Source: Cucumis sativus
Lineage: Eukaryota; Streptophyta; Magnoliopsida; Cucurbitales; Cucurbitaceae
NCBI RefSeq assembly: GCF_000004075.3
Contig: NC_026658.2
Span: 620,001-684,000, forward strand
DNA length: 64,000 nucleotides
Direction of reading: 5' to 3'
Below, in pieces: positions 1 through 64,000 of this stretch. A program made the translations under genes and the position numbers. The notes under the pieces were generated by a model, which was not told where the DNA came from, made no database searches, and worked only from the letters and a program-made list of their open reading frames with translations. Numbering within the stretch: position 1 is the first letter of the stretch; every line of letters starts with the position of its first letter.

Positions 1-151
1 AATGTCAAACATCATTAACCTTATTACTTCACCACTAATTTTCTCTTCTTTTTTTTTTTATTCGGATTTTCATTATTCTAAAATCAAATCCTTGTTATAG
101 ATTTTATTCTCGAGTAAGTAAGATTATGTTTTATATGGATAGTTGGATATT

Positions 152-1216
152 TTAGCCAATTGATCTCTTAATCATCTCGTTGTAGCGAATATCAGATTCA
201 GAGCGTTGAAGCTTCATTTGTTCGTAGAATTGAGCTATGAACATCTCTGCTTTGGCATCGATCATCTCGTCCTCGTCCTCGCCATCCACATTTGAACTGA
301 CTTTATCATTGTTTATTTCTTCGTCCTCTCCGTCGTTTTGGTCCAAATCTTGAAGGTTGGCAGCAGAAGCATACCTTAATCAAGAAATACAAATCAATGA
401 TTAAATTTATTATAATTTTTAACTTTGAACGTTTTGGTTAAATCTTGATTCACTGAAATAGATAACTTGTTTGACTTTATAGGCTATTGTCATCATTTTC
501 AAACCTATCAATATTCTTTAAAATAATTCATCTATGAAAAACACAAACTATAATAACTTTTTTTCTATCCATCCTAATTCTATGTTTGTGTTGTAAAACA
601 AAATGGTTTAAATAGGAAAGTAATGCAAATTAAGTATCACCAAATTCATTGAATTATAAGCCAAAATTTCAAAAAAAAAGATTAAAAAAACTATTGTTTT
701 TGTTTAAAAAACTTAAAGAATTCAAATCATGAAAGCTGCAGTTGTAGTACAAAAGGAAAAAGAAATAAGGAACCTGCTCATGCCATCAACAGAAGAGGAG
801 GAGGAATTGACATCCTCAAAGTTATCAAGGGAAGGGGAGGAAGGCAAGCGGGGCAGTGGAGGCTCGGTACTGGCCGCGGGCAAGGAAGGAACAGTGGTTG
901 ACTCATCGCTCTGCAAATGCAAAGGCCGCATTGCACCAACAAGCCTATTCCACATTCCTTTAGAACCCACATGATCAACGATTGCACTGTTGTTAACAAC
1001 AACATTCGGCTTCCGAGAGCGTTGCCGGAGAAGCATCAAAGCCACCTTCAGAATGTTAGTGCTCTTCTTCTTCTTCTTCTTGGGCTCACACTCATGCTCC
1101 ACTTTGACATTGTGATCGTAATTTGTGTCGTCATTCGTAATCTGCAACACTGTTTCATAAGAAGAAGAATTCACAGTCATTACACCAACAGCTTGCTCTG
1201 TCATTAATCGGACCAC
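152..1216 (-). CDS. DUF761 (cotton-fibre-expressed-like) protein, two exons
   Basis: Exon 1 is 1216-774 and exon 2 is 374-152, joined by a GT-AG intron (773-375). The join gives 666 nt, 221 aa. Seen: a basic run of six Lys near residue 48, a hydrophobic stretch (ILKVALMLLRQRSRK), a conserved block (KGMWNRLVGAMRPLHLQ), a Ser/Pro-rich middle, the junction sequence SRYASAANLQDL, an acidic segment, and a C-terminal DUF761 signature (AEMFIAQFYEQMKLQRS, about residues 190-206). Family knowledge: DUF761 proteins are small plant-specific proteins of poorly known function; some members are expressed in fibre or vascular tissue or linked to stress and dwarf phenotypes. No signal peptide is evident. A second DUF761 gene lies divergently 2.2 kb away. 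The exon join restores the family-typical sequence across the junction, which supports the model. The molecular role is unknown. Confidence 0.85.
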
Positions 1217-3200
1217 ACGGATGGAAGAAGCTTATTTTTTTCAAAAGTTTTATGTTTTTTTTTTTTGGGTTTTGAATTTGATATTTTGGTTGTCTCTACC
1301 CTGCAAAATGCAGGGTGAGACAGGAGAGAAAAATGGGTCAAAAAGAAGGTTGGGAGGGAGAGGTTTTTATAGTTATGATTGGTGTTTAATTTAGTTATAG
1401 AATTTGCTATAAAAAGAAATGTGGTTCTACTTCATTTGGTGAGCAACTTTAGGATCCCACTCTTTACAGTTTGGTTGCCATTCATTCGGTCAAAATGCTC
1501 TTCCTCTTCCTCTTCCTCTTCCTCCCCCTCCCTACTTTTACCGTAAAACGGTTAGCTATATAACTTCCCTCTTAATCTTCTTTGTAAAATTAAGGTCATA
1601 TTCTACAAAAACCCATTTTTGTTTGGAGCTTGAGGTTTTCTCTAGAAAGATAGCAACCAATTTCTATTTTTTTTATTTAACGATGAGACACGTCTCATCA
1701 ACATTAATTTCTCGTTTAATACAACATAACTCTTGTGTAACCTCCCAACTCAAGAAATATTTTACTTGTAAAGGAAATGTTTATAATGGATTTTTAAAGA
1801 ACCTAATTCAAAATAATTAAATCAACTCAAGAAACATAATATAATAATATTTTTTAATCATTTTTAGATTAAAATATCTTTTTCATCCATGTACGACTTT
1901 GATGCTTATTTAATTTTAGTCAATCTATTGTCAAATATTTAATTTTTGTTTAATATGATTAAAAAAGTTTAAAAAAGTAATAAATATGAATAAAAAGATC
2001 ATGAACTAAAACAAATCATCGTCATCATTTATTTCTCTTCTCTTCATTCAAAAACAATAACAACAATTAGTCTTATACAATGAAATACATTAACAAACTA
2101 CCATCAATTTTATAGTTCAACGTAATTGGTCATACATTCACTTTCAGAATTTCTCTTATATATATATGTCAATCTAATCTTAAAAGGTCTACATGTTGGC
2201 ATCCAAGAAAGCAGCAAACAAGTTGGTATACATCCAAAAGAATGGTGTGTGTGAAAAAGAAAAAATGGTTTTGAAAGTTGAAAAGAAAACAAATCCTCCA
2301 CCCTTTTTTCCTGTCTGTCCTTTTAACACCCGCTTGGCATCAAAAAGGGCTTCCAAATTATGTTGAAGTTTTCTTTCTATTATTGCCAATCAAATGGAAT
2401 CAACCTATCATGAACTATTTAGTTTTCTTCTCGATTAAAAAGTCAAATCTTCCACTCGTAAATCATCTCTTTTTCAAATTACAAATTCACCATTATCATG
2501 TAGAGATTAAGTGTATTTTTCCTTAACCAAAATTTAATGTGAGCAAATACGAAATAAAAATTTCTTAACAATTTACTCGTTAGAGAGAAGATTATTCTTA
2601 ATGTTTCTTTAACTAAGTTGAATTTTATTACTACTATTCACACTTGACATTACGTTATCTCTTGAGTAAATGCATGAGTATTAAAGTATTTAAATGTATT
2701 TCAAATTTAGCTATATATATATAATAAATGCAGTTGATTAAAAAGAAGAAAAAGAAGTATGATAAGAAAATGTGCAAGAAGTTTCTCAAGAAGGTACTTG
2801 GGAAATTTTTGAGAACTTGGCACATCCTTCAAGATACACCACATAGAACTTTCCTACAAATTTCATAACCTTTACACCACATTTGATATAAAATAAAATA
2901 AACTATTTACAAGATACAATAATAACCTAGCTAATCATATTATTATTTGTTAACATCATTCACATAAATTAAAATGATGATGGATTATGCAAATGCAAAT
3001 GCATATGACAATATGCTATAAAATAAGTGGTAATCTTGAGAATAGGTGTAAATAATATCACTTGTCACATCAATTTTCATATTTTATTTTTAAATTTGGA
3101 AGTAGAAATTAAAAGTTTCCAAAGTATAAGAGATGATTGAGAAAACCTAATCTAAAGTTTAGGAAATAGTTTGTATAATTTACTATATAGTAAAACTAAA
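1217..3200. other. Divergent intergenic region between the two DUF761 genes
   Basis: About 2 kb of AT-rich DNA holding the promoters of both divergent genes. It contains a pyrimidine-rich CTTCCT repeat at about 1499-1535 and short (TA)n runs. Open frames here are AT-rich and show no recognisable protein similarity. No other gene was seen. Confidence 0.6.
1364..1371 (-). promoter_or_regulatory. TATA box of the first DUF761 gene
   Basis: The minus strand reads TATAAAAA here, about 150 bp upstream of the ATG at 1216, a suitable distance for a plant core promoter with a moderate 5' leader. A CT-rich hexamer repeat (CTTCCT type) lies farther upstream at about 1499-1535. Confidence 0.5.
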
Positions 3201-3208
3201 TATATAAA
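3201..3208 (+). promoter_or_regulatory. TATA box of the second DUF761 gene
   Basis: TATATAAA on the plus strand, followed by about 200 bp of CT-rich leader before the ATG at 3407. Confidence 0.5.
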
Positions 3209-3406
3209 ATCCAGCTTGATTCACACTCACCTTCCACTAAACCACTTCCAGTTCCATTCCCTTCTGACGCCCACAATTTCAACTTCTCTCTGAAATTACC
3301 AATTCCATCATTGCAACAATTTCTCACTCATTTCAGTTTTCAATTCACTATTTAATCCCTTTCTTCAATTTTAATCTCTTCACAACATCACATTCCTTCT
3401 TCAACA

Positions 3407-3898
3407 ATGTCCAATAACACTAGATTCTTTCATGTCCGCAAAGCTTGGAAAATCATCCTACGCCAATGGAAACTGCACTCCCACCGCCGCGCTTTTCCGG
3501 TGGATTTCCGCCCCCTGCGCCGGTTCATCAAGCGAATCCTTCACCCAACTCCAACCCCTCTTCCCCCACATTATGCAGAGCGTCAATTCTCTTTCAACGA
3601 CACCCCCATTTTCCATCTGAAATTCCACAGCCGTCGTGCCCCGTCTGCGTCGGCGGCTCTGTTCCTCATCCCCCGATTCTCCTGCATAAACCCCAAGGTT
3701 GAGTTTGAGAGATACGAGGATTGTGAATGGGAGAGGCGGAATTATGAAGAGGAGGAGGAGGAAGAAGAAGAAGAAGAAGAAGAAGATGGGATCGATTTGA
3801 AGGCGGAGAAGTTTATAAAAATGTTTTATGAGGAAATGAAAATGCAGAGTCAGGTATCGTATTTGCGGTTCGATGAGTTTTCTGATGGTGAAGAGTAA
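3407..3898 (+). CDS. DUF761-domain protein, single exon, poly-Glu tract
   Basis: A 163-aa intronless ORF. Seen: a basic N-terminal third (MSNNTRFFHVRKAWKIIL, then Arg/His-rich), a Pro-rich stretch, a run of 13 consecutive Glu (about residues 114-126), and a C-terminal DUF761 signature (LKAEKFIKMFYEEMKMQSQ, about residues 131-149) followed by YLRFDEF. The signature matches the C-terminus of the divergent gene at 152-1216, but the N-terminal halves do not match, so the two are distant paralogues rather than a fresh duplicate. The ATG is the first in frame after a CT-rich leader with a TATA box about 200 bp upstream. The Glu run is coded by a GAG/GAA repeat and may vary in length. Function is unknown in the family. 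Confidence 0.82.
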   Translation: MSNNTRFFHVRKAWKIILRQWKLHSHRRAFPVDFRPLRRFIKRILHPTPTPLPPHYAERQFSFNDTPIFHLKFHSRRAPSASAALFLIPRFSCINPKVEFERYEDCEWERRNYEEEEEEEEEEEEEDGIDLKAEKFIKMFYEEMKMQSQVSYLRFDEFSDGEE

Positions 3899-5516
3899 TG
3901 GAACCATTGGGGAGTTAGCTGTACAAATCCAAATATTAGTTTCTTTTAGGACTTAATAATTGAGTTTAGAATGAGAAGTTATTTGAGGAGATTGGGTTGT
4001 AAAAATCGTTTGAATTTATGGATTAATGAAGAGCATTTGTTGAATAATTCTTTTACAAACAATTGGTTAAACTCTCCTGCATTGGTGGGAGTGGTTAATG
4101 AACAAAAAATATCTTTCTCCTTACGAAAAATAATAAAGAAAGGGTTCTTTGTTTTTGTCTTTCCCTTCAGCAACAACCAATAAGTTCCCACAAGTTTTCT
4201 CGTTCTTGGGATAATGGCAAAGAAGATCACATGTGTTGCTCGAGATTTGATTGATTGAGAAAGAAAAAGAAAATTGAAGAGACTCGGACAAACCATTGAT
4301 GGTGAGAAGAAGCATTGATTTGGGTTTCAAAGACAGAAGAGGTAAGAAGAAGATACGAGAGAAAAGAAGAGGTAGTGTGTGGAGAGAACCAAATGGTAAG
4401 AGAAAGAGGTGTAATTTATGACGAGTGGAAATTGGGTGAAATAGAATTGGTTGAAAATGGTGGGAATAGAATAGGATTAGATTAAAATTGGGCCTAAAAC
4501 CATCAATCCAAAGTCAGCTTCATATTACATACCAACTCTCCAACACAAGGACTACTCTAAAACTACACTCTTATACCTTAAACATATACTAAAATCAACT
4601 ATAATCAAACTTTAAACTTAATTAAATAAAATCATGAATAAAAAAAACAGTGGCAAAATAAACTAAACTTTCACAAATAAAAATTAAAAGATAATATATC
4701 ATAACTTTTTTAAAAAATAATTACGTTATAATTTGTTATGATTATGATTATTTTTATTTGTTTAATATATTTTTAATACCATATTTTGTTAATATATGAG
4801 ATTTTTTAAAGAATTAAAAATTAAAAAAGAAAAATATGTATAATTTTGATTAAGAAATAATTAAATTAAATTTTAAAAAATGAATTTAATAAGAAAAATT
4901 GAAAATTGAAGATTGAGATATCTAAATATATATAAAAAAAGAATAATAATAATATATATAAATAATGAAAAAAAGTAAAAATAAAATAATATATATAAAT
5001 TGGACCATTCCTCTATTTTTGACCAATTTCCATTATCTTTAAAAAAAAGTTCCAAATATCAAATGCAATCTACAAAATTTCTTAAATTTTGCCAAATAGT
5101 TAAAGATTTTGCTACTTTTTAAACGAATATTTATTTATTAGTAGCTGTGAATGGGAAAAACTCCCAAACTTAATCTATATAACCCCATCATAATTAATGT
5201 TTGATGTAAATATTAAAGTTTTAAAGAAATTTGTAGAAATGTTTAGAGCTTCAAAATTCAAACTTTTATAAAAATCCCAAACAAAAGTTTGAAATAATAA
5301 AATTAAAGCTGTTTTTGGGAAAATTCGAAGGAGAGTCCCAGAAAGGGGAAAACCATAGAAAAAGCTTTGTTGTTGTTCATCTTCTACAATTCCTTCCGGT
5401 GATTCCATTTCCAGTTTCAAAAATCGCCAACATTCTCCTCTTCTCCACCCGAAGGATCATCGAATTTCTATTTTTTGCTTCCATTTCTTGCTCCGGAAAC
5501 TGTTCAAGTTGCCCTA
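3899..5516. other. Intergenic region and 5' leader of the next gene
   Basis: Holds the 3' end of the DUF761 transcript, then very AT-rich DNA (4600-5250) with (TA)n and A-runs, then the CT-rich leader of the gene starting at 5517. Minus-strand open frames here are low-complexity. No independent gene was recognised. Confidence 0.5.
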
Positions 5517-7891
5517 ATGGGCGTCGAATCAAACTCCGCGCCGCCCCCGCCAACGTCCTCCTCTTCTACGCCATCTCCGAGCGGGAAGAGGGCCAGAGAT
5601 CCCGACGATGAAGTTTACCTCGACAATTTCCACTCTCACAAACGCTACCTCAGTGAGGTGCCCCATTTTGTGCCCTCAATTTAATGTTAGACATTTTGTT
5701 TTAACCTAAGTTGCACTTGCAATTTCCGCATACAATATATGAGAATTTTTATGGCGTTTTTCATTTGGGTCCAATTCTGCCCTTTAAGTTTGCGTCATTT
5801 ATGTGTCTAACCTACATCCCTTCTTTGATGATGATCCTGCACAGATAATGGCTTCTAGTTTGAACGGATTGACGGTGGGGGACCCCCTTTCAGAGAATCT
5901 TATGGATTCCCCTGCGAGGTCAGAGTCTATGCTTTATCAAAGGTACTAGAATTTGTTCTTATAAAGTTTAACCCACTTTTTTGTATACGAATGATAGTTT
6001 GAGTACATGGAAGTTTACAATCACTTTGTGGCCTTTCTGTATAATATTATGGAAATAACAGGATTTTAGTGGAGGAAACTGAAAATTTCCAATTTAACAA
6101 ATCGTGTTCTCTTGAAATGCGTCTGTGGTGCTTTTGTGGGTGGGAATTCTGAAACAAAGTTTAGTGTTTTCAAGATGGAGTTTTCCTCTGAAACTATGGC
6201 TTTCCTTGACGCTGTTAATAAAAGGTTTCCCGAGCCTTGTTAGAAAGTTTAGTGTAATTTGCTCAACAAAACCCACTGTACCAAACTTTGAAGTAGTCTT
6301 TCTGCATTCCTTCCTTTACCTAAAGGGTATCCTATCTACTTTATTTGCGAATTGAAGAAGTGCATAGTTGCTACATTGATGTTTGTGCGTTCATGTGACT
6401 TCCCAATTTCTCTTTTTATGTGCTTGTGTTAGATGATATATAATTAAATCTACCTTCACCTTTCAGCTTAAACTTTTGGGTCAATTGTTGATTTAGGATG
6501 ATATCAAAGATTTAATTATATATCATCTAACAGCTTGTAAGATTCAAATTTAACGAGGATATTGCAATCTTTCTGCTCCACAGAGTTAACTGTACCTTTT
6601 CCACCCTTCCATAATTCAACATTCTAGTTACTCATCAACACTAGGATAGAATACTTCTCTGGGACTATAACTTGATTTAAGGTTTTGTAATCACGCAAAA
6701 ACACCAACCTTTTGATTTCATTAAAAATAGGGACCTTTAATTTCCTTTGGTGCATATCAGAGAAAGGAACCCCCAGGTTACAAAATGTGCTTATTACTCC
6801 CTTACTTGAAGAACATCTTCTCTTGCGGCCCATTCACTAGTTTAATTGAATTCTCTACCTTCGTTCTTTTCCATCTATCCGTTATCGTTTTCTTTGAAGA
6901 ACCTGATCCTATATCCAAATTCATCAAACCTTCCATTATTTTCATGATCAGTTTCATTTCTTCTTGTTAAAAGAATTGCATATCTTGTTCTCATCTGTGT
7001 TCCACTGCCTAAACTAGTAGCAGGGTCATTGTAGATAGAACAAAGAGATGCAGTATACACCTATTCCACCTATCCTGCAGCTCCAAAGCCTTTTACTGCA
7101 ACCTTTATTCTTTGGTTTAAGTTGTTTTCTCCATTAACTGGCCAGATTACATGCATCTCTACAAATTCTAATTATGTAGAAAATCAATTCCCCACTGCCA
7201 CCAAGAGTCGTGAATTATATTTTTGGTTGTCCTTTAATGTTGTAATCATTCTTGAAAGATGATTTGGGGTTTCCCTATTTTAATCTTGTTTCTTTTTTCT
7301 TAAACCCTACATCTCAGGGATGAAATGTCCTGGCAATATTCCCCTATGTCAGAAGACTCAGATGACTGCCGGTTTTGTGAGACATCCACCAATTTGTTTC
7401 CCTCGCAGTCTGATAGCAGTGTACCTACCAGCCCGGTCTCTCCATACCGATATCAGAGGCCATTCAGTGGGGTGGCTCCTTCAACAGGTACCAATACTTC
7501 GCTTGGATGTTCTACTACCAGTCCCGTCACTAGCTTGCAGCCCCATCAACGTGGATCAGATTCTGAGGGTCGTTTCCCATCATCTCCAAGTGATATATGT
7601 CACTCAGCAGATCTGAGAAGGGCTGCGCTCCTGCGTTCGGTACAGATGAGAGCACAACCTCCTGGTCCATCATCTATGGAGTTGCCATATTGCTCTATGC
7701 CTGAGCCTGGACCAAATATAGAAGCTGAAGACCGGCCATGCTCTTGTATAAAATCGTTGGTTGATGAAAGAGTTTATCAACTTGAGGAATGCTCATCAAT
7801 GGGGTTGGGAGTGTCTGAGTCCGAATATAATGAACAGAAATCATGCAAGGACTTGAACAGGGATATGAAAGACAGCCGGTCTGGAGGGTAG
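5517..7891 (+). CDS. Ser/Pro-rich protein of unknown function, three exons
   Basis: Exons 5517-5657, 5845-5942 and 7318-7891 join in frame to 270 aa. Each junction has GT-AG ends. The start is the first ATG in frame (MGVESNSAPPPP). Seen: a Pro/Ser-rich N-terminus, KRARDPDDEVYLDNFHSHKRYL near residue 23, a short conserved-looking helix (IMASSLNGLTVGDPLSENL) made by exon 2, the motif MSWQYSPMSEDSDD at the start of exon 3, several Ser-Pro sites (SPVSPYRYQRP), and RRAALLRSVQMRAQPPG near residue 180. There is no signal peptide or membrane segment. The many SP sites and basic patch suggest a regulated nuclear or cytosolic phosphoprotein, but that is inference. I recognise it only as a plant-conserved protein type without an assigned function. 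Intron 2 is 1.4 kb and carries two transposon relics. Confidence 0.78.
6427..6532. mobile_element. 106-bp TG..CA mini-element with 25-bp inverted ends
   Basis: The ends are a perfect 25-bp inverted repeat (6427-6451 and 6508-6532) beginning TGTTAGATGATATATAATTA and ending in the complement, so the element runs TG...CA. It is flanked by the direct repeat GCTTG (6422-6426 and 6533-6537), a 5-bp target duplication as LTR retrotransposons make. The interior (CTTAAACTTTTGGGTCAATT, then ATGATATCAAAG) resembles the 3' end of a copia-type LTR followed by an initiator-Met tRNA primer site. It is best read as a rearranged TRIM/LTR derivative or a MITE-like foldback. Confidence 0.7.
6600..6790 (-). pseudogene. 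Fossil of a Ty3/gypsy reverse transcriptase
   Basis: Read on the minus strand, the intron encodes RDYKTLNQVIVPEKYSI, which matches the conserved gypsy RT segment of the form DYR-LN-VT-P-KYPIP. It is followed by decayed DNA in which the next conserved block is broken by frameshifts, and preceded by an altered version of the usual KKKDG-WRF region. Only this short part of the domain remains. It lies antisense within intron 2 of the 270-aa protein gene, about 70 bp from the 106-bp mini-element. Not functional. Confidence 0.6.
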
Positions 7892-9880
7892 TAAATGCTA
7901 AAAATGTACAGAGGAAAATCTCTTCTAACATAACAACACATGTGACACATTGCTGCTGTGAGACTGGAAAATGTTTGCCTAATTTACTTGCTTTCTCTTG
8001 ATTGAGGATGGTTTAGTCTTCTGCTAGCTCCATTTCCAAGTGCGTGGTGCCTTGTGCTATTTTCATTGTCAAGTGTGTGTGGAAGTTGCGTTTAACCATT
8101 CAACGCCTGTGAAGCCTGGGTTGGGAAGATGTTCATGGTTGATCTGGGTTAATCATGTATGAAAGCTCTGTCTATCTATTTGAGTCTATTGGAGCTACCG
8201 GAGTCAAGAGAAGAAGTTTCTCAGAGTTAAGTTTATTGATAAATGATGCGGCTTTATGCGTCACAAGGTTGAAGTTGCAAGTGTTCCATTCGTTTCATAT
8301 CTGTGAGAACACTGTTATTATTGAATTATTTTGTTCTAATTGTGTTATGAGCATGCAGGCATAATTGATGAGAAAACTAAAAGATTTAAAGAGGTGAGGA
8401 AGGGAGCAAAGGGAATTTGAAGCAAATAGCTAAAATAACATACATTATATTGTAGAGTATAGTAAAATTACCGATTAGATAGCTGATGTATCTATCATTG
8501 GTATGTATATTTTTTTTCCATTTGGATTTGTATAGTTGGAGACTGCAAGTTACCATTCTGAAGAGCTACTGATCGTCCATAAAAAAATTGCATGTATCTA
8601 TGTTGGGGGGTGTTTTCTCTCTTAGGTTTTCAACAGTTTTAAATCTTGTTGTTTTATTTATATTAACTTTTGTTTTTGGGTTGCAAAGAAACAATATTTT
8701 GAATTTTTTGTCAAGTGAGTATAGCTCTCACCGAAATAACTTTCATACAAATGTGTTATTAACAAGATATTCATGATTTAAATGGAACTAATTATTTATA
8801 AAAATAAAAATAGAAATATAAAATTTTGGAAGACGTAGGTGAGTTCTTGACCGTTAAAAAAGAAGGTGATATTATTAAAAAAAGTACAAAGAAATGAATG
8901 AAAAAAAAAGTCAAAATGAAAAGTAGTTTGAGAAAGAGATGTTCGTACAATCATTCAAACTCCAATCAATTATTTGTTTCTTCTTCTACTCAATTTCGAA
9001 AAAACCCCAAACAAAAACTTGCACTTTTTAACTTTACACATCCACACCAACAATCTTCTTATTTTGATTCTTTTCTCTATTACATTTTCAGTATCTACTA
9101 TTTTAGTAATTCCATTTTTTTATAAAAAAAATGTATGTGCCTTTCGGTTAGGTCGTGTTTATCAAATTGTAATGTCAGTTAGTGCAATCAAAAAGAGATT
9201 TCGTTAGTGAATGAATCGTGATGAGCTTACATAGCAAACATATTTGGATTGTTTATTTTTACTTTTATTGTGTTTATTTAGAATTATGAATGTCGTAATC
9301 TACTACTATTCTTAATTTTCATAATGTTGTGATGCTAATATATGTAATAACGGTGCTATAGTAATGGTAAATGTAGTAGATCCCACAAAATTTTCAAACA
9401 GAATCATATTGAACACCCTCAATTTCTTAATTAGATTGCACAATTTAATTACAAATTTCAAGGTGGACTCTACAGCTGGTATGTAAACAACAACAAAAGT
9501 AATTAATTGGGGTCCATTTTTTACATTGGGGTAAATGTGACGGTAGGCCATGTATACGCATTCGTAATGAAAATTCATTGATAGAACAATTTTGTAATGG
9601 ACTACGATCGCAAATGTAAATGAATTGAATTTACCTAAAACTATGAACTTTGTTAAATTTACCATTATTGTAATGGTTTGAGTAACACAATCTTCAACCC
9701 TATTTTTATTAAATTTAAAAGGGAGAATAATTCTTTTTATTTATAAACAACTTGAACCCTAAGTTTTAGGTCTATAGTTTATGGGTCCAAAAGCATTAAT
9801 TTTTCAATTTAATTTTTAGTTTAAAACGTTACAGTTTTATTTTTTAAATTCGTTTTTTGTTCTGTTTTCATCTTTGAGTT
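7892..9880. other. 3' UTR and AT-rich intergenic DNA
   Basis: The first 600-700 bp are likely 3' UTR of the preceding gene (mixed composition, short frames). The rest is AT-rich. A minus-strand open frame of 117 codons at 9312-9665 has no recognisable domain and AT-driven composition; I do not call it a gene. Nothing else was identified. Confidence 0.45.
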
Positions 9881-9887
9881 TCAACCT

Positions 9888-10295
9888 TTTAGAAGAATTT
9901 CAATGATTATCGAATTCATCCTAAAAAGGTTTTCTCTTGAAAACAAAGATATCTTATTTTGTATCGATTTGAAAAAAGTTGCTACAGTCGGTGGATATGT
10001 AAAAACTATTCTGTCATTTTGAAATGTATAAAAAAAAATATTGTGACATTTCTTTTCTAACAGTATTGTCAAATTTATCATTTTTTATATATCGAAATGG
10101 ACGATTTCATCCTTTATAGTCGAAAAGGATAGTCCCAAGAGGTTTTCCAAACACGAAGAGAGATTTTTCATTTTTTTCTATTAAGATCTCTTTCATTTCA
10201 TCGATTTTGTTCGGATCTTCCTTTTCTTCCGAAAAAATGGAAGGAGATCAAGTATCTTCTTCGGTGAATCCCTCTTGAATTTCATTTTCAAGTGA
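9888..10295 (-). pseudogene. ycf1: Nuclear plastid-DNA fragment: decayed ycf1 (TIC214)
   Basis: On the minus strand the translation runs, with stops and frame changes, through EIQEGFTEED, FSEEKEDPNKIDEM, EKSLFVFGKPLGTILFDYK, NRPFRY and then [14 protein letters not shown] and KISLF. These segments occur in this order in the N-terminal half of plastid Ycf1, the large TIC-associated membrane protein. Compared with my knowledge of Ycf1, a stretch between the DPNKIDEM and EKSLF segments appears to be missing. Premature stops (for example just after TEEDT) make it a dead copy. It is an old NUPT in intergenic DNA. Edges are approximate. Confidence 0.78.
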
Positions 10296-13200
10296 TCAAA
10301 TTAACTAACAACCACCTAAAATGAGTTTATAAAATGTGATTTAGAATAAACATTTGAAACCTAACTTTAGAAAAATAAAATTTGAGTATTTAATGGTTAA
10401 TTGTCCAAATTTATACAAAATACTTTCGTGTGTCGTTTTCCCCGCAACCGCAATCGATCAACCTCTGACAATTTTTTTATGTGATCGCCATCGACTGACT
10501 TTTGAGTATAGATGTTGCCAAGCTATACCTATCGTCTTACAATGACCGTCTTTAGCCACCTCTGACCGCCATTTTCGATGATCATTAGCAAATTCCTATC
10601 AAAACCTTCATGTGCAAGTACAATTTTTTTTTATTAACATTAAATTTGTATACATATTAACAAACAGAGTTGGAAATTAAATTTCAATGAAAATACTTAT
10701 TTAAAATGTTTGTGAAGATATGTAATACTTATAGTGTATAAATTGTAGTCATAAACTAGTCTACTCTATAGTAAATAAATATATAATCTTTTATGCCATT
10801 AATATCAATGTTGCTTTTAGTGCACCTATTGACCATCTAATCCTTACTAACTTTCTCCAAAAAAGAAAAAAATTATTAGGCATTAATTATTTTACAAAAC
10901 TATACAGATTGTGTTATTACATTATACTCGTTTTAATTTAACAAAAATAAAATGAGTTTATATAATTTAAAATATTATATAGGTTTTGTTAAAAGAAAAA
11001 TGGAAGAATTGTTAGGTATAGAAAAAAAGAAACTATTTAGAAAATATAGCAAATAACTTATAGATACTAATAAAAGTTTGTCTATGTCGTAATCTAACGT
11101 TTGTACAATTCATTTTGATTCATTACTATGTTATATGTTTAAAAGTTTATTAAATTTTTTTCTCTAATCTCGATATTGTCGTTAATTTTAATCTTAAAAT
11201 ATGAAATACACAATTTTATTTTTTGAATTTCACCTAGATGCACTCATATTTATACATTTTGTCTCGTTATTCACATAAAAAATAATTAAAATATTTTAAA
11301 AATAAAAGATAAAACAAAGTTAGTAAATGACAAACGACAATTTGGTAGAATGCAAAAGGAGAATGAAATAATGGTTTCCAAAAGGCATCCAAATATTTTT
11401 CTTCTAAAAAAATGAGTTCATGAGATATCCCTCGTGAAACCACGAGTGTCTTATTTTTGAGTATCCAAAATAGAACCATTCAATTATAGTTTTATTTTGT
11501 TTATTGGTTGTGAATGGTTGAACTATATGACTTATACCAAATAAAAGATTAAAAGAAAAATAAAGAAAATGTAGGGAGAAAGAGAGAAATTTCCAAACCT
11601 TTTAATATGGTATAGATTTAAGAAGAAGAAAAAGAAAAAGCAACTTATGACTAAGCCTACTGTTGGTTACAATTGAATATGAATGGGTTTTGACGAGTAT
11701 GTGTTAATTAAATTTAATTTGCATCATACCTATGTTTGATGTCAATCACTTTTTGTCATTTATGTTTATGATTCTTTTCTTGACTTTTCACCAACCAAAT
11801 AAAAAGAAAAACCACATTAAATGAAATTTACTATTAAACTGTTCATCATAAATGAAATTGTTGTCTAATGTTTGATGTGATGTATTAAGATCACCCTGTA
11901 AACTTAAAATTTCTCACCCTCAATTATTTTTCAAAGGAATCCAAATGACAACAATAAGATCGTCTTCACCAATAGTTTCATCTTATATATTAATTTTCAA
12001 ATTATTTATGGGTCCATCTATGCTTTAACTCTTTTTTTTTTTATTATATATTCATGATGGAGCACTTATGTGCACTTAAATCAATTTGATGAAATAATTT
12101 ATCAAATCATTGCTCTCCTTAACTTAGTAGTGGAAACATGAGTCAAATCCAAGTGTTTCTCAAATAAAACGCTTATGATCTCATCTCAAGGTAGTTGAGG
12201 GGTGATGTTTAGTCATTAGTTGTAATTAAAGTTAGTGAAAAGATTGTTTGCATAAAAATAAATGAAAACAAAGGATAGATGTGGGAGAGAAATATTATAT
12301 GGAAAGGCCCAGACCAAAATTAAACCACTTTAAAAGACAAGAACACATGAGGTTGGAGTATATGATTGGCCTAATGTTTGTAGAGCATGAGTTATTTAAT
12401 GTATGATTGGAGGACCTATACGTCCATAGGATGCCTTTAAATTATATCAACACGTCTCCTTAATTACAACAATTACAAACAAAATTAAATATTTGTTATC
12501 ATTTCTAACAAATTTAAAAGTGATTACAGTCTAATAGTCGAGTCAAATATGCAAAAAATTGGTACCATGTACCGTTTTTTTTTTAAACGCTTTTGTCATT
12601 TGATCTAATTTTTCTTTCATTAATTTTGTCCTCTCTCTCAATGTAGTATAAGATCCAAATATTCTATTTTATAAATTATTGTAATTACTTTAACTTTTCT
12701 TGATCTAATGCTCCCCTCCTCTACCATTTTTCACTATTCAAATTACTTTTTTAACTTTGCTTATTTGATTGTATGAAAGTCTATCTAATTTGATTATCTT
12801 AAGTTACTTAGAATTCATATAAGATTCAAACAAAAAGAGTAATAGAAAGATGAACAAAAAAAAATTGTAATAATTGATGATTAATTAGAATCCACTCTTA
12901 TATAATATTTTTTACGAAAGCAAATATGATATGTGATATATTTTGTATGCTAACACTTTCTTTAATTTTTCGAACTTAGAAGTTGAATATATATATCACT
13001 TCTCATATACTAAATATTTTAATGAACAACAAGTTTTTATGTTTCATGTGAAACTAAATTAATTAATCATAGAGAACACGTGTTAATCATAGAGAACACG
13101 TAACACGTGAAAAAGAGGATATTTAATATATAGTTTAAACTATAACACAAGTTTCATGCATTATTGCTTGTTGTTGTTGTTATTATTATTACATATTATT

Positions 13201-15857
13201 AGTTTTCATTTATCGAAGACCACAAAGAATCTTAAAACATATTTTAATCTAATTGAATGATTCAGGATTGATTTATATAAAAAAATTTGTAAACTTTAAA
13301 AAGACTATCAAAAACATTATAAATTTAAGGAGACAAAATATTTTAGAGTTAAAATTTAAAAGCTACCAAGAAAACTTACATTTAGATTTGTTTTAAAAAA
13401 CGAGATGGTTTTACTCTATATTGTAAATAATTTGAATAGTTTGCTAAAGTTTTTTTTGTTTTGTTTTATTTGTGTTGTTCGAGAATGGATCGTTTACCAT
13501 ATTTTGATATTTTTTTAAGATCTATATTCCCAATTGCATACATTTTAAAACACAGAAGATTACTGTGATCTGTAATATTTGATTTTATTGTATAGTACAA
13601 GTAACATTCATGTTCTTGTTTTATAAAATAAGACAATTTTGATGATTTGATATATTAATTTATGTTTGAGAGAAGCCATTTGACAGTACATACCTTAAAA
13701 TAATAATCACCACAATAATAAATTACAAACCAAGATACCCCATGTGACAGTTCTTTTGTTGGATTCTCAATGTATTACAATGACACCAAGTGTGTGTATG
13801 TATAGTATCTATATATAACTTTATATATTGACAAAAAGTTTGCATTAATTTCATTTGTTTAGTGCAACAAACGTTGATAGCAACATAAATTTTTAAAAAA
13901 CAAATAAACCATGTATTTATTTTTTCTTTCAAATTAGAATCTCGAAGCAAATCAAAGTAACGACATTGAATAGATTGAAGAAATAAAATAGAGCTGACAT
14001 GATGATGCTAAAGTAATTAGCACACATGTGTAAAATAAACTTTACGAAATCATAGATAAATATTCTCACAATGAATCACAAAATATCTCAAATTTGAGGA
14101 ATTACTAAAAAATTTGTATGTTGATAAATGACATCTAACATATGAGTTAAGAACTTTAAGTAAGAATGACAATATTCCAAATGACGACGATCAAAATCTT
14201 GAGGTTGAGAGTGACTTTTTGAGCTTTTTTTTTAATAAAACATCAAATAATTAGAAATTAAAACAATAGATTATTAAGAGTGATTGTCTTATTTGGCAGC
14301 GTAGTATACTGTATACCTAGATATAGAAGGGACCTCATGACTTCGTTAGAGTGTTCACGCAAGCTTAATGGTAGTATTATTTTGTTGTTGTTTTGACTGT
14401 TTTAGAAGAAGAAAATGCTAAACATACTCCATTCTTCTTACTATTATGCATTGGGTAGGAACTCTCTAAGCTCGAAAGTTTAAGACATGTTCACTAAAAA
14501 GCAGATAACAAACAAAGAAATTTGAGGATGGACATAATAACTATAGGACTAATTTATATATATATATATATAAGAAAAAAACTCAAAAACCAAATCAAAC
14601 CATTTCTTACAGGTAAATTTGTTTTTAGATAAATTATTTTCAAACTCGAGAAAACTTCAAAAGTTTTCAATAGAAACATTTTTAATTTAAAGTTATTTTT
14701 ACAATTAGACATCGATGGTTTCTGTTCATATACTAATTGGGAGAGTTGTTTTTTTGAATATTTTTTTTTAAATTCTAAGGGTAGTTTCGAATAAATTCAA
14801 TAATTTAGAGATATTTTTTAAATAAAAATTTAATGACCTCCAATGAGAGTATTCATTTTTTTAAGATTGATAATATCTTTTTTAAAACTGAAAAAAAAGT
14901 ATAAAAATGTATATTTTTAAAATATTGATTTTTCATGAATATAACCGAATGTCAAAATATTTTTGTCCCAGGTAACAAAATGAAAAAGTTCATGAAATTA
15001 ACCATTTTTTAAAATATTTCAGATTTCTTTATCATCGCCTTTCTTTTCTTACTCTTATGCAACTTTTTCTCTTTCTCTCGTATCTTTTTAAGTTATTCTA
15101 CAATTTTTTTTAAAAAAAAATTCAAACATTATTTGGTTCAAGATCTATTTTTTTCAAACTATTATTTGATTGTTTAAAATCGTATGTTAAATATAACAAA
15201 GGGTGGAAAAAAATCATTCGAATATTGGATGGTCAAACGAATAACTAGTAAAATCTAAATGATCGTGTTTCAAATATAAATAAATAGTTTAAATTTGACT
15301 ACCAAATTTAAACCCTCAAATCTAAATGTCGTGTGCCGATTGTATACTACTAAGTATCTCAAATCTAAACGGTTGTGTATCAACAATCTTAAAAAAAATG
15401 GTTGTAAGAAAAAATAAACCAACTCTCGTTTTCCAAATATATTATGGGTTTGGTGCTAACTAATGACTTAGTGTTTTGCTATTTCTATTTTGGACACGTG
15501 AGTTTTTTCTATTTTTTAAATTGTCATATATTTTATTAAAAGGTTGTTTTTAAAATTAAGGATGAAACATAAATATTCATTATAATAATAATAATAAATA
15601 AATAAAAAAACCTGGAACTTATTTTCCTTAAATTTATCCGGAAGAGCATGGAAATAGAAACCCACGTTTATTCCAATTCAAGCCTTTAAAGAGTACAATT
15701 TTAACAAAGGATAGTGAAGGGTAAAACGGGAAACACAACTAAAACTCCCCAATATCTCACAAACTTTCCCAAAAACACTCTTAATTACAAACTCCCACAA
15801 ACTTCTTCCCTTCTTTCCTTTCTTTTTCTTTTTCTTTTTCCTTTTCCTTTTCTATCA
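10296..15857. other. Gene-poor AT-rich intergenic region
   Basis: About 5.5 kb, mostly above 70% A+T by eye, with poly-A/T runs, a (TA)n tract near 14557-14572 and a G-box duplication at 13054-13110. No open frame with recognisable protein similarity, no tRNA and no long repeat was seen. The last few hundred bases are the 3' flank of the MYB gene. Confidence 0.5.
13054..13110. repeat. Tandem duplication with clustered ACGT core motifs
   Basis: A unit TTAATCATAGAGAACACGT occurs twice in tandem and is followed by AACACGTGAAAA. The block thus holds two perfect CACGTG G-boxes and a third ACGT core within about 50 bp. G-boxes bind plant bHLH and bZIP factors. No gene lies within 2.7 kb, so a regulatory role is not supported. 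Confidence 0.45.
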
Positions 15858-18800
15858 TCATGACAAAAGCCAAGAAATCACCGCCTCCGATTCCGATTCC
15901 GCAACCGCAATCCCAACCCCACCTCCGAAATCTTCTCCGGCATCCCATTCTATGTCCCCCGCGAAGCTTTCCCAGTTCCATGGACTGTCAAGACTCATCA
16001 AGGATGAGCTGCTTATGGAACTACACTCACCGCCCACCTCCATCTCTGCCGGAGCAATGGAGACATGATCGGTGTTGCTTTTGCACGTGCCAGTTGTGAT
16101 GAACTTATGAATTTCATCCTCGTAGTCTTCCACGCTTGTCAACAACTCATCCAAGTCCAACGACATCTCGTCTTCTTCCCAAACATCATTATTCAAATTC
16201 ACTGTAACAGACCCACCAACGTCATGTCGTCCTTCTGGCGTCTTCTTAATAATTTCCTCTTCCCTTACCTCATCCACACATCCCCCACACCCACCACTCT
16301 CTCTCTCCATCTCCGACGTCAGCGGCGACGGAATCTCCGACTCTTCCTTCCTCCTCCGCCCACGTCCCCCCTTCCGCCGCGGCGGGAGGTTGATCCTGGC
16401 CACGTCCACAATTACCGAGTCCCCATCATCGTTCCGACGCCGGAACGTTTGGATTTGTCGACTTAAATGCGAATTCCAATAATTTTTAATCTCGTTGTCT
16501 GTTCTGCCTGGCAAGTGGCTTGCGATCAAAGACCACCTATAAAATTTCCAAAAAGAAAAAACAAATCAATTAATTGATTAAAACAAACTACAAGCTAATG
16601 GATTATTTAAAATGATCATCTTGGTTTTTTCCTCCTGTGCTTTACGCTGTTCTCGATTTGGTAAGAACAAAATTTTAAAAAAATAATAATAATCACGTGA
16701 CATATGTATTCCGAAAGTGGAGAGAAGAAAATGGTAAGCAATGCTCCAAAAAATGATTCCATTTTCCATTTTATGAAAAGAAACAAGAAACTTGGGAAAT
16801 TGACAAAAATAGGCCAAAAATGGGGTATAAATAGAGTTTTAGGATTGATTGTAGAAAAGTTGAGATTTAGGATAAATTGGAGGTGAAATGACGAAAATAC
16901 CCTCTTTTAATTTTAATTCACATTTGCTCTTCTCTTCTTTTCCAACCCCTCTCTCTCTCTCTTCAATGTCATTCACGTGAAGAAAAAAAACAGAATTGCG
17001 AACGCAGCCTTCTTCTCCTCTCCTCATAGATTACGTAAAGGGAAAAAAAAAGAAGAATCCTTCTCTTGCAGTCTCATAGATTACGTAAAGAAAAAAGAAG
17101 CATTTCTCCTCCTTCTCATAGATTATGTAAAGGAAAAAGAAAAAAGAAAAACTCATTTGCGATTCTTCTCCTCTCTCAAAAGTTTGTCAACTTTCCGCTT
17201 TACTCCGGTGTCGTTCATCATCTACTCCGGCGAACATCTCACGCATTGTGGTTTGTTTTAATTTTTAAATCCGAATCTGAATTGTGTTGTGTTATATGTA
17301 TATATATTTTTGCATCTTAAATGTATAAATCAAATATTATTTTTTATTGTTTCAAGTTGATTTAGGGTTGATTTAAGGTTGCTTTATAGATGTTTCAAAT
17401 GATGTTAGCAATTTATCATTATTATTATTTTATCTCGCAAACATCTGGTAGACATCTCGCAAACATCTCGCAGACATCTTGCAGGTTCTTAAATTGAAAT
17501 GTTTAATCTGAAATGAATTGATTTAGGGTGACTTTTAGCTATTGTTTTTTGTATCTCGCAATATCCTAAACATTTTGTAGCTGTCAAGATCGTAAACATG
17601 TAGGGTGTGACTATGCACGTTTTATTTAGTATTTACCTACTGTTTTTTAATAAACTTTGTTTATGTGATATGTCAAATGCTAACTTCAAATCATTTTTTG
17701 CAGCAATTGAAAAGTATAAGGTGGTTTAAGGATGTCACATATTCCCATGTTAGTGCGTTACGGTGGTATGTGGGATGAGAGGCGAAGAAAATACGAAGGA
17801 GGCATGTTAAAAGGCATCGTTGTCAGTAAAGAAATAACACATAAAGATTTACAGGCAGAATTATATGACCTTGCAGAAGTTGACCCTTCAAAGTTCGACG
17901 TAATGATAAGATGCATATATGAGATAAAAGTGGAACACGAAGCTCCTACATTTGAGTTAAGCAATGACCGTGATTTGAAGTTTTATCTTCTTAGTGAAAA
18001 TCCATTAAAGGTCCCTTTATACGTCTCATTTGAGCCTAAAAGTAATCAAAGCAAAAAAGTGTTAAGCAAAGATTACAATTCAGTATCTGGCAGCAACCAA
18101 GCTCATAACTTAAACCCTCATCCTCCAATTGTAATGGATACATTAAATGAGAATGAAGTCCATGTTCGTGAAGTTGAAGTTGGCTTGTGTGATAACGTGA
18201 TAGGGACCACTTCGGCTATATGGGAATCATATGAGTCATATGATTCGAAAGATGAGACTTTTACATGGGAGCCAGTAGAGATGAATAGTGAATCATTTGA
18301 CATCCCACAACATAGAGATGGTCCTACAAAAGATTGCAAAGGAAAATCTAAAGTTCGTTACAGCTCTTCTAGCCAAAAGTTGAAGACAGACATGAATGAT
18401 TGGTCCGAAGAAAGCTCTACAAGTGAGGAGTTTGATGTAGGACAAATATTTTTTTCCAAAAAAGATTTGTCAATGAGATTAAGTGTCTTGGCAATGAAAA
18501 AAAATTTTCAGTTTGTAGTAAAAAAGTCTACAAAAGAGGTTCTCTTTGTTAGATGCATTGACAACAAGTGTGGTTGGAGACTGCGAGCGATGAGATTGAA
18601 GGATTCAAATATATTTAAGATTAAAAAGTATGTCAAAGTTCATTCGTGTTCTCTTGACGTTTTGAATCGTGACCATAGGCAAGCAAAATCTTGGGTTGTT
18701 GGAGAATTAATAAAGTCAAAGTTCAAGGGAGTCGGTCGTCTATACAAACCGCGTGATATCATAGAAGACATGAGGCAAGACTATGGCATAAATATGAGTT

Positions 18801-21800
18801 ATGAAAAAGCATGGCGCGCTAGAGAAAATGCGTATGAACGAGTGCGCGGGTGTCCTGAAGAGTCATATAATCTATTGCTTAGATATGGTGAAGCTCTCAA
18901 ACTTGCAAATGTAGGTACAATATTTCACATGGAACTTGAAGATAATCGTTTCTTCAAATATCTTTTTATGGCTGTTGGTCCATGTGTTCGAGGATTCTTA
19001 AACTGCATTAGACCGGTTATAGTCATGGATGGAACATTCCTTAAGAACAAATATCGGGGTCAGTTGATAGTTGCTGTTTGCTTGGATGGTAACAATCAAA
19101 TTTATCCTCTTGCCTTTGGAGTGGTGGACAGAGAAACAGATGCTTCAATACAGTGGTTCTTAGAGAAATTGAAAGGTGCAATAGGAGAGGTGCCTAATCT
19201 AGGCTTCGTGACAGATCGAAAAACATGTTTTTCTAAGTGTATTGCATCGGTTTTTCCCTCCGCATTCCATGGACTTTGTGTCCAACACTTGACTCAAAAT
19301 TTGAATGATAAATACAAGAATGACACTATAGCTACTTTGTTTTACAATGCATCTAGAACATACCGTGAATCAACGTTCTCAGAAGCGTGGAGAAGTATTC
19401 TTGCATTTCCTAATGATTCAGGAAAATATTTAAACGATGTTGGAATAACACGTTGGTCTCGTTTTCACTGTCCAGGAAGACGATATAATATGATGACAAC
19501 AAATATAGCAGAGTCCATGAATTCTATACTGAAAGAACCTAGAGATTTGCCTATTGCTTCATTCCTTGAACATGTTCGAGCTTTGCTACAACGTTGGTTT
19601 TGGGAGCGTCGAGAAGAAGGCATTAAAGTGACGTCTACATTGACTAAATGGGCAGAGTTAGTTCTACAAAAGAAACAAGAACGAGCTTTGACAATGAAAG
19701 TCAACCCAATTGATTGTTACCAATTCCATGTTAAAGATTTAGATAAAGAGGAGGTCATAAATCTTCATACTCAAGAGTGCACTTGTAAGGAGTTTCAAGC
19801 TGAGCAACTACCATGCGCACATGCCATTGCTGTTGCACGGGATCGCAATATAAATGTTTATAGCTTATGTGCTAACTATTACACTAATGAATGTTTGTTG
19901 GCAGCATATTCGGAGGCCGTCTACCCAGTTGGGAATCAGTCGGAATGGAAGACAACCGAAGAATATGTACATATGACTGTCTTACCTCCGAAAGTAGTCA
20001 AAAGAGTTGGTCGACCGAAGAAAAAGAGGATTCCAAGTGTCGGTGAAGCACCAAAATTGCATAAATGTGGTCGATGTAAAGAAACAGGCCACAATAGATT
20101 AACGTGTACCAATCCAATTTCATACATCCAGAAGTCGAGCATACAAGATTAGTACCCGTCTTGGTACGTAGTAATAGTTTTATACTTGCTTGGTTTGTGC
20201 TTGCGTTGTTTGCATGATCACGATGTAAAAAAGGTTCATTTTTTTAATGCAGGTGGAAGATGCTTATAAAATTGTGTCCTGTGTTGTTTGCAAGATCACT
20301 AAAGTCATCTCACTGACAATTCTAAGTTGAAGACTTTTCTTCTGCAACTTCAAGACTTTCCTTCTCTTTTTTTTTTATCCTACAGTGAACTGTTTATAGA
20401 ATATTTACTCCTTTGGCATTTCAAGCTTTTTGAGAAAGACTTGAAATCCTATTATGACAATATTGTGTGCTTTAGAACTCAATAAATGCTCTCCTTTTGC
20501 TACTGCAGTATTAATGATGCAAATCTTGCTGATTACTTTTAGTTTTTACATTCATCTTCAAGGTTCAGCCTCTGTTAGTTTTTACAAGGTTCAGCCCTTG
20601 CTGATTACTTAAAGGTTCAGCCCTTGCTGCATTTGAAGCCTCTTGCTGATTACTTAAAGTGTGTGCAGTAGTAATAAATGCAAAGCTTTTGCTACTTTTA
20701 GTTTTTACAAGGTTCAGCCTCTTCAAGCATATGAACCACCATTTGCATGAAGGGCCTTGTAGATGGAATCTTAGTCGTGCAGCGAAGTGCGACGATCCTT
20801 ACCACTTTGACTGCGTTCTCCACTTTGATATGCTGGGATCTACCATCTCTTTCAGATTACCTTTTAGATATCTCATTCTGCTTTCCTGTTGTTTTCCTGG
20901 CAGTTGTCTTAGAAAATGGGCTTCTTTTATGTTGGTACTTCCATTAGAACAACTCCAAAGCTGCAAAGAATAATGTTTGAACAATCCATGAGAAGTAAAT
21001 AATATTGTGTGCTTTAGAACTCAATAACTGCTCTCCTTTTGCTACTGCAGTAGTAATGATTCAAATCTTCAAGCATATGAACCACCTCTTCAAGCATAGT
21101 AATCTCAAGCATAGTAATCTCAATGCAGTAGTAATGAGTTGACTCTGAAAGTTCAGGTAGTAGCAAGACTGAGCTAATTTTATAAGTAATGTATAAAGCC
21201 GGCTGGTTAACAGCAAAGGTACAGAACAAGACACAGATCAAAATGCTGCTATTGGTAATGAGGATCAATTGTTCGTACATAAGATGTTTTTATAATGAAA
21301 ACCTGCTACGTGAGGCTATATATAAATCAGTTCCGCAGCCACCATAAACCTCTGCTCCACCACCGGTAACACATCAAGAATGTCTATATAAAAGTTCTGC
21401 ACACTTTACAATTTTTCACCTGCATTGTTGTACATTATATAAAAGTTCTGCACACTTTACAATTTTCCAAGATAATGAAATAAAAATTGCATACCAAAAA
21501 ACAAAAATGGTCTTCATTCCATTATATAAAACTATTTATGTACATAGTTTGGAACATATACAATTCCTTCAAAAGTTGAAACTGAAAGTCAATACATGGG
21601 ATTGTTGGTCCATAATTGAAATGCCAATTGTTTTCTAAAATATGACATGTTTTCTTGACATAATGTAGCTACATCTAAACCAGAAGCTTCATATTCGAAA
21701 TACTTAATTGTAAATACACCACAATCACTATTGTTGCGTTGAAGTGGAATGGAGTCGACAATGACAAGTGGCCAAGGTTCCTTGTGTGTTGATGATCCGC

Positions 21801-24800
21801 CTCTCCTAACAAAGAATCCAGTAGCATCGAGCAAATTTGGCACCATCTCTTGAATTGGCTCTAATATGCTTCTCATATCTTCGGCACTCGTCAGCGACGG
21901 AAGCGAATCCCATACCTTAACTTGACAACGTACCAAGTCCAAGCATAATAGAATCCAATGATTGCCATGGATATTGAATGGAGAGTAAATGTAATCAACA
22001 TTCACCCAAGGATCTTGACAGTCTTGTTTTGATCCGACAACATAGTCAACCAACCGATACTCCTCCTTCCAGTGAAATGGTCGATTCTCTTTAATACATT
22101 CTTGGTATTCAGGCCACTTCGCAACTAATAGTCGCTGGAAGGAAAAAAAACACACATGCATGTATACAATGAGCGGCCCATTAAAGATTATATTCAGATC
22201 CAAAAAGTGGCCGAACTTTGTATTTCTAAATAAGGTTAATTGATCCGGTTTCAATTTAGCCTTTATTGTACGTGTACTGTTTTCTAAATGTGCTAAACTA
22301 CTTACTATAGACTGAAAATGATGAGCAGGGTCAATCTTGTACATGGGACCGTTAGTTGATGTCGAAGCCATACTGAGACCTGCATAAAAAAAAAAAAACT
22401 AATTAAATATAATTGCATAAGAGACTTACTTAACATGGATGCACTAGCATCTTGGGACTTCTACTCAAAATTTTGGAAGGTGAGAGATAGGTGCTGATAG
22501 GTGAGAGATGATGAAAAACTTCAAGGCAAAGTTGCTAAGTCTAATAGAATTGCTAACCCTATAGCCTTAACACCTAGTAGACTAGCTAAACATGCATTCT
22601 AAACCGTTTAGGAAGTTTACACTCTTATATTGGGACTTCTACTCAAAATTTTGGAAGGTGAGAGATAGGTGCTGATAGGTGAGAGATGATGGAAAACTTC
22701 AAGGCAAAGTTGCTAAGTCTAATACAATTGCTAACCCTATAGCCTTAACACCTAGTAGACTAGCTAAACATGCATTCTAAACGGTTTAGGAAGTTAACAC
22801 TCTTATATTGGGACTTCTACTCAAAATTTTGGAAGGTGAGAGATAGGTGCTGATAGGTGAGAGATGATGGAAAACTTCAAGGCAAAGGAAATGGTCTTTC
22901 AACAATGCAGCTTATGATAATGTCTTTAGAATACAATATTTAGAATGCATGTTTAGCACATATCTATTGTACTGGTAACTTTGCAGAGTTTATATGGGAT
23001 ACCAAATATATGTTCGAATTCAAGTTCTAAACTCCAAGGTATGGTTTTTCTATTATTACAGTACATTGCAAAGGAAATGGTTTTTCTTCCTAAAAACAGA
23101 ATGGCTCCCACGGTTCTCTATGTCTGTGTGCATATGACATGCATTTCTTCTCCAAAATGTGCCAAAAACAAAAAACTCACATCTTAACAGACAACTTAAA
23201 CAAACAAGATGGAATACTGTAATAATAAATAAGCTACAACAGACTAACTCTAAAAAAAAAACTGAGATTTTATTACTCACTTGACTTCAAAGATGATGGA
23301 TACGGCACTGCCAATGTAGAGGAGTGGATAAGAAATGGAGAGGTCCGGTGAAAACAAACCTGAAATCGAAATGGATGGAAGTGGAGAAGCGTCCGCCGGA
23401 GATGAAGTCGAAATGGAGACCCGTGCAGAAGAAATGGAGACGTTCGGTGAACAAGTTGAAATCGGAAAATATAGCGGAGAGTCGTGAAGAAGAAATGGAT
23501 GGAAGTGGAGAAGAAATGGACGGAAGAGAAAAACGTTCACCGGAGGCGGGAGAGAGTTGAAGAGGGTAACTGCAGACGCGGGAGAGTTCAAATGCGAGTT
23601 TACGTTTTTCTTTTGAACGGCCTTCTGTCTTCGGGTTGAAGAAAAGGAAAAAGAAGAAAAGAGGAAGGAAAATAAAAGAGGGTATTTTCGTCATTTCACC
23701 TCCAATTTATCCTAAATCTCAACTTTTCTACAATCAATCCTAAAACTCTATTTCTACCCCATTTTTGGCCTATTTTTGTCAATTCCCCAAGAAACTTCAA
23801 TAGCGTTCTTCCTACTTGCATCAATTTTTTAAGAACTAAAGATCTCCGCGTACTTTATTCTATCATTTATTGTTCTTAAATTTCTGTAAAACCCTATTAC
23901 ACTTACAAGACATCAATTCAATGAAGTTGTTTTCTCTTTTAACTTCTTCAAAATTTACAGACTGAAAATGAAATCACCAAATGGGTTAACTTAACATAGA
24001 AAAAAGAAAACACCAATCGATGAATTGTTTTTTTCCCTAACTCCCAATGGAAGAAAAGTTAAATACTGATTTAATAAATTAATTATGTCTCTCTAGTTTA
24101 TGTATACTCATGTCGTCATTATGGCCTTTCTCTGTCACCCTCCTCTTTGGTCCACAGAAAAGGTCAAGAAAAAGTTATTGGTTTATTTATTTACCTATTT
24201 ATTATTACTATCTTCCTTTTATTATTTCTCCTCGTGAACAGCACAAAAGAAAATATTAACTACAAATTTGAACTTCAACATCGTATACTTTTCCCATTCA
24301 ACCTTTATACATATATATTTTTAAGGTATAATATTCATAAAATATATTTTAAAAAATGTACATCAATACTATGTTCAATGAAAATAACCCTCATATTTTA
24401 TTTATTTTAACATGTGTAATTTAAAATACTCTCAAATATTTTCAAGTTTTTCAAATAACTACCATTATTTCTGAAAGAAATAAAATATTTATCTATTCAA
24501 ATATCGAAAAATATAGTAAAATGTAAAAAAAAAAACAAAAAACCAAAAAATATTTATCACGATCGTTCTATAATTTAAATTTAAAACGTTTGTCCAATAA
24601 ATTACCTGTTTCCAAGGGAAGCATGAAGCTTAATGATGACATCTTCTTCTTCAGATGTGATGTTCCCTCGTTTCAAATCAGCTCTCAAATAGTTAATCCA
24701 TCTCAGTCTACAACTTTTACCACATCGGAGAAGACCTAAACACACATTAACAATAATAAAAAATAGTTAAGAATCATATGAAGGTTGTAGTTTTTAACAT

Positions 24801-24996
24801 TAGGTAACATATCTTTAGTAAAGTATTTTTTATTTTTTTTAATGGGAGAGGTATGTAACGAACCTGCATTTTTGGGGAGAGATCTCCAGGAGCCTTCACC
24901 ATTGGCAAGTATATATTTTTTCAACCGGTCATCTTCCTCCTCCGTCCACCGCCCCTTTTTCAGACCAACTTTATCACAGCACGGCCTTCTCCCCAT
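15858..24996 (-). CDS. R2R3-MYB transcription factor, subgroup 7-like (flavonol regulator type)
   Basis: Exons 24996-24864 (133 bp), 24735-24606 (130 bp) and 16536-15858 (679 bp) join to 313 aa. The 133 and 130 bp sizes are canonical for plant R2R3-MYBs. R2 has W17, W37, W57; R3 has I70, W89, W108; the start is [17 protein letters not shown]. The repeats most resemble subgroup 7 (MYB11/12/111), which activate flavonol genes without a bHLH partner; the R3 bHLH-contact motif is indeed absent. The C-terminus ends ISWLLS, matching the subgroup's terminal W-L-L-S motif. The other subgroup motif (GRTxRSxMK) is eroded: after PPRRKGGRG comes RRRKEE. The middle is acidic. Intron 2 is 8,069 bp because a 6,995-bp Mutator element lies in it; the splice sites and frame are intact, so a full-length mRNA is possible if the intron is removed. 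A gene symbol cannot be fixed without orthology. Confidence 0.88.
16785..16793. repeat. Target-site duplication, left copy
   Basis: AAGAAACTT, directly abutting the left TIR; identical to the copy at 23789-23797. Confidence 0.92.
16794..16909 (+). repeat. MULE left terminal inverted repeat, 116 bp
   Basis: Begins GGGAAATTGACAAAAATAGG and ends CCCTCTTTTA. It matches the reverse complement of 23673-23788 at 114 of 116 positions; the differences are at TIR position 4 (A/G) and about position 35 (T/G). Long TIRs of this kind usually carry the promoters of MULE genes. Confidence 0.92.
17023..17132 (+). repeat. Three spaced copies of an 18-bp subterminal motif
   Basis: CTCATAGATTACGTAAAG occurs at 17023-17040 and 17073-17090, with a one-base variant at 17115-17132, spaced by A/G-rich filler. 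Each holds the palindromic core TTACGTAA (degenerate in the third). It lies between the left TIR and the transposase leader; repeated subterminal motifs are often transposase-binding sites, which would be an inference here. Confidence 0.6.
17732..20152 (+). CDS. MuDR-type Mutator transposase, intact
   Basis: An 806-aa uninterrupted ORF. Domain order: N-terminal PB1-like segment of plant MuDR proteins (about 1-103); DNA-binding MuDR domain with a Cys/His zinc site (about 232-308, including [11 protein letters not shown] and HSC); catalytic MULE domain from about 425, with first Asp in VMDGTFL (about 431), second Asp in FVTDRKT (about 494), the C-x2-H pair in GLCVQHL, and a Glu in TTNIAESMN (about 593); SWIM zinc finger [18 protein letters not shown] (about 683-700); C-terminal zinc knuckle [14 protein letters not shown] (about 778-791). 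Length is normal for an autonomous MULE transposase. A likely splice acceptor (TTTTTTGCAG) ends at 17703, 28 bp before the ATG, suggesting an intron in the leader. It acts on the TIRs to cut and move the element. It reads antisense to the host MYB gene. Confidence 0.93.
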   Translation: MSHIPMLVRYGGMWDERRRKYEGGMLKGIVVSKEITHKDLQAELYDLAEVDPSKFDVMIRCIYEIKVEHEAPTFELSNDRDLKFYLLSENPLKVPLYVSFEPKSNQSKKVLSKDYNSVSGSNQAHNLNPHPPIVMDTLNENEVHVREVEVGLCDNVIGTTSAIWESYESYDSKDETFTWEPVEMNSESFDIPQHRDGPTKDCKGKSKVRYSSSSQKLKTDMNDWSEESSTSEEFDVGQIFFSKKDLSMRLSVLAMKKNFQFVVKKSTKEVLFVRCIDNKCGWRLRAMRLKDSNIFKIKKYVKVHSCSLDVLNRDHRQAKSWVVGELIKSKFKGVGRLYKPRDIIEDMRQDYGINMSYEKAWRARENAYERVRGCPEESYNLLLRYGEALKLANVGTIFHMELEDNRFFKYLFMAVGPCVRGFLNCIRPVIVMDGTFLKNKYRGQLIVAVCLDGNNQIYPLAFGVVDRETDASIQWFLEKLKGAIGEVPNLGFVTDRKTCFSKCIASVFPSAFHGLCVQHLTQNLNDKYKNDTIATLFYNASRTYRESTFSEAWRSILAFPNDSGKYLNDVGITRWSRFHCPGRRYNMMTTNIAESMNSILKEPRDLPIASFLEHVRALLQRWFWERREEGIKVTSTLTKWAELVLQKKQERALTMKVNPIDCYQFHVKDLDKEEVINLHTQECTCKEFQAEQLPCAHAIAVARDRNINVYSLCANYYTNECLLAAYSEAVYPVGNQSEWKTTEEYVHMTVLPPKVVKRVGRPKKKRIPSVGEAPKLHKCGRCKETGHNRLTCTNPISYIQKSSIQD
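20153..21588. other. MULE middle region between the two convergent genes
   Basis: Holds the 3' ends of both element genes. A repeat of about 69 bp occurs at 20459-20527 and 21001-21069 with only a few differences, and short phrases such as ACAAGGTTCAGCC recur between 20560 and 20720. A more complex stretch at 20740-20950 has an open frame of 66 codons on + with hydrophobic residues that I do not recognise; it could be captured host DNA. Confidence 0.5.
21589..22371 (-). CDS. ULP1-like (C48) SUMO-protease-type protein of the MULE
   Basis: A 260-aa ORF on the minus strand. Seen: the C48 order of catalytic residues, His in [14 protein letters not shown] (about 143), Asp in KVWDSLPSL (about 162), Gln in [11 protein letters not shown] and the nucleophile Cys in SDCGVF (about 224). 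An N-terminal part with [12 protein letters not shown] and FNGPLIVYM matches the leader region common to plant transposon-borne ULP1 proteins. Length suits a lone protease domain. ULP1 enzymes mature SUMO and remove it from targets; what the transposon-borne type cleaves is not established. The ATG is 8 bp after a strong acceptor (ATGCAG, exon from 22379), so an untranslated leader exon probably lies upstream, ending at the CAA|GTGAGT donor at 23281/23280. It is convergent with the transposase and in the same sense as the host MYB. Confidence 0.88.
   Translation of the reverse strand: MASTSTNGPMYKIDPAHHFQSIVSSLAHLENSTRTIKAKLKPDQLTLFRNTKFGHFLDLNIIFNGPLIVYMHVCFFSFQRLLVAKWPEYQECIKENRPFHWKEEYRLVDYVVGSKQDCQDPWVNVDYIYSPFNIHGNHWILLCLDLVRCQVKVWDSLPSLTSAEDMRSILEPIQEMVPNLLDATGFFVRRGGSSTHKEPWPLVIVDSIPLQRNNSDCGVFTIKYFEYEASGLDVATLCQENMSYFRKQLAFQLWTNNPMY
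22380..23280 (-). other. Probable leader intron of the ULP1 gene
   Basis: The donor GTGAGT (23280 downward) and the acceptor TTTTTTTATGCAG (ending at 22380) frame a 901-bp intron on the minus strand. Joining does not extend the ULP1 frame upstream, so the leader exon is probably non-coding. The intron contains the 178-bp tandem repeat. Confidence 0.55.
22453..22887. repeat. 178-bp tandem repeat, about 2.4 copies
   Basis: Units start at 22453, 22631 and 22809 (TGGGACTTCTACTCAAAATT), giving an exact 178-bp period. Two copies are complete; the third stops after GGCAAAG at 22887. The copies differ by only a few bases, so the array is young. It lies within the MULE, in the probable ULP1 leader intron. 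Confidence 0.9.
23324..23560. repeat. Degenerate short repeats in the ULP1 leader
   Basis: A purine-rich phrase close to GAAATGGATGGAAGTGGAGA recurs several times with variation. Open frames on both strands here are repeat-driven (Ser/Pro-rich on -, Lys/Glu-rich on +) and I do not call a protein. Confidence 0.6.
23673..23788 (-). repeat. MULE right terminal inverted repeat, 116 bp
   Basis: Reverse complement of the left TIR with two differences. Its outer end is GTCAATTCCCC. It probably contains the promoter of the ULP1 gene. Confidence 0.92.
23789..23797. repeat. Target-site duplication, right copy
   Basis: AAGAAACTT, directly abutting the right TIR. Confidence 0.92.
23798..24605 (-). other. 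Remainder of MYB intron 2, 5' part
   Basis: AT-rich intron DNA between the MULE and the donor of exon 2 (GT at 24605-24604). A + open frame of 87 codons at 24147-24410 is AT-driven and not called. No other element was recognised. Confidence 0.6.
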
Positions 24997-25204
24997 TTCT
25001 CGCCGTCACCGGCGCCGCCTTCTCCCTTTGTATTTCTCAGATTCAAAACGCCATCGTTTCTTTCACTTTTATTAAACCCCTTCCAGTTTTTTCCTTCCCT
25101 CGTTCTCTGTTTGTCACTCTTAACTACTAAAGCTTTCAAGAACAAGTTGGGTCACTTTATAACATCAACAACCCACTCTCTCTCTCTCAAACTCCGTGTT
25201 TTTT

Positions 25205-25213
25205 CTTTATATA
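25205..25213 (-). promoter_or_regulatory. TATA box of the MYB gene
   Basis: The minus strand reads TATATAAAG, 209 bp upstream of the MYB ATG. It borders an (AC)n microsatellite at about 25213-25230. Confidence 0.55.
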
Positions 25214-25244
25214 CACACACACACACACACTATAAAGAGAGAGG

Positions 25245-25252
25245 TGACGTGG
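25245..25252 (-). promoter_or_regulatory. ACGT element (CCACGTCA), HY5/bZIP-type site
   Basis: The minus strand reads CCACGTCA about 32 bp upstream of the TATA box. This is a C/G-hybrid ACGT element of the kind bound by HY5-like bZIPs. Subgroup 7 MYB genes are known HY5 targets in Arabidopsis, so light or UV-B control is plausible here. Binding is inferred, not shown. Confidence 0.45.
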
Positions 25253-27274
25253 GAGGAGGAGGTGGCATTTTCAATCTCATTTATAGATGCGTGGATGAAG
25301 ATGTGGCCACGACACTTCGAGCTAACCACGAACTCGTGGCTAATCGACGGTCGAGAGATCAGTGATGGGTCTTTACGTTTTCCACGTTGGCACTTATTTA
25401 TTTACTTCTTAAATTAACATCCATTTATGTTCATCTAACTTTGATTAGTATATTTATATTTAAAATTGATAGTTATTGGATAAAAACTATTAATAAAAAG
25501 ACGAATAACTATATGATGTCTACTAATTTTTGACTAATTTACCTTATACTACGTGTAAGAAAAACTTTACTAAAAATGCATGGATGAAATCGTGAGTACC
25601 TCATTGAATGACCATAGAAAATGTTAAAACTGTGCTTAATGGCATGTGGACGTATATAGTATACCCTATTACATTAATTCTCCTTCCCCACCTCAATCTA
25701 TGTGGCCATACTTTTCAATTTCTCATTCTCCTCTTTTCCTTCACCTCTCAATATAATCTCTAAAACGATTTCTCCTTTTTTCCTTTCTTCTTAAATGTTA
25801 TGCAACTTTAAATAAGTGGGGGAAGCTTTCTCATTTATAAGCATACATGCATGAAGATATAAACACAATCAAATAATTATTTTTACAGTTAAATAATTAC
25901 TTTGTACATAAATTATTTTCTTTTTTCATGTAAGGATGCTGTCGGTTGTTTCCTCTATTATTTATCCAATTTAAATATCATCTCATCTATTAGACATGAC
26001 TTAAGATTTTACAAAGTTCCAAAGTAATAAAATATCCCAAAACTCACACATAACAATGAATCACAGTATATAAAAGAAAAAAATTGTACATGCACATCGT
26101 TCTCGCTCTAATTTTTTCTACTCGAAATTATGATACAAATTCTTAATGTGTCACTTTTTTCTTTCATTATTGAATTTGAATGTATTGACTCAACTTGATT
26201 ACTAGAGCACCATCTTTTTAATTTGTGATTATGTTACTCTCATTTTTAATTGCTATATTCTATCTACTTTGATTAAATGAAATATAACTTTAGAGATTGG
26301 CAAGTGAAATTAGGCCGGTAAGAGAACACATTGAAGAAATTAAAGAGAGGAAATATTGGGAATTAAGTAGGTAGGAAGCCATATATTTTAGTTGAGAGGG
26401 AAGAAAAAAGTTTTGTTTTTTAAGAACAATAAGAAAACATTTCTTTAGAGATATATAAATATTTCATCTACTCCATCATTTTTCACAATTCTCCAAAAGG
26501 AATGGAATAAACGGTGATATATTCTATTATATCATGTTAATTTAATTAGTCCTAATGAAAACATTACCTTCTATCTATTAAATTACAACATTTTCTCCTT
26601 AATATTAGGTTGATTACATAACATGATTTTATTAGTTCAAAGCCAATTTGGATAAAATGAAAAGTGCATTTGAACGTATAGAAATGGAAATATCAAATTG
26701 ATTTTTACAAGGTACATAAAAGTATATCCTAGAATGATTTTGAATGTGAGGAAAGTGGTTTAATTTTTACGATCATATAAAAATGGAATTATTGACAACC
26801 ATCAGTAAGAGAGGTTTGTAGAAAAATAAAAATGGAATTATTAATACAAAATTTGGTGTTTTCTATATTGTTGTGGCAGTACATACGTAACATGTCTAGC
26901 CATCGTACACGTCCATTTGTTAGCTTTTAATTCCTTCATCTAACTGAGAGACTTGAGAGTCCCACCGAATTTAAGACAGTATGGTGGGAGGGCTAAACCG
27001 GCGTCGTTTCAGGGTTTGAATGTAAGAGGGTAAACTAGTCCTTATGATTTTAATTGAAAAGAAATTAGTAGAATGAGAGTGGAGGGATGAGTGTGTGTGT
27101 GTGTGGTCATATGATATGTTCATGGTCCAATAAATGGAAGCATATTCTGTCCAACAATATTGTGCTAATTCTTCATACTATACCCTATGAATTGATGCCC
27201 AAAAGTGTATGAAAAGTGAAAGTGTGTGACGAAACAAAACTATACAAATTAAAAAAAGAAAAACCAGGAAGTGA

Positions 27275-27312
<38 letters not shown>

Positions 27313-30300
27313 CAGACTTAGATTCTTTTAGTTTGAGAAAGTGTTTTGGTGAGTAACTTGAAGGTGGTTGAGTCAAGAACTTTTGTCATAATAGTTGAAA
27401 ACATGACTTCCTACCCATATAACTTTAATAGATAAATTTTGTTACACAATAGACAATGATGAGGTGCACACTACTCTTCATTTTTTTTGAAAAAAACAAA
27501 GACTCTGCCATAAGACGATTTTTTTACATCGGAAAACTCTTTGTGCTGCACAAAGATATGTGCTGTCTGGGGAGCAACTGATTTTTCTTTTCATTCAAAT
27601 TTTAAAAAATAATAGCATTACTATACTAATACTAAAAGAAACATGTACAGGGAAAGTTTATGCAAGATTGAAACTTTAACAGCAACAACATATCTCAAGA
27701 ATAAATTGTCACTTACTAAGATTAATTAATTATTTCCTCTTGGTACATGAATTAACAATACAGAAGGATGTTGATTTAGTACTGAATAAACCATCTCACA
27801 CAATAATACATGTGCAGCTCTAAGACGAATACTACTTGGATTTAAATAGCACATCCATAAAACACAGACCAATCACAGCCTAACAATCTTATACCACAGG
27901 ATAAAAAAAGCATAACTTTTATTACTGTTAGAAGAACAGTAATTAATGGAAAATGTTTATTACAAATTATATTGATTACAATGATATAAGTACAGTTAAA
28001 AGGCACTATATCCACTGTCCACTGAGCTTATTAATACAACATGAATGAAACCAGTAATGATATGTAGAGATTTTTTTTACCCTATTGATGGTGTGTCCAA
28101 ACTTGTAATTTAATTGTCACATCACATATTAAAAACCCTTTCAACCATACCCTTTTGGAGGATTGTGCCCTTTTTGTACAATACACATATTATATTTGCA
28201 GCTTTTTTCTTTTGGCAAAATATATGTCCCATGAAATATTGTCCACTCCAATGTTTGAGGTAAAAGAAAGAAAAGGAAATTGAAGGTTTTGGAGCAGTAC
28301 CTCTCATCTTCCATTATCAATCATTTGTTGTTTTTCACATTAAGTAGCAGCACGAGGGTGGTACCAAGTTTTAACTTTGCCAATTCTGTCTATGGATTCC
28401 TCAAAGCCTCACTTATTAGGAAACAGTAAGGAAAAAGTGGTTGCACTTGGATTGGGCTATCTTTTATGCATCTCAATTTACCTTTAAATTCAACAAAATT
28501 CACCTTCTGATTTTGTTTTGTTTTCAATTTTTGCATCTAACCATTGCTTGAAACAGTATATGTTTTCGTTCCAACTACTTTTTAAGATTATTGAAACAAT
28601 TAGCAGATAATCTTCACGTTTGTATAATAAAAATTGTATCAAATGACAAAAAAATACATTTAGATTATGACATCACATTTAAATTTACTACTTTTGCTTT
28701 TTTGTTGTTGTTATTTTTGCAAAAGTCCATTTATATAATACAATCAACACAACTTAAACTAGAATATGACACAAACAACTTTTAAATTTGGAAAAAAATT
28801 CTTTTAAAAAGTTTGAGGTATTTGGTAATTAATTTTTCAAAAAACTGATATTGAAAACAATCTATTTTGAAGAGCACTCAATACTAAATTTTTTAAAAAT
28901 AGTTTTTAAAATAAAATTATACATATAAAAACATATATAAAAAGTGCTAAGGCAAACATATAAATACGCAAGTGTCTAAATTTTAAACTCATTTTAAAAA
29001 AAAGTGTTTACGAGAAAGAAATATTTTTTTTTCATAGACAATCCAAACGTCCTCTTAGTTAATTATATGAGCGATTAAAGTATAATTGTAAAACGTATAT
29101 AAAGAAATCATGAGAAAAGTTTTATAAAATATAAATGGTTTTTTTTTTCTTTAGTATATATTTGAGTTAATCAATTGTTATCATTAAAAGTAGTATTTAA
29201 GAATTAGTTCTACGGAATGAGTTAATGAATTAATAAATCATTAGATGATGACCTATGTTAAATAGTGAATTACTATTACAATTATACTATAAGGTTTTTT
29301 TTTTCTTTCTAGAAAACATCACAACAAATTATGACCTATGTTCATGTTGTGCAACAATTTCTTTTTCAAAATTCCTTTTATCTTTTGTCCCTTGAGAGCA
29401 CAATATAGATCTAGCTTTCGGAACTGTTGTCAGTGATAGAGTCTATCATGAATAGAATTAATGATAAGGTTTTTTATATTTATAAATCGTTTAAAATGTT
29501 GTTATATACTTGATTAATTGTTAATAAGTGTTTCTCATTGCAATCATACTAAAGTTTCTATATCACCAAGTGTGTGTTTATGAAAGATCACTTTTATCAT
29601 TTTCAAAATATTTCAAAATACGTTTTCACTTTTTCAAAACTAATTTCAAATCATATGAGAGTGGTACGTAAATACCTATAAAAATGATAAGTACTAGATA
29701 AATTAAGAGGGGTTGACGAATTAGTTAATTTGGAATGGCTTTAAATATGATAAAAGCAATCCATCACTACCCACATAAATCCAAGAAGAAAAAAGTGATA
29801 TATATATATATATGTGAAAGAGTTGAAAATGAATCATGAATGCTAATTGGAGTTGGAGACCAAAAGAAAAGGAAAAAGGAAGAAAAAAAAAGTTGAAAAG
29901 CAAAGATGTTGAGATCATTTTCAATGTATTTTTTAGAGGAGCAAACAAAGTGAAAGAGAGCTTTATGAGCCATAGGAATTAGGACCCTATTGTCCTTTTG
30001 TGTGTTCCCTCTTTGTGCAAAATTATTAAACAATACATCTTTTGTAGGGTAACAAAATAACCTTTGAAGAAGAAAACTAACAAAGAAAAAAAAGAGTGGA
30101 GAAGTAAAAAGAAAAAAGAGGAAAGAAAGTAGTGAATAAATTTAAAGAACTTAACAAGTCATGGGAGAGTTATGTTTCAAAGATACTCAATTTATGGCAA
30201 TTGTGTAGACAACGTTGGAAATGACTTTAGGCTAAAGAAAATAGCCTATAAAAAGAAGTTAAGAAATAGATACTACGCCCAATTTCACAGAGTAAGATTT

Positions 30301-33300
30301 TGTTTTGACAAAAAAGAGAATAAATGCAGAGACTTCTTGGAATAGATAGATTTGGATAAACTTACATGTAAAAAGCTACAAATAACCTATTACAACTACC
30401 ATTTTATAAAATATTTCCAAATTTAAAAGCTAGCATCATCATCTTTTTCTTCTTCTTCCACCTATTTTTCATTCGATTCCAATTTGTTTATGAAGAGTGC
30501 ACTCACGATCAGATGTTGTGCTAACCTTGGGGAATGACCGGATTTTTATTTTCAAACTAGTAGATTCATTCTGAACATAACGATATGCAATATTTAATAT
30601 AATCCTTACAAACCAAACATAAATTTTAGCAATCAAAATAGTTATCAAACACCACCGTTTCAAAATCTAATACGCCTTTGAAGAGAATATGGAGAGAGCG
30701 TTATTATCCATGGCTTTTAAAAATTAAACATGTAATAGAAATCATTGTTGTTTTATAAAATTCAAAAAATTCAAAACAAAAACGTCCATTCAATCAAAGG
30801 TTAATGAAAATTTAAGCCAAAAAGAAAAAGATGAAAGCTTCAAGTAGTGCATTTTAGCCCTTTGAGTGTAATCAATCCAACTCATGTCGATCTTAATTAG
30901 TTGATATTGTCTCCATAAGGTCAAAGATTTGATCCTTCTATTTAAAGATTGGTAGTACTCCAATTCATCCCAACGAAGTTGGTAATATATTTATTTGAAT
31001 GCAAAGCGTAATTTGAATGAGATTTCAATTTATGAGCGTGCAAATTTTCAATTTAATTATTGACACATGTTTATGAGTTAATATTGACTAGATGATATGT
31101 AATTAGTGATGATCTAAGATTTAAGATTTTGGTTAGGTGTTAGATTGATTGATCAACAATTGAATTATTAGTATTAGGATTGGTCCATGTGTAGGTTTTC
31201 GTGGCTTTTTCCACAACCTCATAGCCTACCATGATAAATTCTAATGAATAAAGAAAAGGGCAAAGTTAGTTAAGTGTAGTTATATCTCCAAATTTCCTAA
31301 AATTGGTATCTAATTAATATACAACAACACCATCTACCCGATTCATTGATTAGATATATTACTAGAAGAAGAAACAAATTATTATGTAATGTAATCTTAA
31401 AAAAACATATATACAACTTTATTCATCATTAATTTAGAATACATTTGAATCGATATATGAAAATTTTGTTTTAAAAGAAATGAGAAGAAGAAAGAAGCAA
31501 AGTGATTGTGATTTTAGAGATTCTTGTCCTATTTGATGACTCAAGAGATGAGCCATAAATATATCTCTCTATTCATTAGATTGTTGTATTTAAACCCATT
31601 CAAGTTTATACGTATATGATCCATCTCCAAATTGTCAATTTAGTATTATCAACTATTTGTCGTTTACGATTTAGAAGTCATCGTCAAACGCATAAATGAG
31701 AATATAACTAATCACCGAATTATAAGAAAAAGAAAAACTAGGGTGTTGAGAAAGTACGCTAATTAGCACACACTATAACACGCTAAAGTATGAAAAATAA
31801 ATATTTTTTATTAGCCATTTTGTTAAATGAACCAATTACCCATTCATATCTAAATATTGCTCAAATAAAAAAAAAATGTCATTTTATTTCTTCAATTCCC
31901 ATAATTATTCAATAATATAGTAAAAGTTGAGGTAAATAATTCTCTAATATTCTATTGTTGGATCTTTATAAGAAATGTAGTGTGTTAATGACATGTTCAC
32001 ACAAAAATATTCCAATAATGAACTTTAATTTTGTGTGTAGTGTAAGTTTCACATTCAATTCTTGAAAGCCATTTTCTGATCTTCAAATTACACTAATATT
32101 GAAGTGTCTTTTGATCATAAAAATTAGAGTTATCGTTAAACATACCGAACTAATCAAATCAACTAATGCAATGTAGCTTTTTAAATTTAAATTTATTAGA
32201 GTTTATTGAAATGTTTTGAATTTGTTATCTAACACTAGAACAACAAAATACGAGAACATTATTTCGTTATAATTAAATTTTGTACCTATCTTTTTGGAAA
32301 AAATTAATCTTGTGTACATTCTTTTTCTTATTTAATTTTGATAGTATGTTACAATTAGAACATTAAAGAAAATTAAAATGAATTTAATATCAGTTATCTA
32401 GAGAGTTCTTATTTTTATTAGTTATTAATTATAAAATATACCATATTATTATTTTATTTGTTAACAAATATCCTTGAAATATGTTATGATCGCTAGTTAT
32501 TTTTTCGAGAAATATTCACTTTCTATATGAAACTTCTTCTAACAATGTATGTAATTTAGGGTTATAATTGTAACAATTACCATATTTTAAAGAATGATTT
32601 TGTAATTTATCGTAACATTATTATTACATAAGGTATATATTTGCAAAATGACTAAATATACCTTAATAGATGTAACGAAGTAAGTGATATAATAGAATAT
32701 ATATAGTAATGAGATATAAGGCCCAATCCAAAGTAATATTAGGGAAAAGTTTCATTCTATTATTTCAAACAAACTTATATTATATAAGATTTTACAGATG
32801 TTTAAGAATTGAAGATGATTATATTAGTTTTGCATGAAAAATGCTATCAGAATTTAGAAGGTTTATGTCAGGTAGGTCATAAGATGTTTATTTTTTGTAT
32901 ACATATCTTTTTGTATTAGCAATGAAGATTGTTGATATGAATATAAAGTCGTAGCTGCACATTTCGTATATAGATTTATAGAATTAGACTTATTCTGTTT
33001 AAATATATATTGAATAGCATGATAGCAACATTTTTGTATTGTAAAAGTATTTTTCAAAATGTTATAGTTAGCAAAAATCTACAAACAATACTCTGTTTTA
33101 AAAAAATATTATGGATTTGTTTTCTCTTAGCAATAAGATCAAATTAAAGTGGGCCTGTAGAGTTACATGTGGATGCTGCCCCAATCAGTTGAGAAGAAAG
33201 ATTGGAGTGGGCTGGGGGGGATTGTTGGAGATCACAATGGGGTAAAGAGAAGAGAACAAAAGATCGACAAAATAAAACAATATTGGAAAATGAAAAGAAG

Positions 33301-33438
33301 AAGATGTGAAGAAGTTGACGATATTTGTACACGAACTGACGAAACAATTCCTAAAGAAATCAAGCGCAAGAGTGACAAAATTTCCTGTCAGTTCTTTTTC
33401 CTTTTTATACAAACAATGGAAGAAGAAGAAGCCTGAAA

Positions 33439-35923
33439 CTAACAGCTCAGTGCCTCGTACTTCACCGCAATCGGACGCCCAAATCCAACTTGTGACAGTA
33501 AATTCCCCACCACTGCAAGATCTCGACAAAATACCCCTTGATAAACCGATGTATTATGATTCAAATTCGATCCAACGATCTCCTCTGATTTTAATTCCAT
33601 TTCATCAACACCACCTTCCTGGCTTTGTTGTTGCTGTTGCATTTGAATCACCGCTGTTGTCCTCTTCCTCTGCTTCTCCGCCGCTTCTTCGTCCATAATG
33701 GATGTCATAATACTTGAATACCCTTTCTGCAGTAACCTATACAAGAACAATGCCGACATTTTAGCTTTATCTCTAACGGAATCCGGATCAAAATCATCTC
33801 CCAATTCGCATCTCTCTAGAAATCCAGTTGCCTTATCGGGCGCATGCTTCAAACAGAGCAATAAGTGAGCTCTTTCTAGCTCAGATCTGGAACACCCACG
33901 TCGCAATCCGATCAAACCATAGTAATCCACATTACAAGTTTCACCTGAAGCAACCCTTTGTTTCAATTTCTGAATCCTCGCTGTCAACGCACAAAGCTTC
34001 CCAGGGATTTCTCTGTATCGTACATTATGACGCTTCCATACTGGACCGGGAAGCTTTCGATCTCTTAATATCGAATTGTAGAGGAGCTTTAAATGTTCGA
34101 GGTCGTGAAGGCAATCTGCGAGGTAATTGATGGATTCGTAGAGATGGGCTCGAGTTTCTAGTGCTTGGATGCAGGTGGGGTCCAAGGTGAGGGTTCGATT
34201 GCAGTCAGCGATAGAATCGGCAGTGCGGCCGGCAGCGCGGAAAGCAGATGAGCGGTGGAGGAAGCATTGGGCAAGGAAAGTTTGTGGAACAGGGCGACGA
34301 CCGTCAAGAATCTTTGTAAAGAGGCGGATGGCCTCGGAAGGTAGGCCGGCCTCAAGGGCGGCAATGGCGGCAGTGCGACGACGAAGAAGGAGCTTTACGT
34401 GGCTAAGAAGGGCAGTAGTGGTGTCGGATTCAACGGTGGTTGTTGGAAGGATTGGAAAATTGTTGAGTGAGAAGCCGTCGTCTGACCGACTAGTGCTTTC
34501 CCGTCGTGAGGCGGCGGTGGCGAGGCGTTTCCCAGTTTGAAGGAGAACCATGGCATCCTCTAGGAGGCCCAAATGACAGGAAGCTTGGCCCAATACCACG
34601 TACCTATACAAGTGAAGCAACTTTACTGTGTTAACTCAATGTTGAATATACATTCTCTACTCAAAATCATTACATTCAATATAAAAAAAAAAAAAAAAAA
34701 AAAAAAAGTCTTTTTCATATCAACAACTAAATGTTAAGTATAAGTAGGACACATACACATTATGAAGTTATTACAACCAAAACTAATCATAACTAAAAAC
34801 AATGAATATTATGTGGATACCTCTTAGAGATGTTTAGTGTTAAATAATTTTAAAAAATGTTAATTATTGTTTAAGTAAAAAAGATTGTACTGAGATATCA
34901 GATGTATATGTTCACGCTGCATGAAGTGTGTGTATGCACTTGTGTGATATAACAATAATGAGTGGGAGAATATATAAGATGTCCTTTGTGGACCTAATAA
35001 GATTGGAGAGAAAAAACATATATCATTTACGGTATTTAATAATATTTGCTTCCCTTGACAATCAGAATACAAATTATCTCATGTAATTAGTTTATCCTAA
35101 CATTTTTCAAATCGAAATCATATTTCTATTAATTGTTATATATATATAAGTAAAAGACTTTGTACTAAAAAATAATAGTTACTATTATAAGTAAAAGAGT
35201 CGATTCCCACTTAGTATTGGTTATATAAGCACAAAAATGTAAAAATAAAAGTTCAAATATTTTAAAACTAATTGTTGTTTAATTTTTTCCTTTCGCCTAA
35301 AAACTGACGGAAAATTACCTCCATCGACTTTCGTTGTCGCAACAATTACAGAGCAATCCCGCCATGATCTTCCTCCTCAAATCCGCAACGGAGAAGAAGC
35401 ACTTGAACGAGGAGTCATGATCCTGCAACTCCGATAACGAAATAGAACAAGTAGAGGACGAAGACGAAGAAGAAGAAACCAGAAGTTTCGCTTGCTCTCT
35501 CGAAAATTGCTGGGACGAGTAGTTTTCCGATCCCGAGGACTCATCTCCCCCACTTCTCATACTCGGTAAATACTCCTGAAGCATATCAGCAACATCCTTA
35601 TACCGGCGCAGATAAAGAAGCGACCGAGCCTTAAGTTCCAATGCCTGTTCATACCTCGGCGCAAGAACAAGAGCCGCATCAAGAAGATTCAAAGCCGAAA
35701 CGACTTCGTTTTCCCCTCCAGAAGCAATCAAACACCTGGCATCTTTCACATACCTATTCGCCATCTACAAAAAAGAAAGGGGAAAAAAAAAAGTCAGAAT
35801 TAATTTGAAAAAATAGAAATAGAAATGAAAATGGAAAAATTAAAACGAAAGATAAACCTGTTTATGAGAAAGCCACCATTGCTTCTTCTCGGTAAGGGCG
35901 AGAGAGGGAGATGAAAGCACCAT
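33439..35923 (-). CDS. TPR protein with degenerate C-terminal J-like domain
   Basis: Exons 35923-35858, 35764-35319 and 34603-33439 join in frame to 558 aa with GT-AG junctions. The first exon encodes MVLSSPSLALTEKKQWWLSH, conserved at the start of this plant family. Seen: TPR-like helices around residues 40-80 (LLDAALVLAPRYEQALELKA) and 245-345 (AIRLFTKIL, SAFRAAGRTADSIADCN, LTLDPTCIQALETRA), a Ser-rich linker with eight Ser, and a J-like region (DYYGLIGLRRGCSRSELERA at about 397, then CLKHAPDK at about 421-428). The canonical HPD that activates Hsp70 is interrupted as HAPD. A Gln-rich run follows (about residue 500). Such TPR/J proteins are taken as co-chaperones; loss of HPD suggests a binding rather than an Hsp70-stimulating role, which is inference. 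No signal peptide. Intron 2 (34604-35318) holds a run of 25 A. Confidence 0.85.
34683..34707 (+). repeat. A25 homopolymer in TPR gene intron
   Basis: An uninterrupted run of 25 A on the plus strand (T on the transcribed strand), 76 bp inside intron 2 of the TPR gene. There are no flanking duplications that would mark a retroposon. Confidence 0.8.
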
Positions 35924-38900
35924 TGTTAACAAAATTGTGAAATGGTGGAAGAATGAAGAAGAGGGTAGAGGAAACAATAAGAAATTATAGCATTTTATTT
36001 ACAATTGATGAGGAAAGAAAAGAGAATTTAAAAAGGGATTGACATTTTGCGTGAAGAAATGGTGAGTAAATAAGAGAGGGAGGGGGGTTGGTCTTGGCTT
36101 GGTAGTTGCGGGAGAGAGAAGTAGTTTTATATATCAACAGAGATATTAATTATTAAAGGAAGAAGATTATTTTTGTGCTTTGTTTTGGAGTTGATGGCTG
36201 GCAGTGGATTGCCATTACATCGGATTCTAATTTGTTTTGAGAAGGAAACTGGTAACCGGGTAAAGCCGGTGACTATGTATAGTTTTTATTTGGTATTGAT
36301 GACCGGGTGTGGGAAGTGACTCATCACGGGTTCTTGCCCCCTTTGGCTAACACCGGTTACACCCTCCCCCAAAAATTAAGGAAACATTCATCAATATTTC
36401 AATCTTCTTCTTTTTTATCCTTATCCCTTAATCCAAATTCTATATTAATTACCATTCTTATATAACTAATTCCTTCCTTTTTAACTTTCTATTTTGTGCA
36501 ACCAATAATACCTTCCCTAACAATTCCATAATTAATAAAAAAAACAGATTAACCCTTATTAGTAGTAATATGGCTTTGTAAGAAACGGAGAATGAAAAAG
36601 TAGGGCAATTAGGATTTATGAATGCACATGAATGTGTATGGATGGCCAGAGGGGCATCTCATAAAGACACTCTCCAACTTCCCCTCCTCACATTCTATTT
36701 TATGTGTTTTTTAATTATAATAATTGACATTGCTTCTTCTTTCTCATTTTCCCTCCACCTGTCACTTTTCCATTGGATCCCCTTTCCTTTTGTCTTTTGA
36801 CACCTACTTTCCTCCCTTTCCTCATCATCAATAAGTTTTACACTCTCTTTATACAATACACAAACCACTTCTCTCTACCAATTAGTTTTTATATCAACTT
36901 TATGTTATGTATATGACAATACTTGGTTTAAGAAAATATAGACGTTTCTCCTTAACTACTTTCAACCTTTACTATATGGTATACCCCAACACCCTTTAAA
37001 CAAAATCAGCACTAGTCATCTAACTCATTTACAGTTGAGTATATTGAAGATATTGATAACATGAATAAATAATGGGAATTTATGAAATAAATGTTGTAAT
37101 TTACTTGAAAGAAAGTAAAAGAGAAGGGAGAAGTTGGCCATTATTTATCTGTTCATACTCATAATGGAAACTGTAAGAAGAATGAAATTGATCTAGACAC
37201 CTGGATAGTTGCTATGAATTTGAATTCCATTTATTATTTACATGCCAAAAATAAATTGGAAAGGGAAAGAAGTTACTCTTTTGCTTGTATTGATAGAGAG
37301 AGAGAGAGGGAGAAAGAGAGATAGGAATGATATATATATATATTATACTGTCAACTGTGGCATCAACCCATGCACCTTTCCTATAAATGCCACTCAAAAG
37401 GAAATATAATATTTTATAACCAAAATTACTTTTTGAGAGAAAAAAAAAAGTATTCTTTATGGTTCAGCTTTATAAATATTATAAATAAATAAATAAATAA
37501 TCCAATCCTATTAAAAATGTATAAAATTACATGGTATAATCTTAATTAATAATTTGTATATAATTAATTATGTAGTTTGATAATTAGAGTATTGTTATGG
37601 TTGAGATCAATGTGATAGAAATTGATGGGAAATTTTCTCAAATTTAATTTTTGAAAACAACAGCCAAACAACTCTTTTTGGGGACACACATACAACTTGT
37701 AATTTTACTTAAATAAAGCAACCTTAATTTTAATTTCTTTTTCTTCTTCTTTTTATATATGAATATTAGAAATGTCCATTTTTTTTTATTGGTGAAACAC
37801 CATTAATATACATTAAAACTTTGCACACCACTTGGGAATAAGCTTTTCATTTCACATTATATTTTGTTGTCTCTGTGTCCCCAAAGACACCAAATAAATA
37901 ATAATCAACCACTGTTTTCTCTTTTACAAAAACTATTGTAATAATAGAGCAAAATTTTAGAATTTATCAATTTTATACAAAGTGTGGTTGAAAATAGGAA
38001 TGAATGAAAAATTGAGAAATAATTAGGAATGTTGGAGTTAGGAAGAGTGAAGGGTGGAGTTAGAAAGAATATGTTTGGGTATTTTAGGGAAGACAAAGGC
38101 CAAACATAATAAAGGAATTACAAAAAGGTATAAAGAAAAAGAAAAGAGAGCTGTTTCTTAACTGTCCCCCAAATAATTCAACATTTTCCTCTTTAGCATT
38201 TCCACATCATTTTATTCTAAACCTTCCATTTTAACCATAAATATTCCTATTCTCTACTCTACTCTTTAGTCTTTACACCCTTTCTTCACTCTCTTTCTTT
38301 TTCCTTTTCATCCATCTCCCCATCCTTCCATCTTTTGATATAAGAAATAAATCGATATTGTCATTGTATTATAGAAAGACACAACGTAACATAAAAAAAA
38401 TATCATCAATATGAATGTAATAGGAATGTATACCTTTGATTTTAAAAATTAAGACTTTAATAGTTTTGTTGACATCGACATGTTTTTGTATTATTATTTT
38501 ATTTTCATTTGTCTTGTGGATTTGCGATCCTACGTTTATAGGAAACGATGTTTTCATGGTCTATGATATCGTAGAATACAATCATTATAGATCAATATAT
38601 TCATCATTTAAACAAATAATTTCAATATGTATTTGGTGTCAAATGAACATAGTTGTAATTTTCAACAATATGATTAAAATGTCGGATTCAAAACCCTAGC
38701 AAGCAACGTTCAAATTCCTTTAAAGAGTAAAGGCAATCCTTAGAAACCAAAGCATGTGATTTTAGTATTTTTGTTCTCACACACATGTTCTCTGTATAGA
38801 AAAAAATGTTCATACGGCTACTCAAACATATTTAATTTTAATTTAGAGTTTCTATAATTGAGTCACGGAAAAAGAATGCTCACCTTATCAGTAAAGATAG

Positions 38901-41900
38901 TAACGATATCCCTCTCATAAATATATCTCTCCTCCATTCAAAGATATGTTTATAAGTCAAACGTAATTGATATGTTTATTGTGACGAAAGTTGAAGAACT
39001 AGTCTCCACTTCACATAGTTGTCATACTTGAATATAAATGATATCAAATACCTTGATCAAGATTCACAAATCGTCCATGCTTGGACTCGTCTAACTAACC
39101 TACAATTTAGGGACGTGACTCTTTTAATGAGTAGATTTTGGCACCACAAATTCTAGTCTATGCATGTGTATATCACTATCCACAACATTCACCTTTTGTC
39201 TAATTATAAATTTTATCCTAAGAAAGTCATCTTTAACACACTTCTCTCATACAGCATAAGTATCATATTAAGAAATTGTAACTCAATAATAATGTAGTTG
39301 GTTCTAAATCTTACATCTTTTTTATCATACTGATCTATTATAAAATCAAAAAATAAAGATAAGTATAAAAAGTATATTGTTGGGATGAACGTTGTACCGT
39401 TAGGATCAATTACCTATTTTGGTGTGAATCTAATAGAATATTATTAACAATTAAGTAATGATACATAAAACAAATTATATATTTTATTAGGACATATTTG
39501 AATTAACTAGATCAAAAAAGATGTTCAAAATCGCATTTTTTTATTATTTAAATACGATTTATAATAAAAACAAAAACATTAAGATATTTGGTATGAAGTG
39601 CTTTTGTACACAAGTTTATTTGGTTTGTTATATACCCAAAATGATTTTGTTTTTATACACTACTTTTTGGAGTGATTACCAAAATTTGGTCACTTCAGTT
39701 AGGCATAGGTTGTTGTTTGATTTGATCGAGTTATAATGATTAGAGGTGATTTTTTTATAGAGTAGCGATTGAAGTGATTGATTCAGACAACTTAAGGTTG
39801 GTGTTATAGCCTACTTCACGTTTGGGGCTCCAAATACAATAGTTAGTGTTTCCAACAATTATAGCATTGAAATTAACTAATGTATTACTATTTCAAATCT
39901 CTTATTATCATTGCAACTATTTTAGTCCAAATTCAAATTCAAATATCATGAACACCAAACGTACGTGATTATTATAAACTACATACTATTAATGACAACC
40001 ATATAACCAATGTTTAAATTGATGGGATCAGAAATTCTTGAAATATATGAAATAATTATCCATCTATAACAGTGATAAAGGGTATGTATGTGTAGATGGA
40101 CCCCAAAGGAGATTTGTTGGTGGAAAATATGAGACTTATTTTGTGTGTATGTGGAAAGATGGTTGCCAAAACAAATATATATGATTGGTTTGGTTGGTAG
40201 TGCCCTTCTGTTGTTTCTACTAAAAGTGAATGATATACATAAGAGAATCTCTTGATTGATTTGTTTGATTATAGAGAGCTCTCTTTGTTGTAGGAATGTG
40301 GGAGAAAAGTCGTTCAAATAAGAAGCTTCTAAAGCTAAAATCACCAACTTTATACAAACAAACCTTAGATCAGAAGTTCACCATCATCAGATAAGAAGCT
40401 CTCTTAATTTCACGTTGTTAAGTTGATATGTGAAATACATGATACTATTTTATCAATTATTCAACACTACCTCGATCTAAACAATAATTTAAACATGGAG
40501 AAATATATGTGACATAGCACTCTTCACCAATAGATAACTAAACAAACTTTGGATATAGATAAGCAGAGAGTTAATGTGGACGTGCAAGAGATTCGCATCA
40601 ACATTAATATAATAATAACAAAGTTGGTTTGTTGAATAACCCTATCTGTTACCCTACAAAATAGGGGCACCAATGAACCCATTAATTCATTTGTGTTTGT
40701 GTAGTGGGGAGATCATAGGATACCCTTTAAAATGTAGGGGGGGGGTGTGTGGTGTGGCAACTACTCTTAAACCAAGTGCCCTTATATTTAATACACAAAG
40801 AATTATAGGACAGCTCTCTCACCTCTTTGCCATATTAATAATATGAAATTATTGTAATCAGATATCAATTATAGATTAATGTTGTTGGTATTCATTAAAT
40901 AATAATACAGAGTTTTAAACTTATTTTACCAAAAGTAGTTCTCATTATCCAAGACATGTTTGCTTCCAAGGAAGCATTAAGATGATGTCATACCCTATGG
41001 ATCAGCCATCCAAATATTCCCATACAAAATTAATCCTTTAAATTAAACTTCCTTTTCTTTTCTTTTCTAAAATATAAGAATAATAATAATAATAATAATA
41101 AAACTAAATCTTACTTACTTTGTTGTTTAGTTTTTGACAAGTTTACTTCACAATTTTTTTAATGGTTTAGAGCCAAAGTTATGTAGTTTTTATTTTAATC
41201 TTAGGCTATTTAATAGATTAAAATATTATTTAAAAAATTTCATATATTTATAATCGTCTAATTAATCTCATAATTTTACGGGGTAAGTTTAGTTTAGAAT
41301 AATGATATATATTTTTAAAGAAAATGAGTGGAGCATATTATTGGGAATTGCAAAATAAAGCCACATAGAAGAAAAGAAAGGGGCCATGTGCTAATGCCAA
41401 AAGTTGAAGTTTTTTTGCAGCTTTATTCATACAAGAATAAGAATATGATATGAAGAAGGTAAGTGCTCATAATTTTCAATTTTGTATACTTTAATCTAAT
41501 TTTGTGTTATGTGTGTTAATATAATGGAGCTGCTGTATGCTTTTCTAAAAAGTCCCCAATCATACACATAATATTTTGATCAAACCCATCTAAGCTACTC
41601 CTCTTTGATTGCCAATTTCTCATGGAAATTAACACATTTTTCCAATTTCGTGTTTGTTTCACGGTTTTCTACGAACACAAAATTGTTTCTAAACATCCTC
41701 ATTTTCGGTCGTTAAACGATTTTTATTCTCTTTCAAAACGGTAGGTTCTCTTTTTCTAATTACATATAATTCATTTCAAATAGTTAATTAATTAATATTA
41801 ATCTAACAAAAATAATATAAATACAGTTATCATCTTGGTTTAATTTCATGAAATTTTGACATATAGTTAAAGAATTGCAATTTTTAATTTATTTTTGTTT

Positions 41901-44900
41901 GAAAAAAATGGAAATGAACTGATCTTGAGATGATCAATGATATTAACACTTTTGGTAGAAAAAAAAAAGAGGTAATTAGAGGTTAAGTGATTCTTCAATA
42001 AAGTGATTTAAAGTAGTTTTCAGAAATTAGAAAATTGCTTTTCATTGGAAAATGAAAAAAAAAAAGTGATTAAAGGAAGAAAAAAAATGCCTATATATAA
42101 AAAGGAATTATAAGTTATAACTTCACCATTTAAAATTAAATTCCTGTTTATAAACTAATGCAAAATATATCATAATGTTAACCTCTATTAATTATAGAAA
42201 GTATGATAATATATTAAAAATCATTAATGAGTATTGTTTTTTCATGTTCTGCTTTCTCTAACTTTTGATTAAGAATTATGATGCATGGGATCATTTACAT
42301 GTGAAATAATTTATAAAAAAGAACAATTAAGTATAATTAACCTTAATTATTATAAAAAAGGAAATAATAATAATTAATTAATTAAAAACCATTATGGAGC
42401 CTATAATGTGTTTTTAATTATATTGTGTTCTCTAAAGTAAAAGAATAGGTTTTTATTAAAACAACTTAGCACACAGTTTCGAACTATTAAATGTATATTG
42501 TAAGATTAGGTCATCATGATACACTTTTATAATAAATAATTGTAGATGGTGTAGTGTTACATGCATTCTTCTTTAATTAAATTCAGAACGTCAACACCAT
42601 ATTATAGTGAGATCATGATCATGATTTAAAAACAATTTTTAGATTTCCAATTTCCATTCTAACATTATATAACTCATTCTTATTAACACAGATCCTTCGA
42701 GATGATTAATTAGCAATTAGAAATTAATGAAATAATATATAGATATGAACTAACTAATTAATACGTTTTGCAACCTTTCACATATAGTCATCAAAATCTT
42801 TATACGTTACAATAGACTATAATTACAAGTTTAATCCTTACACGCTTTTACATGTTTGTGTTAGTTAATATATAGTTTCATAAAATTTAAAATTGTTTAA
42901 TAAGTCTATGAACATTTAAATATTCATAAGTTTTAAAAATAAGTAATACGTTAGATTTTATATTAAATATTTATTATATATAACAACACATTTAAACTTT
43001 TAATTTTAATAGATCCAAATTGTATTGTAATTAAAGATAGATGAAACATTGTAGCTTAGACATGACATTTGGACCCATATTAACAAATGTTTGTATATAA
43101 TGAAATAGAAATTAGAGGATTTGGGTGGTGGAGAATAGAAAAGGGTATATGTGAGGTATAATTTTGATTGATATCAAGATTGGAGTGCACATGTGATAGT
43201 CACACCACCCTAATTCCCAAATGCCCATCACTCTGTTCTTCCACATGCCCCATGGGTATCTGCCAGCTCTACCCCCCAACTTTCTTCCCACCACTATCAT
43301 CCTCTAATACCATTCTTCTTTTTAATTCATATTATTCAATTTTCCTCCACATCTTCATGAATTCAACATCATCAACACTTAAAAACTTGTTTTAAATTAC
43401 AACATAGCAAGGCTTCACTTTTTCAATAGGGGTAGGTTAGACTCTTGTGTTCATACAATGAAATTAATATAAAACTTTGGTAAAATAATGAGAGATTTGA
43501 ACGTTAAAATAAGATTATAATTAATTAATTCAAAATTCCTTCTCAAATAAACCAAACAGTTAGATGGATTTATATAAGACTACAGATTTGTTATTACTTT
43601 AATCTAATCTAATCTAATCTTGTGAATGGTTTATTTTAATCTGCCCATTTGATCTTTTCTTTTAAAAGGATTTTATTCTTTGTGACATCATGGGCTAACT
43701 CATTTTAAAATGTCTTCAAATCTTACTTTATTTATACTATCAATTAAAATCAATTCCCTAAATTATATTTTAAATACCCAACGGTCACATTCTGTTTTGT
43801 ATATATATAAATACATGTTATGTTTATAACTTTAATATATACTTCTAATCATTTTAATAAAAAAAATAATTTGGAAACCATGTTAGGTTGAAAATAAGAG
43901 TTTAGGTTCTTTTAGATATTACTACCAATCTATCTGTCTATCGATATAAATAAGAATCAAAACCATGCAATTTAAATATGTATGTTTGTATTCTGTGGAG
44001 CTTTAAAATATGTATGGTGTACCTAAATGGTTAATGTTGTACGTATGTAATAATGCCTCCAACAAAAATGATTGGGCTGAAGAAATCTATTTCTACGAAG
44101 GATGATATTGTACTATAACATTGAATGGGAGAGAAAGAGAGGAGGGGGTTGCAAAGTAAAGGACAGGAAAAGAGAGTCATTGGGATTTGGGAATTTGACA
44201 GATGATAAAAGTGTTTTTACGAACTCAGAATTGGTCCCCAAGATAAAAGTAACTGCAGAAAATGGCATTTAAAATGTTGATGGAATTGAGTTGTTTGAAA
44301 GAAGAAGACAAGAAGTTGGAAGTTCTTAAGTAATGGGATAGGTATGAGAATTGGATAAATAAAAGAAAAGGGGTTTTTGTTGTAAGAATTGGATTCCTAG
44401 GCCAACCCTCTATGGTTATATATACAGAATATGCCTTTAATGATGCTTTGTTTATGGCTACGGAATAATTTGTTTTCAGTAGGGCTTGTTGGGTTGTAAA
44501 CAACAACAAAAAATTTTGGTTTTTCTTTTTCTTCTTGGAGAGAATTTGACAAGTCATTATCACACACATTAACTCTATGCCTAAACCCCATTTTATTTAT
44601 TTATCTATTTGTATTTTAAATTATTGTGTGTTTTGAATCTATGGTGTGTAGGCATCAGTAGTATTAATTTGTTGGGACCAAATTAAATTTTGTGATACTA
44701 CTAAAATAGATGGCAAAAACTTCAATGCTAGGTATGAATGAAAATGAGAAAGACTTTTGAAAGCCTGTTAAAAGGCACTTTTAGCTATTAAAAGCACTTT
44801 ATAACACAATTTCTTATTATTTTGATTCTCTATGATCAGAAAAAGTGTTTTGAGATTTCTAAAAACAATTATAAGCGTTTGAAAGAAATACTTTATGCAT

Positions 44901-45050
44901 AATAATCGCAGTTCCCAATTCCAAGTGAGGTCTAAAAAAATACCCCTTTTCTTTCAACAAAGAAATACATGTCATGATAATCCAATTCTGAAAAGGACAA
45001 AACCATCATTATCAATCAAAATCGTGGAAGAGGGCAAATCCGTAACACAT
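35924..45050. other. TPR gene promoter and long intergenic region
   Basis: AT-rich with microsatellites: (GA)n at about 37294-37308, (TA)n near 37331-37344, and (TAA)n at about 41071-41101. A GC-richer island of about 130 bp at 43185-43315 stands out from its surroundings but has no domain on any frame. A poly-G run sits at about 40738-40746. I saw no gene, tRNA or intact mobile element. The last part is the 3' flank of the xylosidase gene. Confidence 0.45.
36126..36133 (-). promoter_or_regulatory. TATA box candidate of the TPR gene
   Basis: TATATAAA on the minus strand, about 200 bp upstream of the ATG at 35923. The GC-richer block upstream (36200-36370) is probably the proximal promoter. 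Confidence 0.4.
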
Positions 45051-48000
45051 TTAGGATTTGATAATTCCCAATGTCTGAGGCTGTAGCGACACAATATGCC
45101 TAACATTATCACCAATATCAATCCCATGCTCCCCCATTGGAACTCTTCTGATCCCATATTTGTCCACTACGCTCAAAAGCTTGCAAACGTGGATATTAAT
45201 CTGGACTTCTTTTAGGGCCTGGGCATCAATATGGACCTTCTCAAATGCCACTAGCTGCTTCTGGGGAACCCAAACCCCCATTGGTGGGATGGAGTAAACT
45301 AGCAACGTGTGCGCCCCATCTCGTGCGCCTATGTTCCTCACTGCCACCTTGATCACCAGGGACAACCTGTCGCACTTTGCATGTGTGACTCTTACAGCCT
45401 TGCCCCAGAATTCACTGCCGTTGTGGGGATGTCGGTGGCCGGTAACGGGGACGGTGAGGGTCGTGGGTGCGCTGAGGATTTTGTGAGTGAAAGCGGTGTA
45501 GCTTAAGCCGTGGCCAAATGGATAAACAACGGGGCCTTTGTAGAATCTGTATGTTCGTCCTGGATAAGATGTCCCGGGCCTTAGGCTCATTGTTGTCATG
45601 GGTAGTTTCGATACGTAGTCTTGTGGATACCATGTCATCGGTAGTTTTCCACCTAATTAAAAACATAAAAGAGGAGAAATTGTTTCATTGAGGAATATCA
45701 TTCCAACTTGAACAAATAAATATTTTAGAAGCTAATGAAACGTTGAAAAGTTACCTGGATTAGTTTGACCAAACAAAACATCAGCAATGGCGAGTCCTCC
45801 AGCCTGACCGGGGTAGCCACCCCAAATGATACCTGAAATTTTAGGATGATCCTTCGCAAACGAAACGTCGATTGGGCCACCGGACATTAAAACCAAAATA
45901 ACTGGACCTTTTGCCACAGAAGCCACCTTCAATACCAAGTCTGGCTGAAGCCCAGGTAGAAGAAGCCCAGCCCGATCCCTAAATTCAGCCTCAATGGACT
46001 GGTCCAGACCCATTACAAGCACCACCGCATCTGCTACACGTGCCGCCTCTATTGCTCCGCCGAAAAACTTGTTCGACCGGCAGGCCACGCCTCTGCATCC
46101 CTCCTGGTGAATCGTTCTTGTGTATTTACTGATTCCTTGCAATGGCGTAATGTATTCACAAGCAATACCTGTAGAAAATAAATGTCAGAATGTTATTGAT
46201 CGATAAAAACAAAGGTTAAATTCATTAGACCTTCTAAAAGTAAGAACCACAAAGAATTTGAAAATAAAAAATGAGATTCAATTAACAATTAAAATCAAGC
46301 CGCACAAATTACAAAATGAAAATGGATGTTGAGAAGTGGGAGAAGATTACCCACCAGCATAATTCCCGATCATGGTAAGAGTGGCATTGGAGTTAGGGCC
46401 AACGACAGCGACGATACGGTGGCGATTGGTGGAGAGCGGAAGAGAACCTCGGCGATTCTCAAGAAGGACAATACCTTGACGAGCGGCATCGACAGCGAGC
46501 TGCCGATTGTGGTCGCTGCAGACATGTTTGGCGCCCAAATGAGCATAAGGTTGTGTTTTCAAATCGCCATCGAACATTCCAAGGCGCATTTGAACGGAAA
46601 GAGTGTTGGACAGAGCACCATTAATGTGGGATTCATTTAACAACCCTCTTTTCACTGCATTCTCTGTATGGGTTTCCAAAAATGACCCACAATCCAAATC
46701 CAAACCTGCTTTAATAGCCATAGCAGCGGCCTCTTCAGGAGTAGAAGTGTAGTGTTGACTATTATAAAACACTCCAACGGAGTCGCAATCAGACACAATG
46801 TACCTACAGCCACACAAATACACTAAATAAAATCAGACGATGATCCAAATAAGCCATGTCCTAAAACAATGGAACTAATAGTTAAAGAATGAAAAGAATT
46901 CTACCCGTCGAGATGCCATTGAGAACGGAGGGTGTTGGTTAGAAGATTAGGATCGGCACAGGTGGGAACACCATTGACCTGATTGTATGAGCACATCACA
47001 CTGGATACTTTTCCTCCCTTAACACACATTCTGAATGGCACCTCAAACGTATCTTCAATATCTTGTTTACTCACCTATAAAAACAAAGTAAGTTAAAGAT
47101 GAATAAAAGGACGTGAAAGCCTCTACATTACAAGTCATCACAAGAAAGAAAGTATATTACTTGGGCGTTAAAGTGAAAGCGGTCCACGCCATTCCAGTTA
47201 TCAAGGTCATAGGCAGTAAAATGCTTACAACAGGCAGCTACCTTCAAACGGTTACCCTCAGTGCCCTGCAAACCTCTAACGTAATTAACAGCGTAGGTAC
47301 CGGCTAAGATGGGGTCTTCACCGGGAGTCTCTTGTCCACGACCCCACCTAGGGTCCCTAAAAATGTTCACATTTGGACTCCAATACGTTAGCCCGCCTAC
47401 TCCTCCATTGTACATTGCCCTTGCTTCGTCCGACACCACCTAACATCGACACCCTCAGTTGGGTAATGGTTAAGATTTTAAAAAATAAAAGGAAATGAGA
47501 AGGCTACTAACAATTCAGACTTCGACTGCTATTTATAATATCTCAATATAAATACTTCGTCAATGCTTACGACGAAAAAGTATTTTAAAAAAGAAAAAGT
47601 TAAAAAAAAAGGTATATACTCTCTACTCTTTTTCGAGTTTCGCAAAAGAAAAAGAAAAAGAGGCACACCCGTCCGATGGCTTCCCACAGCGAAGCATTGA
47701 AGGAGGCGGCGGTGCTAATGACCTGCGGGAAGCTTGTAGCGGCGGGGAATTCGCCGCCGAACCTCGTACCTGGGCCGACATTGGAGACCCCATGCAAAGC
47801 CTCCGACCACCACTGGTACGCTTTAATCCCCAGCCGTGGAACGCCTCCGGCATTGCTCACTAGCAGCTTCACCTTCTCTTCCAACGTCAACCTTCCGATC
47901 AGATCCTTTACTCTTTCTCCCACTACCAACGACCGCCGGCAGAATGGGTAATCGGTAGTCACGGAATTATTTGGATCGCAGGCGAAGGGGGCCCGAGAGG

Positions 48001-48064
48001 CGCGGCCGTGGATGGCGGAGAGGAGGATGAAGATAGAGAGAATGAGGGTGGAAGTAGAAGGCAT
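45051..48064 (-). CDS. Secreted beta-D-xylosidase (GH3), BXL1-like
   Basis: Six exons: 48064-47669, 47439-47161, 47074-46905, 46803-46355, 46168-45755 and 45652-45051. They join in frame to 769 aa, the usual length of plant BXL proteins. A hydrophobic signal peptide (about 1-22, [17 protein letters not shown]) directs it to the wall. GH3 N-domain motifs: [52 protein letters not shown] and YIVSDCDSV, whose first Asp (about 287) is the nucleophile of the family. The C-domain has [57 protein letters not shown] and the C-terminal Fn3-like [11 protein letters not shown]. The enzyme releases xylose (often also arabinose) from wall xylans and arabinans; Arabidopsis BXL1 acts in vascular walls and seed mucilage. 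Which BXL clade it belongs to needs a tree. No damage was seen. Confidence 0.93.
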
Positions 48065-50894
48065 AGTTTTGGCGAGGAAGGAATTGAGGGGAAGTGTTTG
48101 GTTTATGTATTGAAGTTATTTTGACATTATAATATTAATACAAAAAAACAATGAACCTTTTTTTTAGTCCTAAATTGAAAGAACAGATTTGTTTAGTGGA
48201 AGAGATATATTTGATCAAAAGTAAATGAAAGTCTTGTAATGTCTTTTTCATATTTTTAGTGATACATATTGATTTGATAAATACTAACGATTATGAAACA
48301 AAGTTTGGAAGCAATTTTTCAAAAGAGAACAAAAAAATGCAAGTAAATAAGATGCTTTCAATGCAAGTGTTTGACAATTCAAATCTGACAAACAAAATGG
48401 AGATAGAAAAGAAAAGAAAAGAAAAAAGATTCCAATGTATTTATTACCTTACCCTCTGCTTGAGGAATCAATGATGGTAAGAAACCCATACCTTTTACTT
48501 TAATTCTTCATCTTCTTCTTCTTTTTCTAAAAAAAAGTAATATTTTGAATTCAATGAGCAAAAAAAACAAAATTATTGTTCTATCTTTTGGTATTAACCA
48601 ACGTAAAAATATAATAAACTTTATATTGTTATTAAAAAATGGCAATTTAATTCTAAAGTTATTCTCAACTAGTTTATAGTTCTACTAATTTATATAAACT
48701 CAGCCTCAATTTGACGAACTTTTTAGGAGATGAATGATTATTGAATTTGGGTTTATGGACAGAAAAGGGAAGAAAAAACAACATAAAGAGCAGAGAATGA
48801 AAATATTAAATCATTAGTTTCTTTAGATTCCAACATAAGAGAGAGAGAGGGAGAGGGAAGAAAAAAAAAAGGATAATAAAGTTTAAGAATGGAAAGAAAT
48901 CTATGAACTTTGGGTGATGGGATTTGAGAATCTGTTTCCCATACCCAATGCCCTCTTGATTTTGCCTTCATGTTTATAAAATTAAGTGAAGTCTTAGAAC
49001 TAACTTTACCACTAAATTATAATATTAATATCATAACCAAAATAAGTGTTGGATTGGACATAACACTCTCATACTTTATAAATTAAAATTAACTTATCTC
49101 AACTATGTATGTGTCATCATGTGGTATATTAAATTTAAACTCACAAATTAATTATATGAATTTGATGTTGTCAAAATTAACGGAATTTTTTTTTTACTTT
49201 CATTCGATCAAATAAATTTGAATCTTACCATACGTAGGCGTACTTGCGACTTAAACTTTAACAAGTCGACAACCTAATATAAAAAATGAGAAATGCAGCC
49301 TCCAAATATATGTGAAATGATAATCTATGATCACCTAATTAAACAAATCAATAATTCTAATAAGGTAAACAACTTTCATGTTAATGTCTTCAAATTATAT
49401 CAAACTATATATTAATATTATTATTATCTAGCATTTTTATTCTTCTCTTTTTCTTCATACCTACAATAAAAATCTAAATTAATATGAGTGTTTTGCTTAT
49501 TTCTACATAATTACAAACATCATCTGCACGTTGGTGAAATTTCTAATTAATTTGGTCACTCATTGCAATTTCCCAACATAAATTGTGTAATATATATCTT
49601 TTTTTCATATCTAAAAGTAGGAGAGTTTGAAATTTATTGAGAGTATATAAATTAAAACTAGAGAGTTTAAAGTACATAATTAAAATTGAAGAAATTCAAA
49701 AATTAACTAAACCAATATATTACAGTTTCTTATTGTTGACGTTATTTCATTATAAGAAACAAAAGCCCACAATCTTTCTTATCTTCTTCGATCTGCTACA
49801 TAAATAAAAATACATAACTTTTTCATTCCCAACACAAATATTGAAATAAATCATATAATTGTTTAATAAATTTGGTCAACAAACCACACTTTATTCTTCA
49901 CACGTTTCTAATTTTCACATTGCTTTTCTCTAAATAAAATTGACTCTCTAATTTGATAATATGCATTTGAATTGTACACATAGATACATCAGGGCTTAGA
50001 TTTGATTGGAGAAAAGAAGAAGTAGGTTTTCATAAACACTATCTAAGTTTTTCTTAAGGAAGGATGAACCACTGACATTTTTATGACCTGCTCTTCACAG
50101 ATGTTTAAAATCTATCCTTCTTACCATTGTATAAAAAATAAAGAAAGCATAACAGATTGCATCTATTTTATAGCATTGTGCAATGATATGTGAAACCTTA
50201 AAAGTGATCCATCTCTATTTTATAGCATTTTGCAACGATTAAGATGACCATCACGTTCGCCTTTAAATAAATATGGCCAAAAGGTTAAATTTCATACTCT
50301 TTTAACTTCAAATCACACAAACCTATCATCCCATTCAAACAACTTTTTAGCATTATTAGTAAACAATTCTCCATTTCCAAGCAATGACATCTTCCCTCTT
50401 AAATTTAAATCATTGTGGAAAAGTAAACAAACAAACTTGAATTAAAAAAACAAAAGAAAACAGAAACGGAAACAGTCTTTCAATCATCTATGATTTCTTA
50501 TTCAGAACCCCAAAAAATATCTTAATCAAATGTTCATGTATGCCCCTCAAGTCCAAGTTTTTAGTTTCTCAGACCTTCAACCTATAACTAGTGATGAAAA
50601 ACAACAATTAGGAAAGCGCATCTAACCAGTCAGATGAATAACAAGAGAGATAAGAATGTCAAAAATAATAAACTTGAGGTAAGGAAGTGAATTTTTACAT
50701 AGTAAGCATCAGTACCTCCTTCCACACATCATCTGAAAGCAAAAAAAAAAAAAAAAAAAAAAAAGTTCAACTTAAAGCCCCTCTTACCACACTGAATATC
50801 AAACTGCAATCCGTACGTTGACGACTTGAAGGGGCTTTGGACGGTGGGATATCATCGATTCATGGAACTGTATGGCATACCCTATTGATCTCAC
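48065..50894. other. Intergenic region: xylosidase promoter and SAR1 3' flank
   Basis: AT-rich. The xylosidase promoter lies in the first part. A run of 24 A lies at 50741-50764, near the likely end of the SAR1 transcript. Open frames are short and unsupported. Nothing else was recognised. Confidence 0.5.
50741..50764 (+). repeat. A24 homopolymer downstream of SAR1
   Basis: An uninterrupted run of 24 A on the plus strand, about 130 bp beyond the SAR1 stop codon. It reads as T24 on the SAR1 sense strand, so it is not a poly(A) tail of SAR1. Confidence 0.8.
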
Positions 50895-52532
50895 CTACTT
50901 GATGTACTGAGACATCCACTTGAAACCATCGCCATAGCCCATTTTGCGAACAATACTGCACATGAATACCTCTAATGGACGTACGTTTGAATCAGTCAGA
51001 TTTACTTTTCCCTTGCCTGTGGTGAAGTTGGTCAAACCGAGGTGATACCGCAATTCATCCTCTGAGGCAGCATATGGAATGTCAATCTTGTTGCCCAAAA
51101 TAAGGAATGGCACAGTAGCAAGAGACTCATCAGAGAGAAGAGCATCGAGCTCCTTTTTTGATTCTGCAAACCTCTCTTTGTCAAAGGCATCAACCAGGTA
51201 CACGACAGCATCTACCTGTAATATCATTTTTCATTTCAAATTAGAACTCATGTCTAAGGACCATAGTATTTGGAGAAGCTGAAAAATATATGCAAAACTA
51301 TCCACCACATAGCACTTCACACAATGTAATTGCCTAAAACTATAAGGATGACCAAGATCCTTCGAAATGAAATACTACAAACTGGAGATTGTCAAACATG
51401 ACACCAGGCAACAAAACAGACATTGAAAAAATGCTTTCTCGCTTTAAAAGATAAATAAAAACAGATAATCAACAAGGTGGACCATAGCTTTAAGAACTTA
51501 GTTAACTTTCTTGCAAAGGTTCAGGGCTAAGATAAATTGTTAAACTCCATTTGGCACAAGAGTTGGGTAAATTTCTTTCAAATTACACTAAACTGTAGGA
51601 AATATCACTCCCCCGCAAATTAAAGCAACTGCTATTAGATGTGTATTCTTTACAAGTCAATGGCAGATGAGCATATTATGATAGCAAAAGACTGACACAA
51701 ATAACTGATTACATGAGTACCACACAACAATAAGTTAGATAAACAACAGGTGCAAGAGATCCAAAACACTAAGCAAGTAATAAGCAGCTGAAGGACTCGG
51801 GTTTTTCTTACAACATAAGTAAAATAAAGGAACCGGTGTCATTCTTCTTTCATCAATGGAGGGGGAAGATGCATATAAATCATAATTATATAAGTGTGCA
51901 AGTTAGATGGAAACCCAAGTCCAGAATATTTTACAAAACAATCTCAGACTAAGAACATATGACAATCGATAAAGAGTACAAGCATTGAGAGGTAGTTCAT
52001 AGGAAACTGGTCTTCAAAGAGCTTAATGCCCAAAAAAAAAACTCACCACAAAAGCAAAGAAATCAAACGAAATGGAAATACAATAAGCTTGAATTAGAGA
52101 AAATTGGGTACCTTGGCATAATAATCCTTCCAGACTCTACGAGCAATTTGATGTCCACCCAAATCAAAGGCCTTGAATTTGATTTTTCCAATACTCAACT
52201 CCTCGGACGTGGGGTACTGGGTAGGCTGATGCTGAACTAACCTCTAGAACAAGCAAAGCATGAAAAAAGAAAAAGAAAAAAACAAAGAAAAATAACCAAG
52301 GCACAACATGAGCAAGAAATGAAAATCCGTCGCAATTAAGAAAACAAAACAACAGATGGATCGTGAAAAGAAAAATGGGAAAAAGGGAAGAAATGATTGA
52401 AACCTCGTCTTTCAACATATGAAGGAGGGTGGTTTTTCCTGCATTATCGAGGCCGAGAAAGAGGATCTTGGCCTCCTTTTGCCAGAGACCGAGGGAGGCC
52501 AAGACGCCATAGAACCAGTCAATGAGGAACAT
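50895..52532 (-). CDS. SAR1: SAR1 small GTPase of the COPII coat
   Basis: Exons 52532-52404, 52243-52112 and 51215-50895 encode 43, 44 and 106 residues, 193 aa in total, exactly the plant SAR1 length. Seen: amphipathic N-terminus [17 protein letters not shown] that inserts in the ER membrane; P-loop GLDNAGKT (27-34); switch I with [16 protein letters not shown] with Asp70 and His74; NKID with Asn129 and Asp132; and the C-terminus [13 protein letters not shown]1 is loaded with GTP by SEC12 at the ER, recruits SEC23/24 and SEC13/31, and drives vesicle budding; hydrolysis, for which His74 is needed, uncoats the vesicle. All GTPase motifs are intact. Plants usually have several SAR1 paralogues, so the exact copy cannot be named. 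The upstream DNA has a GGGAATT tandem repeat and an (AC)n tract. Confidence 0.96.
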
Positions 52533-52626
52533 TGGGAAAGCAGATCGGAGGGGATCTAGGTCGGGGAGTGAGGAATCCGAATGGTTAAGGTGTTCGATCT
52601 GAAACCCAGAAAGGGATGTGGAATTT

Positions 52627-52650
52627 GGGAATTGGGAATTGGGAATTGGG
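52627..52650 (+). repeat. GGGAATT tandem repeat, G-quadruplex pattern, upstream of SAR1
   Basis: Four GGG runs separated by AATT in a perfect 7-bp period. This fits the G3-N(1-7) quadruplex rule on the plus strand, which is the template strand for SAR1. It lies 95-118 bp upstream of the SAR1 ATG, so in or near the 5' leader. Confidence 0.8.
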
Positions 52651-52736
52651 AATTGGAGAAGAAGATGAGAGAATAAAAACGGGATCGAAAATACAGCTTT
52701 TTTGTTGTTGTTTGGGTGTTAATGTGAAATCAAATC

Positions 52737-52783
52737 ACACACACACATACACACACATACACACACATACACACGCACACACC
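52737..52783 (+). repeat. Compound (AC)n microsatellite upstream of SAR1
   Basis: CACA runs interrupted by regular T and one G (ACACACATACACAC type), about 47 bp, within the SAR1 promoter region. Confidence 0.85.
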
Positions 52784-54082
52784 TCTCCTTTCCTTTCTCT
52801 ATTTCGGATCCAATTCCTTCCATTAAACTAAATTCCTCTTTCTTTCTTTCTTTCTTTTCTTTGTTATTCTTTCTTTTTATTGTTTTCAATTATAACATAA
52901 ATAAATAAATAAATATTTACAAAGAGATTTTAGTGATTATCAAAAATAGAATCTAAATATTTATTTTGCTATATATATAATTATTTTTAAATTAGTTTTT
53001 TTAAACTCAATTAAATTTAACTTTATACTTTTATTTTAAAACTTCAATGTATAGAAATATACTGTCTAAAACTTTGAATTATAGTTTGATAAAACAATCT
53101 AAAATTAACCCAAATTTTAATAAAGATTTCGATGTTTCAAACATTTATTTGTTAGTATATTTAATTTATAATTTTGATAATGGTTCAAAATATGTTTATA
53201 AACTATACAATAAATATTAGGTTGAATGTAATTAATTTACAATATAATCTAGCTTGTGGTATACTGTATACTATCAATATTGTCTCATTTTAGTTATTAC
53301 CATCAATTCAAATGTAGTATCAAAACTATAAACCTAAAAGTAAAGTTAGTAATATGATTTGACAAATTGTTGTGTTGAAAAGTCTAAAACCTATTAGATT
53401 CACCCACAAAATTGTATCTTTTCATACCTTTTAGGAATATTTGGTTGATCGTACCTCTCTTATATTCCAAACAATGAAAAACAACAAAATTATCAAAATA
53501 TCTAAGTTTTATTTAAACTAAGAACGCAGTTGATGCTCCTTCGGTAAATACACACTCATCGCTTAGGAAGTTTATTTTCCTAATGTTTAGAACCATTTTC
53601 CTTTAGAAGAAGCTCGTGTTATTTATTGAAAGGTTGATTTTCTTGATAGCCGTTCTCAATTCTTAACTACAAAGTTGTCTGTTAATGAAAATCTTTTTCA
53701 AATTATATATATATATACAAATAAATGAGTTTAGAATTAGGTTAAAATGTCATGTCCAACGTCACCCTTATTAATTGAAATCTACGACTTTCTGTCGCTT
53801 TAAAAGATCTTTTAAAACTTAATTTAGACTATATAATTTCAACCACTTAAGAAGAAGTAGAATGAATGATTCTTCTATCTTCGTTGAACGTAAAAGAGAC
53901 TTAACACCTCATTTCCATTAAGGATATATCATAAAATATTACAGCAAAATTACAATGGAAGATAGAATATTACAGCTAAATTATAATGGAAGATAGAGAA
54001 ATCAAGCCTATGAAAGGCCATGCTAATTAAAATTATGTTAATTCTCTTTGGTGGCCTTTAATTAAATTGTTTCTCCCAATTC

Positions 54083-55355
54083 TTAAGGATGCTTCACAAT
54101 AACCACCGGACATTTTGCATATTTCGCACAATAATCACTCACACTTCCCAGCAATGCCCTGCAAACACAATTTACCCAATATTTCATAGTTATAAAAAAA
54201 TATTTTTCATTATACAAAAAAGAATCAAATATTTACGTATACTTTTTCAATTTTAGTATTGGAAGATACATATTTTCTTTTCAAAGGGCACTAACAAACA
54301 TATTTTTAAAATAAGATGACTGGAAGAAACAAAACAAATGTAAATTTTCTGAAATCAAATCAAACACAACTTCAAATTTGATGGCTACATGTTCTGAACG
54401 TCAAAAATAGTTTTAGTAGATATAGTTATGAACATGATCGATAGAGGGTGGTAGAAAGACAGAAAATGGAGATAGTTCATAGTAGAGCGTATAAATCCAA
54501 GTCCAAAATCTTGAATCCAACCATAAACATAGATTAAACTCAGGCCACCAAAACAAACGTCAGTTTCTATACTTTCATGTACTTTCAACTTTTGTAATCC
54601 ACCGGTTTAATCTCTGCAGTTTATGATGGGATGATTTCTATACGGTAGTGTTGAAGAAAAAAATCCGGATGAAAATGATGGAGTTGTTTGAAAAAGAAGA
54701 TGGAAGCTATAAATGAATTTGTGAGCAAACCTCTGGAAGAAGCCATAACCATGGCAGCCCATTACCAAGGTATCGGCTCCAAGCTTCTCCACTATGCGAC
54801 ATATCACGTTCTTCGCGTCTCCCTTCCCAACTACTCTCTCCAAATTTACCTGCAACGCACCAATTGAGTGTTCGACAAAATGCCCCACACATAATTACCC
54901 AAAAAAAGATAATAATAAATCAATCACAAATCAGAGATTCGATTCTTCTTCATCCATTACTTACGTTGCTACTAAACTTCGCATAAACCGCTTCCGCTCT
55001 CTTCATCACCGCGTTAACCAAATCCTTGCTCTGCTTTTCCATCGCCGAAATCACCTCGCTTGAAAACACATACCCTACAAACACAAACCCCCATAAATCG
55101 AAATCGAAACACAACCATCTCTGCCGATGCCTGAGTTGAGAAATTTTAATTATTACCGGGCGCATCGAAGGAAGAGATTGAGATGGCTGGAGGAGGCTTA
55201 ACGTAGAGGAGAATCAGAGTGTTTTTGGTGTCTGGAGAAGTGAGATTTGAAAGACACCATTGCAAGGCGAACATACTCTCTTCACTCTCGTCCACAGCAA
55301 CCACAATCCTCTGGCTCTCTCCCTTGGCCTTCAATGATTTCTTCGCTTCTTCCAT
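54083..55355 (-). CDS. Universal stress protein A-like, ATP-binding type
   Basis: Exons 55355-55157, 55074-54965, 54849-54731 and 54158-54083 join to 167 aa, normal for plant single-domain USPs. Seen: first strand RIVVAVDESEES with Asp22, the conserved LVMGCHGYG near residue 131, and a complete nucleotide motif G-x2-G-x9-G-S (Gly134, Gly137, Gly147, Ser148), so it should be of the ATP-binding (MJ0577-like) class. The C-terminus is CPVVIVKHP. The start is the first ATG (MEEAKKSLKAKG); upstream in-frame codons lack an ATG. USPs are cytosolic or membrane-associated nucleotide-binding proteins induced by stress; the partners of this one are unknown. The last exon is only 76 bp. Confidence 0.93.
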
Positions 55356-55446
55356 TATAGTCTTCTTTCCCTCAATTTGAATGTAATTTTGTTGAGATAA
55401 TGTTAAGAGCAATTGCTATAATGAAATGAATGATGGTATGTGTGTG

Positions 55447-55454
55447 TTTATATA
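55447..55454 (-). promoter_or_regulatory. TATA box of the universal stress protein gene
   Basis: The minus strand reads TATATAAA 92 bp upstream of the ATG at 55355. Confidence 0.6.
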
Positions 55455-57480
55455 TGGAGTGGAGAAGTGTATTGGCCTCAAGATGTGGATCACACACCGG
55501 AATCCATTTTTTGTTTAGGCCTAATTGCATAAATTTTATAGAATCCATTCATTCATAATATCATATAAGTCCATATCACTCTATACATCAACAAGTTACG
55601 TCGTTCGAGATGTTCACTTTTTCTTTCTCTTCCATTACTTATTAACTATTTGAATCAAACAACGTCAAAATCAATCCCTAGTAAATGGTTGAGAGGTGTA
55701 AAGATTTTTTTAAAGAAAATTGAAAATATCCTAAATGATACACAAAATATCAAATGAAAAAGATATTTATATATTTATAAAGAAGTATATAAACAAAGCA
55801 GAAAAGTACCACCTACCCCAACTAAAAGCAATTGCCTCATTATCTCTCGGTCTTAATAATACATACAAAGCCCAAATGAAAGAAAAAATAATACTTGAAG
55901 TTATATATATGATAACATTTTGTCACATATCAAGTCTCCTTCCTAAATTAGCCTTTAATTACTACCACTTGTCCTATGGAATAAAGTTTGATGTGAACGT
56001 GATATAAGACACATTAGAATGTCAAGAAATTAAAGCTATCTAAGCTAAGATGTAAAGAGTGATTAATTGCTTGGACACATCAAAACCTTGAGTCATCCCT
56101 GGTTGAAACTTCACATATATTTCATCATTTTATTATTTACAAAATCCATTCCAGTCAGTTTACCTTCAAAATCTATTTCTTAAATAATTGAATTACATAA
56201 ATAATCTTGTGGAAAACGATACTTGAACAATGTACCCTTACACTACATATTATGAATAATTTTACATTCGATCACATCTCACTCATCACATTAGAGAAAT
56301 TTTTGTATGGACCATACTCATCTTCAAGATAGATAGAAAAGAAAAAAAAGCAATATCTCACGTTATGGATGAGGTGAATGAAAGGACAATTTAATAATGG
56401 CTTTAGAAAAGAATTTGATGGGTGCACATAACATTGATTAATGACATAAAAATGAGTGACAAAAAAGGGATACGAGAATATGATATGATTGGGACACTAC
56501 TACTCCTATTAAATCCTTCCAACTCTCTACACTATCATTTTTTTTCTTTTCTACACTATTAAATTTTGTCAATTTTTTAGAAAAACAAAAGCAAAAAATA
56601 ATTGAGAATTACTTGTTTGTTTGTGTTGTTTGCTATTCTATTTATTGAATTTAGATTGGACAACACTCAATCTAAGTGTAGGTGTTGGATTAAGTCTAAT
56701 AGATAGAGATGATGCTAAGTGGATACTCCAACTCTTCAAATATGTATGTACTTGTTGAGTATAACAAATACCATTGACTGAGTGCATTTCTCACTTATGG
56801 GTGAGATGGATGTATTGAATAAACATATAGTTGCTTGCAATCTTAAATAATAACTTTAATACTATCCAATATTAGTAAAAAATAACTCAACAAAACTATA
56901 ATTAAAATTATATGGAACGTTCCACGTTCAAGATTTGAAATTTAGATCGCCAACATTTTCCTGCATCTCTTGCGGCATGGCGTCATCATTTTTACTCGTG
57001 CTAAAGATTTATTAGAGTAAAAGTTCTCCTAAGAAAATTCTCAAGACGTTAAATTTTGGAAATCCTATGATCGAGCCATCCAAAAGAAATGTGCACCTTA
57101 TTGGTATAAGTAGTAGTTTTTAGTTCTTTTAAGTCTTTCTTAGCCTTACTTTTATGTCCTCATTTCATGTCCTCTAGATTATTCTCATTCAGATGTGATA
57201 TCGGTTTATTCGTGTCTCCTTCCTAAACTCATAGTGTTATATTAAACATAAAGTTTACAATTTTGCAAAAAAGAAAACTAATTGATAAATCTTTTCGAGG
57301 TTCTAATCAATTTTATTTTTCTTAAAATTAATTAGATGTTTTTTAAAACTCTTTTCATACCTAGAAAGTGGTCGAACTTATTTTTTAAATATAGCAAAAT
57401 ATGTTTTGTCATTTGTTACCTCCGAGTTTAAAAGAGAAACGTGAATGAATCGTATAACATATGAATTAGATGAATTCTAA
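55455..57480. other. Intergenic AT-rich region
   Basis: Promoter flank of the stress protein gene, then AT-rich DNA. A + open frame of 90 codons at 55735-56007 is Lys/Ile-rich and has no recognisable domain, so it is not called. Nothing else was seen. Confidence 0.45.
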
Positions 57481-57489
57481 AGACATGAA

Positions 57490-57788
57490 ATGTGGATGTG
57501 AAAGTTATTACGTATACCAACAACATGCATCTTCTTTTATGATGATTTGATCGTAGGAACTCCAAAGTTAAGCGTACTTAGCTTGAAGCAATTCTATGTT
57601 GGGTGACCTCCTGAAAATCATATGAAAATCATGTGAGTGAGAACAAAGTAGTTTAAAAAGACTTGTGTTGAATTGTGTAGAGAGAATTTTTACTCTAATA
57701 AGTCTTTAAGACATGTGAAGATAATGCTATCAAGATGTAGGAAAATATCGAGGTTCTGAATTATGAATCCTAGACTTAGGGTGTTACA
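57490..57788 (+). mobile_element. Relic of a Cassandra-type TRIM LTR carrying 5S rRNA-like sequence
   Basis: The segment contains a 5S-rRNA-like stretch with box A (AGTTAAGCGTACTTAG, 57566-57581) and box C (GTTGGGTGACCTCCTG, 57598-57613), preceded by GGAACTCCAA. It continues with GTGAGTGAGAACAAAG and AAAAAGACTTGTGTTG and ends GGGTGTTACA, phrases typical of Cassandra LTRs, the non-autonomous plant retroelements whose LTR embeds 5S RNA and its Pol III promoter. Sequence decay and the absence of an internal region suggest an old solo LTR or fragment. It is not a functional 5S gene: the 5' part of the 5S-like region is badly diverged. The left edge is approximate. Confidence 0.78.
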
Positions 57789-60700
57789 GACTTTTCTATT
57801 TTTCTATATTTAAAAGTATTTACAACAATCTTTTTAACTAAAACTTTTTAAAATTTTATTTGAATGTCATTTGATTACTCTTAATTTAGAACTTGGTAGT
57901 CAACTTTTTCTTGTCAAAATTTAATAGAGCTTTAAAATAAAACGTCATGGTCAATTTTTTAAAAAAAGAAATTAATAGGAAACTTTTAGTATAGAGATAC
58001 TTTTTAAACATGGTATTAAAAATCAACAAAAACTAAAATAATCAATTTGATAGATTCATATTCACATTATTGAAATTGAAAGATGAAAATGGTAATTTTC
58101 TCTATTTTAAATAACAAAATCTTGAAAGTATCTTCAATAATAATAAAAAATAACAAAAGGACAAGGTGAATTCCTTTTTCTTTTTTTTTGTCATTTTAAG
58201 TTGACCATTTTACTATGTATATCAAAAGCATATAAATTAATTTTTTTAAATATAATTAAAATTATCTCATATATGCATATATCCATCAAATAGATAGGAC
58301 AAAAGCAGAAAAAATCAAAAGGAACGTTTTAAAACGTAAGAACGAAATGAAAACTAGATTGAAAGTTGAGTAATTAGAAGAGAAAAAAATAGAGTTTTGA
58401 ACTTTGATTGAATAAAAATCAGATTACTTCCGAACGATTTTGTTGTATTCGTTTATACCAAAATCAAAATTTAAATTTTTAAAAAAATGGTTGGAGCCGC
58501 CAGTTTTGAAAGGAAAGAAAAAAAAAGTGAAAAGAACATATTGTAGTATTTATTTCTAATAATGATAAATGGTTTTATGATATTTTGAATCAATTGGAAG
58601 TAAACAATTTTTTCTTTTTTCTTTTTTTTTGGTTCGACAATGATTTTGTTTTATCTTTTTTCTTCTTCTGTCCTTTCTAATATCTTAGAGAAAATATCTT
58701 TTTTTTTGCATGTCAAAATAGGTAGGATTAAAAAAAAAATCAAACTAATTATAAATATTATTAAATAGATGTTCGTTGCATTGTTAGGTGTCTTAAAGAT
58801 ATTAATTTTTAATGTATGTAATTCATACCATGTTTGACAAATTGCTTATAAACAGTGGTATTTGATGAGTTTTGTAAGAAAAACACATATCGGTAGAAAT
58901 TTCAAATAAATTAGAGATAGCGGAGATTTTAGAAGAATTTTTTTTATTTTTCATAATTTTTATTTTATTATTTATTTATATATATTATATTTTCTCAATA
59001 TCTTTATTTCCACTATACTTCTTTTTCATAACAAAACTTTTATTATGAAAATACATCAAGTGAAAATTTTGATTTATTTTGCTAGAAAAAGAACAAGGTT
59101 CTATTTGGGTTTGGTTGTTACATGAAATTGAGTAACCTAAAATTTATTATAACCCTTTTATTTCAACACTATTTTAAAAACAAATGAGTGATGAAATATG
59201 GAATCTCTAACTTTTGGAGAAGAAAGTAATATCAATTTATGAGAGAATCAAGGCCTTGAAAATTAGAGATACGAATTGGAATTGCATATTTTTCATCTTT
59301 TCAATTTTAGATCACTTGTTATTTGATTATAATGAGTTAATTGGCTTTTCCAATTATTTCGGTTAGGCATGAACGATAATGACTTGATTCCAGTAATGAA
59401 AATTCAACGATCAAACATTTTGAAAATATGGAAACTACGTCACAACCCAAGCTACAATTTTCTTTACTTTTGTTTTATGCAAATATACTTTTATTTGCAA
59501 CCAATCAAATTATAAATCCTCCCTTCAATTACCATAGGGTTGTAAACTATCTAGCAACGGTTCCTTGTGTTCAACCCATTCTATCACTACTATTCTCTTT
59601 TCAATAGATATGGTTAAATCATTTGGTCAAATTCAGAATTTGAGTGACAAAATCCACTTGATAAGTTAGACACAAAAATTGATAACTCAATTCAGTGTAA
59701 TATAATATTATCTAAAAAAATCAGTATAATTACGACAAAAAGAAACTTCACTGTATATTAAAGAGTTTATAGAAAAAGATGAATATTCATATATTTTTTA
59801 GAATAAAACAGAAATTAAAATTATATAGTTGAAAGATAGAGATTGAAATGGAATAAATAGGAATTTGAAGTAGAAAGAAGAAAAGAAAAAGATGGAACAA
59901 TAAGAACTGAATGGGGTCGAAGATGTTGATGTATTAGTAAAGGTAAGGGGAAGCCTTAGTGAATGGCTATAAATGACGACACCTCCTCTTCAATTTCATA
60001 TCCATTGCTCTTTCATCAAATCACTCATCCATAATCTTTATTCCTCCAAATTCATTCAACACTTCATCAGAAATTGTTTTTCATGATTTAGGAATTGTCT
60101 AGATGAAGTGAGATGGAATAGACTACAATACTACTATTTAAGATATGTATTAACATATTGATGTAACTCAATCCAAAAGTATGGTGTGGTATTATGTGGA
60201 GGAAGGTCCATATTAGGGAACCCAATGGGTTTTGTTAAAAGATGAAACCAAAGTCCATCGATGATTTTTGTTGGGCTTTAGGAATTCCAACCCTAACATA
60301 TCAAAACCTCTTTTAATTCATCGTAGTTCTAAGATTCAAATTTTTCCACCCGACATACCAATAAACTATATGATTCAATGAGACATTCAAACTAATAATA
60401 ATAATACATACATACCAAACAATTAATACATCAAATCAATTGGATTATTTTCTATACTTTTTAGAAAGAAAAAACAATCATATGTTCATATCATTTCCTT
60501 TGAAGGTAAGACTTTGAATTGCTACCAAAATTATAAAGAGCAAAGTTTGGGTCATAACAGCAATTAGTTACTAAACTTTAAATTCCTCTTTATTACTTAG
60601 CTTTGATGTTGAAGATTTCAAAGTTTAGGTATTGAGTCAAAATCTTCTCCTTATATGGGTCCAATACTATTAAATGCCCCCCCACATAAATTTGTTAAGC

Positions 60701-62989
60701 TAACTTAATTCAAATAATTAAATATTAGTTTTGTTTCTTCACTATTTTCTTGGTTCGACATATAATATATATATATTAGTTAACATGTTAGAGAGATTAG
60801 GTTACCTTCTTTTTTTCTTTTGCAGGTCACACGTTAGAATGTTTGATTTGCAATCTAGTTATAGTGGCACAAATTTTGAAAAGAAATTTAATTCATGCAA
60901 GTGGCCGACTTGGTTGTGATGTATATCAACTAGTGGACTTGTTCAGTCCTCTCTGTGGTGTAAGATAAAGAGAAAAAGATTGAAACTCGATGATTCGATT
61001 GGTTGGACCGTTAAAATAGTTGGATGCATCCAACTAAACCAAGTCGGTCTTGGACCAACCTACCTTATACAATTCTTTTATTTTTTAAAACTATATATAA
61101 AATATAGCCAAATTTCATTAACCCATTTTTAAGTTTTCTTTTCTTTTATATATGGTAAATAATATCTATGCAAAATTTCATAACACATTTGTTTTTTTTT
61201 TCTTTTAGTTGCTATTTATTTACTAAAGTCATCAAATTTTATTTTATTTTTTAAATAAACGAATATTAAGAAAATTTATTTTCTTTTAGTTTTCGGTTTT
61301 ACTTGGCTTAGTATGTTTTAACATGTTATACAATATTTATTTTTTAAAATGATTGTTTAATAAAAAAAGTTGAAGTTAAAACAAAAATGGAATATAAAAA
61401 TTTGAAAATTAAAAGCAAACTGAAAATGAAATTAATCGGACACTGGACTTGATTGGTCTATGCACAAATACTATTATGAAATTGGATCAAATAAATAGGA
61501 TTAAAACGAATAAAATTAGTGAGATTTATGAACATATATAGTTAATTTCAATTTATAACAAATAAGAAATGTCAATTTTTAATAAATATAATATGTAAGT
61601 ATTGAGTAATATAGGAAATGATATGATAATTGATGAGTGATCCAAATTTTTTGATTATGTCCACATTGATAGGGCACACTAATATAGTTGGTATTAATTG
61701 AATTAGAAATGAAAAAGAAAAAAGAAAAAAGAAAAAAAAAGGAAGTAAATAAAGAAATGGTTATGATTGGTATCAATCAGATGAAAAGAAAAAAATGGAA
61801 AGGGAAAGAAAGAGTCAAAATAGAGAACACATAATTAGAACGATAAGAAGAAGAGACGGGAGAGAGAGAGGATAAGTACAAATGTCGATATCCCTAAATA
61901 AATATCCAAATAAATAATACCTAATTAATTATTATTATTATTTATTTTAAGGAAAGGAAAGTATGGACGGCCCCACAGAATCTGAAAACCGGCCACCGTC
62001 CTCCCAAAACCGGCCGGTCACAATACGGCCCCATGAAACCTTTAAATTCCTCCTGACCGTTTGATTTTTAAAATCACACGCTCCTCATCCAAATTCAAAT
62101 TTCCATACACTTGTTTCAATTTCATGTCAAAATACCATTTTCTCCCTACCTCCTCTTAACTCCTCATTTCTTGTATCTTCGGGTTCTTCCATTAATTAAT
62201 TTCTTTGCCTCATCATTCTTTATGTTCATGTGTGGTGGTGGTCCTATGGATTGGCTGCTCTGAGACAAAGTTTTAACAACATTCCTTTATATTCTTTCTC
62301 ACCTTTCTTAACTCTACCTATCATCCCATGAGTTTAATTACTTTTGTTTCCTCTTCTCTTAAACATCTCCATTTTTTTTCGGTTCTTGAATTTGGATGTG
62401 AGAGAGCCAGCTAGCTTGATTAGCAACATCTGTTTCAAATCTTTTATGGTGGTAAATATAAAGGATGTCCTACGTTGTAGAAATTAAGGGTTTCATTTGA
62501 CAAGCTAGCTGGGTCCTATTCTTTTCTTCTTTTGTCTCCTCCATGTGTGTAATAAATTCTGCAGTATATCTTCTTACCTGATCTGCTAATTTTGTTAGTT
62601 TTTCTGATTTTTCTTTCGTTGGGTACTATCATGTTGTCATGTTGTTGGTGACTTGTGTTGGTTCATTTGTGCCTATCAGATGGGTTTTAATGATTTTTTC
62701 TTTAAACTGATCGTGTTTGATAAGCTAATAATTGAATTATTATTGGGTGTGTATATATATACATACACGTGATTATCACATTTGATACAATTTTGGTTAT
62801 TATTTAGGTGAACAATTAAAAGAATTTGTTTATTGATTTTTTTTATAAGATAAGATTTTAAAATTATGTTTTATGAAAGATGATTCTATCAAAACAAGAC
62901 GATGATTGTGTGAATCATATATAGCTAATAACAATCCTGCCTTCTAAACTTCAAAAAAAAATTTCTTTCCAATTATTTCACTTCTCATG
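57789..62989. other. Intergenic AT-rich region
   Basis: No gene was recognised. Present are A/T homopolymers, (TA)n at about 60769-60776, an 18-bp palindrome near 61018-61035, and a CT/GC-richer stretch at 61970-62570 with ACCGGCC phrases that could be the promoter or leader of a gene outside the window or of an unrecognised transcript. The open frames are low-complexity. Confidence 0.4.
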
Positions 62990-63183
62990 TTAGCTAATCC
63001 AATTATGTAGTTATGTCATGTATATTTTAATAGTGTTATTCTATATATAAATATATGGTATACAATAATAAATATGAAATTGGAGATATGAATTTCAATC
63101 TTAAGAGACAAATAATAGTGTAAAGTATATAGAATAACACTATTAAAATATACATGACATAACTACATAATTGGATTAGCTAA
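62990..63183. repeat. Perfect 58-bp inverted repeat (hairpin) with 78-bp loop
   Basis: The arms 62990-63047 and 63126-63183 are exact reverse complements, starting TTAGCTAATCCAATTATGTA. The loop is 63048-63125. I found no convincing target duplication beside the arms. It could be a MITE, a palindromic rearrangement or a hairpin small-RNA locus. Confidence 0.85.
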
Positions 63184-64000
63184 TATTAAATTAACATCGT
63201 ATGACACCAAAGACGTAAATCAATTATTAAAATAATAAATGACGAAAATCGATAGAACCAACATTTGTTTTCTCTTTTTGTGGTTACTTAATATATTTTT
63301 ATTTAGTGGCTTACACCTTAAAAAGTTTATTATAATCAAGATAAGATTAAATAAATAAATAAATAAATATATATGTATATAATAAATAAAATGGTCAAAT
63401 TATAAAGTGAAAGAAAACAGTAGATAAACAATTATAATCTCGAAAATTGAAGTTGAAAGAAATGAATAAAGTTCTAACAGGTGTTGTGTTTTTTTCTTTC
63501 AATTATTCAATTATGGTATATTTATAATTGGTTATTAAAAAAGTAAGAAATTATCTCTATCTTATTATTTTCTGTCTTAGAAAAATGGAAAAGTTAGGAT
63601 TGAATTTCCAAATGAGAAAGACCTTATCCATTTAAAGATTATTGAGAAAGGATGACCCATGAACACGTGGCATTTAATTTTGATAATTGTGCCACATCAC
63701 ACCCCAACTTGGATGGTTTTAGCTAACACTAATTTAAGAGAATGATTGAATAACCATATTACCACGTTTCTCCCTATTACTACTATTTTCATTTTTCTCC
63801 CATACTATTTTCATTTTTTTCAATTTTAAAACAGTTACTTCAACCGAACTCATTTATTACAAATAGAAACTAAAATTTTATTATATTTAAAAGTATATAG
63901 ATTCGTTTTGAAATACTCCAACCATTCACGTTTAAGATAAAACTTTATACTATAATTTTCACTCTCAATCAATTTTCGTTTCATTTCTAAAACAAACTTT
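63184..64000. other. Intergenic AT-rich end of window
   Basis: AT-rich DNA with an (AAAT)n tract near 63350-63367. Nothing coding was recognised up to the window edge. Confidence 0.5.

Follow-up and report, generated by a model that had tools for sequence, protein, structure and literature searches.

The CsMULE insertion in intron 2 of cucumber CsMYB60 is an internally deleted member of a young multi-copy family

Results

The Mutator-like element (MULE) at positions 16794-23788 (6,995 bp) of the window examined here, a 64,000-nucleotide stretch of the Cucumis sativus genome, lies inside intron 2 of an R2R3-MYB gene and is very probably the published CsMULE of CsMYB60, the B (black spine) locus; we hold this explanation with high confidence. 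The insertion and its tie to white spines are already known from the literature. What can be added to the published allele is that the CsMYB60 copy derives by internal deletion from a family that is young and has many copies, and that longer members of this family encode an anti-silencing-like protein.

Host gene and insertion site

In our gene model, CsMYB60 lies on the reverse strand, with coding exon 1 at 24864-24996, exon 2 at 24606-24735, and coding exon 3, including the stop codon, at 15858-16536. The exon borders are GT/AG and the joined frame encodes 313 amino acids, which agrees with the first-pass annotation in placing the element between MYB exons 2 and 3. Intron 2 measures 8,069 bp, or 1,065 bp after subtraction of the element and one copy of its target site duplication (TSD), the same growth that had been given in that annotation. 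The coding sequence of CsMYB60 is left intact by the insertion. The protein ends in SWLLS, which presumably links it to the AtMYB11/12/111-type subgroup. The published phylogeny also places CsMYB60 near the AtMYB11/12/111 flavonol regulators (PMC6305189).

Because many near-identical copies of the element exist and are able to confuse assemblies, it is conceivable that exon 3 of another MYB gene was joined to exons 1 and 2. However, the frame and splice phase fit, and among the 10 matches to exon 3 listed at E<=1e-30 (127 of 250 candidates scored), only one covers the full exon, and this is its own locus. Additionally, the same insertion has been sequenced as alleles of independent lines (PMC6305189); since this published sequencing shows the same allele in several lines, the objection is largely met and misassembly has a negligible chance of being correct.

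The element is flanked by a perfect 9-bp TSD, AAGAAACTT, read from its ends at 16785-16793 and 23789-23797. Its terminal inverted repeats (TIRs) are 116 bp long (16794-16909 on the forward strand and 23673-23788 on the reverse strand) and equal at 114 of 116 positions, differing at TIR positions 4 and 35. A single 2,421-bp open reading frame (ORF; 17732-20152, forward strand) encodes a MURA-type transposase of 806 amino acids with Pfam matches to MULE (2.7e-20), DBD_Tnp_Mut (9.1e-10), and SWIM (4.9e-07). The earlier descriptions of the duplication, the TIRs, and the unbroken transposase were therefore all reproduced. The MURA-type transposase (Pfam MULE and SWIM), a TSD within the 8-11 bp expected of Mutator-like elements, and the long TIRs together identify the insertion as a member of this group. 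The element also contains a 178-bp tandem repeat array of three units at 22442-22975. An Rfam scan of the window returned no family at threshold.

Identity with the published allele

CsMULE was reported in 2018 from 'Chinese Long' 9930 and eight more white-spined lines as a 6,994-bp insertion on chromosome 4, in the second intron of CsMYB60 and 1,492 bp after the transcription start site, and the other white allele carries a C-to-T SNP that changes Arg to a stop codon in exon 2, 617 bp after the transcription start site (PMC6305189). Exon 2 contains two CGA codons, and the published distances single out codon 67 (C at 24670); counting 875 bp past this C leads to 23795, within the right TSD, as the CsMULE allele requires. 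Codon 67 reads CGA, so the published stop allele is absent from the window if this codon is the site. The gene, intron, insertion point, 9-bp TSD, and MURA are all equal between the window element and CsMULE as described in the available portion of PMC6305189. The lengths, 6,995 bp here versus 6,994 bp printed, are 1 bp apart, which counts against identity, and the TIRs are printed as 117 and 115 bp versus 116 bp here. The second gene, the internal deletion, and the sister copies reported below are unmentioned in the available portion of that paper, where 'ulp1' appears once, in the reference list only.

Sister copies and age of the insertion

Genome-wide searches covered a 226.6-Mb assembly with seven chromosome-size contigs, in which the window is C4:620001-684000. 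Outside the deletion, the closest sister copy (C3:9294106-9303260, 9,155 bp) differs by small indels totaling 8 bp and by no substitution over 6,982 aligned bp; because of this identity, the CsMYB60 insertion is recent. In addition, 24 of the 40 listed matches to the left end (117 bp) show 100% identity, including the CsMYB60 copy (40 of 346 candidates scored), and the MURA ORF is letter-for-letter equal in 11 other fetched loci. The 178-bp array ranges from 3 to 16 units across the 11 sister copies counted. All 16 other family copies with both ends read are flanked by exact direct duplications (9 bp in 15 copies and 10 bp in one), in a set that includes two copies from a duplicated single insertion and has older, diverged copies mostly outside it. 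With the CsMYB60 copy counted, 16 of 17 copies have a 9-bp TSD and one has 10 bp, and the duplication at CsMYB60 is therefore not a chance occurrence.

While the recency proposed in the first-pass annotation stands, its argument from TIR identity does not. When 11 sister copies were compared, both TIR mismatches of CsMULE recurred in 10: nine carry exactly those two and one (L034) carries those two and a third. The older L021 has a single different mismatch. The mismatches are thus older than the insertion rather than the product of decay, and TIR identity was rejected as an insertion clock since both were inherited.

Internal deletion and the second gene

Compared to sister copies of 9.2-10.4 kb, CsMULE at CsMYB60 is missing 2,173 bp. 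Alignment to the sister copies places the deletion junction at a 5-bp microhomology, ATGAG (22169-22173), and both deletion edges, with ATGAG at each, are the same in all five checked copies that retain the stretch. The junction occurs at one place in the genome (none in the reversed-pattern control), while the undeleted left edge occurs at 25 places, 23 exact and two with one mismatch (two places in the reversed-pattern control).

The stretch missing at CsMYB60 lies within a second gene, whose exon borders are inferred from sequence. The first-exon frame of this gene in sister C3:9294106 matches DUF1985 (PF09331, E 6.7e-16) and falls within the missing part, as do the WLADE and HLDALFLL stretches, which we take to be the front of the Ulp1 domain; the last exon of the sister gene holds the peptidase C48 part. 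Pfam identified no family in two further open stretches of the sister gene, and the WLADE piece had no match of its own; only DUF1985 and C48 are therefore backed by search. What remains at CsMYB60 is a 260-amino-acid fusion ORF (21589-22371, reverse strand), made up of approximately 66 amino acids of the first exon, approximately 12 amino acids of presumed intron read-through, and the last catalytic exon. This ORF, which had been described as an intact protease gene, is the product of an internal deletion. The two TIRs and an intact MURA are still present in CsMULE at CsMYB60, but most of its second gene is gone. A contiguous match to residues 1-260 of the fusion ORF at C53:198270-199031 (81%, three stops) was considered as an older copy and rejected; its break points differ, and it therefore stems from a separate deletion that hit the same gene and has since decayed.

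The element had been called apparently complete. An autonomous 7-kb MULE in which nothing is missing and both the transposase and the Ulp1 protease work would be consistent with the open MURA shared with the sisters and with a fusion ORF that retains the part aligned to the catalytic region of SENP1 and matches C48 at 1.5e-25. However, this match begins only at position 36 of the 217-position profile, DUF1985, WLADE, and HLDALFLL all lie in the missing part, and the 2,173-bp deletion leaves the copy without the full gene set of its family. Completeness is thereby contradicted, and this reading as a whole is highly improbable. Since MURA is intact, it is possible, judging from sequence, that the deleted copy is autonomous.

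Discussion

Ulp1-bearing MULEs were reportedly described by van Leeuwen in 2007 under the name CUMULE. Such elements in melon, Arabidopsis, rice, and grapevine carry a transposase and an Ulp1-domain gene (PMC13317346), as does the CsMULE family, whereas the CsMYB60 copy, likened to CUMULE-type MULEs by description, has kept only the two ends of its Ulp1 gene. The VANC/KIU anti-silencing proteins of Arabidopsis VANDAL MULEs, which remove DNA methylation from copies of their family and target motifs in noncoding tandem repeats, have DUF1985, joined in KIU by an Ulp1 domain (PMC5735166, PMC10398659, PMC13317346). The second gene in CsMULE sisters has this layout; DUF1985 and Ulp1 were found beside the transposase in the one sister tested, C3:9294106, and the CsMYB60 copy has no DUF1985. 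Both VANDALs and the CsMULE family have variable tandem repeats in noncoding DNA, but VANDALs have no TIRs or short degenerate ones, with TIRs in some relatives (PMC6446971), in contrast to the 116-bp TIRs of CsMULE. The published Arabidopsis VANC21 and VANC6 motifs do not occur in any of the three noncoding parts of CsMULE, where the 178-bp array is present. The motif AGTADTAAT occurs four times between the genes, a count reached in none of 200 shuffles; it was picked post hoc and does not constitute evidence. From its layout, the second gene of the CsMULE family is a possible candidate anti-silencing gene, which the CsMYB60 copy would then have lost.

We propose that the source was a MULE of approximately 9.2 kb from a family with recent activity, with MURA on one strand and the DUF1985-Ulp1 gene on the other. 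A copy would have inserted into CsMYB60 intron 2 with a 9-bp duplication, and the missing segment would have been lost between the two ATGAG repeats before, during, or after insertion. Loss between short repeats is an outcome of interrupted gap repair, and the deletion may have arisen by this route.

The insertion allele has lower CsMYB60 expression, higher promoter methylation, and white spines (PMC6305189), in line with the effect on a pigment regulator that had been anticipated. In the published data the methylation difference maps 4.6-6.4 kb upstream of the CsMYB60 start (PMC6305189), far from the element, and this counts against the explanation favored here. A transposable element under this stretch (29574-31358, counting from the ATG at 24996) was considered and rejected, because the stretch matches only itself in the genome in a DNA search passing over simple repeats and very common words. 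Silencing of the element, with methylation affecting the locus, is the probable cause of the lowered CsMYB60 expression, to which termination within the intron or poor splicing across its 8 kb may contribute. A less likely, though still plausible, alternative is that RNA processing is the main cause, with the transcript truncated at splice sites or sense-oriented poly(A)-type signals carried by the element and methylation secondary. The Ulp1 gene remnant is oriented as CsMYB60 and the element contains 11 AATAAA/ATTAAA hexamers in the MYB sense (AATAAA at 23274, 22267, 17626, and 17348); however, 11 is a raw count, chance alone should produce such hexamers in AT-rich DNA, and a methylation change has been reported (PMC6305189).

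In Table 1 of PMC6305189, black-spined lines have the empty site, except for two: RNS14 and RNS15 carry the CsMULE insertion together with a second insertion. The insertion alone is therefore not always enough for white spines. It is possible, by analogy with VANC/KIU, that loss of this candidate anti-silencing gene is a reason for the methylated, weakly expressed allele. A more specific and rather doubtful extension is that the white spine is an epiallele, in which a copy without its VANC/KIU-like gene would have no self-protection in cis and would be methylated by RdDM, dragging CsMYB60 down; intact sisters or background changes could then restore expression in trans, perhaps explaining the black spines of RNS14 and RNS15. 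No report linking a crop trait to a VANC-type system in this way turned up in the literature listings examined. If true, the epiallele would make such a connection, and the sister copies are built-in controls for asking whether loss of the anti-silencing gene makes an intronic insertion a silencing allele.

Position of the element and its published allele

The MULE in intron 2 of the R2R3-MYB gene CsMYB60 (the black-spine locus) occupies positions 16794-23788, with 6,995 bp lying between two copies of the 9-bp TSD AAGAAACTT (16785-16793 and 23789-23797). Its TIRs are identical at 114/116 positions, an inverted repeat also picked up by separate repeat detection, and it carries a MURA-type ORF of 806 aa on the forward strand (17732-20152; Pfam MULE, DBD_Tnp_Mut and SWIM). 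The TSD, the TIR identity and the open transposase described in the first-pass annotation were all re-found in the sequence, and its coordinates were exact to the base. CsMYB60 is encoded on the minus strand in three coding exons, which have GT/AG borders and give a 313-aa frame. Intron 2 measures 8,069 bp, or 1,065 bp with the element and one TSD removed, as proposed. When the spliced MYB protein was searched against the genome (E<=1e-30; 127 of 250 candidates scored), exon 3 was fully covered by one of the 10 matches listed, that of the locus itself, while the remaining nine spanned the conserved MYB repeats only, at 62-73% identity.

The insertion has been published, together with its target gene and phenotype. 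According to the accessible text of PMC6305189, nine white-spined lines, 9930 among them, carry a 6,994-bp insertion in intron 2, 1,492 bp downstream of the TSS; it is named CsMULE there and is described as having a MURA gene, 117/115-bp TIRs and a TSD of 9 bp. Five other white lines carry a stop SNP 617 bp after the TSS, five black lines are unchanged relative to black-spined RNS9, and wild cucumber has a similar allele with an unaltered ORF (PMC6305189). In the window, the C of exon-2 CGA codon 67 lies at 24670, and a further 875 bp leads to 23795, within the TSD; this is the spacing in PMC6305189, so the insertion is not new. Codon 48, the second CGA in exon 2, was rejected as the SNP site, as it would miss the TSD by dozens of bases. 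Two black-spined lines, RNS14 and RNS15, are described as carrying the CsMULE insertion plus a second insertion of 2,759 bp (PMC6305189); the site of the latter, 853 bp after a TSS placed via the published SNP, corresponds to approximately 24434 and holds no insertion here. The gene is listed as CsaV3_4G001130, with the synonym HEUKCHEEM, in the accessible part of PMC11219412. In the openly readable literature the name CsMULE was found only in PMC6305189, whose accessible text contains "ulp1" a single time, among its references.

Internal deletion of the window copy

The genome contains at least 65 matches to the transposase (56 of 854 candidates scored), of which at least 17, the window's own counted, span the full 806 aa without a stop. 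No letter of the 2,421-bp MURA ORF differs across 12 fetched loci, the window's included, and among the 40 matches listed for the left end (40 of 346 candidates scored), 24 are 100% identical, window's counted. Exact TSDs were present in all 17 copies with both ends read, window's counted (16 of 9 bp and one of 10 bp), a survey of mostly the least diverged copies that left out one-end fetches and most older ones. Two long copies, C1:10580260-10590310 and C1:11389199-11399227, have TSD and flanks in common (left flanks with 556 identities, 0 mismatches and 8 gap positions) and therefore represent one insertion duplicated rather than two, whether by segmental duplication in recent times or as a duplicate in the assembly. 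The copy at C1:19177481-19185345 shares its TSD letters with the window's copy but lies in different flanks.

The first-pass annotation considered the element apparently complete and its protease gene intact; neither claim held. The longest sister copies read end to end measure 9,155, 9,157, 10,029, 10,051 and 10,393 bp. In the window copy the sequences flanking ATGAG (element positions 5376-5380) directly adjoin, and the same sequences lie 2,173 bp apart in the five stretch-keeping copies checked (2,172 bp in L034), namely four of the long sisters and L034, a locus without part of MURA. ATGAG is present at both edges of the undeleted stretch in all five. With up to two mismatches, the deletion junction was found at one place in the genome (reversed-pattern control, 0), while the undeleted left edge occurs at 25 places (control, 2).

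The missing stretch falls within a DUF1985-Ulp1 gene on the strand opposite MURA. This gene was examined closely in a single sister, C3:9294106-9303260, where a 275-aa first reading frame matches DUF1985 (PF09331, 6.7e-16) and further open stretches had no Pfam match. The gene also has a WLADE piece, then a HLDALFLL piece, and a last exon that holds the C48-matching part. The WLADE and HLDALFLL pieces are presumably the front of the Ulp1 domain. The 260-aa ORF left in the window (21589..22371, minus strand) appears, from borders placed by sequence, to consist of some 66 residues from the first exon, roughly a dozen from presumed intron and then the last exon, and matches Pfam C48 only from position 36 of 217. 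The protease gene is therefore truncated, and the element is a deletion derivative. No report of the 2,173-bp deletion or of a DUF1985-Ulp1 gene in the CsMULE family was found in the openly readable literature, supplements of PMC6305189 aside.

Other family copies have different internal deletions, including a 3,846-bp copy on contig C3 (L008) with both TIRs, an intact MURA, a 10-bp TSD and no second gene. An older, decayed copy with stops, C53:198270-199031 (L052), also fuses first and last exons, through an independent internal deletion in this gene. Short degenerate direct repeats resembling AGTAGTAATGA lie between the element's two genes (20459-21150), and a 178-bp tandem repeat lies upstream of the second gene's start (22442-22975). 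The latter has three units in the window copy and three sisters, and ranges from 3 to 16 among the 11 sisters counted, close copies L023, L027, L032 and L034 among them, with the maximum in L027.

Age of the insertion

The proposed recency stands, but TIR identity carries no age signal: of the 11 sister copies compared, 10 share the two mismatches, at TIR positions 4 and 35. The closest sister, C3:9294106-9303260, shows 0 substitutions and 8 bp of small indels over 6,982 aligned bp (5,368 + 1,614). Other long sisters carry 1 to 3 substitutions over the stretches compared, and shorter or older copies up to dozens. Assuming 7e-9 substitutions per site per generation, the two closest copies separated at most approximately 31,000 generations ago (upper 95% bound; 14,000-43,000 at other rates tried), a rough figure, since assembly polishing of repeats can hide differences. 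Absence of the insertion from most black lines and wild cucumber, as described in PMC6305189, agrees with a young age.

Possible effects on CsMYB60

In the accessible text of PMC6305189, a white line has lower CsMYB60 expression and greater methylation of the promoter region from -6362 to -4578. This region, which lies a long way upstream of the gene, has one match in the genome; simple spread of methylation from the element is therefore not demonstrated. Arabidopsis VANC proteins are anti-silencing factors encoded by TEs, with targets that are often arranged as tandem repeats; two domains are marked in them, and DUF1985 is one of the two (PMC5735166, accessible sections). VANC genes with an Ulp1 domain are termed KIUs (review, PMC13317346, in part). 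Loss of a VANC21 transgene by segregation is followed by RdDM-mediated re-methylation of these elements in their noncoding parts (PMC10398659, accessible sections). By analogy, the window copy may have lost an anti-silencing gene while keeping noncoding repeats (the three 178-bp units); the Arabidopsis VANC21 and VANC6 motifs are absent from the three noncoding parts of the element, a result neutral on a diverged system. Loss of this gene could have exposed the element to silencing, but it is improbable that the deletion provides the whole causal chain. An effect on RNA processing that lowers CsMYB60 is a live rival.
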